From positions 62,001 to 126,000 of the forward strand of contig NW_017264194.1 in the NCBI RefSeq assembly GCF_001619985.1: a DNA stretch of 64,000 nt, in the 5' to 3' direction. The notes under the pieces are model-generated. The model was not told the origin of the DNA. It ran no database searches and saw only the letters and a program-made list of their open reading frames with translations. Source of the stretch: Xylona heveae TC161 (Eukaryota; Ascomycota; Xylonomycetes; Xylonales; Xylonaceae). This document shows, in pieces, positions 1-64,000 of the stretch (the stretch's first letter is position 1; each line of letters opens with the position of its first letter). A program made the translations under genes and the position numbers.

Positions 1-760
1 CCTGACCTCGGTAGATGGAATTGCTTTTCAGCTGAGAATTTGGGGGCGAAGCTAAATACTCATCGCCAAGAAAATGACTCGATATTTGCGATGAACCGCC
101 AACCCGCCCTAGTTGACTACTTCCGTGAATCGAAGGTTACACCCATATGACCTGCGAACCGCAAGAGCAGTCGAATCCCGCTGATCTTCTGCTCCTCCCT
201 TGGGGTGAGTCTCGCTACCCCTAGCATTATTCAGAGACAGTGGACGGAGCTATTTCAATACATGTTTACGACACAGTGTAGGTTGAGCACAGAGAAATAT
301 TCTGACAGACTGGATCTGGATATTGACTTTGACAAGCATTGTCCCTGTGTGGCGCCCAAAAGTGAAGAGGTGCAGAGTCGCCCGTTCAATCGGAAAATAC
401 CCCAGTTTGGCTCCCCAGTCTTGCAAGGTCCGTATGGAGTCGCCCTTCGTTCCAGCTTTAGCTTCCTAGAGATTCATCTTGGATTTGTCACGGAAGAAGG
501 AGCTTGCACTTGAGCGGCGCAATCGCTGGTCTAACAAGGATCCGCTTCGTACGAAGACCGAATGTGAGTCTCCGAAAAGATGTGCTATTCTCTGCGAGAA
601 ACTTACCGCCTGACGCGTCGCGTCAGCTATGGCTATTTCCGCTCGAATCTGGACCACTGCATTATTCACCAGTAATTTAATTATCTTTCTGGGGTGTTCC
701 CTGCCTTCTCCCCGTGGGGCCCAGCATTACAACCCCACGGATTTGTTCCCACCATAGCGA
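1..760 (+). other. unassigned coding-like debris at the left edge
   Basis: Frame +1 is open from base 1 to a TGA at 148-150, with protein-like content such as GRWNCFSAENLGAKL. It is open again from 151 to 513, including DRLDLDIDFDKHCPCV. Another frame around 480-563 reads RKKELALERRNRWSNKDP up to a GTGAGT donor-like site at 564, with a possible acceptor ending at about 627. This could be the 3' end of a gene entering from outside the window, several small exons, or a decaying gene. I do not recognise a family and could not build a convincing exon chain. It is reported so the stretch is not taken as empty. Confidence 0.25.
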
Positions 761-2450
761 CGGGTCAATGCGGGTGGCTCAACGGTCTCACACAATCGCC
801 GCATATGCTGAATCGATATTCTCCACTGTCCACCGCTAGCACCTAAGATACGGGACCTCGTTCGGCAAGGAAGGCATATCTTTTGCTCATTTCCCAAAAC
901 ATCGTCTCTACTGAAGAATGCCCTTGCAGAGACCTATCATCCTAGCGCTGGCTCGTGCGAGAGACTAGCTCCAGGGTGACAATTCTATTATGAGGGCAAC
1001 GAAGATCCGGGGCGACTGCCTGCAGCGCCCGTTCGGTCGTCTTCCCGGTATGATGGGTCTGCTTACGACAACCTTGTTGTTTATCACATGAACTTTGAGT
1101 ATCACCGCATGCGTTATTTGCTTTTCCCTTGACTGTTGCACGCTCCTTGTTTCCGAATTGAGCTCTTGTGGATCGCGGGGCTTACATCGAAGGCTTGAAT
1201 TTGGGCATGTTTACTCTCGCCCGCTCCCATCCCCAGCCAGTTCCACCTCCTTGAAGCTCTATTTTTGACAAAGCAAAGGGCAACCGGTTTTGAAGCATTT
1301 CCGCGCTGGCAAAACATGTTCCGCATCCCTGTCTAAACATTTTGATGAACCTTACCCTGAAGAAAAGTGATAATTTGCTAGCTTTTGCTATCCTGCGCTG
1401 GCAGACCTCTTCCGGTCCGTGCAAAAGCCTCCCTCCCTTTATTTTTCTTGCTCTTCGTCCTATCCATTCCCCATGCTTGCAGGATCCACCAACTACTTCA
1501 ACGACGGGGTCAACGGGCACGCGTTGGCCCCTATGAAATTTGCAAAGGCGATTCTCAGTGCTTACGAAATTTTCTTATTGTTAAAGTCACTCGACGACTA
1601 ATTACCAATGAATCAACTGCGCAGCTCGGTGCCATAAAATATGTGTACCGCACAAATTTGTGCTCGTTTATACAACCAAAATCACAACCCACGGATCATG
1701 TTGCCGATTCGGCACCGCTTCCTTGTATCACCTTCTACATGTCTTCTTAGACATTTGTCATTTCCATTCAAAAATGATGAGCACAATAGCAATGACCACC
1801 TCGCTCTGATCATGATGATAGTGTAGGGTACATATGGCGCAAATGTTCCTCGTACCTTGCAGAATCTCGGGTCGACTGACACAAAAAGTCTGCGCCAAAT
1901 TCTCTTGACCGCTAGAAATTCAGCCCTGCTATGCAACTCTTTTTTTTTCTGACCCCTGGGGTTTCTCGGCTCTCGCCTCAAATGGCAAAAGAACAGCTGT
2001 CAATCCAATTCCTGTTCTTTCATCCGTCTCCCTTTGGCTGATTTTGAACCGAGTAACCAACCTTTGCCCTTTCGAACTGAACGAGGCTTCACAAATGTTT
2101 TTCTTTGATGATCCGACTCCCTCTCGACGTCAACGTTGGAGTGGAGCATTCGAGATGGACTGACTTGGCGAGCAGCTCGCACACCAATTCGGGCCCGAAA
2201 GTTCATAATCGAGTCACCAGACATTATAAACTCCAGCGAAGCTGCGCACCACAAGAAATCTTGAAATGCATTCTCCAGAAATTTGGGCCTGTTGATTGGA
2301 AAATTTTCTGCCGGATAGAAAATAATAAGCGCGGATTTTCGGCTTGTTGGCCCTTTATCCTTGTCGCCGGGATTGTCGGCCACACGTTCCATCGCAAAAT
2401 TCCTGTTACTGAGATTCGCAATACCAAATCGGCACTGCCATTCTGATGAA
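761..2450. other. intergenic, no gene recognised
   Basis: No open frame here has convincing protein character or a usable exon chain. A TTATAAA-like element lies at about 2223-2229, some 220 bases before the microprotein start at 2451, and could serve as its core promoter. Confidence 0.5.
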
Positions 2451-2778
2451 ATGTGCGACTACACTCAGGTTGAGTACCAATGCGGGCATGTACGATACAC
2501 TGTCCGAGCTTGGTGCGTCAAATATCAGCAGACGCAGAAGCGCTGCCCTCCCAATGTCGTTGCCATGTGAGTTGATGCGATAAGCTCGCTGTTGCTGTTT
2601 GTGTAAGAGACTGTTCACTAATACCTATCGCCAGAGAATACCGGATCCATGAGCAGTGTGGTTAGTCCCCGTTCTTTCGATTACGGTTACACCAGCTGTC
2701 TAAAATTTATTCTGACCATCTATTTCCTGTGCAGGTGACTGCCGTTCTCGACAGCGCGTTCCTCTATACTCTAAATGA
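2451..2778 (+). CDS. 61-aa cysteine-rich microprotein (three exons)
   Basis: Exons 2451-2566, 2635-2660 and 2735-2778 join in frame to 61 codons, ending in TGA. Introns are 68 and 74 nt with donors GTGAGT and GTTAGT and acceptors CCAG and GCAG. The protein begins MCDYTQVEYQCGHVRYTVRA and has Cys at residues 2, 11, 22, 32, 47 and 50. There is a CGH motif at 11-13 and a C-x2-C pair at 47-50, spacing that would suit a small zinc-binding fold. There is no signal peptide or membrane segment. I recall similar tiny fungal proteins with a Y-x-CGH-x-RYTVRAWC core and believe they are conserved in Pezizomycotina, but know no function. Every exon is too short to stand out as an open frame, so gene callers could miss it. 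It is convergent with erg27. Confidence rests on clean phase at both introns and on recalled family likeness. Confidence 0.8.
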
Positions 2779-3675
2779 TAAATGCAAACTTTACGAGACT
2801 TCATCTATGAAAAATAACGGCAAACATTTTCGATCTCGGAGAATTTTTCGCTTTTTTTAAGAACCAACTCGAGTTTGGTTGGATGATCAACGATATTTCA
2901 TCTCATTCTTTCTCAGCGTCCACTTCACTTTTGTCACGAATCATAACTTTGATACTCTTTCCCTTCCTTTCCTTTATTTGCCAACAGAAAAGCGCATGAT
3001 ATTTGCATCTTGTCTTACGCCGCCTGGGTTTCAACTGGGTCGATTTCAGAAGTTTCAATAAATCTTTCGCCACCGACTGCATTCTCGTCTTTAATCTGTT
3101 CATGTCTTGTCAGCGTGATTGACGGCCCATGGCATGCATATCTTTATTCAATTTCGTCTGGATAACAATATTTGGCTGGACGTCACCAGTTTTCTCAGCC
3201 TCTCGTCGACCGCCGGATCATAGCGGAAGCTACACGGCATTGTCCGCTCTGCCACAGCGACCTCTAGTCATCCAAGCAGCCAAGGCTGATTGGCCAAGCT
3301 CTCGGCCTTGAAACGATCTATCAGTTAGATATACTGCAAATCTGGAAAGAGAATATAACGCCAAAATGCAGCCAGTCTCATTATTATTCTCAATCAATCA
3401 CCGTAGAGGCATTGCATCCGTACTTGTGAGACTTTGAAGACCAACAATAGTGCTGTCCCATAAAAAATGGTTTATTCTTTAGAATGGTCGCCCCAAAAAG
3501 AAGAAAGGAAAGAAAGGGAAACAATAATCTATACGCTTTCCCGCCCCGAATTTCTACTCGTAAATCTGAATTATTACATGTATATGTACCGCTTACAATG
3601 CCGCGCGAGGATTATATGTACACTCGCACTGATCATTGGGGGGGGGGGATACTATTCTTGTCCATTTTCAGCATA
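2779..3675. other. convergent intergenic region
   Basis: This lies between the stops of the microprotein gene and erg27 and presumably holds both 3' ends. It contains an 11-G homopolymer at 3638-3648. Nothing coding was recognised. Confidence 0.5.
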
Positions 3676-5252
3676 TCACGCATCTGTCGGCTTGACTGAC
3701 GCCAGTCGCTTCTCCCAGTCAAGTCGGAGATCTTCCATTTCCTTCCAGCAGCTACGGCCGAGATCCTCAAACTCTTGCCTCATCTCCGGCGTCAGATCCT
3801 TGGCACCGCGGCGCCGTCCTTTGATGCGCTCAGGACCCAAACCGCTGACTTCGCCTGGGACTCCGCCGTAGCCCCAGCCATCTACGTCCGTGCGGCTGAC
3901 GCGCTCGCGGCCAAACGCATCCGTGGCTGTGCCCCATTTCCCGGGTCCGTCATTGTGCTCCATATTGTCAAGACGCTCCTGAGGGGCCAGCGCAAGCCAT
4001 ACCATTGCGCATGCAGCAGTGTACGACTTGACCGTGTGCCACGGTGAGCCAAGCCAGCGCGACATGTAGAAGACGCCGGTCATGCATAGCCAGAGGATAT
4101 ACGGGAGGGGGAAGATGGCAGTTGCGACGATGCCGGGATGGCTGACATACATTCTTGGCCGAGAGTGGGTAGCTTCGTTCGAGACGTCGTCATTGTCGGG
4201 TTGTATCGATTTGGAGGAGCGTTCGGGCTTGGAATCGAGATACTGATCGACCCACGTTGCGGTACAAGGAAGAGTAGATGTCAGGGAAAGCACATCTGTT
4301 AATCGCTTCGACGTCTCGTAGGGCATGAGCGAGCGCATGCCTTGAATGTCGTCCGCCTGGAGAGTGTGTCCGTAGGCTTCAAGACTTGACACCCAGATGA
4401 TTCGGCCTGGATGGGGCAGCAACGGAGCCTTGAGCAGCGGCAAGAGGTTATGGCAGAGCAAGTAATGCCCAAACACGTTGGAGCAGAATACTTCTCCTAG
4501 CTGCGGTTCAGCAGCGCCCGTCTCAATCGGCTTTTTGCCTTGTTCTGTCCTGCCACTCGCCGTGGAGGGCAACTGCGGTTTCGTCACCCATCCGTATCCT
4601 GACACCTTGTACGTCGGCCACGTTGTTGCCTGGACCCAGTCTGTGAGGATCGTCCAGGTAGCTTCAAACCAATTGATGCCCGTCCAGCCGCCGAAACCGG
4701 CATTCAAGATGACCCCATCGAGTCGGGGTGTGGTTTCCAAAAGTTTCTTCGAAAGAGCCTGAACGGAAAGAAGAGAGTTCAGATCGAGAATTTCCGACCG
4801 AAATGTCACGCGTGATTCGAGAAGGAATGCGACGCCCTTGAGTGAACCTTCTGCCGAGCGGGTCGTGCGGCGCAAGTGTTTGCTGAGTCGATCAAGAGTG
4901 TCGTTTCCTTTGCGAGCGTCGCGCGTGGTCACGATAATGCAGAGTCGCTCGGATTGCGGCTTCGTAAAGAGGAATTCGTCAATGAGGCGACAGCAGATGG
5001 AGAAGCCGAGACCACTGGTACCGTATTAGTATTAGCAAGGAAAGAGACGGCTGATGCGAGGGGTTGGGAAGGGGCTTTTCGGTGGAAGCGGCAGGGGCAT
5101 GCAAGCTTCATGTGCCCGTGGAAGGCGGTGTTTGACTTGGGGAAAGAAGTCGCGGCATGATGACGTGGTCAATGAATTTACCTGTTGGCTCCTGTGACAA
5201 GGAAGTAAGAGGTCGACAGTGTCGCCTTTTCCTCCTCGTAGTGTTGATCCAT
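3676..5252 (-). CDS. erg27: 3-ketosteroid reductase, Erg27-type short-chain dehydrogenase
   Basis: Exons 5252-5182 and 5014-3676 on the minus strand give 469 aa. The 166-nt intron starts GTAAAT and ends CCAG, and restores the cofactor motif TGANSGLG at residues 20-27. Further Rossmann/SDR signs are LNAGFGG, SNVFGHYLLCHNLLPLL and the catalytic YETSK at about 256-260, with a serine upstream in WVSSLEAYG. After it come SHPGIVATAIFP and a hydrophobic stretch (YILWLCMTGVFYM) typical of this ER-bound enzyme. Erg27 reduces the C3 ketone during C4 demethylation in ergosterol synthesis, using NADPH with Erg25, Erg26 and Erg28. The length exceeds the yeast protein (347 aa), as in other filamentous fungi, mainly by insertions and a charged C-terminus. 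The start at 5252 was chosen because it lies just upstream of the nucleotide-binding strand; an in-frame ATG at 5432 would add 60 unlikely residues. Confidence 0.9.
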
Positions 5253-7225
5253 CGCAACTGCTTCCTGCGAAGTGTTGGCGGCAAGCACGGTAGTATCCAC
5301 AGAGACTTTACTAACGTAGGCAGTTGCGACAGAACAGTAGGGAAAGTTGAATTGATTGCGTCCCCTCTGGTCCCTGATCGACTCAGTGAAGGTCTTTCCC
5401 CGTTGGGGCATAGCTTCGGGTGCGTGTTCCACTACGGTGCGACCGGAGTTCGCTTGCTTTAGGCGGGAAACGCTTGAAGTTCAGTATTTATCCCTCGCCA
5501 TGGCAGCTGTCATACTAAGGTAAGCGGCGTAAGCCTGACTTTTAAGATTTACATATACAAAGCTAATTCTGGCAATTGCATTGTTTTAACTGGTATATAT
5601 CACCTTTCAAACTATTTGAATTAGTTTGAAATCTAGAGTCTGGATAGTACCTTTTATATACCTATTTTGTACTAAATACTTTCATTATTACATTATTTAA
5701 TTAAAGAATTTTTATTTATTTTTATAGATAATGCTTGTTATAGCAACTGGTTCCAGACCAAAAGACACATTGTCTATCTAACTGGATGCCTGTTCCACTT
5801 TGCATTATAATATTATAAACCAATAATAATATTCAACAATTAACATGTGTCAAAAAAATAAATAAATCACGGCCATGATTAGGCTGTGCCCAACTCCTTA
5901 AAAGTCTGCCCTGAACTATACCCTACCCAGTGTTTCCACAAGATAAAAAGTAAACATTTCTTCCTTACTAAGGATAGAGTCTGGACTCCGGGTAGTAGCT
6001 CCGGCCCAGCCCTTCTCTGTTATAGGGTAGCAACCCTCTAGGCCCTCCCCTACTCTATTCTTTCTGCTGCATAGCCGCGAGTATTCTTACAGATACCAGT
6101 AAGTAGTACAATTAGAATGGAATCCAAAAATTTCAAGGACTAGGATAGATAATTGTACTGTGTACATTTGGTTAGAATGCCTTGACATATATTGCACTAC
6201 CAGCATCACACAAGCGCCAGCTAACGCGATAAGCGATACAGAATGTTAGAATGCCTAGCCCTGGTTTAGTGTCAAATACCCGCCACTAGCCTCGGGAGCG
6301 AAGCCCTAACCTTTCGGGTATACAGTGGAACGAACGAAAAGACGTATCCGATACAACATACTCCTATAGCCCGGAAACTTTTGAACAAATAACGAGCGAT
6401 AAGCAAATTGGCACTGGACCATGATGCTAAATAGCAACAAAATTGGATTGCTTTATTAAAAACTAACCCAGAAAACAGGAACACTCATTTGATGAATCTC
6501 GTGGTTCAGGGGCAAGGTCACAAGATCATGAGATAGAAACAACACATTCGTGAGGGAGTGAAAACAAAAAAAAGAAAAGAAAAGAAAAGAAAAGGAAACG
6601 AAGTGTTATCTAGGCACTATATGAAGCACTACCTAGGAGAATTTGGAACGCTTCGTGATAAACTGATCGGAATCATTTGATTCTGACTTAACTCCAGAAC
6701 CCGATTCAGCTTTCAGGCCATGTTTGCTAACCAATGTATCCGGAATTTGCAGTCTGAAAGTCATTATTTTGGTTGGTCTTTCTCTCGAAGCATTGCCAAA
6801 TTTCCTCAAGCTAAAAATTGAACGTTAAGTGATTTTCTCACATTTCCTCAGCAGCTATTGCAAGCAAGACATACTTTTGAATAGCCTCCATTGTCGTCTT
6901 GCATGGGAAACCACTGACTGACTGGAGAGAATATGCCTTACGACGTTCATTCCGTTTACCTGATAATACTAGCGCAGTGCCTCTGAAAACAGAGAGATCG
7001 TCGAACCTTCCTTAGACTGGCTCCTTCCTCGTTAGGACACCCTAAACTGCTCTTTCCACGTGCTGTGGGATTTTGCATCGTACCTGCAATATCAAATGGA
7101 ATCGCAGCTAGAAATCGGGAACTATCACGGCCAAGCGACCACTCTCTCTGATAAACACACTGCGACGCGTCTGCAACGTTCTTTCTTCATCACTTCCATG
7201 TCTATTACTTGCCGAATAGAAAACG
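5253..7225. other. gene-free region with AT-rich island
   Basis: About 5520-5880 is strongly AT-rich against its neighbours and looks like a decayed, mutated repeat. It contains a perfect 10-bp inverted repeat (TTTCAAACTA, 5605-5614 and 5622-5631). About 5930-6110 is a GC-richer block of unknown nature. The short direct repeat GTTAGAATGCC occurs near 6173 and 6243. An A-rich (AAAAG)n tract lies at about 6561-6594. No open frame with a recognised domain was found, and no clear terminal repeats were seen that would name an element. Confidence 0.5.
5605..5631. repeat. perfect 10-bp inverted repeat
   Basis: The arms TTTCAAACTA and TAGTTTGAAA are exact reverse complements around a 7-base spacer, within the AT-rich island. 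It could be a cruciform, part of a decayed mobile element, or chance in AT-rich sequence. Confidence 0.7.
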
Positions 7226-8695
7226 ATGTCCGCTATCAAAACATCCGCGTCTGACGTGACAGTCACCTCTGAATCCTCTTTCATCCGCAGAATTCATTGC
7301 ACAGCTCATCGAGTGATGATCTCCAGCGAACATTTCTGTGATACACCCATGCATACCTGCCTTACGAAAAGCGTCCTACTAGCACTTGACCGACAGAACG
7401 ACAAGCAACTCCTGACAATGCCTTCGAGAGAGGTTCCGAGAAACTCGTTTTCGATTCTTCTGGCTGGTCTTTCTCGCCGTGATCTGACCGATTTAAAGAG
7501 ATTTTCAAGGATGGGCGGTCCTGATCTGACTGACCTGAGAGGACTTTCTCTTCCCGTAGAAAATCGCGAGCTAACCATGCCAGGAAGCTCAAAAAGGGGC
7601 GCCTCGGAGAGCTCTCCGATCCAAAGGAGGCCGAAAAGGATAGGGGCAGCAGAGTCGACCAGGACGGAGGAGACGACAGCGACAGAAACGACCACAGCAA
7701 CCTCATCGACAATATTGGTAGAGATGACGGGCTCGCGGTTGACAATAGAGCCCACGAGGGTCACGGTGAGAGCGAGGCCCTCAAGGAGAACTAAGTCAGC
7801 CAAGTCAGTCAGGTCAGCCACAACGACAAGGGCAAGTATGACTGCGGTATCAGAGGCGAGTACTGCCTATGATACGGACTACCGACAAGCACTCATCGAG
7901 GGAGGAATATACCCCCCCTTTTACTTTAGAGGCGATGATCCACGGAAACAAATGCCGGCCAATTGGGATGATATTAAAGTACGCCTGAAGGTTCGACGCC
8001 CCTCACTCTCAGAGACAAGATTTACAGAGGAGGACTTCGACGACTTCCGGTGTGCTGTTACCGACGCGTCCAAAGAGCGTATGGTAACAACAAAAGTCAT
8101 TCCCAAGATTACTGGTCGCGAGGATGATCGCCTGAATGGAGCTGGGTCTAGATTTTCCAACCTCGACCGACTAACCGATTTAGCTCTTGCTTCTGCGAGC
8201 CCTGACTCGTACTATGGAGCGAGGCCAGAGCAGTTGGACAAACAAGTTCGTGCTCGACTGAGCAAGCTTGTTGTACCAACAACTCAAGCGGATCTTCCGA
8301 TAGTCCCAAACTTCTTTTTGGAAGTGAAGGGCCCAGACGGTTCCGATCGAGTAGCTCTGAACCAAGCTGTATACAATGAGGCTCTAGGGGCAAGAGCTAT
8401 ACATAGTCTTCAGCAGCATGACCGGGAGGACATAGTGTGGGATCGAAAGGCCTACACTATCAGCTGCACGTACGCACGCGAACAGCTGAAGATGTTCACC
8501 GTTCACATACTACCGCCCGAATCGGAAGGGAAACGACCACAATACGTGACGCATTTGCTATGTCAGCTGAATCTGATGCATAGCATTGAGGCATTTCGGG
8601 AGGGTGCATCGATGTATCGCAACGCCAGGGACTGGGCGAAGGAGATACGAGACAAGGCCATCGATGCAGCAAACCAGCGGGTGGACCCACCCTGA
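7226..8695 (+). CDS. DUF7924-like fungal protein (PD-(D/E)XK-like motif)
   Basis: An uninterrupted frame of 489 codons. Residues 1-210 are low complexity, rich in Thr, Ser and Arg, with short repeats (LTDLKRFSRMGGPDLTDLRG at about 86-105). From about 215 a globular domain follows: GIYPPFYF, RPSLSETRFTEEDFDDF, SYYGARPEQLDKQVRARLS, PNFFLEVKGPDGS, NQAVYNEALGARAIHSLQ, YTISCTYAREQLKMFTVH and a final FREGASMYRNARDWAKEIRD. From memory this order matches a family, often many-copied in Pezizomycotina, that InterPro calls DUF7924. The E-x-K in LEVKG (E366, K368) followed by Q-x2-Y resembles a PD-(D/E)XK nuclease core; nuclease activity is inference. The first 64 residues look unlike coding sequence, so the ATG at 7418 (residue 65, context GACAATGC) may be the true start. 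It stands alone in a gene-poor, repeat-bearing region, which suits an accessory gene. Confidence 0.75.
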   Translation: MSAIKTSASDVTVTSESSFIRRIHCTAHRVMISSEHFCDTPMHTCLTKSVLLALDRQNDKQLLTMPSREVPRNSFSILLAGLSRRDLTDLKRFSRMGGPDLTDLRGLSLPVENRELTMPGSSKRGASESSPIQRRPKRIGAAESTRTEETTATETTTATSSTILVEMTGSRLTIEPTRVTVRARPSRRTKSAKSVRSATTTRASMTAVSEASTAYDTDYRQALIEGGIYPPFYFRGDDPRKQMPANWDDIKVRLKVRRPSLSETRFTEEDFDDFRCAVTDASKERMVTTKVIPKITGREDDRLNGAGSRFSNLDRLTDLALASASPDSYYGARPEQLDKQVRARLSKLVVPTTQADLPIVPNFFLEVKGPDGSDRVALNQAVYNEALGARAIHSLQQHDREDIVWDRKAYTISCTYAREQLKMFTVHILPPESEGKRPQYVTHLLCQLNLMHSIEAFREGASMYRNARDWAKEIRDKAIDAANQRVDPP

Positions 8696-9343
8696 CAGAT
8701 ACCCCGAAGGCTCCCAATAGACAACTAGGACCTGTCGACTCTGCTGCTTAGATCCTCGTTACTGTAGGTACTCTTCCTCTTCCCCCCTAACCATAGGTCG
8801 ACCGCCACCCTCGACCCTCAACCGCAGAGTCGGTACTCGCCCCTTCCAGAGATGAAGGGTCCACTTCCTCCGTCGAACGTCCCCCTCGACCGTCACGGGA
8901 GTTATCCTCCCCTTTCTCCAGAAAACACAAAAGCCTCAAAAGAAGTATGAAAAGGAAAACAATCACCAAAAAATGTTTCTTCGCGTATGTATCTTTATAT
9001 GGGGACGCGTGGTCGTAGTACCCGCCCAGTTTCCTTTGTCCACTGGGGGCGTTTTTGCTTTTGACATTAGGGAAAGCGAGCGGGCCTTTTTTGCCTGTTC
9101 GTTGGGCGAAGGGCTCAGGCTGAACTGGCCATCCAGTTCTGAGCTTTTCGCTCGCGCTAACGAGATTATAGGTATCATGGCCAGCCTTCAGTACGCTGGA
9201 CCAACACCTTTGGACTGGAAACCTCTGGACTCGACACCTTCGGACTCTCTAGCCAGGTTCTTGGACGCAAGACCTGGCACAAGTTGGCCTCTCGACGGAG
9301 AGGCTGCAATTTTTGAAACCTTTTTTGCCTCGTGCAGACTTTG

Positions 9344-9393
9344 TTCCTTCCCTTCTCTTTTCTTTTCTTTTTCTTTCTTTTTCTTTCTTTTTC
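9344..9393. repeat. pyrimidine tract (CTTTTT)n-like
   Basis: Fifty consecutive C/T bases made of imperfect TTTTTCTTTC units; simple-sequence DNA. Confidence 0.85.
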
Positions 9394-9594
9394 ATTTTCT
9401 CAAATTGAGCTTCGCTTTCTGCGGCTCATGGTTGAAGAAAAAGAAACAATGAAAGGAAGATCAGGCCGGTGAGATTTAATTGAGGCCTAAAACCTATCCC
9501 AATCTTGGGGTGTATTCGGGATTTGCCTCAGAACTTGGTAGGCTCAATTTGTTCAAACTGTCTACTGACGTTATATATAGGTGATTGCCTTTTT

Positions 9595-9612
9595 CCCCCC
9601 CCCCCCCCCCCC
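9595..9612. repeat. poly-C homopolymer, 18 bases
   Basis: Eighteen consecutive C preceded by TTTT. The exact length is uncertain in any assembly. Confidence 0.9.
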
Positions 9613-11190
9613 TTCTCAGGCTGAGCGGCCAGGTTCGAACAACCAATTTCGCACGATATACCTAAAATTTTCGGCATGTCTCTGGGATACTATTTTCGAC
9701 AGTGCTGGACCTTGGTAAGTTTCAGTACCCTGCCATACAAGGACCAACGGACGAGCAGAATGCGCTTTTTAAGTAACTTTTCATTGACCAAAATAGTTAG
9801 AAAAACGATAAATTACTTAATGGGCCGCGCTTGGGTAACATTTACACCAATTCAAAGTTACACGGATGTGCCACAGCAATTGCGCAGGTATTTCGCATCA
9901 AAAGACAAGATTCAATGCTAGTACCCAAGGATTTCTAATGTTCTATGGGATATATATACCAGTCGGCAAGTCTATACACCAACTTCTGCAGTACAGGTTC
10001 TCCTTTTGTGGCGCTCGCTCCCGCAACGGGCACACTTTCTAACAGTCTCAGCTGGATAGTGCCTTCGGATCCGTCTTGTTCTTGGACGACTTGGCATCCC
10101 GTGGATAAGGGGTGGGAGGAGTGTCTCATCACGTGTAAGTCCTTCGAGCCTAACTGGTCGCATCATACCGTCATACGCTCATACGTTGCCGGGTGCCCTC
10201 TAGGCTGCCATTCCATATGAATCTGTGATAAAGTCTTCGGTGCGAACTAATAGCTAGGCAAGATGTAAATTATTGTTCTTCTTATCTAGACCTATAGCGG
10301 ATAACAATTTCATAGGAAATCTACTGTATACATGGATGCCATCTAGGCTAGTAATGGAACCTTCTTCAGAACGCATCTCGAAATCGTCTAGAAGGCGCCC
10401 TTGGTTGATTAAGGAGTTAGGACCTGCTTTACTTAATTATACTGTCGTAATCGAGAACGGGCAATCTTTTTGCTGCACGGACAATCGTCAAGCCACATAT
10501 GTTTATATTTATGGCATTCATCATACATCCAATGATACAGCAATTCGAACCATTTGTAACCTTCTTCTTTTTTTTTTCTTTTCTCCCCTAGAAGCATTGA
10601 AATGTTAGACGAAAACATGCTCACAAGCATATTTGCGACAGAATGGTAACCTGTATTCTTGGAGGATTTGCCGACGACTTTTAGAATCTACCTTACAGGA
10701 TTTGGTAGAGTTAGTAGATTGTCTCATTAAACATTCTATCAAGAGTATTCAACGTCCTTTTAGGGGATAGATCGGAGGGAATTCACTGTCCAATTTGAAG
10801 GTGGTTCGAGGGTCGTGCTCAAGTGACCATAGATGTTACTAACGGGATTTCGACCACTACCTAGGTGTCATCAGTCTACAGCCAGCAATGCACTGACAAA
10901 TTCAACCGCGACAAATACACATTCTCAGCCATTCAAAAATGCGTACCTAAGCGCACCGTCATTGAAGAGGTGGGAGGAAGTAGAGCGAGATAAGTTGAGG
11001 ATGATTTCCTTGTCATTCCTATTTAGGCCAAGCAGCTGTCTAGTAGCAGCCTAATTTGACGGCAGCATTGACAACAGCTTACCCGGCGAGAGCGAGCAAC
11101 TACCTACCTTTCTTGAGCTTGATTTTGAAGCGTTTTGACGGAGGGCACTGGCTCGTCAGAGCTTTCGTCGCTGACTCCAATTTCTAAATT

Positions 11191-13941
11191 ATGGCCAGCT
11201 ACGGATATGGATCGTCTTCAGAATCCTCTGCAGGCGAAGGCGAAGACCTTCTTTTCCCTACGACGGACCCACGCGAAGAAGAGTTCCTCGGACATCGGCG
11301 CAAGCGACGACGAACTGGCCGTGACGCAAAGGAGAGTGCAGCATTAGGTGTCTTTGGTTCCGAAAGTGAGGACGACGATCGGCCAGGTCAGCGATGGAAG
11401 CAAAAGAATTTGCGCGGGCAGGGACTTGGATTCGTGAAGCCTGGTGGTGCCGAAGACAAGGACGACAACGACAACAACAAGAACAACGAGGACGATGAAA
11501 TGGCTTACGAATATGGAGATGATGAAGATGCAGGAGAAGAAGATATAGCATCAAATGGATTGGGATCCGCGCCGAGGGGCCTGGGATGGCAGACACCCGC
11601 GGGCGAAGCACCTTCAGCCTCAACGCCACTCGGCCGAGGATTTGTCCCGTCATCGGCCAAAGAGCCAGTCCTCGATTTCGCACCGCCGGCAGACGAAGAA
11701 GAACAAGTCCCCAAGATAGTTCGACCGTCCTATAGCTCGCCTGCTCCTAGCGGTCGTGGTCGCTCTCGTGGGGATACCTCCGGCCAACCTCCGGCCAACC
11801 CGAATTCTTTCGCTGCTAGAATGATGGCTAAGATGGGTTATAAGGCTGGCCAAGGTTTGGGTGCGCAAGGACAAGGTATCCTGGCGCCAGTTGAGACAAA
11901 GCTACGGCCGCAGGGCGTTGGACTGGGCGCGGTGAGGGAGAAGACTGAGCAGGCCAAGCAGGAAGCGCGAAGGGAAGCCGAGAGGCGAGGAGAGACCTAC
12001 GAAGAATATTCCTCGGAAGAGGAGCGAAAGCAACGCAGGAGACAAAAGAAAGAAGGAAAAGCTAGTGGAAGTGGTACGAGTACACCAGGCGGCGCAAGGG
12101 CGAAGCCAAAAGTCAAATATCGCACTGCTGCGGACATCGAGCAAGCCGCCGAAGGGTTAAATGTGCCAAATGTCCTCAAGTCAATTATTGATGCTACTGG
12201 GACCGAGAAAAAATTATTGACTTCCACATCTGGCTTGATGACGCCTAATGAAAGCTTGCCTGAGACTCAATCAGAAGTTGGGAAAATCGCAGTCAGGGCT
12301 CGCCGGGAGCTGGAGGCTTTTGCCGATGAATGGAACGGTTTGGGCGATCGAAAAAAATACAATGCTCATCAGGAAAGCGAGCTCAGCCGGGAAATTGACG
12401 AGGAGCAGGAGGAGACCCGCGTTGTGAAGGGGATTACTGGAATAGTACAATCCTTACAAGAGCTTGAAATTGAACGACCAAGTGGATTGAACGAACCTCC
12501 CGACCTAAAGGCCCGCTGGGAAGAAGTTGTCACCAAGCTGGAAATTTTAGAGTTTGAGTTTGGGAACGAGATTGACAACTATGGTCTCTCAGAAGTTGCC
12601 GTGGCTGCGGTCCACCCTCTATTCCGCTTGGAAATTGAGCATTGGGATCCACTGGAGAATCCGATGCACTTTGTTTCTCATATACGACGTCTGCGCAAAA
12701 TCTTAGGGGTAAAACCCAACGCCAACGGAGACTCTGTCGCCCTATTAGACGAGAGTTATGCGGTACCACGTCACAGCAAATACACGAGTTTCTATGAGAC
12801 CATGATATATTCGTTATGGCTTCCAAGAATACGCTCAGTCATTACAAATGATTGGGACGTTCACGACCCAACACCCGTAATTTCCCTTCTCGAAGCTTGG
12901 AAGGACATCTTGCCTTCATTCGTATACCACAGCGTCGTTGATCAAATTATTGTCCAGAAGCTGACAGGCGCTGTGAACGACTGGAATCCTCGCGTCAGCC
13001 ACAAGAAACGACGACACGCGCATCCTCCCCACGTTTGGCTCTTTCCGTGGCTTCAATACCTAGATGAGGATCACGTCGATCCGCGGAGCTCCACTGGATT
13101 GTTGGCTAATGTTAAGCGGAAGTTCCGTGTTGTTCTCGACACATGGGACTTGTCCAAGGGCGTCGTGGATGGCCTTCAAAATTGGCGTGAAGTTCTCCGT
13201 GGGGAATTGGACCACGTTCTCGTTCGGCATCTTCTTCCTCGCTTGGCACTTCTTCTCCAGACAAGTCTCGAAATTGATCCCTCTGATCAAGACTTGACCG
13301 CACTCGAGCTGGTTCTTGCTTGGAACGATTTCTTTAAGCCAAGTGTGATGGGTCAGCTCCTCATTAGCGAATTCTTCCCGAAATGGCACAATATTTTGCA
13401 TCTTTGGCTGACCTCAGAGCCTAATTACGAGGAAGTGGGTCAGTGGTTCTCATGGTGGAAGGGCCGTTTCCCGGAAGAGATCAACGGCGTCAAGGCTGTG
13501 GCTGCTGAGTGGGAAAAGGGCTTGGAGATGATGAATCACGCTCTGGATCTTGGTGAGCGTGCTCGCGATGAGTTGCCTGCCCCAAGTGCGGGGCCTGCCC
13601 GTCCGATTCGCGAGCCAGAGGCCGTCCCTGCTCCTGCACAAGCAGCAAGAGAAGCCAGACCGTCTGGTGCCACTGCCCCGGCCGGTGCGGAGGAGGCTAC
13701 TTTCCGTGATGTGGTCGAGGCTTGGTGTACCGAAGAAAATCTGCTTATGATGCCGCTTCGTGAGGCGCACGAACAGACTGGTCTACCTCTCTTCCGCATC
13801 ACCGCCAGTGCCAATGGCAAGGGAGGCGTACTGGTCTATCTCAAGGGTGACGTAGTCTGGGCTCAAAACAAGAAAAACCGGAGTTTATGGGAACCTGCTG
13901 GCTTGGAAGAGGCTTTGGTGGAAAGAGCGGAAGGTAAATAA
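11191..13941 (+). CDS. Ntr1/Spp382 (TFIP11-like) G-patch spliceosome disassembly factor
   Basis: Single exon of 916 aa from ATG 11191 to TAA 13939-13941. The N-terminus (MASYGYGSSSESSAGEGEDL) is acidic and matches the TIP_N type region of tuftelin-interacting proteins. A G-patch lies at about 205-250 (MMAKMGYKAGQGLGAQGQGI), followed by a highly charged Arg/Lys/Glu segment at about 250-300. From about 380 to 790 runs a large Trp-rich GCFC-type helical domain (HPLFRLEIEHWDPLENPMHF, EFFPKWHNILHLWLTSEPNY, WFSWWKGRFPEEI), then a Pro/Ala linker and a conserved C-terminal piece (FRDVVEAWCTEENLLMMPLR). The family uses its G-patch to activate the DEAH helicase Prp43 and release the intron-lariat spliceosome in the nucleus. 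Yeast Spp382 is about 708 aa; filamentous and animal orthologues are longer, so this length is normal. The start is supported by the conserved N-terminus. Confidence 0.93.
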   Translation: MASYGYGSSSESSAGEGEDLLFPTTDPREEEFLGHRRKRRRTGRDAKESAALGVFGSESEDDDRPGQRWKQKNLRGQGLGFVKPGGAEDKDDNDNNKNNEDDEMAYEYGDDEDAGEEDIASNGLGSAPRGLGWQTPAGEAPSASTPLGRGFVPSSAKEPVLDFAPPADEEEQVPKIVRPSYSSPAPSGRGRSRGDTSGQPPANPNSFAARMMAKMGYKAGQGLGAQGQGILAPVETKLRPQGVGLGAVREKTEQAKQEARREAERRGETYEEYSSEEERKQRRRQKKEGKASGSGTSTPGGARAKPKVKYRTAADIEQAAEGLNVPNVLKSIIDATGTEKKLLTSTSGLMTPNESLPETQSEVGKIAVRARRELEAFADEWNGLGDRKKYNAHQESELSREIDEEQEETRVVKGITGIVQSLQELEIERPSGLNEPPDLKARWEEVVTKLEILEFEFGNEIDNYGLSEVAVAAVHPLFRLEIEHWDPLENPMHFVSHIRRLRKILGVKPNANGDSVALLDESYAVPRHSKYTSFYETMIYSLWLPRIRSVITNDWDVHDPTPVISLLEAWKDILPSFVYHSVVDQIIVQKLTGAVNDWNPRVSHKKRRHAHPPHVWLFPWLQYLDEDHVDPRSSTGLLANVKRKFRVVLDTWDLSKGVVDGLQNWREVLRGELDHVLVRHLLPRLALLLQTSLEIDPSDQDLTALELVLAWNDFFKPSVMGQLLISEFFPKWHNILHLWLTSEPNYEEVGQWFSWWKGRFPEEINGVKAVAAEWEKGLEMMNHALDLGERARDELPAPSAGPARPIREPEAVPAPAQAAREARPSGATAPAGAEEATFRDVVEAWCTEENLLMMPLREAHEQTGLPLFRITASANGKGGVLVYLKGDVVWAQNKKNRSLWEPAGLEEALVERAEGK

Positions 13942-15135
13942 ATCATCGGTTGGCTCTGGCGCATGGCAGGTGGTTTTGTACATGTAGGAAAATTTCGTGG
14001 TAAATTATGCGTTTGTAATTTTATTACATCAATTCATTACTCTATGTGTTCTGCATGGTTGCGTAAACCTTTCTGTGATACAGTACCTTTGTAGTAGCAG
14101 TGTATCGAATATATCACAGGGATGATGGCCAGACCAAGCGGCTTTCGCTCTAGCAGGGCCCTCGGCCAAAGCATTTTGACTGGGGCGTCCCGCCGAATTC
14201 GATAAAGAGAAGTGCAGTACAAACCCCCCATACTAAAATTCTTCATCGTTGTATGATTTGCGAGCAAAGTCCAGCGACAATAAGCGTCATAAATATAGAG
14301 TAAGTTGTCATTCAGAGAGTGTGCCATCTTTTCCTATCCCACGGGGCATCGGAGGTTTTACTGACGGCACCGGTTCCAGGGCGGGAACTTTCACTTAGGG
14401 GCAAATATTACCATGGGTGATTGGAACCCTTTCCGTGTAATAGTCCCGAAACTATTTCTTAATGTGACAAGGAAGTGATGAAGTCCATGCCTGATAGGTT
14501 CTGATTTGACAATGAAGCTGTTCTGGTCAGCACCTCTTGTCACGGCAAGAATCTCTACGATTGGTGGACAAGCAGAGGACGACATGTGCAATCGGAAGAG
14601 GCGAGTGGCTCGTGCTGCATGAACAGTCTGCAAATCATGCGCCGTATCGGCCGCACTGAGAGCGAAATCATATCGGCTCAGGGATGCCTTTCCCCATGTT
14701 CTCCACCGAGCGCTCCTCCACATCCCTTGCATGGCGACAGCCGTTGTGGAATTCTTCTCCTCACAACTCTTCCTCCACCTGTTCTTGCTCAGCTCTGTGC
14801 GCTAATACTGCTGTTGTTTATGCGACTGTGCAACAGCCTTCCTCGCAGACGACAAGCCAGCATGGGATCGAAAGCGCCTACCTGAATCTTGAGGACCGAT
14901 TGCGCCTCCTCCATCTCATCGATCTTCCCAGCCTCCACTTCACACTCTGGTGACCTGTCGCATGAGCAGAAAGATCGGGTTTTTCTTACTTGATACAATT
15001 CATTCACCTTGTTATATTTAATTTTTAATGTTTACGACACTCTGCGATTGAGATTCGCTTCACAACTGCCCAAATCGCCTATCGCAGTCCAGGCGTGGCC
15101 CTCTCCAAGACCACCTCATCAAGTGAACCGTCGCA
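13942..15135. other. intergenic, no gene recognised
   Basis: The space between the Ntr1-like stop and the Cnn-motif gene on the same strand. It should hold the terminator of the first and promoter of the second. Small open frames near 14391-14953 show no domain and biased composition. Confidence 0.5.
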
Positions 15136-17381
15136 ATGTCTGATTGGGAAGCTTCTCCGGGGACTCCTCTTCACCGTCGCCCACGGTTGACGCGGGCAAC
15201 CACTCCAGACTACTATGGCAACTCCGAATCCCAGCCATCAACTCCATGGAGCCTCCCCGACCTACCCACTCCAACATCCGCCCTTCTCCAGAATCTTTTG
15301 CGCGAACGAAAACAATTTTCGCGACAAAATAGCCAACATAGTGTTGATTCTACTGAGAGGCGGAGAAGGAGCAGCAGCGCAGACGTCATTCCCTCTTCCG
15401 GTCTTGACCGGAACTCATACTTTGTTGACAGCGCACAATTCATACAGAGCTCTCCAATGGCCCCCAGACAAGATATCAGAAACCTGAAGCCTGACAGGCG
15501 AGTCAATCCCCCCGGTCAGAGGGTGGTCTCAGGGCCAAGGGGCATGGGAATTCGCCAGATGGATGAGGTATGCTGGCATTGATGCTCGTCTCTCTACGAC
15601 TAGCTGACGCTGGATAGCACATCTCCAAATTACATAAACAGGTTTTCGATCTGAAGCTCGAAGTCTTTCACAGACGCGAGCGTGCCGCTACGCTACAGCA
15701 ACAATTAGAGGAGGCACAGAGCTTGAGCGCCCACAGCTCCGAGCTTGAGTCCGCCAAGGCAAAGATTGGCAGACTTGAATCTCAGATCAAGGAGCTTTCA
15801 AGGGCGAACAGCAAATTGAAACGATTCGAAAGAGATAACTCTGAGCTTCAAGACATCAATGAACAGCTCTTGAACGAGCTGGAAAAGCGGGATGCTGCTG
15901 TGCATGATGCGGTGAACCTCATTTGCGCACTAGAAGAAAAGATATCAACGTCCCAGAGACCAGTATTCTCTAGAACTCAATCGCTGAGAGATGCGGCCTC
16001 AATCTTGGAGTCCAGTAAAATGCCGGCGCGGTCCCTCGAGACTGCAGCCTCTCCCTCCTCTACTTACACCCCCCGCTCGCGGCACTCCTCCCGTCTCCGA
16101 GGCGATCTGAACACTCCCCTTCTGGAACCATCTTCTGTGGGGTCAACGAAGACTCCAATTTCAGTTCCTCTTTCGCTCCATGTGTCTAGTGACACAGCTT
16201 CTTTGCGGAAACTGGACCTCGATGCAGATTCTGCCGGTGAAGTCACGCCATCGAAAAACGTCTCTGAATTTGACGCTTTCGAAAGCCCGGACACTCTGAA
16301 TGACGAGGCTCTTCAGTCACCCAAATCACCGCAATTGAGCGTGCTCAGTGAGAGCAGTTTCATCAGCATCTACGGCCAGGCGAGGTCATCTGAACCCCCC
16401 AGCGAAGCTGATGAGGATGACGAAAACGACAGCAGCCCGCGACAATCATTGGATGCTTCGTCGCCCTCATTGCCTTCCTATGAAGGTACAGATGAAGCTG
16501 ATCGGGAAAGCGTCAGGACCACAGTTGCAATGGACTCTTCAGACAGGGCAGCACAAAGTCTGGCTCGAGCGAGAAAGTACCTTGATGACAAGGCTACCCC
16601 GACAAGGTCCTTTCGCCTCACCCATCCCAACATCTACCAGTATCTCGGTGATATTATTTACCGCAACTCGTCACTGGTGGCACAGGGAGTGCGTGCCCCA
16701 AGCGCCGTTTTCCAAGAAACATATTCATCCTCACCTGAAGACGGACTCAAGAAATCAAAGATTGAGAATTCCTTGAATGGTGGCCTTCTCTTTGGACCAG
16801 AAATACTTCCGCCCACTCCTGATACGATGAGCGTGGAGGGTTCGCTAGGCCGCAAGCGTTCCAACTCGAGCGCCATGGCAGATAAGAGCATGATAGGCGG
16901 CAAGACATCTGGTCTCAGACGACCGAGCTTGGATCCTCGTCCCCAAAGTAGTGCTGCCTTGAGGCCAAATGGAAGCAAACGTCCAGGGTCGTTTGACCGC
17001 GGGCGTGCCCCTATGCAAGGTCGTCGTCCAACCTCCATTTATAGTGAATCGAATGTCATGCGGAGTGGACAAGACGCGCAAATCGACAATGAAGCAATGC
17101 GTCACCTGTCCTTCTTTAATGGCATGCCCCCTCCGCCTGCTCTTCGGCCGGTTCCTACCATGGCTTTGCCAAATGAACAGCTGAGCAGCGAAAATCGTCC
17201 TGGAATCCCACGAGCCAAGACGGCCCAAGCCGCGCGTGGTCGATCTCCTGCCACTAGAAATGCCGGGAAGGAATCATTGGAAACCTTGAGCCGGCGGCCT
17301 CAGCGGCAAAGAGCCGCAACTACGGATGGCTCAACTAAACGTCCGAGCTTGACGTCTAGAATTTTGGGTCGCTTTGGCTAG
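15136..17381 (+). CDS. centrosomin N-terminal motif (Cnn_1N) coiled-coil protein
   Basis: Exons 15136-15567 and 15618-17381 join in phase 0 to 731 aa. The 50-nt intron runs from GTATGC to ATAG. The splice reconstitutes GMGIRQMDEHISKLHKQVFD followed by LKLEVFHRRERAATLQQQLE, the short helical motif by which centrosomin/Mto1/Pcp1-type proteins bind gamma-tubulin complexes. A coiled coil continues to about residue 270 (SAKAKIGRLESQIKELSRAN, LNELEKRDAAVHDAVNLICA). The rest is long, Ser/Pro-rich and disordered, with many SP/TP sites suggesting cell-cycle kinase control. It ends with a basic segment (KRPSLTSRILGRFG). The role is inferred: a spindle-pole-body or microtubule-organising-centre factor. 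It is shorter than typical Mto1/ApsB proteins and lacks an evident second coiled-coil module, so it may be a separate Cnn_1N family. Confidence 0.85.
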
Positions 17382-18121
17382 CACCATGGGCAGCGCGGCT
17401 GTTGGTGTCATGCAGCAAGCATATGCACTAGTCCAACGAACCCAAGAGCCGAAGTGAGGATTGAATTGATCATTTGAATTCAGAGGGGCTGGAAGCAGGG
17501 GACAATCTTCTTACACTTTTATAGCACCATGGGGTATTGGCGTCACCTTGATTACGATCAGACATGATTTCGTTTCTGTTTTCTCCCCGCCTTTGTTTGA
17601 CACGGCGATCTGTATCATATACCAATTGAGTTTTTGCAACAATACCAGCAACACGTTGAAATGGATTCTTTTCAATTACTGGTTTAGTATCAATGTGCGT
17701 GTCACCGCTAGCGCCTGCCTCGACGTAGAAGTGAGGCTTCGATAATTTGAAAGAGATGATTATTATTATTGTTGTATGGCAATGCTAGCAAAACATGATG
17801 TTATCCCGGAGTCTCTTCCGAAGACCGAAAGCAAATTACGCGAGGAGTCGGTTTGGATTGACGTAGTTGGTTGATGTGGTTAATTCAGGATGACGTTTGT
17901 TGCTCAGCTCCACTTTGTGCTTTACCGGAGCTCCAATGAGGATCCGGAGAGAATAAATAAGCATGGAGCTTTCCAGATTGGCTCTTAATTGCGAAAGCTT
18001 TCCCTCCCACTCTCACCTTTTCTTCAACTTTCAGATACCCCCCTCAGCACTTATCAGGCTTCTTCATAACTGTGGTCAATTTAATTTTTTCGCTATTAAA
18101 CTCTAATTGCTTCAATTCATC
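17382..18121. other. MnSOD promoter region
   Basis: Contains an AATAAATAA element (17952-17960) about 165 bases upstream of the MnSOD ATG and a pyrimidine-rich leader at about 17999-18050, common in well-expressed fungal genes. No other gene was seen. Confidence 0.5.
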
Positions 18122-19033
18122 ATGTCTGCCTCTCTCTTCCGCACTTCTTTCGCCCGCGCCGCCCTTCGCGCCGGTGCTGCTTCCACCCCGAAGGCTGCCG
18201 GCGTCGCTGGCATGACTTTTGCTCGTGGCAAGGCCACACTGCCTGACCTTGCTTGTAAGGCATTTTACTTTCATGGAGCCGAAAGGTGGCTTCAATTGGC
18301 TTCTTTGTGCATGCTGATTCGATAAATCCTAGACGACTTTGGCGCCCTTGAGCCCTCCATTTCTGGCAAGATTATGGAGCTGCACCACAACATGCACCAC
18401 AAAACCTACGTGAACTCGTTCAACGAGGCTTCCGAGAAGCTTGCCGCGGCCAAGGAGAGCAATGACATCGCCGCTCAGATTGCTCTGCAGCCTTTGATCA
18501 ACTTCCACGGGGGTGGCCACATCAACCACAGCCTCTTCTGGGAGAACTTGGCCCCCAAGAGCCAGGGCGGTGGTGAGCCCCCGTCTGGTGCCCTTGGCAA
18601 GGCCATTGACGACACCTTTGGCAGCCTTGAGTCCTTCCAGGGCAAGTTCAACACTGCTTTGGCCGGCATCCAAGGCAGCGGCTGGGCTTGGCTGGTCAAG
18701 GACAACCAGACCGGCAACATTGGCATCAAGACCTACGCGGTAAGTTCTCATCACGATACTCGTTCCATTGATTAATGAATTTTGCTGACTGATATTTTGT
18801 AAATGTAGAACCAGGACCCTGTCGTCGGCCAGTTCACTCCCATTCTTGGTATCGATGCCTGGGAGCACGCTTACTAGTAAGTTTCATTTTTTTTTTTTTT
18901 TTCATGAGTCTACTTGAAAAAAGGTCGATTCTGACAGTATTCTAGCTTGCAATACCAGAACCGCAAGGCCGAGTACTTCAAGGCCATTTGGGAGGTCATC
19001 AACTGGAAGACTGCTGAGAAGCGTTTCCAGTAA
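18122..19033 (+). CDS. sodB: mitochondrial manganese superoxide dismutase
   Basis: Four exons, 18122-18254, 18333-18739, 18809-18876 and 18946-19033, give 231 aa. Introns are 78, 69 and 69 nt with GTAAGG/GTAAGT donors. Residues 1-38 are rich in Arg, Ala and Ser without acidic residues, a mitochondrial presequence. The mature enzyme begins TLPDLAYDFGALEPSISGKI. Metal ligands by alignment with human MnSOD are His62 (LHHNMHH), His110 (GGGHINHSLFW), Asp196 and His200 (DAWEHAYY), with the gateway Tyr70. It converts superoxide to hydrogen peroxide and oxygen in the matrix. The pattern favours Mn rather than Fe, and the GGGEPPSG loop is typical of eukaryotic MnSOD. The third intron carries a run of about 16 T. 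The start ATG has good context (TCATCATGTC). sodB is the Aspergillus name. Confidence 0.97.
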
Positions 19034-19665
19034 ATGCGACACGCATTTAAAATGACTGATTTTCGTTTATTTTGGCCATCTATAGTTTAGCGTTTACGGG
19101 ACTGAATCAATTTTACGGGTTATTCTACACATTGTTTTTCTTGGCTATAACCACTGCTCGATGTGACATGACATTCTTATTGAGCCATGACTGAAGAAAG
19201 AGATATACCTTCAACCATTTCGCGTCCACTATGATCGGAAGTTCTCCTCTTTGCTGCTAAGTGATCATGCTATGAGGAAGAAGTATTATGTTCCACGGGC
19301 GTGCAATGAAAAATGTGCTGGATTGGAAGCAAAAGGGCTCGGGGTTTTGTCGGTTTCGGCCTCGTCCATTTCAGACCCTGCGGACCCCTCGGGCCAAGGG
19401 ACGGCCACTGACCGACTATACGGTGGCCCGGTAAAGCACTAAGTGCAGTGATCGACAAGCTGCGAGTGTCTCGTGTCATATATGCGGCTATGTGACAACG
19501 ATCAAAGGGTCGGCGTAATTCATTTCCTGACGGCTAACCTGATCCTAGATCCTGTCTTTGAATTTCAATGTACATCTGGAATTCCGTCTCGGGTCGGTGA
19601 CGAAATTGGGAGGGTTCCGTTGATTGGAGCTGATATTATACAGCCAAACCCGGCACTCGTCCAAG
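19034..19665. other. intergenic, no gene recognised
   Basis: MnSOD 3' end and the promoter of the Dsc2-like gene. Overlapping small frames near 19251-19550 are low in protein character. Confidence 0.45.
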
Positions 19666-20630
19666 ATGTTGACCTCCGGGTTCACCAATGCGCCGATATC
19701 CAAATTCCTGCTTTTCGCCTTGGTCATTTCTTCTCTTCTGGTCAGCATAGCAGATATCAAATATCTGTTCTATATCCGAGTTGTGCCACATCTATGGCGT
19801 TACAAGCAAGGTTGGAGGTTATTGGTCTGGCAGGTAAGCCTGTTTCACGTGCAGAATTACGTGCTATTTAGACGGAGAATGTTTTATCTTGGAGATGTAG
19901 TCAGAGACTAATACTCCGCTTCTATAGACATGCTACACGAATTCGACCGAAGTACTGTTCGCGACGATGTTGCTCTATCACCTTCGTGTCGTTGAGCGTC
20001 TTTGGGGCTCGCGGAAGTTCGCTGTATGCATACAGACAAAGCCCCGCACCAGTCCGTTACGGTCTTTATGTGAGAACTGACAATCTTTCATAGTCATTTC
20101 TCCTTTCTACTCTTCCATACAATACCATCCTCCCTCCAATGCTTCTCGCGCTTGTTGTTCGTCCATTGAGCTTCGACAGAGCAAATTATCTCCCGGCTGG
20201 ACCGACTCCAATCATATTCTCCTTGCTCGCCCAGTACCATGCTGCGATCCCGCACATGTATCAATTTAAGGTTGCAACTTCTTCTTCCTCTGGAGCTCTA
20301 TTGTTCAGCTCCAAGTCCTTCACGTACTTGCTCGCTTTTCAGCTCGCATTTTCCTCGTTTCCCGGCTCCACACTTTCGGCTTTGGTAGGATGGTGTGTCG
20401 GATACGCTTGGAGAAACGAAATTCTTCCCGGTGCTTCAAAATGGAGGATACCAGCATGGCTCATGAAAGACAAAGCTCAAGGACAAAGATTCGAAGGTTT
20501 GCGCAGACGGCTTGAGGGAGAGGAGGCCGTGGCAGCAGCAAGCGGTGCGGGAGGTCGGGATAGAGGAGAAGGGAGACAGCGACGAACGTTGGGAACGCAA
20601 ATTCTAGACCAGTTCCGTGGCAATTTTTAA
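19666..20630 (+). CDS. rhomboid-like Dsc complex subunit (Dsc2/UBAC2 type)
   Basis: Exons 19666-19833, 19928-20023 and 20094-20630 (all phase 0; introns 94 and 70 nt) give 266 aa. Hydrophobic segments include [20 protein letters not shown] near residue 10 and several after residue 90. The hallmark [18 protein letters not shown] at about 72-89 matches the L-x-R-x-x-E-R-x-x-GS-x-KF motif of UBAC2/Dsc2 rhomboid pseudoproteases. [20 protein letters not shown] and the FPGS and [15 protein letters not shown] elements also fit. Dsc2 belongs to the Golgi/endosome Dsc E3 ligase, which in fungi promotes cleavage of the SREBP factor for sterol/hypoxia response and degrades orphan membrane proteins. The C-terminal tail is charged, with no clear UBA domain, although UBA is usual in the yeast and animal relatives. 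Assignment to dscB is likely but not certain; a generic derlin/rhomboid-like protein is the alternative. Confidence 0.82.
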
Positions 20631-21588
20631 ATTGCGGTTATCAAGGTCCCACAGTCTCGAGACTTTTTGCATATTGCTGTTCAAGCACGGAGTTTTGCTT
20701 TTATTCGATAGTGTAAAAAGGGAGCATACTAAATAGGCATCATAAACATTTTGATTTCTTCCATTTCTTATTTTCCGTAGAGAAGTACGAAGCTAAATAG
20801 CTATTCCTATCTGATGATCCGGACGTGTAGAGGGAAACTCTGGTGATGCTGTCATACCCAAACGTGAAGATGCAGTGCCGACCCGCGTCGACCCGTCGGC
20901 TATTAAACCTTAACTGGTTGAAGCCGATCCCGCTGATTACGACTTATCTCCATACCTGGAAGACAATCCCACCCCAACCGCCGTCTGTCATGTGGTAGTC
21001 GACATCCGCATTCCGCAAAATTGTTATTGTTTTCTCTTCTGTCTGGATATCGTAAAGAACCTCCAGGCCATTGACAATGCACTCTTTGTATTTGGCTCAT
21101 AGGACTGTCACTTAATACTCGCAAAGCAACCTCCGCACATACTTGAGAGCGCATTGCGATTGGGATCCAGACCGAGGACAGCGCACACCGAATGGACATG
21201 TTTTGAACACAACCTCCAATGAATCCAAATGCACAAAGCCTTGACACCCTAATCATCGATTCCGATTCTCTCTGCCAATAACAAATAGGTTCGTAAATCT
21301 CTGATGGTTATGCTCAACGAGCTTGAGACTCCTTGAGACTCCTAATATCAAAGGCATAGCTAATTATCGTTTCTCGAATCACAGTGGTCGATAATAATAC
21401 TACTCTGACGATAGAAACATACGCAAGAGTTTCTTTAATACTTCGCTCAATGGCCACCTAGCTCGTTCGCAGTTCGATTTCTCGGTGTCGACTTTATACC
21501 ATCTGATTATATTCCCGCCATTCTAAAGGAGGCATTTCCTGATTCGCTGCCAAGAGGTCGCGAATGCGGAGGAAATTTGCTCACAAAA
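20631..21588. other. intergenic with a possible hidden minus-strand exon
   Basis: Mostly non-coding space between two plus-strand genes. The minus strand at 20944-21093 contains a 49-codon stretch of protein-like character (see the separate entry). No other gene was seen. Confidence 0.4.
20944..21093 (-). CDS. possible terminal exon of a small unannotated gene
   Basis: On the minus strand a frame reads ECIVNGLEVLYDIQTEEKTI and later DVDYHMTDGGWGGIVFQVWR before TAA (20946-20944). It begins just after an AG at 21097-21096 that could be an acceptor. Upstream on the same strand (about 21150-21240) another frame reads LDSLEVVFKTCPFGVRC, which may be a preceding exon, but I could not join the two in phase with standard splice sites. 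Composition looks protein-like (hydrophobic/charged alternation, GGWGG), yet 50 open codons can occur by chance. Family unknown. Confidence 0.22.
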   Translation of the reverse strand, partial: KYKECIVNGLEVLYDIQTEEKTITILRNADVDYHMTDGGWGGIVFQVWR

Positions 21589-24500
21589 ATGGCACCTCCG
21601 GCTGTATTCTCTTACCTTCGCCCGCATCATAAACGGGACAAGACACAATCAAGCTCCGCCTCACAAGTGCAGCCGCCGTTGGCTTACGAGACCCCCTTGC
21701 AGACCACTGGACCCTTCGCTCCCGGCGTCCCTCCCCCTCAGGTCCCAGACAATGACAGCTTACATTCCAGCTCACCAATATCGCCTAAGCAGCCTGTGCT
21801 GCCTCCAACGCCACGGATCTCTTCGAGGCATGAACCACCACGTGGCTCTGCCGCAATCGAATTATCTGCTCAAGGGCCAGCAGTCCAGGGAAGCGATGAG
21901 CAACAGGCAGACGTGAACCTTTCCAAGGGTCCCTCAGCGCCGACTGAATCTTCAAGGGTGCCAGATGAATTGAACGGCCTTAGACATAATGACATGGGTC
22001 ACCCATTAGCTCACGAGTCTTCATCCCAAGAATCCAAGGATCGACCGGACACGCGGGGCAGCACACATACTGGCTCAAGCCATGAAAGTCAACCGCGGCC
22101 GCCTTTGAATCAGTTCTCTTTTTCGGCTTCCAAGGTTTTTCAAGCCTATCGACGCCCATCCTCTCCGGCAACGGCGCAGTCATCAGGAAGCGCGGCCGGA
22201 GGGCCAAAAGCATCAGCAACAAATTCGTCAACGCAGCCGCACAAATTGGGAAAGGGAAAGCTCAATCTGCTCAACCCTATGTCACTTCTCATGCGAAGAA
22301 GATCTTCACAAGCGGTGGCCAATTTGGCAGGTGATGGTCTCGTCAATAACAGGAATTACCCTATGCCATCCATGGGTTTGCCGGATGACTATGATCCCCG
22401 CATCCGTGGAAAAGTTGTTCATGACTTTAGTGCGCCGCGTCCGCGACGATTCATCTCGTACGGTGCAAATTCTCCTGATCCTGGCCAGCAACACCGGCCC
22501 GAATCGAATCCGCGTCCCGAAAGTAGTACGTACGGTGATAATGGACAAGTTAAGTTGGACGGCGAGCAAGATCCTTTGGCGGGACAACACTTTCAGTCGG
22601 TTGCATCACCCATGGATTCAGCACCAGACAATCAGTGGCATCAGACCAGCCAAGCTTATCAGCATTCAGCCCAGCAGTCGCATTCTAGTCTCATTCGAGA
22701 TCTACCGGTACAGCCGCCCACGCTTGGCACACCATTCTCGGAAACACCGGAAATACCTTATTCCAACATGCCCGAAAGTGAGACTCCTGTTGCGGAGGTG
22801 ACAGCGAAGGGCGACCCAGGACGAGAAGAGAATAATTCAACGGGGCATCAACCCACTTCCCGCCAGCCTTCAGTGGTAGAATCGCGTTTCAAGTCACTTG
22901 GTCTCCCTACTCATATGACAAGCAATGCTTCAAGATTTAGTTTTGATATGAATGGTGTAGGCTCAGCGGCCCAAGAAAAGCTCCTGGAGGAGAAGCATAA
23001 ACGGAGAGCGGCCTTGACAAAGGCGGCGGCGCCACAAGATGCCGATGGCAACTACGATGAATTCGATGACGGACCTGAAGACATGTACGATTTTGACGAC
23101 TCTGGTGAAGGAGTGCTTGAAGAAGAAGTACCTGAGTTTGACGTGGATGCGGACGATATTGGGGAGGTAGGGGCCGTTCAGGGATTTGGAGAATTCGACT
23201 TTTCGTCGCCTCATGTCGCCGAGTCTCCTCAGGATCCACAGCCTCTTCCTGGTCCCACGGATACGCCATTGGACAATGACGGTAAAGCGATCGGAGTGGC
23301 TGTATCAAATGAAGCTCCACCAGCTCTGCACATTGGCGAAGAATCCGTCCTCCTTGAGCAAGCTGAGCGTTCCTCAGGGGCACACGGTTTGGGGCTACAT
23401 CTCGATCTCTCGCAGCTTCCAGGCGGGAACAGTCCAGGAGACATGGATGTGCCGGTCAATACTGCGACATCCCACATGACGGAAGCTGAAGACGACCTCT
23501 ACTTTGATGATGGCCTTATCGAAGCCCCACCTGAAGGACCTAGCGGCGCTTTTGATGAGTCTGTCTTTGACGACGAGAATAGCCATTTGTATAGCCGAAA
23601 GAAATCGGGAGTCAAACCTGGCAATGCTTCCGAAGGACCGGATGGACCTTCAGAGCCGACGGGAAGTACCACTGTAGTAAATACAAATCTCCCCAGTTCG
23701 TCTCTATCATTCAATGGAGAGGCTTCAGCCGATGGGAAGGGATATACGACTCCTCCTCTCCAGGAACCGGCTGCCACGAGCGATCCTGCGCAGCTCGCTA
23801 GAGAGAAACTTGCCGCTTATCATGATGCTTTAGCCGCTGCGGCCAATAAAGCCGTTGCTGAAGGCAAATTCGATCGCCGGAGCAGCATCGAGATGAGTCC
23901 CTCAGATCAGCATCAATCACCTCACTCCATAAACTGCAGCGATAAGTCTGGGATTGTTCTGGACGATGGTCATTACAGTCAGGAGGTTCTCTTCTCAGAT
24001 CCAGGAGCATTTGAAGATACAGATGATGACTTTGACTTTGATGCCGCAATGGAAGATGACCCGATGATTGCTGCAGCGAATGCTGAGGCCCTGGCAAATG
24101 ACGCTGAGGGCATCTATGGGCAAGAGTTTGGTTTCTATGCTCAAGATTGCGGCTCTTCTGACGTTGAGTATTTCAACGGAGGATATTTCGGGCCGCGGGG
24201 GATGGACGGGCCCATACGAAGCCACAGTGGACGAATAGCGTTTCGAGAGCCAAACCTGACACCCATAACGGAACGCAGCGAATACAGCAACAGGAATTCC
24301 TTGGTGTCACTCTCCATGCATGGTGCGCCGCAGTCCGCACACGCTCTCCCAAGTCCTGGGCTGGCCCAGCTTGCGGGTATGATGACGCCATCCTTTGAGG
24401 AGGAGGAAATGTCTCTAAGTGCTCTCATGAAGCTAAGACGGGGCGCTTGGGGCGGCAGCAATGGCAGTCTTCGTAGCGCTGCCAGCGGTGGCAGCCAACC

Positions 24501-25230
24501 CAGTGCGTCCGCGCATATCAGCAGCAACAACACTTCCATCCTTTCTCCACAACAGCCAGGCACCATCGATTCCCATTCGCTAAAGAACCCGAGCGAATAC
24601 GCTCATGTTCTCGCCGCTCCAGATACCTCGAGTATAAGTCCCAGCAGTAGCTTCGAGTACGATTTTTCTGGTGATGAAGACCAAGACGAGCTCGAGGCAC
24701 ATGGCTTTCAGACCGGCTTTGATCCTCATTATAATCAGATAGCAGCCCAAAGTCCCGTCGCAGCAGCAGCAGCAGTAGCAACGCCGTCTACAAATATTCC
24801 GGCGCTGAGCCCTGCCGATCGTCCGACACATTACTCCTGGGCACCTGGGTCAAATTTGGCAGTGGCATCTAATGCCCTTGCTTCCAAGGTGACCACATCA
24901 GGCGCCCAACGACGATCGTTCGGATCAGACAAGTCTGTAACAAGCCCTATACTGTCGCCTACATCACCTGCCATCTCAGAGCCTATCATGTCGGCCGCGC
25001 AGTACCCCTGGTCTGTCGCTCCTGCTGTAAAAGCTCCCCAACTTCCTCAGCAACAACATCATCATCATCATCACCGCAGCAACAGCGGCACAGGCACCGA
25101 ACGCGTCTCATACCGCAAAGAAGAAGACGAAAGCGGCTGCGACCGATGGGTCCTGGAGCGCCGTCGGACCGACGAAATGGGTGGCATGGAAATCATCGAG
25201 CGCGAGGTCGTCAAGGGAGGGAGGATATAA
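21589..25230 (+). CDS. large disordered conserved-looking fungal protein
   Basis: Single exon, 1213 aa from ATG 21589 (AAAATGG context); an in-frame ATG at 21577 would add four residues. It is almost entirely low complexity: Pro/Ser-rich N-terminus, then islands that look conserved. These include KLNLLNPMSLLMRRRSSQ at about 225-242, NYPMPSMGLPDDYDPRIRGK, VESRFKSLGLPTHMTSNASR, an acidic Asp/Glu block, EEEEMSLSALMKLRRGAWGG and a C-terminal SYRKEEDESGCDRWVLERRR. There is a short poly-Gln/poly-His run near residue 1160 and poly-Ala near 1055. No catalytic domain, membrane segment or signal peptide is visible. I recall similar long uncharacterised proteins in other Pezizomycotina but no function. 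The ordered motifs in disorder suggest a scaffold or regulated adaptor; that is inference. It is convergent with the Uds1-type gene. Confidence 0.85.
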   Translation: MAPPAVFSYLRPHHKRDKTQSSSASQVQPPLAYETPLQTTGPFAPGVPPPQVPDNDSLHSSSPISPKQPVLPPTPRISSRHEPPRGSAAIELSAQGPAVQGSDEQQADVNLSKGPSAPTESSRVPDELNGLRHNDMGHPLAHESSSQESKDRPDTRGSTHTGSSHESQPRPPLNQFSFSASKVFQAYRRPSSPATAQSSGSAAGGPKASATNSSTQPHKLGKGKLNLLNPMSLLMRRRSSQAVANLAGDGLVNNRNYPMPSMGLPDDYDPRIRGKVVHDFSAPRPRRFISYGANSPDPGQQHRPESNPRPESSTYGDNGQVKLDGEQDPLAGQHFQSVASPMDSAPDNQWHQTSQAYQHSAQQSHSSLIRDLPVQPPTLGTPFSETPEIPYSNMPESETPVAEVTAKGDPGREENNSTGHQPTSRQPSVVESRFKSLGLPTHMTSNASRFSFDMNGVGSAAQEKLLEEKHKRRAALTKAAAPQDADGNYDEFDDGPEDMYDFDDSGEGVLEEEVPEFDVDADDIGEVGAVQGFGEFDFSSPHVAESPQDPQPLPGPTDTPLDNDGKAIGVAVSNEAPPALHIGEESVLLEQAERSSGAHGLGLHLDLSQLPGGNSPGDMDVPVNTATSHMTEAEDDLYFDDGLIEAPPEGPSGAFDESVFDDENSHLYSRKKSGVKPGNASEGPDGPSEPTGSTTVVNTNLPSSSLSFNGEASADGKGYTTPPLQEPAATSDPAQLAREKLAAYHDALAAAANKAVAEGKFDRRSSIEMSPSDQHQSPHSINCSDKSGIVLDDGHYSQEVLFSDPGAFEDTDDDFDFDAAMEDDPMIAAANAEALANDAEGIYGQEFGFYAQDCGSSDVEYFNGGYFGPRGMDGPIRSHSGRIAFREPNLTPITERSEYSNRNSLVSLSMHGAPQSAHALPSPGLAQLAGMMTPSFEEEEMSLSALMKLRRGAWGGSNGSLRSAASGGSQPSASAHISSNNTSILSPQQPGTIDSHSLKNPSEYAHVLAAPDTSSISPSSSFEYDFSGDEDQDELEAHGFQTGFDPHYNQIAAQSPVAAAAAVATPSTNIPALSPADRPTHYSWAPGSNLAVASNALASKVTTSGAQRRSFGSDKSVTSPILSPTSPAISEPIMSAAQYPWSVAPAVKAPQLPQQQHHHHHHRSNSGTGTERVSYRKEEDESGCDRWVLERRRTDEMGGMEIIEREVVKGGRI

Positions 25231-25615
25231 TTGTCGACCCATACGCCTTTTTATGACCATTCTGCTGCTTTTCTTTGAAGGGTGTTTTCCATCTCACGCC
25301 CAGATTATAACACCTTTCCAATTCGTCTTCCGTCTACGACCCTCGTCCCGGTCGCTGATTTTTCTCGAAATCAACATATTATGGCGTTTATGAACAATGT
25401 ATATCGGTATATGTCAGATCTCTCTTTTATATTCCTGATTGACAGGACGAGCTTTTCTTTCTTTCTTTTCCTTCTTCTCATTTTGTCAAAGGACTGGCTG
25501 AAACGGTAACGATCTTGCTTTCATTTAAAATCATTTTGGCTCTCCTTGGCATTTACTTTTATCTAACCCCATTCATGCTATGCATTACTGCATTATACTC
25601 GTCGGTACTCATTAC

Positions 25616-25630
25616 CATCATCATCATCAT
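25616..25630. repeat. (CAT)5 microsatellite
   Basis: Five perfect CAT units. Confidence 0.85.
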
Positions 25631-25912
25631 TTTCTTCTTCTTGCATATCATGCATCCATGGCTTTTTCCCATGTGCACATTCTGCATATCTTTACGCATA
25701 ACATGTCGCTTTCGAATCCCTCATTCACAGCACTGCATTTCTCCCTCCTTCTCCTCTTTCTCCTCTCAATTCTGTCAAGTTGTCCTGTCCTGTCCTTTTT
25801 TCCCCCCCCTTGGTCAACTGGATTCAGCACACGAAGGGACTCAAAATTGCTGTATGAGTATCGCACTGTTTGAATACCTCATATCTTCTCATCTATCGTA
25901 CCTACCACCTCC

Positions 25913-25931
25913 CTACCTACCTACCTACCTA
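25913..25931. repeat. (CTAC)n microsatellite
   Basis: Nearly five CTAC units in tandem. Confidence 0.85.
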
Positions 25932-26030
25932 TATCCAACTCTACAATTGTACGTCTCCACATTTAGGGCGAACTTGACCACGAGTGTATTATCATGATAC
26001 CCATCTTAACTATATTAATTTATATTACAT

Positions 26031-26050
26031 TGTATTGTATTGTATTGTAT
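26031..26050. repeat. (TGTAT)4 microsatellite
   Basis: Four perfect TGTAT units. Confidence 0.85.
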
Positions 26051-26610
26051 TATAATCAATTTTAATGATTGTCTTTTATTTTTAATTTATATAATTTATT
26101 TTTACGTCTATTGAACCTTTTTTTTTTTTTCCCCTCCCTTTTTCCTCCAAGAAGAACACCCAATTCTATCTCGGAATCCCTCATCAAATCCTGACAGATA
26201 TGGTCTAGGCTTGTTCATGTATACATATACCGGCATCTTCTATCCTACTCTTTTTTTTTTTTATCAATCTTACACATCATAGAAAATAAATCTACATCAT
26301 TCACACATCCACTCATCAACTCCATGTCTTTAGACTCGTTCTGCTGGGTGTGTAATGTACTCATACATCTCGTTTTATTAGTTATGAGTTTATGACCTAT
26401 TACATCTCATCATGTCTGTGTCTTTCATTTCATAAACCATGAGATGTTATATATATACTTGGCATGAACACATCCAAATCAAAGCGGGCAATAATAATAA
26501 AACTACATCATACACCTAACATGTCTTGTCAAGGTATCTATCTGTTTGTGTTTGCAACGTATTCAATCTCATTCAAGATATAAATCTGTGAATTGGAAAA
26601 CCTAAATGAC

Positions 26611-26632
26611 AAAGCCAAAGCCAAAGCCAAAG
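26611..26632. repeat. (AAAGCC)n microsatellite
   Basis: Three and a half AAAGCC units. Confidence 0.8.
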
Positions 26633-26945
26633 ACAAAAAGCCGAGGTGACATTTACCAAAACTCGCGAGCTAAATAGCATTTAGATATGCTGACAGCTTC
26701 CCAAGCTAGAGCATCTTGAAGTGGTACAAACTACAGAATCATCGACCAAGAAAAATTAAAAAAAGAGACAATATACATGATAAGATGGGGTAATACAATG
26801 CTGGTATTACAAAAAAAAAACCAAAACCAAAACAAACACGCCAAAATGAGCGAAGAAAAACCAAAAAAAGGAAGATGAAAAGAAACATAGGAAAGAGGAG
26901 CGGAACAGAAACAGGCTAATTAAAGGAAGAAATAAGATGAGAAGA

Positions 26946-29900
26946 CTATGACGGCGACGAGACCGTCAGGGTTTGATTCAGGCTGGATTTGCCAGGCGGC
27001 ATTTCGCGCCGGAGAGAGCGGACGAGAGCTTCGAGTCTGCGGCGTTCTTCTTGTTCGGCCTGTGGTTGATTGCGATGCAAGATTAGCTTTGTGACGGGAA
27101 AGTTTAGGTGTCGTTTTGCTGCTGGATCCCATAGCAATGCAGTAATAAGAGAAAAGGGTGAGAGGAAGAAAAGGGAGAAGGAGAGGAGGGAAAAAAGGGG
27201 GGGAAATAGACATACCCTTAGCAATTTGGCATTTTCTGCTCTCGCAGCCCTCATCATCTTCTTAAACTCAGTCTTAAGCACCGAGGTACTCGTGTTTTCC
27301 ACTGGGCCAGGACTTCCGACTGATGCGCTCACTGAGCCGTTCTGGCCAGCAGCAGGGCTCTTCGCGCCAAGCCACTTGATCTTCTCGTCGCCCAGCTGAG
27401 CCTCGAGATCTTCGCATCTGTCGCGGAACCCATCAATCAGGGACTCGAGAGACTCGCGTTCTTTCTCGAATGAAATGGAAGCTTTAGTTAAGACTTCATA
27501 CTCGGCCACCGTTTCGGCGAGTTCCTTCTCCAGAGTAGCTACGCGGTCGCGCAGGTTGGCTGAGGTGCCGTCTTTCTGGACGCGAAGCTCAGAGACCTCC
27601 TGAAGGAGTGACATGTTGCGCTCGATGAGCTCATCAAAGTCTCGCTGCAGGGCGGGATTGGCGGCTCCCTCGGCGGCGCGCTGGGCGCGGGTGCCGTAGG
27701 CGCCATCCAGCTCGGCTTTGACAACCGTGACTTCGGTCTGGAGACGCACAACTTCGCCCTCGAGTCGTTGCATTTCACCTACGGTAGTGGCGAGGTCTTG
27801 AGACTTCTCCGCGAGTTGAGCGCCGAGGTGGCCTTCGCTCTCTTCGGCACGGGACTTGGCTGCGGCCATTGTATCGAGCTCTTGTCGTAGCTGCTGAACG
27901 TGCGTTTCTCGTTGGCGGATTTCGTCAATCTTTGTTTCGAGATCTGTTTCGAGTTGGCGGACATAGGTGAGGTTTCCTTGGGATTTGGTGTCTAGTTCCT
28001 CTTGCAACTGGCGAATTCTGCTTTCGCTGTTTTCGACCGTGGCGTCGAGATCTCGCTGAAGTTGATGGATTATGGATTCCTTCTCTTCGATTTTGAACCT
28101 GTGCTCTCCCTCGAGACGCTGAAGCGCATCTTCCCGCTCTTTTGTCTTTGCGTCAGCTTCTGCTCGAGAAATTTCCGCGTCATCTGTGAGCTCGTGCAGT
28201 TCGAGCTGCATCCGGGAAATCTCTTCGCGCTTCTGTTCGAGTTCCCTAAGAAATTCCTCCTCGGCCTCCCGCCGAGCTGCCTTCTCCGCTTGAAGAGCCT
28301 CAGATTCCTCCAAGCCAGCTTGCTTCTCCATGAGCGTGGACTCGCGACGAGCTTCCTTCAATTGTTGTGTGACGGCAACTAGTTCGTCTCTGGTTTCTCT
28401 TACGTCAAAATCAGCATTCTCCAAGGCGACCTTCAGCTGTTTGATCTCATCTTGGAATTTTGTTCTTTCCACATCATTTTTGTCGTCTGTCTTCCTGCCC
28501 AGCTCCCGCTGCTGTTCGATTTGTCGTCGCAGTATATCCTTTTGTTCTTCCAAGCTCGCTGCCCGGCTGTAAAGCCATTGTACCCTTGTGGAGAATGCTT
28601 GGAGTGAAAACTTCTCGGTCGAGTTGAAATCGTCGCCGACCGGACTTCTTGAACCATCCTCGCTATGAGCCAGCCCAGGATCAAGCCGCATGTTCAAATT
28701 ATCGTTTCCAGCGCCAATCATCTCCCAGAGTCCAAGTAGAACATTCTCGTACTGACCAGTCTTCTCCTGCTGCCCAGCAGATTCAAGTGCAGATACCTGC
28801 GTCGCCTCTACAAAGATTTGAAGCTCCTCTTGCATCAACCTGATAGTATCTCCAAAATTATGCAGGCGTTCGTGTAAACTAGCCCCTTCAATTTCCGGCA
28901 GTGCAGAAATCTGTGAGCTTTCCGTACTCAATTGCATAGCAGTGGTATTTAATTGGTGTCGCCAGTCGTCTAATGTCCTATTAATGTCTCGATCGCGTTC
29001 TTCTGCTGCATCCACAGCCTGTTGCTGGGCTGTGTTCAGAGCAGCAATTCCTTTTTCAAGGTATTCAAGTTGTGGTTGTAGCTCAAGATTAGACTCTGAA
29101 ACCCCCTGAGGATCATGTTGAGGCGGGGGAGAGTAAGCTCTCTCGTGTCCCGGACTGGAGCTGACAATGATCTCTCGTAATTGAGAATTTAATTCTTCTA
29201 ATCGTGAAATAGCGGCAATAACTTGGTCTGGTGTCTGGTTGTTCTCGGCTGATTCATGAGGATGTTTGTCAGCCCTTGATTCAGATCTAGAGCTTGCCAG
29301 CACGCTGATCCTTGACCCAAATTCTCCATCGATATCGTCAATCCCATCAGCTTCGTGATAAAAACTTCGGTTGTCAAAATCAATTGCCGCGTCAAGCGGA
29401 GGCAAGCTGGTTCTTCCGTTGGGGTACGTATACAAGCTCTCCGGACTTCCAGGAAGAAGGCTAGGTTGGAAGGGAAGGGAATTGCCGGATGCTTTCGGAA
29501 CAGGTCCGCCATGAGTCATTTGAAGCACTCCAGCAGTGTGGTGTAGCAGTCGTTCTTGTAGTGCCATTTCACGCTTTTCAAGTCCCCAGAGCTCCTGAGC
29601 CAGCTCTTCGCATTTGCGATTGCTTGCAATATACGAATCATCCTTCTGATTCGACCCATCCTCGCTTTCTTTCTGGCTAGGAAGACTGCTCCGGGAGCCA
29701 GAAGAGCCGCTGAACCGGTTTCTTCTCGATTTTAATCGACTGAGTGAGAGAGCAGCGTCGCGTACTTTTGACTCCAGCGCTAACATTCGTCTTGCCGCTT
29801 CTACACGACAAGACACCAGTGCGCATTCTTTCTTCAATTTCTCCACATCGTCAAATGGAAGTATATTGAATTTCTGACTGTCGCTTTTTGCCGTCTCAAC

Positions 29901-30192
29901 CAATAGATGCATTGCAACCGGATCATTGTGATCTAATGTTCTAGGACTAGAAAGGCCCTGAAAATGAAAGAAACCATTCAGCTCTGTGTACTCAGCCATC
30001 TTCTCGAGAAGCACGTACCGAATCCATGCCCAAATTTGCTCCACCCTGCTGAGCAAATAGCCCTCGGTATGCATCTAGAAGCACCTTTGGCTGCAGCGGT
30101 GGCGGTGATGTCGTATATGTTGGGCTTCGAATTGGTGCGTCCGACTCGGGGCTCAGCTCCCGAAAAGGTCGCCGCAAACCTATCTCTGTCAT
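26946..30192 (-). CDS. Uds1-domain septation-type coiled-coil protein
   Basis: Minus-strand exons 30192-30019, 29957-27216 and 27059-26946 give 1009 aa, all junctions phase 0. Intron 1 (61 nt, GTACGT to TCAG) and intron 2 (156 nt, GTATGT to ACAG) remove hydrophobic frame extensions. Residues about 59-190 carry the Uds1 signature (MHLLVETAKSDSQKFNILPF, VEKLKKECALVSCRVEAARR, MLALESKVRDAALSLSRLKS). Uds1 stands for up-regulated during septation in fission yeast. From about 310 to 960 is nearly continuous coiled coil with Glu/Gln/Lys/Leu heptads. The C-terminus (RRRLEALVRSLRREMPPGK) is basic. The role in filamentous fungi is largely unknown; a septum, cytoskeleton or organelle-tethering scaffold is inferred. 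The start ATG at 30192 is the first in frame after a stop, but an extra 5' exon cannot be excluded. Confidence 0.88.
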
Positions 30193-31417
30193 CACGCCTT
30201 GTGAACCGTAGGCCTGCGACAACCTATTCCTAGAGTTCGAAACCGGCAGTTACGTTTACTACCTAGTCATCTATATGCGGCTATGTGCGCAATGTGAGGC
30301 AGTGCCGGGCTGGTGCAGCTGCTCGCGAAACACGGGAGATAGGACGTAGCGGCGCACTGGGCGAACACAAGTGGATATCAGCCTAAATCGCACACTGGAC
30401 TTACCCACAAGGGTACAGATTCAAGGGGGAAATAGCAGAAAGAAGGAAAGTAGATCACCTCAATTAATATATTATATGCAGGCAAAATACAGAGACCTGT
30501 CTGCCTGAAAGTTATTGTAATGGCTCGTGAAAGCCCGATTTTGGGGAGATTTCGGACCCTTGAATCGTTAGATTGACGGATCTGCTAGCGCGACTGGCCA
30601 AGACCGTCAAAAATGATCAATGGAAAAGATATGCCACCAAAATTTTCGCCGGGAGTCACCCTTCTTTGACCGAGGCGGGAATCTTAAGACAAGGAACAAC
30701 AATAACAGGTCAACGAATGAACGATGTCCAGGGAATCGCTTTACGGGGAGAGTCCCTGGCGGGAACAGGACGCGAATTAGCCGCCAGAGGTGAGCTGGAA
30801 TCCCGCTAGAGGCGCAAATCAGTTTAGCGCAGGGGTAAACCGTCCTCGGTACCGCCAACTCTTTTACCCCTATTTCTCACCTCTGCTAAGCCCAACCCAA
30901 TATCACGGTGATCATTACGATCATCAAAACAATTTAAGGCGCCTATCATGGATTTATTGTGTTGCACATATAATATTTCCATATTAGAGAATGATGTAAT
31001 GAAAGGAATTGCATCTTTAATTTTCTGCGTTGTTGCCGTCTCATAGGTTTTATATACCGTGACCTAGGCATAAACAGATTATGACACGAGACGCATGAAT
31101 TCGTCCCGGGGGAAATATTCATTAATGTATCTGAAAACTGTTAATGCATCTATATTGCGGTTTTGCTTTGTGCTGAGTTTTGTGGAAGCACATCTGGCTC
31201 GTGTCAATGAACGCTCCTACCATTTTCAGCATATGTGTTTATCCAATGCACCGGATGGCTAATTTGGCATCGTTCCTTCCAAATCGAGATTACCTTAGAA
31301 CTCACATTCAAGTAAGAGTAATGATTTCTTTTGAAAGAAATGTTCTGAATGTATCCTTTCTACTCATGCATATTATGGATTTGCTTCGTTCTAGAAGTCA
31401 TTCCTTCCGTACCAAAG
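30193..31417. other. divergent intergenic region
   Basis: Head-to-head space between the Uds1-type gene and the double-CxxC gene. No coding frame was recognised. Both promoters should lie here. Confidence 0.45.
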
Positions 31418-32761
31418 ATGGCTTTTCTCGACCCTGACAAGAGTAGAGACCCTCTTCTTGAGACTACCAATTCGACACAGACACGAGCCTCTCTCGCAGT
31501 TAATGCTCAGGCAAACAATGTCCCAAATGTAAACGAGGCTGGAGGTGGACAACCCCTTCCAACGGCCAGGTCATCTGGGCAGTATGATTCATCCGGATCG
31601 GAGTGGACGGTTGCGGACAGCTCAATACCCTTAGCTGAGCTGGTCGGCTCGAGAGAAAACAGCATCGAACAGAGACGCGGCTACCAAAGAAGCATTGATT
31701 GGGAGCGACGGGGAAGATGGCATGAGCGTCGGTCTTTCTGTTCACCAGCACCACGATCCCGCTCCCTTCAAAGCGGAAGAGATCATTATGAAGGAGTTGC
31801 TTTGCCTTTCAGATGGGAAGACGAAGTTTGGCTACGATCACCACCAGGTACAACACCATCCCTTCAGGCTCTGTCGACCATCACCGAGCAAAAAAGTGAA
31901 GTCACGTTGAGAGCTCCTGAAAAGATAGGGGATCGATTGGCACGCCGGCAACGCTCATTTTCAACACCGGAAATGTTCCATTTAAAAAGAACAACCTCTG
32001 AGGAGGAGATGGAGAAAGAAGCAGAATGGATGCGCAACACACCATTACCGTACCCCATCGTACCGCCCTACCCACCACCGAGAAGGGTTCCTACGCCTCC
32101 AGGCTGCCCCTCTTTCCCATATATCGAAGTCCCTGTCCGGGTATCGTCAATACCGCCGCAGCGAGGGATCTTGCAGCGCTTGGGACTGAGATCGTCAAGT
32201 GCCCCTCAAATTAGCTCAAGAGGCCGGGCGCAAATGATGAGGAGGATCGCGTGGAGACCACCAGTGAGCGGCTTTGGCAGTTATCTCTCGGGAGGCTTAG
32301 AAAACCACCCATTCCACCGCGCAGAATTCGCAGCAGTGAACGTAGCAGAGCAGGGCGAAGACGCGACTGCGAGACCCTCACTACAGGTGCCAACCGCCGA
32401 GCCGTGTGAAGAAGTGTTGCCGAGTAACCCTCAGTCCGCAAACTTGCCCAGGGAGCCTGATCCAGCGCAAAGGCGCAGAGAAAGCCTGGGTTCAAATGCG
32501 CCGACGGTTCAACAAGCCTCTTCTGTTCGATTCGGCCCACTTCCTCAGCAGCGCCCATCAAACGCTCCTTGTCAAATCAGCCGATACTGCAAGACTCATG
32601 GTCAAAGTGATGAACGACGCGAGAGTAAAGACTGTTGGAAATGTCGAGTGAGGAGTTATCTTGCAGATTTTTGCTGGCTTTGCTGCGGCTGGATCGGTGA
32701 GAGTGAGTCTGACGCTTTACCCGTAATCAGAGTAATGCGGCCACGACCAAACTATTATTGA
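31418..32761 (+). CDS. unrecognised 447-aa protein with double CxxC tail
   Basis: Single open frame from ATG 31418 (AAGATGG context, starting MAFLDPDKSRDPLLETTN) to TGA; an upstream in-frame ATG at 31349 adds 23 hydrophobic residues and is less likely. Most of the protein is basic and disordered, rich in Arg, Ser and Pro (PYPIVPPYPPPRRVPTPPG). The notable part is the C-terminus: CQISRYCKTHG at 386-396, then CWKC at 406-409 and CWLCC at 419-423, that is two C-x2-C pairs nine residues apart with a nearby His. The geometry suggests a compact zinc site or a lipid-modified/membrane-facing cysteine cluster (YLADFCWLCCGWIG is also fairly hydrophobic). I do not recognise the family. It is divergently placed to the Uds1-type gene. 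Confidence 0.72.
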   Translation: MAFLDPDKSRDPLLETTNSTQTRASLAVNAQANNVPNVNEAGGGQPLPTARSSGQYDSSGSEWTVADSSIPLAELVGSRENSIEQRRGYQRSIDWERRGRWHERRSFCSPAPRSRSLQSGRDHYEGVALPFRWEDEVWLRSPPGTTPSLQALSTITEQKSEVTLRAPEKIGDRLARRQRSFSTPEMFHLKRTTSEEEMEKEAEWMRNTPLPYPIVPPYPPPRRVPTPPGCPSFPYIEVPVRVSSIPPQRGILQRLGLRSSSAPQISSRGRAQMMRRIAWRPPVSGFGSYLSGGLENHPFHRAEFAAVNVAEQGEDATARPSLQVPTAEPCEEVLPSNPQSANLPREPDPAQRRRESLGSNAPTVQQASSVRFGPLPQQRPSNAPCQISRYCKTHGQSDERRESKDCWKCRVRSYLADFCWLCCGWIGESESDALPVIRVMRPRPNYY

Positions 32762-33067
32762 CATACGAGGCCAAACTTGGTAATTGGCAACCTCGAAGAG
32801 GAGCAAAGCTATACACGCACGGTCTTAGAGCTTTTGGGGTCCTTTTGGAAACAACTGTATGAAGGCTAGCGATTGAATAAAGAAGTACGTAAACGATAAG
32901 TGCTTTTGGAATGAGAGAGTTGAAAGGTATCGATCAAATTTCATACCATCGGCGACTCATTTCGCGCTCATAGTGAAAGTAAAGTACAAAAAGCCCCGTG
33001 ACAACGCCGTCGCTATGTTTTCGCTTTTTTGAAATCTGGATTAATGCTGTGTTCTAACGCATGAGAT
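32762..33067. other. convergent intergenic spacer
   Basis: A short tail-to-tail space before the Tfb1 stop; nothing was recognised. Confidence 0.5.
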
Positions 33068-35083
33068 TTATCGTGCCATTTCAAGTCCTTCCGCGGCCAA
33101 AGCCCTGCTGTACTCGGCTAAGGCAACGTCGACTGCTCGTACCGTGGGCCCCAGCATCTCGTTGACTACTTTTGCGCCTCCTCCAATGGAATCGAAATTG
33201 GCCTTTATTCTCCTGCCAGTCCGCTTTTCTCTTTCCCTTACCTGTTTCTGTAGGGTTTCGACTTCTATATTTCTTTCCTTTTCAGCGTCATTAGCGACGG
33301 CTTTGACTCTCTCTATTGCTCGCTTCAGTGACTCTACCATCTGACCCACTTCTCCAGCGCGATCAGCATCGCCTGAAAGAAATACAAGCCAGAAGTAATG
33401 CAAGAATTCAGTTGTGGTAGCATGAGTCAGCGACAATCGATCGAATAGTGTCGGAGAGAGACCAGCCGCAGACGCCTGGACTGTAGAAAACCCCAGTGCA
33501 GTGGAAGAAAAATCGTCTGTCTGAGAACGACGTTGCTTAATTGCGTCGAATATCTGAGAGCTAGCGGCCATTAGATTGGCTTTGCTGCCAACATGAGAGG
33601 TCTTATCTCCATCATGTTCTGGTTCACTTTCGGAATCATCATTAACTCCAAGTGCATTTTCAAGGTCCAGCCCACCTCCTGAATCACTTTCCATGAGAGC
33701 GGGATCCAGGTCCATCCGAAGTCCACCTAAGACTTCGCTCGGATCCTGGCGTGAGTAGAGTAAAGCATCTGCAGACACCTGATCTTCATCTGCATCCGAG
33801 AAGAAGCGCTTCTGATCTTTGATATTCAGAATAATGCGATTCTCCTCCGCATCGCCTCGCAGGTCACGCAGTGCCAATTCATTAAAAGTTACCTCATCCA
33901 TGCCAATTGGTTGTGAGGGGTCGACGTCAATTTTAGCGACTTGACGCATAAGCATCTCACTTTGATGATTTATAGCTCTCAAAATCGGAACCTTCTCGTG
34001 AGTGCTTGGGCGCATGGTCAAGTCGGGAAGATTTCCTCTTCTCTGACTATGGTTCTCCTCGTTTCCTTCTATGTCTATGATATGCGGCACATGAATTTCT
34101 CCAAGCAGCCGTGATGCTTGATCGTCTTCCCTGAGGTATCTATCAAGAACAGGATCCGTAGGGTCATTTTCAGTAATCTTCTCCCCTTTAAGCTTCTTGA
34201 AAAGCCTGCTCTGAAAGAAGCTCGACCAAAAAGCTTCTTCGCTGACCTTGGGAACGTTTTCATCATAGGCGCGCTTGACGAGTGGATGTTGGTTGAAGAT
34301 CTGTTGGATTTGGCCCTTCGTAATATTCAACCGAAGAGCATTATCGATAGTCTTCGGTTTTATAGTCGATAGAACGTTTTGCGAGCCTCTTGTTTGATTG
34401 CGTTCAACCGCATGAGCGCGAAGAAGATGTAACCGAGTCGACCAGAATTGTGACGTAAACTGGAAATTCGTGATAGATTCTGGCTTCGTCCGCAAAGCTT
34501 CCACGAAGGTCTTTTGGAGGCCAGGATCCGACTTCAGTAGCGACTGTTGAAGCTCGACATCACTCTTTAGCCTCGAGTCATCGAACCAATTCTCTATGGC
34601 ACGGGTGCCTTGGGCTGTTGATGAAATAGCACTAGCGATGGCCATTGCCGCAGACTGCCCACCTCCACCTCCACCTGCAGCAGCTGGAGTCTGCGATCCG
34701 GATTTTGCAGTTTGAATTGAAGCACTGAGAGCGTCCTTGATAGCATTTGCCTCTGCTCGGGCAGCCGTGCGGGAGGTGAAAGAAAAGACATGCTGCTCTT
34801 GCGCCGCTGCCCCTTGTGGCTGCGTAAAAATTCGAAGAGCCACCTTTTCGCTGGTCGCTGGCGTCTGCTGAAGGTCTTGGCCATTTTAATAATTATCCTC
34901 ACACCTAATTTTCATGGGAATGCCGGACAAGAACGTACTCGTGATGGTAGCTACTGTAAGTGTCAAAGCGGGCGAGGCACCAGGAGGTGCCACAGGCGTC
35001 CAGGACACATATTGATGGTCTTGAGAAAGAGATAAAGTGCCCTCTCTCTTTTTGTAAGTAGCTGAGCCCCGAGGAGTAGCCAT
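33068..35083 (-). CDS. tfb1: TFIIH subunit Tfb1 (p62-type)
   Basis: Minus-strand exons 35083-34939 and 34875-33068 give 650 aa. The 63-nt intron (GTACGT to CAAG) joins to ITNLQQTPATSEKV, the conserved end of the N-terminal PH-like domain that begins MATPRGSATYKKREGTLSLS. The PH-like domain (about 1-105) binds activation domains and TFIIE in other species. Two BSD-type segments follow: FVEALRTKPESITNFQFTSQ with FWSTRL at about 170-200, and VSEEAFWSSFFQSRLFKKLK at about 245-265. The C-terminal half has the p62 helices (ATTEFLHYFWLVFLSGDADR) and coiled coil. Tfb1 is a core TFIIH component in RNA polymerase II initiation and nucleotide excision repair. The protein is of usual length. Its promoter is shared head to head with kgd1. 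Confidence 0.95.
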
Positions 35084-35939
35084 TTGCCTCAAGCAGCTCA
35101 CTCTGAGGCTCTTACGTCCCTGTCACTGAGCTTGTCTATTATTGTCGCCTCCCCAGTCGCGCCGCAACCAGCCAAGCTATTTAGATCGAGATAAGATAAA
35201 GAATATTAGATAATCATTGAAGATCCATTCTTGGCAAATTTCACCCTGATGTTCGAGAATCCAGAGCTAAAGTTATCGTGAAACTACGGGGAATGTCGGG
35301 TTAGGCATCTAGCAGAGAGTTCTAATTGATCAATCCTCCGACGGGATAGCGTAATCTATTCCACTACTCAATCTGATAGTGTCTTTACTGGAGACACCAA
35401 AATGCAACATTATTTGCGCGGGCAGAAGGAACAAATGGCTTGACTGGTTGATATTGCCTCGGTAAGGCTGAATGATTGGATATGGCCAAATTATAGTTGT
35501 GTCATCTCAAGGGAAATTGTGAATAAAGGGCTTGATCCTGAATCTGAATTGCTAGATATATTGTTAACGTTATATCCAGAACACATTTCTGCTGCTTTCA
35601 ATATATCTGCGACGCCTCAATTAGGAAAGTCGTGCACGTGACATTAATATCCCATGACGCTCGCTCACGTAAAGAGCTGCATATGATTGGTTGCTTGGCG
35701 CATTTCGGATATTTCCACGACGCCTAGTCGCTGTTGAGGCTTTATTCGGTTACGGCTGAACAGTAACTAGCCAAGGTCAAATCCCATCTCCGCAAGGAGA
35801 AGCTCCAGACTACACCAGTCTTCCAAATTCAACCTTCCGCAAAATTCGAGAGGGTCTCCCTTTTACTCTTGATCAATTGACTTGCATGACACGATAAATT
35901 GCTCATTCTGTTTTCCTTAGCTCACTGAGGGGATTCAGA
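35084..35939. promoter_or_regulatory. bidirectional promoter region tfb1/kgd1
   Basis: An 856-base divergent region. It contains inverted CCAAT boxes (ATTGG at 35475-35479 and 35686-35690) and a perfect CACGTG at 35635-35640. CCAAT boxes bind the Hap complex, which commonly controls respiratory genes such as kgd1; CACGTG suits basic helix-loop-helix factors such as the Cbf1 type. The sites are seen; their use is inferred. Confidence 0.5.
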
Positions 35940-38900
35940 ATGCTTCGCATGTCCATGCAGAGGTCCAGCAGCCGCCTAATTGGCGGCGGCTGCTGCACTC
36001 GCGCCTTGAGTTCGGTGCCAGGATGCGCCACTCGAGGATCTGGTGCTTCATCGTTGCTCTCAAAACGCAGGGCTATGGCCGTCGCGAACCGGTTCTCGCA
36101 GAAGCGGTACTATGCAGCTCCCGCTGAGGAGACCACCAAGGGTGTTGTATGTCTTATCTCACCGTACTACTCAAGATTTCAACTTGATGTAACCAAGAAA
36201 AGTTTGGGATTATCGCCATTGACATTTGAATTGACTAGGATCCTAATGACTCCTTCCTCCAAGGAAACACCGCGAATTACGTTGATGAGATGTATATGCA
36301 ATGGAAAAAGGATCCTGCCAGCGTCCACGTTTCCTGGCAGGTCTACTTTAAGAACATGGAGAATGGCGATATGCCAATGTCCCAGGCCTTCCAAGCCCCG
36401 CCAACCATCGTCCCTCCTCCCGCAGGAGGTGTCCCTAGCTTCGTTCCGGGTATGGCTGCCGGCCAGGGTTCAGACGTTACCAATCACTTGAAGGTGCAAC
36501 TGTTGGTCAGGGCATACCAGGCCCGTGGACATCACAAGGCCAAGATCGACCCTCTTGGCATCCGTGGTGATGCAGAGGTCTTTGGTTACAGCAAGCCCAA
36601 GGAGCTCGAGCTCTCACACTACAACTTCACGGAGGCGGACCTGGATACTGAGTACTCTCTTGGTCCTGGTATTTTGCCTAGGTTCAAATCTGATACGAAA
36701 GAGAAGATGACTCTTCGTGAGATCGTCGCTACGTGTGAGAAGATTTATTGCGGCTCTTATGGTATTGAATATATCCACATTCCCGACCGTGAACAGTGCG
36801 ACTGGATTCGCAGCCGTATTGAGATCCCCCAGCCGTACAAATACTCGGTCGACGAGCGTCGCAGAATCTTGGACCGTTTGATTTGGAGCTCTAGCTTTGA
36901 AACTTTCCTTGCCACGAAGTACCCTAACGACAAGCGTTTCGGTCTCGAGGGTGGTGAAAGCTTGGTTCCTGGCATGAAAGCCTTGATTGACCGCAGTGTC
37001 GACTATGGTGTTAAGGATATCGTTATTGGTATGCCTCATCGTGGACGTCTCAACGTTCTCAGCAACGTCGTCCGCAAGCCCAACGAGTCCATTTTCAGCG
37101 AGTTCGCTGGTACTCAAGAGCCCAGTGATGAAGGTTCTGGAGACGTCAAATATCACTTGGGTATGAACTTTGAGCGTCCCACTCCTTCTGGCAAGCGCGT
37201 TCAGCTTTCGCTCGTCGCCAATCCCTCTCACTTGGAGGCTGAGGACCCCGTTGTTCTCGGAAAGACCCGAGCCATTCAGCACTACAACAATGATGAGAAG
37301 GACTTCAAGACCGCCATGGGTATCTTGCTCCACGGTGACGCTGCCTTTGCCGCTCAAGGTGTCGTGTACGAGACTTTGGGCTTCCACTCGCTTCCGGCCT
37401 ATTCGACTGGTGGAACCATCCATTTGATCATCAACAACCAGATTGGATTTACCACGGATCCCCGTTTCGCTCGTTCGACCCCCTATTGCTCGGACATCGC
37501 CAAGGCCATCGAGGCCCCCGTTTTCCACGTCAACGCCGATGATGTCGAGGCCTTGAACTTTGTCTGCCAGATGGCTGCCGATTGGAGAGCGGAGTTCAAG
37601 AAGGACGTTGTTATCGATATTGTCTGCTACCGGAAGCAGGGCCACAACGAGACTGATCAGCCTGCTTTCACTCAGCCTCTGATGTACAAGCGCATTAGCT
37701 CTCAAGTCTCTCAACTTCAGAGATACGTCACGAAGCTTCTCGATGAGGGAACCTTCACCAAGGAGGACATCGATGAACACAAAAAGTGGGTTTGGGGAAT
37801 GCTTGAAGACAGTTTCACTCGCAGCAAGGACTACCAACCGACTGCGCGCGAATGGCTTACCTCTGCTTGGAACGGTTTCAAGTCTCCTAAGGAGCTTGCA
37901 ACCGAAGTCTTGCCTCACCTTCCCACCGCTGTATCTGAAGAGCTTATCCAAAGCATTGGTGACAAGATCGCCGGTCCGCCTGAAGGTTTCACTGTTCACC
38001 GCAACCTCAAGCGTATCCTCAACAACCGTAAGAAGATGTGCGATGAGGGCAAGGGCATTGACATGCCCACCGCTGAGGCTCTGGCATTGGGCTCCCTCGT
38101 TGCCGAGGGTCACCACGTCCGTGTTTCTGGTCAAGATGTTGAGCGTGGTACTTTCTCTCAACGTCACGCTGTTCTGGTTGATCAGGAGAGCGAGAAGACT
38201 TACACCCCTCTTCAGCACATCAAGCCTGATCAGGGAAGCTTCGTCATCTCCAACTCCTCGTTGAGCGAATACGGCGCGTAAGTTCTATTCTAATTGGTCC
38301 CGTGATTTCTTCAACTAATGATTTCAGTCTCGGTTTCGAGTATGGTTATTCGCTTTCTTCTCCCGACGCGCTCGTTATGTGGGAAGCCCAGTTTGGTGAC
38401 TTTGCCAACAACGCTCAGTGTATTATTGATCAGTTTATCGCCTCTGGTGAGACTAAATGGCTCCAGCGGTCGGGTCTCGTCATGTCCCTTCCTCATGGCT
38501 ACGACGGCCAAGGTCCCGAGCACTCGTCTGGCAGAATGGAGCGTTACTTGCAACTTTGCAATGAAGACCCTCGCTTCTTCCCTTCCCCTGAAAAACTTCA
38601 GCGTCAACACCAGGACTGCAACATGCAGATTGTCTACATGACTAGCCCCGCCAACTTGTTCCACTGCCTTCGCCGACAGATGCACAGACAGTTCAGAAAA
38701 CGTAAGTTATTATCCTTCAATAAATTGGAACTATAACTGTTAGAGAACTAACTGTTTCTTGTTTTAGCTCTCATCATGTTCTTCAGCAAGTCTCTGCTCC
38801 GTCATCCCATTGCCCGCTCGAACATTGATGAGTTCATTGGCGACACTCACTTCAGGTGGATCATCCCCGATGCCGAGCATGGCAAGGCCATTGAGGAGCC

Positions 38901-39306
38901 TGAGAATATCGAGCGTGTCATTCTCTGCACTGGTCAGGTCTTCGCTGCGCTCAGCAAGCACCGAGAGGCCAATGAAATCAAGAACACCGCCATTACTCGT
39001 ATTGAACAGCTCCACCCGTTCCCGTGGAAGTTGCTCCAGGAAAACCTCGACAAGTATCCCAACGCTAAGAACATTGTCTGGTGCCAGGAGGAACCCTTGA
39101 ACGCTGGTGCTTGGAGTTTCGTGCAGCCTCGTATTGAGACCCTGCTCAACGCCACTGAGCACCACACTCGCAAGCACGTCCTTTATGCCGGTCGTGCCCC
39201 CAGTGCTTCAGTTGCTACTGGCTTGAAGCCAGTGCACCTTAAGGAGGAGGCTGATCTTCTGAACGACGCTTTCTCTGTCTTCCAGGAGAAATACCAGGGA
39301 GAGTAA
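35940..39306 (+). CDS. kgd1: 2-oxoglutarate dehydrogenase E1 component, mitochondrial
   Basis: Four exons, 35940-36146, 36239-38277, 38328-38701 and 38768-39306, give 1052 aa, the usual size. The N-terminus ([14 protein letters not shown] and on) is Arg/Ser-rich, a mitochondrial presequence. [20 protein letters not shown] at 70 onward is the conserved E1o N-terminal element. The thiamin diphosphate region runs from [20 protein letters not shown] (about 433) to [39 protein letters not shown] and the transketolase-like part [20 protein letters not shown] (split by intron 2) follow, then [20 protein letters not shown]. The enzyme decarboxylates 2-oxoglutarate and passes the succinyl group to E2 (Kgd2) in the TCA cycle. 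Introns are 92, 50 and 66 nt. Strong codon bias leaves long antisense open frames opposite it, which are not genes. Confidence 0.98.
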
Positions 39307-41021
39307 ATAAGTCTTTAAATCCTTTCTGCATGCATGGTTATGATGCGCGCAAGGGCTTTGGGTGTATCTGATGGTTCCCTTTCTTTTTTTTCTTTTCCAT
39401 AAAGTACGCCTGTAATTTACGTGTTTATTCTGCCTAGCACTGTGTATTCTTTTCAATCGTGGATATTAGGTATCACTATTAGAAGTTGACTTTGATGGAA
39501 GACTGGATGTCCTGAGGGGAGGAGCTATTGAAGCAACACCATGAAAATGGCGCCGGCGAGGCAATAGTTGTAGTAATCTTGATATCATTATATCCAGATA
39601 ATTATACATACTTGACTTTACGGTTTCATCAAACATTAAAGACGTACGAGCGCGTCACGCGTCTATCCGTAATTGTGTTCTGTGTCTAGCTAATTCCTTC
39701 CCGTAGGTTCGGGATGAATTTACCTCCCTCGCCCATGTAGTTGCGCTTTTGGGAGGCAAGATTTACCCCTCCCATTACATACCAGACATATCGCCAATTG
39801 AATGAGGGTGTGAGATTTCACTGTTATCGAAATCGTTGGACGTTTTCAAATCCGCATCAAGAGGTGGTTTTCGCTTCGACGACATACCGCAGCCTGGACG
39901 GTTCAACGTCATCTGCCGTTGCTGCGCCGCACCTCGCAAACCTCTTTCCAGTATTCGACATCGCACTGCCCTTCAGCGTCCTTTGAGTGCTAAGTGTATC
40001 CTCCTATTTTGATTTCAACTGAAATACTCGTTATCATCTTACTAGAACCGTGTCGAGTTGTCGGCTTTTCCAGCCCACTTCAGTCTTGCTAATTTGTCCC
40101 CTTTTTGTTTTGGCCAAAGACCCAACCCGCTGACGAAAAGCTATCACTTGAAGTATGTTCTTGATTTCACAGGTCACAAAAGATCTTAAGCAGAAATAGA
40201 AGGACCATATTAGGGAGTCTCGGCCTGCAAACACTGTTTGTGCGAGGCGCATCTGCATTGTTCTTGTGTTTTCTTGCTGTCATTAACCAGATTTTATTCG
40301 TCAAAAATCAAGAACAACTTTCTCCCTTGGCTTTCTCAATCCTTCAATTTGCTAATTTGAAGGATAAGCATTTTGTAGCCCTTTTTGTCTTATTCTCCGT
40401 TTACATCACGTCTGAACAGATTTGCCGCGTTCCCCCCGGTTTCTTGCCTCAGTTTCGAACTTCGAGCATGTGATGATTTTCAATCAAGGAACTGTTTTAC
40501 GTTTTATGAAACTCGACGCAAAATGCTACATGATTGCTCTATTCTTTCTTTCAGCTTTTTGGATCTATTATTGGTTATGCAGTTGTTGGGGCAATGTTGG
40601 TGTGCCAAATTATTGGAATATTCTACTCGACGTCAGTTATGAAAAGCTACATTTCGACTCCGACACTCAAATCTTTAGATGTCTATAGCGAACAGGATCT
40701 CTCTTCATGTGAAGTTTTCTCTTCGCATGTAATTCTGCTTGAATTTTCTCTCTCGAAGGATCGAGATTTGATCTGCGAATAATTATATATCTGAGATCCG
40801 AAACGCTTTTTGCTTCTCTGAAATACGCTAACTCGTGTGAAGAGTCCATGCGGTCTCAAGCTACATTATTTATCCAACTATCTCCGCTCTTCAGTGTGTA
40901 GATACTACTTATCTCGCGTTTAGAACTTGGCCATCTTAAGACTCCCAGTGCGTGTCTGCAGCGAGACAACCGTTGCATAGCTGACGCTTTTGTCCCATAT
41001 GAGATCGAGCAACTCAGCAGT
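39307..41021. other. 1.7-kb intergenic, no gene recognised
   Basis: Contains kgd1 3' sequence and the promoter of the F-box-like gene. Around 40548-40640, after a TTTCAG, a frame reads LFGSIIGYAVVGAMLVCQII, which is membrane-segment-like but cannot be extended to a gene with confidence. Confidence 0.4.
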
Positions 41022-42353
41022 ATGCACTGCTTTCTATGTCTTCCGCTGGAGATTCGTCAACGTATTTACCGTCATCATTTTGTCTGGCAGAGGCCGATTC
41101 AGCCGGGAGTCGTGAACGAGTATCCTTCAAATACCCTTTCCAACGTCTTCCGGTTGAGCCGAACCGTGTATCACGAATCATCAAAGATATTCTACGGCGA
41201 GAATGTTTTCCATTTCCAGTCAACTGAAGGACTTTATGCATTTCTTTCTGATATACGGGATCAACGCAAGCTAGTTCGTCGAATATCATTTTACTATCGC
41301 GGGTTCTTCTCCAATAGCGCTTTCAAGCTTCTGAAGCAGGCAGACTACCTGAATGAGCTTATAATCGACGTTCCCAGCCAATTCGAAAACAAAACGTGCC
41401 TGCACTCACCTCCGGGGTCATTACCAGACCAAGCAAAAGACTTCACCGCACCCTTGATCACTACTCTTCGAGGCCTACGGTATCTTCGCGATCTACGAGG
41501 AGTGCGAGATCTTACGATCACAGGCTTATCCAACCCCGAAATACTGGGGAAATGGCTTACAGACTTGAAGGACCCCCCTTTACCCGGAGGGTACAAAAGG
41601 CGAGGATCATTCCCATTCATGCAGCTTCCGCCAGAGCTCCGATACCAAGTGTACAAGCATCATCTCTGTTTCGAGCACGACATTGGTCCGTTGGTCCGCA
41701 TCCCGACTTCTAATCTTCGATCAGGCCGCAATCACTGCATTGAGTATCGTCAAAGACCGACTCCATCTGGACTTGCGTTACTCCAGGTATCTCGACAGAT
41801 TCACGCGGAGGCAGTTTCGATTTTCTACCGCTGCAACAGATTCGTCATGCGTGGGGAAAGCCAGTTGAGCATTCTCACCAACAACATTGGTGCTGTTCGC
41901 CGCGCATATATTTCTGACTTGTCGATCTACGATCGTGAAATCTCATGGAGTATTGCTCACCGTCTCAGGTCAGCGAGAGGAGAGTATTACAACCATTGCC
42001 AACCAACCCTAGTCCGCGTAATCTATGACAACCATCTCGTGAATTATCCAAGCCTGAAACATCTTCGTCTTTACTTTAAGGACCTTGGATCTACAATTGT
42101 GAAACTGACCAAAGAAGAGAAGAGGAAGTGGGCTTCAAGAGCTCTAGCTCGTAGCTTGACTTATACGCTCACCAGTCAAGACCTAGCGGCTTTTGAACAG
42201 GCGGCTTTCCTGAAACTCAATAAGATTCATCATCTCAGAGGATTGAAAACTTTTGAGATACATGATCTTGACCAGGACACGAGGCACGTGGAGGTCGTGC
42301 AGAGGTACCGTTCCTGGCTGGAGAGTAAGGTTTATTGGAATTTCCCAGCATGA
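41022..42353 (+). CDS. protein with two F-box-like/DUF7730-like motifs
   Basis: Single exon, 443 aa. Two segments repeat the same plan. LPLEIRQRIYRHHFVW at about 7-22 is followed by LSRTVYHESSKIFYGENVFH. LPPELRYQVYKHHLCF at about 203-218 is followed by LLQVSRQIHAEAVSIFYRCN with RFVM. Each is the fungal pattern of an F-box-like helix (LPxELRxxIY) followed by LLxVSRQIxxEAxxIFY, seen in DUF7730/2EXR-type proteins, so this protein appears to be an internal duplication. The linker RGLRYLRDLRGVRDLTITGL resembles a leucine-rich strand repeat. These proteins are very numerous in filamentous ascomycetes; some may be substrate adaptors of SCF-type ubiquitin ligases, but no role is proven for this group. 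The start at 41022 places the first motif at the very N-terminus, and an upstream exon is possible. Confidence 0.8.
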   Translation: MHCFLCLPLEIRQRIYRHHFVWQRPIQPGVVNEYPSNTLSNVFRLSRTVYHESSKIFYGENVFHFQSTEGLYAFLSDIRDQRKLVRRISFYYRGFFSNSAFKLLKQADYLNELIIDVPSQFENKTCLHSPPGSLPDQAKDFTAPLITTLRGLRYLRDLRGVRDLTITGLSNPEILGKWLTDLKDPPLPGGYKRRGSFPFMQLPPELRYQVYKHHLCFEHDIGPLVRIPTSNLRSGRNHCIEYRQRPTPSGLALLQVSRQIHAEAVSIFYRCNRFVMRGESQLSILTNNIGAVRRAYISDLSIYDREISWSIAHRLRSARGEYYNHCQPTLVRVIYDNHLVNYPSLKHLRLYFKDLGSTIVKLTKEEKRKWASRALARSLTYTLTSQDLAAFEQAAFLKLNKIHHLRGLKTFEIHDLDQDTRHVEVVQRYRSWLESKVYWNFPA

Positions 42354-42883
42354 ATCAGAGTCTGCAAAGAAAGGATACGACCATCACAGATTACGACCGC
42401 ATAGTGACATGCATATGGTATAATGGTATAATTCATCTCCATTTGACTTCTCAAGTTTTTATTTGCTGCTGGCTGATCATCGACAGTGCCAAGGCTTACC
42501 GCATTTTACAGGGTTACATCCCGACACTTCTCAACCCTCCTCTGACTACTTGAATCTCCGATTTATTTAGTAAATGAATATTTTGAATTTGTCATTATTC
42601 TGTATTGACTATTGTGTCGTAATCTAATTCGCGTGCAAGTATCGTTCATTCCTGATCTAGCAATGAGAATGCTGCATAATTAGCAAAACGCTAAAGCTGT
42701 TGGACAAGGCTTCGAAACTGGTGGGGGTATAGCTCGCTCAGCAAATCCTAATTCAGAAGAAGAGAGCGTAAAGAGCCAAGGGAAATCCATATCCTTGACT
42801 ATCGCCCCATGACAGCGGGACGGATGCAACTGAAAAGCGATAAAGACAAAACAGGCTTGGATGCGTTCTGGGGGCATCAACCT
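42354..42883. other. convergent intergenic spacer
   Basis: Between two convergent stops; nothing was recognised. Confidence 0.5.
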
Positions 42884-44056
42884 CTACCAGCTTGTGAGAC
42901 CCTTTTCACGATCAAACCCACCACGAAGCTGGCGTTCAGGCTTCACCGTCTTGCCTTGCAAAATGGTGTACTTGATAATGCCCTCGCAATCTTCCGGTCT
43001 AACACGGGCAAGCCAGATACACTGTCCTGCTCCAGCTTCTGCAGTCTTTGCATTTGTGGTGTCTCCATCCGCAGCGGCGCCGTTAGCGGCACCATTTCCA
43101 TTCGACTCCGCCACAAAGTCACTTGGGCCAGCAGTTTCTGCATCAGCACGGCGATAAATGATGACATTTGCAGAATACTTGTGTCCACCGACGTGACTGA
43201 TAAAGTATATTCCGACACCATCTGGTCTCTCGTCGTCAAGGTCGCGGTACAGGCCAAGCGGGCGGAGATGTCGCTCAAACTCCTTCCTAAGAAGGGGAGC
43301 AGACTGACCGCATCGTGCGTCGCGGGTCTTCTGGGAGCACAGCAGAATCAAGTATTTGTGCGGGCAAGGTTTGGAAGTGAGTTTGCTGTCCGGAGCTGGG
43401 GAAGGAATTGTGATCGGAGCAGTTAGAGGTGTAGTAGTAGTTGGCGCAGGATTGATGTAGTTTTGAATGACAAGGGGAACGTCCTGAGGCGTGACATGCT
43501 CGATAACGGTGAACGCGGGAAGGAGGAGGATAGTAGTGGGTTGTCGACCCTCAGGTGCGGCGTGATATTCGTCCGGGGTATGCATGTTGGATGCAGAGAG
43601 CATGAGACGCTAGATTGTCAAGAGGTTAGTACTTCGTGTTTTTGTTTGCCTCTCATCGAGAAGTATGTAACGACAGGAGCGAAAACCGTGAGAAAAGTGT
43701 AAAAATGAGAGGAAGAGTCAACATACGCCATTACTTGGTCCGGCTGCTTTTCCAAAGGCCTCCATGACACTCCCTTTCTCATCCTCGACGTCGCGCACCC
43801 AGTCAGTCTTGCCGGTTGCAACAAGGACTTGGGTTGCCCATCCCTTGATATGGCCGTATAGCTCGTCTTCTTCATCAATCTTGAATTTCGACGGATATCG
43901 GACAGTGCAACTGGCGCAATCTTTATCGCAATCGGGGCCATCCACCTCGGGGTCTACGGCGGGGAAAATGCCCGTGGCATTTTTATTGTTGTGGAAGGAG
44001 CCCGTTTTGATGAAGGTTGCTCCGCGACTAACGAGACCTTTTAAGGAAGAAGTCAT
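42884..44056 (-). CDS. Apd1-like thioredoxin-fold [2Fe-2S] protein (sucrase/ferredoxin-like)
   Basis: Minus-strand exons 44056-43727 and 43609-42884 (phase 0; 117-nt intron GTATGT to CTAG) give 351 aa. The N-terminal part has CDKDCASC followed by FKIDEEDELYGHIKGWATQV and GKTDWVRDVEDEKGSV, the Suc_Fer-like signature. The C-terminal thioredoxin-like domain has KYLILLCSQKTRDARCG (Cys201 and Cys210) and ISHVGGHKYSANVIIY (His249 and His253). Yeast Apd1 and Aim32 use two Cys and an H-x3-H pair to hold a [2Fe-2S] cluster, and these residues occupy the matching places. Apd1 is a cytosolic redox protein needed for tolerance of certain redox-active compounds. A low-complexity insertion (NGNGAANGAAADG) lies at about 280-300. 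The gene is head to head with the OB-like gene. Confidence 0.9.
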
Positions 44057-44784
44057 TATGGCAATTCGGCCTCTTCAGGTAGAAGATTCAATAATGACTG
44101 AGACAGAAAGCGTCCCTAAAAGGTCCAAATTCCGCCGACGTGCGTTATCTGATCCAGCAGCTGGGCGGAATGTGTCCGCGCGACGTTTTCTCCGTCGACT
44201 GGCACGTTTTAAGGGCCGATTTTATCCTCGAGCAGTCAATTGACGCTCATATAATGATGAATAGAAAGAAGAATGAATGCTCCAAATAACTTGGCAATAT
44301 GGCAGTATGACTGATGTTGCCTGGTGAAGGATATGTAATGTGGAGGAGAGTGACGGGGCATTATTTATCTGATTGTGTGAAATTGCCTAAAATGGATTGG
44401 GTGCGGCTATCTCGGTGCTCGGACTTCATGCCTCGGGATTGCGGGGCTTTGGACCGAGAAGATATGTAGCTTTCTGATTGTTACAGTAGCACTGAGTGAC
44501 TTGTAGCAGGTCCGCTTGACGACATTTTGGCACAGGAAGAGTTACAATGCCAGATAAGTATCACCTATCTATTGAACAAATTAAGAAACAATATCCGAGA
44601 ATGCAGGTCCACTGGCCCAAGATGAATGAAGGTTCTGACTGCTTACACGTTATTAGTTTTGTGTCACGAGTAACACGTTGAAGAATCTACATCGTGTGTG
44701 TATTATATGCTCCGTGTTTCACAACTCAAACGTGTCAACCAATGCCGTCCTGACGAAAGGTCATTTCCAATGAGAGACGAATGA
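44057..44784. promoter_or_regulatory. divergent promoter region, Apd1-like/OB-like genes
   Basis: A 728-base head-to-head region. No specific binding site is claimed. The first 190 bases also keep an open plus-strand frame that I regard as fortuitous. Confidence 0.4.
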
Positions 44785-45897
44785 ATGGCATCTATGCGTC
44801 GCCGAGTGATTGTGCTTGCCGGTGCTCCCACGTCGGCGTCACTTGATTGGGATGCCTATCAATATACGCCTCACTTTGACGAATCATGGGATTTTGGAGC
44901 CTCGTATGAGGCTTCTTCACTCCCGGCCTGGCGGATATTGTCCCTCGCACATCAGCATCTCCCGTCCGGTTTGAGTCAGGACGATCAGCTATCTGCTACC
45001 GCTTATCATGTTCCCGGAGCAAAAGACCCAGATACCACGTCATTTTTTACCTCAACAGAGCTATCATATTACTCGAGAGCCAGCCAGGATGTATCCTTTG
45101 AAGGAGATGAAACTTCCCTCTTAACAGAGGAAGATATTTTGTCCCAGTTCTACGAGCATTCCTTTGCTGTCCATGAAAGTGCGCTATCGTCGCAACAGAC
45201 TACCTCATTCCACACAAGTATGACTACTACGACAGATTCATCTTTTATGACAGAGTCTGAGATTTCTGTTCGTGACCGCCAGCCTGCTACTGTGGCGCCG
45301 CTGGCTACTCATCTCAGCGACTTGGAAGATATTCCCAATGCCAAGTATCTCGAGTCGATTGCCCCACAGACCATGACGGTAAATTTGATCGTCGGGGTGC
45401 TCTCTATTGCACCTCCCCGTACCATCCGAACTCGTCGTGGAGGGCACGAGGTTGAGATGGTTGAGCTGCTAGTAGGAGACGAGACGAAAACAGGGTTTGG
45501 CATCAATCTCTGGCTTTCGTCGGTCAATGCACGGGACAATCTGCGGGCATGCCTTCATGGCATTCGCGCTCAGGATATTATTCTCTTGCGTAATGTCGCC
45601 TTGGGCACCTTTATGGGCAAGGTGTACGGGCAGAGCTTGCGCAAAGATCTCACGAAACTAGACCTTTTGTTTCGCAACGTGGTTGATCTAGAGGATGTGG
45701 CTGGCCCATACACACCTAGTGATCTCGAGGACGATGTCAATCAGCATCCGCAGATGCTCAAGGTTCGACGTGTGCGAAACTGGATGATGCAATTCGTTGG
45801 GCCTACAATACGACCGAGGGAGAAGAAGGCCAAGCGGCAAAAATTGCAAGGAATATCGCACATGATGGAGGAAGAGTTGCCTCCAGATACGCAGTGA
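44785..45897 (+). CDS. unrecognised 370-aa protein with an OB-fold-like C-terminal half
   Basis: Single exon starting MASMRRRVIVLAGAPTSASL. Residues about 20-65 are aromatic and acidic (DWDAYQYTPHFDESWDFGAS). Residues 70-185 are Ser/Thr-rich and disordered. From about 195 the pattern MTVNLIVGVLSIAPPRTIRT, then VEMVELLVGDETKTGFGINL with WLSS, LRACLHGIRAQDIILLRNVA and LGTFMGKVYGQSL reads as alternating strands with a helix. This is the order expected of an OB fold of the single-strand nucleic-acid-binding kind. A basic tail (RPREKKAKRQKLQ) near 350 looks like a nuclear localisation signal. I infer a nuclear ssDNA-binding or telomere/repair accessory protein; shieldin-type or RPA-like relatives come to mind, but I cannot name a family. 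The first ATG is used; residue 4 is an alternative start. Confidence 0.75.
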   Translation: MASMRRRVIVLAGAPTSASLDWDAYQYTPHFDESWDFGASYEASSLPAWRILSLAHQHLPSGLSQDDQLSATAYHVPGAKDPDTTSFFTSTELSYYSRASQDVSFEGDETSLLTEEDILSQFYEHSFAVHESALSSQQTTSFHTSMTTTTDSSFMTESEISVRDRQPATVAPLATHLSDLEDIPNAKYLESIAPQTMTVNLIVGVLSIAPPRTIRTRRGGHEVEMVELLVGDETKTGFGINLWLSSVNARDNLRACLHGIRAQDIILLRNVALGTFMGKVYGQSLRKDLTKLDLLFRNVVDLEDVAGPYTPSDLEDDVNQHPQMLKVRRVRNWMMQFVGPTIRPREKKAKRQKLQGISHMMEEELPPDTQ

Positions 45898-48290
45898 CGG
45901 GACTCTTACTCCATCGTGGTGAGTGACAATCGTCTTTACTGTGGCAAGGTCAGTCTTTGCGGCGAGTTCGAAACTCGTGACCAATGTTGATGTATAACAA
46001 TTCCAACAAACGCACGAAGAGCTTAAAGCTTTTATATGACAAGGGAAAAGAGTGCCGCAAGGGTAGGATTCATGCATCTAATCGCTTCCTACTGTATCGG
46101 ACCATCTCTGAGACGCACCCATTTACATAGTGCGGAGTATTTCCTTTAACTATGTCCTGAGCTAGTTTCACTAAGCTACGTTATGCGGTACTACTGTGTG
46201 GGAGATGGCCAAAGCGGCGTTTCTTGGCTTGACCTCCTTACATATGGCGGGTAGCTTTCTAACGAAACGTTAAATTTTGGTGGGGGGAAGCGACTTTTGT
46301 GTACCGTAAGGTGGCACTGGGTTGGTGACTACCCAAGTACACCGCAGTTCAGGGTCTTTCACTAGACCAGCGCATGAGCCAGATATAATAGCACCAGTCA
46401 TAACCCGAGATTCAAACACGCATTCACTGCCTGGGAAATCCGGCAATTCAACAATCTCGTGGAACGCCGCTGGGCGATCGGGTACAATGCCTTTTCTCAC
46501 TCTCCCTCTCCCTCGCTCCCGGCTGCACCCGCATCGCGTCAAGACAGGCAAAAAGACAATGAACCTGGATGGGCAGAAATATCAAAGAGTCTCCTGTAGA
46601 ATCGACGACGGCGCTGACATTGTTTTTATTTCAGCGCACTAGGTCGACAGAACCCCGTAATACGGTTAGGAATTATTTATAGCTAGAATTCGACGGATTC
46701 GGTAAAAGCGTTGTTGGCTGACAGGCTGACCATATTTGCCCTCGGGATGGCTGTGGCCGTTAGTTTGGTACGCTTAGGACTGTAACGTCGTTACGAGTAG
46801 AAGGGTCTTGACAGGGCGGGCGAAAATTCAGCTAAAAAAAAGTTGTTAAACTTAAACCGTCGAGTTAGCACCGTCGTTTCTTCTTCCAGGCCATTCGTAT
46901 CAGTGGGATTTACGAGACCTTGGTCATGCAGGGTCCTTTTGCTTTTCGCCTGATGCTACGTTGGATGTTGTTGTATCTGAAGAAGCGCTGTACGAGTCGG
47001 ATCCGAGTCCTGTAGTGGACATGCCCCTGTGCCCTGGCGATAATTCCAACTGACGGGTCAACGGGTTCGAACATGAACGGGAAGCGATACCTGCCAGATA
47101 CGCCGTCTCCTCTCAAGTGCATGTTTCAGAGCAGTCGAGGGGACCATTGTATCAAGTGGAAGGAGTTCTCTCCACATCTAACCAGATGCGCCTTCCTTCT
47201 TGTGGATTGGCTTGGGGAACAGGGGAGGAGAGGAAATGAGGGATCCGGCTACTACTATTGCTGCTAACTGTCGAGCTGATTTCCTTTTAGGCTGTGGGCT
47301 AGAGTCCGTACTTGTGAAAGGTGGTGCGTTTTCACATCCCCCTGCAGCCAATGCAGCCATCACTTTCCGATTCTCAGCCACACTGGACAGGTGAAAAAAG
47401 TAAAAGCTTTGAACGCCAAGGTAGGAGGAGGAGGGATGGGTGACCGGGGGGGTTATGGTGGGGAGAGAAAAGATGGGAAACGAAAACTGATCAGATGGCA
47501 CACACACATACGAGTACACGCAGGGTCTCAGAAGTCTGTTCCCCGTGTATACAATACTCCAAAGTACATGTTGTCTGTAGCGGTTGCAAAAGACAAGCGG
47601 TATCATAGCGTGTCGCTGCCTTACGCAATGCGCTGGGCGGAGCAGTGGGGACCACTGGACTTGCACCACCATTCGAACGGGTGCACTGGTTAGTTGGCGG
47701 CTTCAGTGGGGCGGCCCAAAGAGATTCCAGAGTTGTCAGGTTTCTCTCTTCGGGAAAGATTTCAAGCGAGAATAAGGGGGAAGAAAGCGCCCGTAGGTGG
47801 ATTGATGGCTCGGTATCCCGCAAGTACCGGTACTTGGTGCCTCGCTGTGGCCATCGAGGGGTTGTATCGACCGGAAACCCCCAATTGCTTCCCCCCCAGT
47901 ACGTGTTAACTTTGGGCCAGAATAATAATCATCACACTCCCTCCTTCGTCTTTGATTCAATTGATTTTGATCGTCTGTCGCCCTTCACACGTTTGTCACG
48001 CCATCTACCGCTTCCTTCGCCGCCTTTTCCTGTCCCTGCGGCTCTTATTCCTTCCTCATTCTAATCTTGAATTGTGGTCGTGTCCAGCCCACGTCCATTT
48101 TACCTTGCATCCCTGAGGCATTCGTTTTCTACGACCTCAAACCCCCCTGAGGATATAATTCCGACTTCCCTCTCTTCCTCTCCCCACACATATACACACT
48201 CGCTCAAAGTCCACATTCGGACCCTGGTAGATCGTCGACTTTCCCTACGACCATCGGAATAGCTGTTCCTACCATTAACCATCAGTCAAT
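45898..48290. other. 2.4-kb upstream region of the GDP-mannose pyrophosphorylase gene
   Basis: A long region with no recognisable gene. Its last 350 bases (about 47930-48280) are pyrimidine-rich, as in leaders of strongly expressed fungal genes. A G-rich block lies at about 47420-47465. Small frames elsewhere lack domain character. Confidence 0.45.
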
Positions 48291-49771
48291 ATGAAGGGTA
48301 CGTGTTATACATGAAGCCATGAATTGGTCATAGGCCAATGCAGGAGCCAGCGCTAACGTCACTGTCTTCACAGCCCTTATTCTTGTCGGCGGTTTTGGAA
48401 CCCGCCTTCGACCTCTTGTATGTCGACCTGTACAGCTCTCGTACACATAATCTCGCCCACGGTCGAGGACATGTTTGTGCGAGCAAGCTGTCTCCTGAAC
48501 GCTTATGGATCGATCTGGTGTGAACTGACAATCCGTCGCCCCATTAGACCTTGACCATGCCCAAGCCCTTGGTCGAATTCGCCAACCGTCCAATGATTCT
48601 GCACCAGGTTGAGAGCTTGGCTGCTGCTGGCGTCACAGACATTGTGCTTGCCGTCAACTATCGTCCGGATGTTATGGTTTCAGCCTTGAAGCAGGTAAGT
48701 AACCTCAGCTCCCATCACCGCGAGTGAGAGTCGAGACCATCTTGATTCTCCTCTGCGAACACGAATGGAACAAAGGAATGGAGCGCTAACATTCATTGGC
48801 GCAATTGCAGTACGAGGAGCAGTATGGTGTCAACATTGAATTCTCCGTCGAGACTGAGCCTCTTGGTACCGCCGGTCCCCTTAAGCTCGCCGAAAAGATT
48901 CTCGGAAAGGATGATTCCCCTTTCTTCGTGCTCAACTCGGATGTCATTTGCGAGTACCCATTTGACAAGCTCGCTGCCTTCCACAAGTCTCATGGCGAGG
49001 AGGGCACCATTGTTGTCACCAAGGTCGAGGAGCCCTCGAAATATGGTGTCGTGGTGCACAAGCCCAATCACCCCTCGCGCATTGACCGCTTCGTCGAGAA
49101 GCCCGTCGAGTTTGTCGGCAACCGTATCAATGCCGGTATCTACATCCTCAACCCGAGCGTGTTGAACCGCATTGAGCTGCGACCCACCTCCATCGAGCAA
49201 GAGACCTTTCCCGCCATTTGCAAGGACGGCCAGCTGCACTCGTTTGATCTCGAGGGCTTCTGGATGGATGTCGGCCAGCCCAAGGACTTCCTCAGCGGTA
49301 CTTGCCTTTATCTTTCCTCGTTGACGAAGAAGGGCTCCAAGGCTCTCAAGCCTGCTTCCGAGCCGTACGTTTACGGCGGCAATGTCATGGTCGATCCCTC
49401 GGCCAAGATTGGCGAGAACTGTCGCATCGGCCCCAACGTTGTCATTGGTCCCAATGTGGTCATCGGTGATGGTGTGCGTCTGCAACGTAGTGTGCTGCTG
49501 GCGAATAGCAAGGTCAAGGACCATGCCTGGGTCAAGTCCACCATTGTCGGCTGGCACAGCACCGTTGGCCGCTGGGCGCGCCTCGAGAACGTGACGGTGC
49601 TCGGTGATGATGTAACCATTGGCGATGAGGTCTATGTCAATGGTGGCTCGATATTGCCGCACAAGTCCATTAAGCAGAACGTTGATGGTCAGTCTGAAGT
49701 CGCAATCCTCCCTTCATGTGGTATTTTGATGCTAACGCTATTCTCGTCTAGTTCCTGCTATTATCATGTAA
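48291..49771 (+). CDS. mpg1: mannose-1-phosphate guanylyltransferase (GDP-mannose pyrophosphorylase)
   Basis: Five exons, 48291-48297, 48374-48417, 48548-48694, 48811-49687 and 49752-49771, give 364 aa, the standard fungal length. Exon 1 has only seven coding bases (ATGAAGG) and the last exon 20 (VPAIIM and stop); both are confirmed by the conserved ends. The nucleotidyltransferase signature is [20 protein letters not shown] at residues 4-23. Other elements are [47 protein letters not shown] and a left-handed beta-helix of hexapeptide repeats at about 250-350 ([20 protein letters not shown]). It makes GDP-mannose from GTP and mannose-1-phosphate in the cytosol, for N- and O-glycans, GPI anchors and wall mannan. 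Known as MPG1, PSA1 or VIG9 in different fungi; essential in yeast. Confidence 0.97.
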
Positions 49772-51202
49772 AATCCCTTCTTTCTCTCCCGACAAACACC
49801 TTGTCCCGATCATTGTACTCCTCTTCTCCGATCCTCCTTTCGTGTCTCGGGCCTCGAGCACCCTATTTGCGTCTCTTCTCTACACACATTTGGGCGGCGT
49901 CAGATTGGCTTCGTCACCACGGCCTGGCTTCGGATATTCTGGACATTTGAGCGCTTGCTCAGAATGATCTATATATGATTTTATTCTAAATCCATTTTCT
50001 GCTCTCGCATTGTCATATTTGCGGGTGTTCTGTCTTGTTCTCGTGGCTGTTGCATGTCGATTGTTTCTCCACGTTTCAGCCGCGATCATGGTCGGAGGGT
50101 CATTCATCGATGATTGGAATGTCTGGTAGTTTTTTTCTTTCTTTTTCCAAGGGGAAGGGTGTCAAAATATCCATTACGTTTTTATTTTCTTTAATCTCTT
50201 TTTCTCATTTATCCTTTCTAGGAGACTCGGAAGGTATAGGGTCCGAGTTTCGGAGGTTTCGTGGCTGCCCAAAAAAAGGAAAGTAGTTATCAAAATCATA
50301 ATGAACCATGATGAAATCAGTCATCTGTTTTCTATTTCACCTGTGTGATCAGTTGGTACAAAGATAAATTGCATTCCTCCAAATATTGAACTCAATGCTT
50401 GATCGCGAAGTTGATAAGGCGGTATCGTTGTTCTGCCAATGATGCAAACAATTTCCGAACGTGGATTCGAAGAGCGCCATGCCTTTTTCGGCACCCCAAT
50501 GAAGTGACTGAACCGAGGGCCGGCAATTGCCGCTGACGCGCCTGTCCCCGACTGTCACAAACTACTGGGGGCGCTCTGGATGTGTGCGCAGCTCTCAGGT
50601 CTTCCTTGTGAACTTCCTGCTAATCCTCACCGTTCTCTTGACTGCACGTCCTTTAATCGGGCAGATCTTGAGTTTCGAATGCGAGACTCGCTATGACACT
50701 CTCTGGGAACTCGTCCTAAAGTGTCTCCTATCACCAAGGATACAGTACCAAACCGCTAGTTTTGCAAGCTCTCGGTCTTGAAGAGCTGAACGCTACCCTT
50801 TGCCCGCCCAAGGTGCCCATTCTAGACAGCTCTTGCCGTTCCAATCTCATCACATCGGTAGGTGGGATCCATTCAATCCAGAGAGCTCGAAAATCTTCTT
50901 TTGATTTCAAGTTCCGCCTCACCTATCACTGCAACTGGTCGCAAAAGTCTCACAACGTAGAACTAGCCAGAGTTCAGACGATTTAACTTACCATTTTCTC
51001 AGATAACGATTGAAACACGCTGCGCGTCTCTCTCATCCTTTAATCGTCCGAATTGAGCTGAATCGGGCAATACTTTGGCTTGGGATCGACGATCCCAAAG
51101 TCTCCCGGTCGAGCCTCCTCGGCTTCTTCATACAAGTGCTCTTGCAGAAAGCGGGGTTTTGCTCCCTTCAATTTTTCGGGCGAGGGATATACAGCACTTG
51201 CA
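49772..51202. other. intergenic, no gene recognised
   Basis: mpg1 3' end, then the promoter/leader of the ING-type gene. The leader frame upstream of 51203 is open but lacks conserved character. Confidence 0.45.
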
Positions 51203-53805
51203 ATGTCTACAATAGCGCCGCCCTCGACGAACCGCCGTCAGTCGGTGCGTCAGACTCGTGCCAACCCCGCGCGTGCGAACCTACCTCGTCCTTACGGTCG
51301 CCGAGTTTCGCTGGGGGAAAATGAACCACAGCGTCCCACAGGCCCGCCAGGCTTCTTCCCCGCGATGACACATTTCACCGATACCATTACTGCGCTTCCC
51401 AAAGAGATTGTGAGACATTTTACACTGCTCAAGGAGGTTGATGCGAAGGCGTATGGACCCGAGGAAACCCTTCACCAGCTGAGTGAGGTGGCCCTGAGCA
51501 CACCTCTGCCGCCTCGTCAGGCGCCAGAAGCTCAGTCTGGTGCCGAAGAGGGTTCATCTGCAGCGCCTGGAGGCACTGTGACTCCTGGTGCAAATGGGGC
51601 GACAGGCCCTACATCGGGCCCTACATCAGCTCCTCAACAGGAAGAACAGCAGCAATCAATGGACAACCAAGCCGACATCGCTCGCCGACGCGTCTTCTTC
51701 AACCTTCGATACCTCATCACCGAAATGCTTCTTACCCTTGACGAGAAAAACCACGTCATTGCGACCGCGACTGAGGCACTCAACAAACAACTACAGCGCA
51801 TGGAGAGCTCATATCCCTATATCGATAACGAGATCAGCGAGGAAGCGCGATGTGGTAGCCTGAGCCACTGGGCTTATGCCGATAGAGCTAACGCAAAGTC
51901 TCACCCGCCGCCGGCAGAACGGTCGCGGCGAGACGTAGCCAGCGCTAATAACCTTGCGGCCGCTGCTGCGGCATTGCACGAGCGCGAGGCCGCTGCGTCT
52001 CGGAGCGAGAGCCGACGCGAAGCGATGCTTGCGAGAAAGCAGCGTAATCAGCACGCCGATTCTGACTTTGACGATCGAAGAAAAGGCCCAGGTGGTGCGA
52101 AGGTTCGCCGCACCGCGGCTGATGCTGCTGACGGCAAGGGACTCACGGTGGACACTCTGGGCGCCGCTCAGCCTCCGAAACGCCGGAGGACCGACAAAGG
52201 AGTTGGCGCAGCGGCCATGGAGCGTTCTTTGAGCCAGGCCTTAAACGGAGGGAGCGGAAAAGGAGGATTGGGTAGCCCTCGCGCAACACCGGATCCGACC
52301 AAGAAGCGGACCAAAACAACGACAGGGCAAACCCGGAAGAGGTATGTACAGCGTCGCGAATGCTTGACCTCTCTTCTGGACTATTTAATATCCCGATAGC
52401 TCTAACAGAACCTACAGAAATACTGGCGCATCTGGCGCTCGATCACCTTCCGTCGCTTCATCTCCTGTCCAGCCATCCTTCCCTGGCGGGCGCGACTTCC
52501 CCATCATTGGGGGTGCCTCTCAGCGTCCTCAGTCTTCTCGAGCGCGTCAAAATTCTGCACAATCTGTGCAACAAGATGGGCCAAACACGGGCGCGCGCAA
52601 CCGCCCGTCGTCTTCCGCTTCCAATCGACCTGGCACATCCAACGGCATACCACCGAGTACGCCGGAATTGAATAACGTTGCGGGCCTCACCGGCCGTAGC
52701 CTTGCAGATGTCAAAGGTTCTATGAAAGAAACGATTACCTCGAAAGGGGAACATGTCATTGAGGAAGAGGGCCATGAACGAGAACCAGACCATCTCAAAG
52801 GCGCACTGGTTATGGGCGCCGGTGGGGTACGCAACGCCGGTAAAGATAGCGGCGTTTCTGAAGACCGTGTCGCAGCGGATCTCAAGCGCGAAGATACTGA
52901 AAGCAACGGCGACTATAATAACAACCATCACGCGACTCGCGGAGTCGACCATACTGGCTTCATCATCGGTAACGGGCTATCCTCTGCCCAGACCAATGCG
53001 AGTACAAGTGGGACAACCCGCACTGAGCGAGCCAATGGGTCCCATGCGAACAATGGTGGCAACGGCGGCGCCGGCCGAACGTCCAAAACATCCACGCCTA
53101 TCGTGGCTAATTTCCCGGATCCCCCCACGTTTGCTGCAGGTGGCGCATCGTCTTCTTCCGCTACTCATCACCGCTCATCTCGGCCTTCACGAACATCCGA
53201 GTCGGGCGCGTCCGGAGCAGCGCCGGTCAAACGGTCACATAAGAAAGGCGGGAGCGCTGCTGCCGCTGCCGCCGCCGCCCAACAGGCGCACCATCTCGGT
53301 ACAGCTGGGTCACCTCGTCTTGGTCACAGTACCGGAGCCGGTGCACGAGGTGGCGGCGCAATCAACACGGCGGCTCTGGAGGAAGAAGATGAAGTAGACG
53401 ACGATGCCGAGCCGAGATATTGCTACTGCAACCAAGTCAGTTATGGCGAAATGGTGGCCTGCGATGCTGACGATTGTCCGCGCGAATGGTTCCATCTGGA
53501 TTGCGTGGGCTTGAGCAAGGCGCCAACTAAGAATGGTAAGTCTTCCGTACACGCCTACCCGCTCTTTTTCTTTTTCCTTTCTTCTTTTACCGTATTTGAG
53601 TTCATCAGCTTTCTTTATTTCTCATGTCCCTTTGCCCTTCTCGAGTTTCTCCCTCCCCTCCCCTCTCCTCCTTTTTTTTCGATGCTATATCTTTATCCGC
53701 AAGGAAACACGTGCTGACATAGCTTTTCCTTTTCTAGCAAAATGGTACTGCGACGAATGTAAAGAGAATTTGAAGCGCAACAAAGGAGTTAGCTCTGGGC
53801 GGTAA
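51203..53805 (+). CDS. ING-family PHD-finger chromatin protein (Pho23/Yng2 class)
   Basis: Exons 51203-52341, 52418-53535 and 53738-53805 give 774 aa. Introns are 76 nt (GTATGT to ACAG) and 202 nt (GTAAGT to CTAG). The N-terminal ING helices are split: [20 protein letters not shown] with EVDAKAY at about 55-85, then, after a Pro/Gly/Ser insertion, [20 protein letters not shown] with [17 protein letters not shown] at about 155-200. A very long disordered linker, with poly-Ala near 675, leads to a C4HC3 PHD finger at about 711-760 ([41 protein letters not shown]). ING PHD fingers read H3K4me3 and recruit HAT (NuA4) or HDAC (Rpd3L) complexes. The intron inside the PHD finger is required to complete the last zinc ligands. 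Its size favours the Pho23/Rpd3L type, but this is not decided. Confidence 0.92.
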
Positions 53806-55041
53806 CGGTCAGTATGCGTCTAATATTTTCATTATACAAGCATACTGTCGGGGCACCATTATTCTCGCCGGCATGCTTCGCGTGGGCATGAATGTCTGGC
53901 CTAGTGATATTTCGACCCGGAGAATGGCTTTTTGATTACGGGTTTATCTCTTTCCGTCAAATAATCCATTTTGGATCTTTCGCTCTCATGTTAGGCCTCA
54001 CTACACCATATTTCACTCTTCGCTCTCAGACATCCCCGCCATTTTACACTCACTTTTAACTTCTTGAAAATTTTCTTCGCAATTCCTTATCGTTCTCCCT
54101 CATCACCCAGAAGAGCTTCGTCTTCCCATACTAACAGGATGGCGGTGGATTGTTTTCTTTTGGTCAAATGAACCATTTCACTAGATATTGCAAGGTGTTG
54201 CAACTGATGTAACCGCAGGATATGGGATGGGATGGAGCACAGGCGGGGAAGAATATTATCGTCAAATTTCATCGGTGTTCATGGTTGCGTTTTGGTCATT
54301 TTCAACCTATGCCTTCGCCGGGTGTGGGCGTTTCTTTGGGCTAACATGGGGTTTCATCGGATTTGCCTCTACAGTGCTTTATCACATTAATATTTGGCAT
54401 GATACAAATATATTTACTTTGCATTGTCATATTTTTAAACCGTAGGTTAATAGTGAATGGTAGCTCAGCAACTGAGATAAGGCAGCAAAGCGGATGGAGA
54501 AATGGCTGGTAACCTTTTATGCTTGACGCAGAATATAACCGTTGACTATTGACTATGTTGTATTTGAATTGCTGAAAATGTTATTTCTTTCTTGAAAGTT
54601 CCTTGTTTGTCCATGGATTTTGGGCCAGAATTTGTAGCAGGGGTTGTAAGTAGCAGAGGGCTTTAATGATTGAGGCGGAATATTAAACCTTGGATAATTT
54701 TGAAAAAATAATCAATCTCATGAAGCTAGAAATACTAATGGTCCTTAAATCATAGCGAGGTCGTAAGAATATTAATTTTACCCAGTTTACGAAAGCGAAA
54801 ACATCCTTCTAAAATTCGATATCTCTTCAAGAATCGAGCCCAATATTTTGCTGCTTCCTTGGTTGTGTGAGTCGGAGGCTGAACACCGACAGGCCGACCC
54901 GATCAACATCATCGCCAACCCCACAATGCGCTAAGGAGCTTCGCTGCTCAACCACCATCAAGAAGAGAAAGGGAGAGAGCTATCCTCTGCGATTAGTTTC
55001 ACCCATAAGCCAGCCATGAACGGTTCAGATACATCGCCATC
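53806..55041. other. intergenic, no gene recognised
   Basis: AT-rich spacer between two plus-strand genes. No coding frame was recognised. Confidence 0.45.
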
Positions 55042-56847
55042 ATGATGCGCATACGCGTACGCATACGCATCCCTTTCTTCCGCATCTTTTACTCTACGAC
55101 ATTTACCGTCCTCCTTCTCGTCTGCCTCGCTCTCCTTGTCATCACCCCGGCCGACGTTATTCGACAATCCATAGAAGCGAAACACATTGCGAATGTCTTT
55201 ATTGTCGCCGGTGTCCACATTCTTGCCTTGATCACGGCGGCATTCATCTATGCCAGCCGTCTTTTAACCAACCGAAGTGTTCTCTCAGCTATCCCAGAGC
55301 CATGGGTTCCTGTGCAAGCTGAAGACGTGGGCAAAAAGGTGCGGCGCATGATTGTGGACGCTTGGGAGCGCAGCGCAATCGTCGCATGGGATGCAAGGCC
55401 AAAACATACGTCTTCAGAAATCGAGGAGGTCGAGAAACCTAGCGCAACAGTGAGCGCCGAGTCTTCAGCGGCTTCCGTTGGCCATCCTAACCTTCGGCTG
55501 CACTCGTCTCAGCAACCCGACCACAATGGACATGGCGAGAACAATAATGGTACATCCGAAACCACCATTAATGTTCGCCCTGTGCAGCCGCCATGGGGAC
55601 CTATATCTCATCCCGGCTGGTCCTCGCCGTCATCTGTTGACCTTCCCAGTGTCTATTATCCCACCGTCATTGCAGAATTACCAAACCTCATCGAAGCCAA
55701 AGCCGTCTCACTCGCTCCTCCGGACCCCGTTCTCTCCGCAATGCCTCAAGCTACGAATGCACCGCGCTTCATACCTCCTGACCCGCAAGCGCTTGCGTTA
55801 CTCCGACGCCCTACGGCAATGGGTCTGCGCGACTACCTAGAATATCTCGGACAACTTGGACTTGTCAACCCGCCTGAAGTCGGCGCAGACTTTCTGACCG
55901 TCTACGAATATGCCCGCTTCTCTGGAGCAGCATTGACGGAAGCACAGTTTCGTCAATTGATGAATATTTTCGCCGAACTGCTACGGGGTATGGTGCAGCT
56001 TGATCCCGTCATCCTCGCGGCTCTGGCCGAAGAAGCGGAAATGGAGAGTGATGAACGTGGAGAGTCAGTGCGATCATCCTCAGCTTCATCATCTACGTCA
56101 ACGTCTCCAGCTGCGTCCATTTCTCCATCCGGGTCAGCAATCCGTTACTCCCGACCCTCCTCTTCCTCATCAGGCCATTCGCGCCATTCCAGCCGTAGTC
56201 GCAGTCTCAGCCGCACTCCTAGCCCAGACAGCAGCATCCTCAACCGCCGCAGTATGCACTCTATAATTTCCGACCATGCTTCTGCGCATACTGGTCGATT
56301 GCCAAAGCTCGCTTCTACCTTTTTACCATCCACTGCGCGAATTGGACGACGCAGTGTGAGTGCTGGAACCGCACATACGGCACCGGTACCTTCTACTTTT
56401 GTTTCTGACCCTACTGCTACTGGTGCAGATGGTTCTGCCGATGCAGCCATATCTTCACCTCCAATTCCTGGACAGCATACCTCTGGATTCTCTTCACAAC
56501 GGCCACAAGATCGGCTTTCCTCTTCTTTTACCGAAGATAATAATAACATTAATACTTCTCCACACGCCTCTGATACCCTTCCGCCATTATCCGCTATTCA
56601 ATTTTCACGTTCTGCTCCTCGCATGCCTTCTGCGCAATCTCTTCCAGCTACAACTACTGAAACTACTGCCCGCCCGAGCGATGAATATCGTCGCGATATG
56701 CTTCGGCGTACTCGCCTTCCACAAATCATTCTGAATGTGCCACCGAACGAGCCAAACTCCCCTCGGTCGGTATCGCCGTCTTCATCATCATCAACGTTCT
56801 CGTCGTCGCGATTGTCCGATTCTACCAATACGCGAGAAAATGCCTAG
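55042..56847 (+). CDS. dlt1: Dlt1-like membrane protein (defect at low temperature)
   Basis: Single exon, 601 aa. It opens MMRIRVRIRIPFFRIFYSTT, a basic N-terminus, then two membrane segments: FTVLLLVCLALLVITPADVI (about 21-40) and VFIVAGVHILALITAAFIYA (about 52-71). After them comes the conserved SRLLTNRSVLSAIPEPWVPV and DVGKKVRRMIVDAWERSAIV. Residues 225-335 are moderately conserved (LRDYLEYLGQLGL, GADFLTVYEYARFSGAALTE). The remainder is Ser/Thr/Pro-rich and disordered (RSRSLSRTPSPDSS). It matches the fungal Dlt1 family, named for a cold-sensitive yeast phenotype; its molecular function is unknown. Much longer than yeast Dlt1 (about 340 aa) because of the disordered tail. The start codon region contains a GCATAC-type tandem that encodes the alternating Arg/Ile/Val. 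Confidence 0.92.
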   Translation: MMRIRVRIRIPFFRIFYSTTFTVLLLVCLALLVITPADVIRQSIEAKHIANVFIVAGVHILALITAAFIYASRLLTNRSVLSAIPEPWVPVQAEDVGKKVRRMIVDAWERSAIVAWDARPKHTSSEIEEVEKPSATVSAESSAASVGHPNLRLHSSQQPDHNGHGENNNGTSETTINVRPVQPPWGPISHPGWSSPSSVDLPSVYYPTVIAELPNLIEAKAVSLAPPDPVLSAMPQATNAPRFIPPDPQALALLRRPTAMGLRDYLEYLGQLGLVNPPEVGADFLTVYEYARFSGAALTEAQFRQLMNIFAELLRGMVQLDPVILAALAEEAEMESDERGESVRSSSASSSTSTSPAASISPSGSAIRYSRPSSSSSGHSRHSSRSRSLSRTPSPDSSILNRRSMHSIISDHASAHTGRLPKLASTFLPSTARIGRRSVSAGTAHTAPVPSTFVSDPTATGADGSADAAISSPPIPGQHTSGFSSQRPQDRLSSSFTEDNNNINTSPHASDTLPPLSAIQFSRSAPRMPSAQSLPATTTETTARPSDEYRRDMLRRTRLPQIILNVPPNEPNSPRSVSPSSSSSTFSSSRLSDSTNTRENA

Positions 56848-58873
56848 GGCGTTGTATATTGCGTTCAACTGTGGATAGCTTCTCTTCTTCTTACACACTC
56901 TTTTTTCTCCATATTTTTTTTTCTATAGATAGTATCATTTATATTCCAACCAGGTTGTGCTGCTCTGCTAAGTAAACGAATGATTATCGTCCACCCATGT
57001 AACAGGGTGAATATTATAGGGCAGAAGGAGGTGAGGTGGTTGGTTCACTAAGTGTCGGTGGGGCTATGGTAAACACAACTTGACAGAAGTATGTCAGGGT
57101 GAAATACAAGATAGATCCCGGCAGGACGTCGCTCCGCATCCATCGCCCATCGAACAACCCTGTTAATCCAAATAACGATTTGCACGTCAATTTGCTCACC
57201 AACGGGCCGCTGGGCTTATTGGTACAAACCATGTATTTTTTTCAAATCGTCCACTTCAGGAAATATGCTCATCGCCTGCCACATTCAAAGGTGGAGTGGT
57301 ACCAAGCACTGAAGAATAGATCTTTGACTTTGATGCTGTTTCGCTTTCACGCGGAATCTTGCATTGACCTGCCGGCCCGTGCTGGTCTCGACCTCGTTGG
57401 GCCGGAGATGCTCTGCGACCCCACCAGAGTCTCTTCTCGTCCTTTTCGGCTGCACCCCGCAGAGCCATCTGGTTTTTTGGCAATGCATTGGTGGCTATGG
57501 TTCTGGCTAAAATGGCCTGTATTCCATATTCGTCCAGACGAGTGACCTTCCCGGGGAAGGTAGTAGTAAACAGATGTGTGTTCAAAAACATGAATGGAAA
57601 CACCCCTGTTTGGCTGACAATCTTGGCTGGCTCGAGCGGGACTTGATGCGAGATCTGACATGGTACGTCGGCGGCGTCTTCACAAGGGTGAATCGATTAG
57701 GCAAAAAGACCGCTAGAATGCAGCAAATGGAGGAGTCCATCCTCAACTCCATCCCTGCCGTTTCACTTCCTCGAAACCAAGGCCTCCGCCGGGGAGGGAT
57801 ATATCTCGGACATGGCCCACTTGGGCAATAGCTTGCGGGCACTTGCAGGCGGCTTGCTGCTCTTTTCGCAGAGTATCATCATCATAATTGTGACCTGCAA
57901 GCTGCTCTGGACAAATGGTATCACCATCATGGCCAAAACTCATCTGGTGCTTGTCCTCCGTGCACAAACATGCTCTTAATTCAACAAGCAGAACTAATAG
58001 GCGCTGAATAGTCTCAAGTTGGAGCATGATATACAAGCCATTTCAACACCGTTTCTGAGGAGAGCGTTCCTGGAATCAATACCAGAATTCCCCCAATGTC
58101 AGGCCAAGGGCGATCAATAATGGCGTGCACCTCATTTGTTCCGATGGCGATAGCCCTGTCATGGCTAAGAGTGTTGACATCTGAATCGGGCTGAACCATG
58201 CTCTATATCTGATAGACATCCTTGCACTTCTCCAGCCGCACCACCAGCTATATCCCCGCTACATTCTTTCCACGGCACGGCCCGGCATTGGAGAAATGGT
58301 GGAGATGGTTCCTAAAATACGATATGTAGTACGGATATTACAATTTAGTCCCGTCCTATTGGTTTCTTTCAATGCCGACCCAACCTGGAGGCCTGCGAAC
58401 TCTCGACATGGATGGTAACAACTTTTGGCATCACTAGATACAATTACTTCATCCCTACTTCATCCCTCGGTTCACCCCTCCAGCACCCTCAGTCGTCATA
58501 CTGTCAACTTGATCCCTCCACTACTATGATCTCTATTATCTTCCCCGCCGGTTAGTCAACTCCCCGCTTGCTGTAGCGTTGCTACCATCACTCCCCGGCC
58601 ATGGACAGTCGTGGCCACACCGGATGAACGAGACGTTGGCTCCTCGGAGCACCCGACCCACTTCTTTGCTTGGACGCCAGGTTGCAGAGGAGAATATAAA
58701 GGACAACCCTCGCACAAGGAGGAATCATGACCAAGCGGATCTCTGAATACGCCTCAGTCTTGCATTGACCATTCAGGCTGGGAAACTGACCGTCTTTGGT
58801 CCGCTGCCCTAATAGATCTTTTTCCTTTCGTGCATTCTGGCTTTGAGAGTGAGAAAGCAATTGGCATACCATC
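56848..58873. other. 2-kb gene-free region with possible gene relic
   Basis: Holds the dlt1 3' end and the promoter of the peroxidase gene. On the minus strand at 57743-58199 lies a possible relic of a fungal transcription factor (separate entry). Nothing else was recognised. Confidence 0.4.
57743..58199 (-). pseudogene. possible relic of an AflR-like C6 transcription factor (C-terminal part)
   Basis: Two minus-strand frames follow each other. The first (58199-58014) reads SHDRAIAIGTNEVHAIIDRP and then ILVLIPGTLSSETVLKWLVY. The second (58036-57743) reads LQLETIQRLLVLLVELRACL. From memory the C-terminal part of AflR-type Zn2Cys6 regulators has the order NRAI, a CPC motif, a hydrophobic helix ending in VLGWY, and a helix like VLSELHRVQRLVN. 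The pieces here fit that order loosely, with RPWP where CPC-type residues are expected and with a frame change between them. No Zn2Cys6 cluster was found upstream. The reading is weak, and chance similarity is possible. Confidence 0.25.
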
Positions 58874-60305
58874 ATGAAGCTTCTTTTGCTATTGCTAAGT
58901 GCCTCGGTGATTTCAGTCACCGAGGTATTCGCTTTTCCATCTATTGCACTCGAGGCAGCTGCAAAGCAAGCACAAGCTCACACGGAAAAAAAGAGATGCC
59001 CCTTTGCCAGCAAGCAAGAGACAAAGAGAGCTACCCCAGGCTTTGATCCTGAGGCCCAGCTCATTGACGTCTCAGGAGATCACGCTTTCGTGCCACCAAA
59101 TTTTGATGCTGGAGATTTGCGTGGACCTTGCCCGGGCTTGAACGCCTTGGCCAACCATAACTACCTGCCGCATAATGGCTGGGGAACGTTGACTGACTTT
59201 GTCACGGCGACTAACGAAGGTGAGCCTGCTTGAAGTTTTCTTTAATTCTTCCCGAACCAGCTGACAAGGTGAATCAGTCTTTGGCATGGGAATTGATCTG
59301 GCAACCTTCCTCTCCACCTATGGTACGGTCATGGATGGCAATCCGCTTGCGCTGCCTCCAGGATGGTCTATTGGAGGGGTCCCCACCAACATTGGCATCC
59401 TTGGCTCTCTGACTGGGTTGCTTGGAACACCTGAAGGCATTAGCAACTCGCACAACAAGTATGAGACGGACACCTCGCCCACTCGGGGCGATCTATATCA
59501 ATAGTAAGCATGGATGTTGCCAAGTCATGTAAAGGAAGGATGTTTACTGACCTTTGAACACAGTGGCAATGATTATTTGGTACAGGTTCCTCAATTTGAG
59601 GCTCTTTTCGACCTGCAGCCTGACCCAGCCACGGCCAACTATGATCTTGATGTTCTGCTGCAACATCGGAAAAATCGATTCCAACAATCCATCAATGAGA
59701 ACCCGTATTTCTTCAACGCTCCCTTTAGCGGATTGATTGTGGCCCAGGCAGCCTACACGTTCATCTACCGCTTCATGGGAAATAAATCAGCCGAGTATCC
59801 CGAGGGTGTTCTTAATCAAGAGGTGCTCAAGTCTTTCTTCTCCATCACCGGTGAACCGGGCAATTTCCAGTACACTCCCGGTAACGAGCGGATCCCGGAA
59901 AATTGGTATAAGCGCGCAATTGGCGACGAGTATACTATTGCATACTTTGTCTCGGATGCAGTGTCGTACCAGTTAGCCTACCCGCCGCTGCTGTCGGTTG
60001 GTGGAAATACTGGAACGACCAACTCCTTCACCGGGGTTGATCTAGAAGACTTGACTGCGGGCGTTTACAATGCACAAACACTGGCACAGGGTGACAATTT
60101 TGCCTGCTTTGCGTTCCAGATTGCCCAGCAGGTGACTCCGGACATTTTGAAGGGATTGTTCTCTGACATTACCGACCCGCTCAACTTGATTAACCAGCAG
60201 TTTAATGATGTTCTCGCTGATTTTACATGTCCGCAGTTGGAGAGTGTTGACATGAGTCAGTTTAATCAGTTCCCGGGATATACCAAGTCGGGCGGCGCCG
60301 TCTGA
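58874..60305 (+). CDS. secreted heme-thiolate peroxidase (chloroperoxidase/peroxygenase family)
   Basis: Exons 58874-59219, 59278-59503 and 59564-60305 give 437 aa; introns are 58 and 60 nt. A signal peptide (MKLLLLLLSASVISVTEVFA) is followed by a likely propeptide. The proximal motif GPCPGLNALANHNYLPHNG places the heme-ligating Cys at residue 86. The distal acid motif appears as ETD (178-180) in SHNKYETDTSPTRGD, where known enzymes have EHD, EGD or EAD. The FNAPFSGLIVAQAAYTFIYR and ITGEPGNFQYTPGNERIPEN regions match the family's C-terminal half. Such enzymes use hydrogen peroxide for halogenation, peroxidation or oxygen insertion outside the cell. Whether this member is a peroxygenase cannot be told from sequence. 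The start has good context (ATCATGAAG). It is the only clearly secreted enzyme in the window. Confidence 0.93.
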
Positions 60306-61618
60306 GAGTACGGTGTTGCTTGGCCTACTAATTACTAAATACAATTTCATCCATGTTGAGGTGTTTTTATTTCTTGGATCTTTTGATAAACAATTTGGTG
60401 ATTTGCATGTGATTCGAGCCTGTGATTTTTGATCTACTGGCGCCAGAAGAAACAAATTCGAGAAGGAGAATCGATGAAGAGGATGCAACATGATTTCTGT
60501 GAGAGTTTCTTGGCGGTTAAGCGCAAGGTTCAGGGTTACCGGGACGGCGGCAGTGGCGTTTTGTTGTGGGCCCTATTTGCTTGTATAGGTATTTGTGGCT
60601 CAAGACGTGGGATACCAGGCCTAGAAACAGTGGCTGTATCTCCGATTGTAGCCGCTTGCTCCCTTGGTCCGAAGAAGAATAATAGCTATGTTCGAAGGGA
60701 GATGAGTCAAAGAGAGGGAAACAAGAATACTGACATCAGTGTCTGTTTCATTCTAGACGGGACGAGTCGAACAATATATTGCTTTCATTCTAGTATTCTC
60801 CCAGGTAGCTACGTTGTTTGGTGTCTGAAATGCAACTTGTTATACGGCCAAGAATAAAATATAATTTTATAAAATTCGAAGGCAGTCTCTTAGACCAACG
60901 AGAAGACACAAGATAATATAAACTATTATATAACTACCTACAGCCGTTGTATTGAAACAGTGTCGTTGGAATGCAGAATGTGAGGAACATGCATTTCTAC
61001 AAGAGTATGAGCATGACCCCTAGGCCTGAGTTCTTCATTCCTCTGCCATGACATTTTTGATACAAATAGATATTTCATAGTCTTCTTCGATATTGAAGAT
61101 GCACAATAATTAGTAATAAGTAATATAATAAATATTCTCCAGATCATCGTCATTCGTATCCAGTTGAAAAGCTACCTAGAGGAGATAGGGCAGCCCCAAC
61201 GCCCTGCCCCGCTGGCCAACAAAAAAGGTGTCGGGAAAAAGGGTCCCATCCCCGCAGTCAACCGTTGGCTTTACTTGTGAAAGGAGGGCGGGGCGAGGAA
61301 AAGAATATCCTTGTTAACAATTAATTTCTGTAAGACATCATTTTTCTTCTACGAGTTATAATAAATATTCGTTGTGTCTTCCCGACTAATAGCCGACTTG
61401 TGCCCGAAAGATCCAAGTCATAATAACGTTATTTGCCTGAGGCAGCTGCAGCTTTTAGCTTAAATCGCCCCGCTGTGGTGTCGCATGCACTTGTGCTTCT
61501 TTGACCTTTCGTCTTCGCCGCTTCTTCCTCTTCTTTCTGCACATCATCGCTCTGTGATCTCGTCGCACAGCAGGTCCCGACAAAAAAAAACCTGCAACTT
61601 CATAGCGGAGCTTGCAAG
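60306..61618. other. intergenic, no gene recognised
   Basis: AT-rich stretches near 60850-60950 and 61060-61150. The frame at 60429-60857 has no domain. Presumed terminator of the peroxidase gene and promoter of the acyltransferase gene. Confidence 0.45.
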
Positions 61619-64000
61619 ATGCCGAAAAGGGGAGAGTTTGCCCCTCTAAATACATGGTCCTACGATGCTTTCATCTGGATCTTTTCTGTGCTGGTGGACC
61701 TCTTCTTTCGAGAGGTCCACCCAAGAGGGGCATGGAAAATCCCTCGCAAAGGACCCGTCATGTTTGTCGCAGCACCGCATGCGAACCAGGTGAGTTTCCT
61801 GTAGTTTCTCTGAAGCTCAATTGGTATTCTGTTCCTGAGCAGCTAGCTAACATGGAATCATCCGGCAAATTAGTTTGTCGATCCACTGATTCTGATGCGC
61901 GTCATTCGAATGGAGGCGCGACGCCGAATTTCGTTCCTCACCGCAGAGAAATCAATGAAGCGGAAATTCATCGGTATGCTGTCGCGCATGGCAGGTGCTG
62001 TGCCAGTGGCTCGAGCCATGGACGCCACCAAGCCAGCTACCGGTGTCATCTATCTGCCTGATCCGGTCAACGATCCGACGCTCGTGCGAGGTATCGGCAC
62101 CAAGTTTGATGGACCCGAGATTCAGCTGGGCGGCTTGCTGGTCTTGCCCAGCGTGAATGGCAAGTCGGCCAATGCTGAGGTTGCAGAGGTCATCAGCGCA
62201 GAGGAACTACGTCTGAAGAAGCCATATCGAGGTGCGGTGGCATACAAGCAGTTGACCGGCCGCGAAGATTTTGACGACAGTGGAAAGCCATTGGACGGAG
62301 TCGACAACCTGAAGAATGTCCTCGCCGACGGATTTGAGGGGACAAAATTCAAGACCGCTCCCAAGGTCGACCAGACGCAGGTTTACAATGCCGTGTTTGA
62401 CCGGCTTATTGAAGGTGGCTGTGTGGGCATCTTTCCCGAAGGTGGTAGCCATGACAGGACTGAACTCTTGCCTTTGAAGGGTATGTCATGACCTCTTTCA
62501 CTCACGCGCACAGGCAATTCAATACTAATTCGATTTGCAGCTGGCGTTGCGATCATGGCACTGGGAGCGCTCGCAGCGGACCCTGAATGCGGCCTCAAGA
62601 TCATCCCCTGCGGCATGAACTACTTTCACGCGCACAAGTTCCGCTCGCGGGCCGTCATTGAATTTGGATACCCCATCGATGTGCCGATGGAGCTGGTCGA
62701 CATGTACAAGAAGGGCGAACGAAGAGAAGCTATTGGACAGCTGCTCGAGATTATCTATCAGGCACTTGTATCCGTCACCGTAACCAGTCCTGACTTTGAG
62801 ACTCTTCTGGTAAGCTAAACCCCTCATCCTTACTCTACTCCCGCTGCCCCCACGGGCTTCTAGGGATCATAGCTTCTCACACTTTACAGTTCATCCAAGC
62901 TGCACGACGCCTTTACAACCCGACCGGCAAGAAACTCCCTCTGCCAATGGTCGTCGAGCTCAACCGGCGCCTGGTCAAAGGCTATACGCAATACAAAGAC
63001 GACCCGCGCATTGTCCATTTGAAGAACGAAGTCAGTTCATACAACAAACAACTTCGACTGCTCGGCATCCGCGACTACCAAGTCGAATACGCCAAATTCT
63101 CCATTCCCAAAGTCCTCTTCACCCTCCTCTACCGCATCATCAAGCTCTCCCTTCTCACCATAGGGACGTTACCCGGCCTTGTCCTCTTCGCGCCCGTCTT
63201 CATCGCCACAAAGATCATCTCTCGCAAGAAGTCAAAAGAAGCCTTGGCCGCATCCACCGTCAAGATCCAAGGCCGCGACGTCATGGCCACCTGGAAGCTC
63301 CTCGTCGCCCTCGCCTTTGCCCCGCTGCTCTACAACTTCTACGCCGTCCTGCTCACATGGTGGACCTACCACGACCGCGTGGCGGGCTATGCCCCGAACT
63401 GGGTCTCTCTCTGGATGGTGCCTATTCTCGGATGGATCATCTTCCCGTCCATCTCATTCGCCGCCTTCCGCATCGGCGAGACGGGCATGGACATTCTCAA
63501 ATCCCTGCGCCCGCTCATCCTCGCCCTCAATCCTTCGTCCGCAAACACCTTTGTCAAGCTGCGCGAACGCCGCGCCAAGCTCTCCAAGGAAGTCATCGAG
63601 GTCATCAACACCCTCGGCCCAGAAATGTACCCGGACTTTGACGCCTCCCGCATCGTCTCCGACCCGTTCCGCGAAGGCGCCCTCCCGCCCGCATTCACCT
63701 CCCGCCACGCCTCCCGCGCAAACAGCTTCCAATATGCTTCCGAATCAAGCAAGACGCCCGGCGTCGGCATTGGCGGCGGCTCCTCGGCCGCCGGCGACCT
63801 GCCCCGCAACGACTCCTTTTGGAATATCGGCAGTTTCGGATTCTTCACGAGCCGTCCCACCACCCCGAGCCGCAGCCGCAGTCGCAGCCGCAGTAACTCC
63901 TCCTCGGGCGGAGGAGGCGGGTTCTCCATGCAGGCCTTCAGCAAGCTCGATTCAAAGGAGGGCTTTGATGAAGTCTCGCAGAAGATTCGCGGCGCTATGC
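61619..64000 (+). CDS. sct1: glycerol-3-phosphate O-acyltransferase, Gat/Sct1 type (3' end beyond window)
   Basis: Exons 61619-61789, 61874-62480, 62541-62809 and 62890 onward remain open at base 64000 (at least 719 aa). Acyltransferase motifs are PHANQFVDPLILMR (motif I, across intron 1, His54 and Asp60), GAVPVARAMDATKPATG, a long insert, then GIFPEGGSHDRTELLPLKAG (motif III, across intron 2) and KIIPCGMNYFHAHKFRSRAV. Membrane segments follow (FTLLYRIIKLSLLTIGTLPG, LLVALAFAPLLYNFYAVLLT, VSLWMVPILGWIIFPSISFA). The tail is Ser/Arg-rich (PSRSRSRSRSNSSSGGGG), as in yeast Sct1/Gat2, which is phosphorylated there. The enzyme makes lysophosphatidate, the first step of glycerolipid synthesis, at the ER. 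Introns are 84, 60 and 80 nt. The gene lacks its stop here because the window ends. Confidence 0.94.
61693..61721 (+). repeat. perfect 11-bp inverted repeat inside coding sequence
   Basis: GGTGGACCTCT and AGAGGTCCACC are exact reverse complements around a 7-base loop, in exon 1 of the acyltransferase gene, about 75-103 bases after the ATG. The mRNA could form a stable hairpin here. Confidence 0.8.

Follow-up and report, generated by a model that had tools for sequence, protein, structure and literature searches.

Whether three short stretches of DNA, none of which stands out individually, together make a gene is the question raised by positions 2451 to 2778 of the window, the 64,000-nucleotide stretch of the Xylona heveae TC161 genome that was analyzed here (C2:62001-126000). 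The original prediction joined the three stretches in phase into a cysteine-rich protein of 61 amino acids. By DNA search, the 61-aa gene occupies a single place in the genome (24.3 Mb, 17 contigs), and its parts are as follows.

Exon 1: 2451..2566, + strand, 116 nt, residues 1 to 38 and two bases of codon 39
Intron 1: 2567..2634, + strand, 68 nt, GTGAGT donor, CTAAT branch-like site, CAG acceptor
Exon 2: 2635..2660, + strand, 26 nt, completing codon 39 and running through the opening base of codon 48, with C47
Intron 2: 2661..2734, + strand, 74 nt, GTTAGT donor, CTGAC branch-like site, CAG acceptor
Exon 3: 2735..2778, + strand, 44 nt including the stop, with C50, a basic tail and TGA at 2776-2778

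The exons do join in phase, and the joined protein of 61 aa has cysteines at 2, 11, 22, 32, 47 and 50 and the C11-G12-H13 motif, all as predicted. Exon 1 alone carries C2, C11-G-H13, C22 and C32. GTGAGT and GTTAGT donors, a CTRAY site and a CAG acceptor belong to the known fungal splice consensus, and the CTAAT and CTGAC sites start 17 nt and 23 nt upstream of the ends of their respective introns. The frame of exon 1 is open upstream to 2361 (2361-2570, + strand) and has no in-frame ATG in that extension, which makes the ATG at 2451 its first.

How much the exons prove by themselves is another matter. From the ATG at 2451, models with zero to two GT-AG introns number 804 and encode 773 distinct proteins. 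Moreover, the joined frame does not look coding by its codon usage (log-odds of -11.2 over 61 codons), and an out-of-frame ATG lies five bases upstream, at 2446. The latter opens a 45-aa frame (2446-2583) that overlaps exon 1 and, in a transcript beginning before 2446, could serve as an upstream frame overlapping that of the gene. The abundance of models, the codon usage and the upstream ATG could be taken to mean that the locus is a gene copy in decay, or a set of GT-AG pieces joined by chance, and yields no stable translation product. We consider that explanation highly improbable, however, as the predicted spliced product matches an independent, intronless locus of the same genome without gaps and with its cysteines in register. 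The three-exon model is accepted because of that match, since the exons by themselves prove little.

L003: C1:1898311, + strand, frame open without introns

The alignment between L003 and the spliced protein runs gapless over 53 to 54 residues from Met 1, the aligned Met of L003 being where its likeness to exon 1 begins, and it crosses both splice junctions. All six cysteines and CGHV are kept in register with identical spacing, such that the two proteins have the plan MC-x8-CG-x9-C-x9-C-x14-C-x2-C in common. Thus, at least one homologue that keeps the six cysteines exists within the genome itself. L003 encodes 70 aa from the aligned Met or 81 aa from another in-frame ATG farther upstream, and either may be its true start. 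A search of the one genome with the 61-aa query found L003 at an E value of 0.007, and the reverse search with L003 found exon 1 at 0.02. The raw score of 78 corresponds, by a hand estimate for 24 Mb, to a modest whole-genome E value of roughly 0.1. In separate runs, none of 20,000, none of 10,000 and none of 5,000 full shuffles attained the score, counts that are not genome-wide probabilities because the pair came from a search. When only the non-Cys residues were shuffled, the score was likewise attained in 0 of 2,000 trials, and thus the likeness to L003 extends past the cysteines. We regard L003 as a firm relative on the strength of this alignment. Roughly 5 kb from it, a minus-strand frame (L010:3426-4406; C1:1903426-1904406) matches the Pfam "Luciferase domain" PF17648 with 83 bits.

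If the gene is real, its first intron might still be placed differently. An intron at 2517-2584 would yield another protein of 61 aa that has the six cysteines and one more at position 28, and this alternative scores slightly higher against L003 than the model with the intron at 2567-2634 (86 versus 78). The order reverses against a second relative, L013 (41 versus 48), and the contested stretch has a codon log-odds of -6.4 under the alternative versus +0.8 under the accepted model. Moreover, the alternative intron has a GTCAAA donor and an AAG acceptor and lacks a CTRAY branch-like site. Splice signals learned from the genome itself came from sets of 7 and 26 junctions and were noisy. In the 26-junction set, the acceptor was most often AAG (9.8 of 26, with CAG at 4.2), and the donors GTGAGT, GTTAGT and GTCAAA counted 2.0, 0.5 and 0, respectively. 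Donor enrichment placed GTCAAA 14th, GTGAGT 19th and GTTAGT 167th of 256, which is uninformative or slightly adverse. The splice argument therefore rests on the general fungal consensus, and we consider the intron at 2517-2584 extremely unlikely. We conclude from the sequence comparisons that the three-exon gene with introns at 2567-2634 and 2661-2734 is real, was easily overlooked and belongs to an uncharacterized Cys-rich family.

How large that family is within the genome was explored with further searches, in which three relatives were accepted, namely, L003 and the two loci below.

L013: C8:217664-217993, + strand, 110 aa without introns, its Cys-rich part followed by a charged C-terminal extension
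L014: C1:1799272, - strand, 75 aa without introns, with one extra Cys and a shifted middle spacing

Both retain MC-x8-CG and the C-terminal C-x2-C. The cysteines of L013 are spaced 8, 11, 9, 14 and 2 versus 8, 10, 9, 14 and 2 in the 61-aa protein, and CGD replaces CGH, such that the H13 ligand is absent while other histidines lie nearby. In L014, MC-x8-CGH-x8-C and the closing C-x2-C are retained and the middle differs. The two were found solely by invented, family-like composite queries (E values of 0.155 for L013 and 0.047 for L014); where a composite contained a member's own letters, a low E value for that member carries no meaning. Neither was listed in searches of the genome with the 61-aa protein or with L003, and neither, when used as a query against its own genome, found another locus at an E value of 10 or less. 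Full shuffles attained the score of the 61-aa protein with L013 in 8 of 5,000 and 13 of 10,000 trials and with L014 in 11 of 5,000. The corresponding counts per 5,000 were 0 for L003 with L013, 4 for L003 with L014 and 192 for L013 with L014. With the cysteines held fixed, the scores were attained, per 2,000 shuffles, 64 times (61-aa protein and L013), 30 times (61-aa protein and L014), 9 times (L003 and L013), 26 times (L003 and L014) and 156 times (L013 and L014). L013 and L014 are, by these comparisons, probable members of the family. A fourth locus, L039, was rejected as an out-of-frame stretch inside a gene that by eye resembles an alpha-amylase. The genome was searched exon by exon and the best candidates were scored, and thus intron-bearing members may be missed.

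Aligned with MAFFT, the four accepted members are invariant at M1, C2, C11, G12, C22, C47 and C50, and three of the four, including the 61-aa protein, have CGH at 11 to 13. The 61-aa protein displays the Met-Cys start, C-x8-C-G, a Cys near 22-23 and the C-terminal C-x2-C by which the family was delimited; because the family was defined from the same four members, these features are a description rather than an independent test.

How rare such an arrangement of cysteines is can be gauged from a loose six-Cys pattern that was drawn from these proteins and allowed 720 spacing combinations and up to two strict introns. The pattern matched three times in 290 kb on both strands (580 kb strand-bases), and as two of the three matches lay in stretches fetched for holding relatives, the count serves to gauge rarity and is no independent discovery. 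The locus of L014 falls outside these 290 kb. In first-order random sequence, one match occurred in 34.8 Mb strand-bases, a rate at which approximately 1.4 loose matches are expected by chance per 24 Mb genome. The exact six-Cys spacing should be far rarer than the loose form. A run limited to 80 codons per unspliced frame gave no matches in six random copies and missed L013.

Whether the protein has been described under another name was asked of several collections. In Pfam-A, no model reached its cut-off with the 61-aa protein, and the sole match at an E value of 10 or less was FKRP_N (12.6 bits versus 27). The same library gave no match at cut-off for L003, L013 or L014. Below cut-off, the nearest for any of the four proteins was SelP_N for L014 (17.1 bits versus 23.2; E = 0.0036), and L003 drew Endonuclease_7 while L013 drew WAV3_C and DCAF15_WD40. 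NCBIfam returned no family for the 61-aa protein at an E value of 10 or less, which says little for a fungus as that library is prokaryotic. A sequence search of the PDB found no match to the 61-aa protein; two PDB matches to L013 (E values of 0.088 and 1.3) were taken as chance. Bacterial and archaeal genomes gave 57 and 29 pattern matches, none of which was confirmed as a relative, and no relative was found in the plasmids searched. Among IMG/VR sequences, the L013 query returned 1 stretch and the L003 query 17, none of which was confirmed. An IMG/VR stretch, L007 (25 residues, 48% identity), is a short frame between two opposite-strand genes of a viral contig, has neither the Met-Cys start nor C-x2-C and was set aside as chance. 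Finally, among the titles listed by literature searches, in a range with few subscription journals, none describes this Cys-rich family.

The surroundings of the gene are the following.

Upstream: - strand, VPS13 N-terminal region
Upstream: + strand, FGGY carbohydrate kinase
Downstream: 3679-5025, - strand, short-chain dehydrogenase-like frame (Pfam, 20.4 bits, below the cut-off of 26.6)
Downstream: 11188-13938, GCFC/G-patch protein

Nothing seen in this neighborhood points to a function of the 61-aa protein. Farther along the window, a 489-aa frame (7226-8695, + strand) matches DUF7924 with 24.6 bits, below the cut-off of 27. Scans for bacterial promoters and terminators and for tRNAs gave nothing useful.

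What the product might do must be read from the protein itself. The 61-aa protein has a net charge of +5 and a mean hydropathy of -0.83. By a crude hydropathy measure, no signal-peptide-like N-terminus is present, the best 12-residue mean being 0.12 among windows starting at residues 1 to 20. The product is thus most likely cytosolic or nuclear, in keeping with the intracellular location that had been proposed for it. In L003, residues 17-28 are more hydrophobic (12-residue mean of 1.89). One could instead imagine that the product, very small and with an even number of cysteines (six), forms disulfides and is a small Cys-rich protein that acts outside the cell or is released by an unconventional route. 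That seems unlikely to us given the N-terminus just described. Moreover, a C-x2-C pair and CGH are more typical of metal sites, and the probable relative L013 bears a charged C-terminal extension.

We think it rather probable, then, that the locus is a real gene of a small Met-Cys family whose product is an intracellular, metal-stabilized microdomain, most likely holding zinc and serving as a basic adaptor. CGH combined with C-x2-C suggests a metal site. In the eukaryotic cytosol, ligand sets of this kind usually hold zinc, and zinc binding is thus the likeliest reading. The protein would act inside the cell as a self-contained unit in which, in the arrangement that we favor, C11 and H13 together with C47 and C50 form one four-ligand site. 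The fourth ligand is uncertain because L013 is without H13 and has other histidines nearby. Seven ligands are too few for two four-ligand sites, and C2, C22 and C32 may make a second, incomplete site or may stay reduced in a structural role. The basic surface might serve as a protein- or nucleic acid-binding adaptor, a role suggested by size and charge alone. An AlphaFold model of exon 1 by itself was poor (pLDDT of 62.7) and is too weak to count.

Whether the family reaches beyond one genome bears on its significance. It is possible, though on balance doubtful, that filamentous ascomycetes widely carry an undescribed family of zinc microproteins that work inside the cell, with several ancient paralogues per genome acting as a set of small adaptors. 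Were this so, small size and tiny exons would often lead annotation pipelines to overlook members. If conserved across filamentous fungi, the family would comprise small genes claimed by no Pfam-A model at cut-off and a clear case for gene finders that seek short multi-exon genes. The relatives within the genome supply a signature that can be tested, MC-x8-CG ... C-x9-C-x14-C-x2-C.

How the protein relates to known systems is a matter of ligand spacing. Like the Zn2Cys6 DNA-binding domain, the 61-aa protein has six cysteines in a small basic domain. Zn2Cys6 domains, however, are spaced C-x2-C-x6-C-x5-12-C-x2-C-x6-8-C, whereas the spacing here is 8, 10, 9, 14 and 2, and no Pfam match to Zn2Cys6 was obtained. 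RING fingers are cross-braces that start with C-x2-C and continue with C-x-H and more C-x2-C pairs, and the 61-aa protein has a single C-x2-C. Metallothioneins have repeated C-x-C or C-C clusters, and the nearest cysteines of the 61-aa protein are that one C-x2-C. Treble-clef and zinc-ribbon domains resemble it in that an early Cys/His pair and a late C-x2-C would form one four-ligand site, and the weak exon 1 model has strands at residues 8-11 and 14-17 and a helix at 18-28. The C11-x-H13 pair, however, is not the usual C-x2-C knuckle, and the 61-aa protein has neither a Pfam match at cut-off nor a PDB sequence match. Many similar unnamed proteins probably occur in filamentous fungi, and the 61-aa protein belongs with the small, Cys-rich and probably metal-binding proteins.
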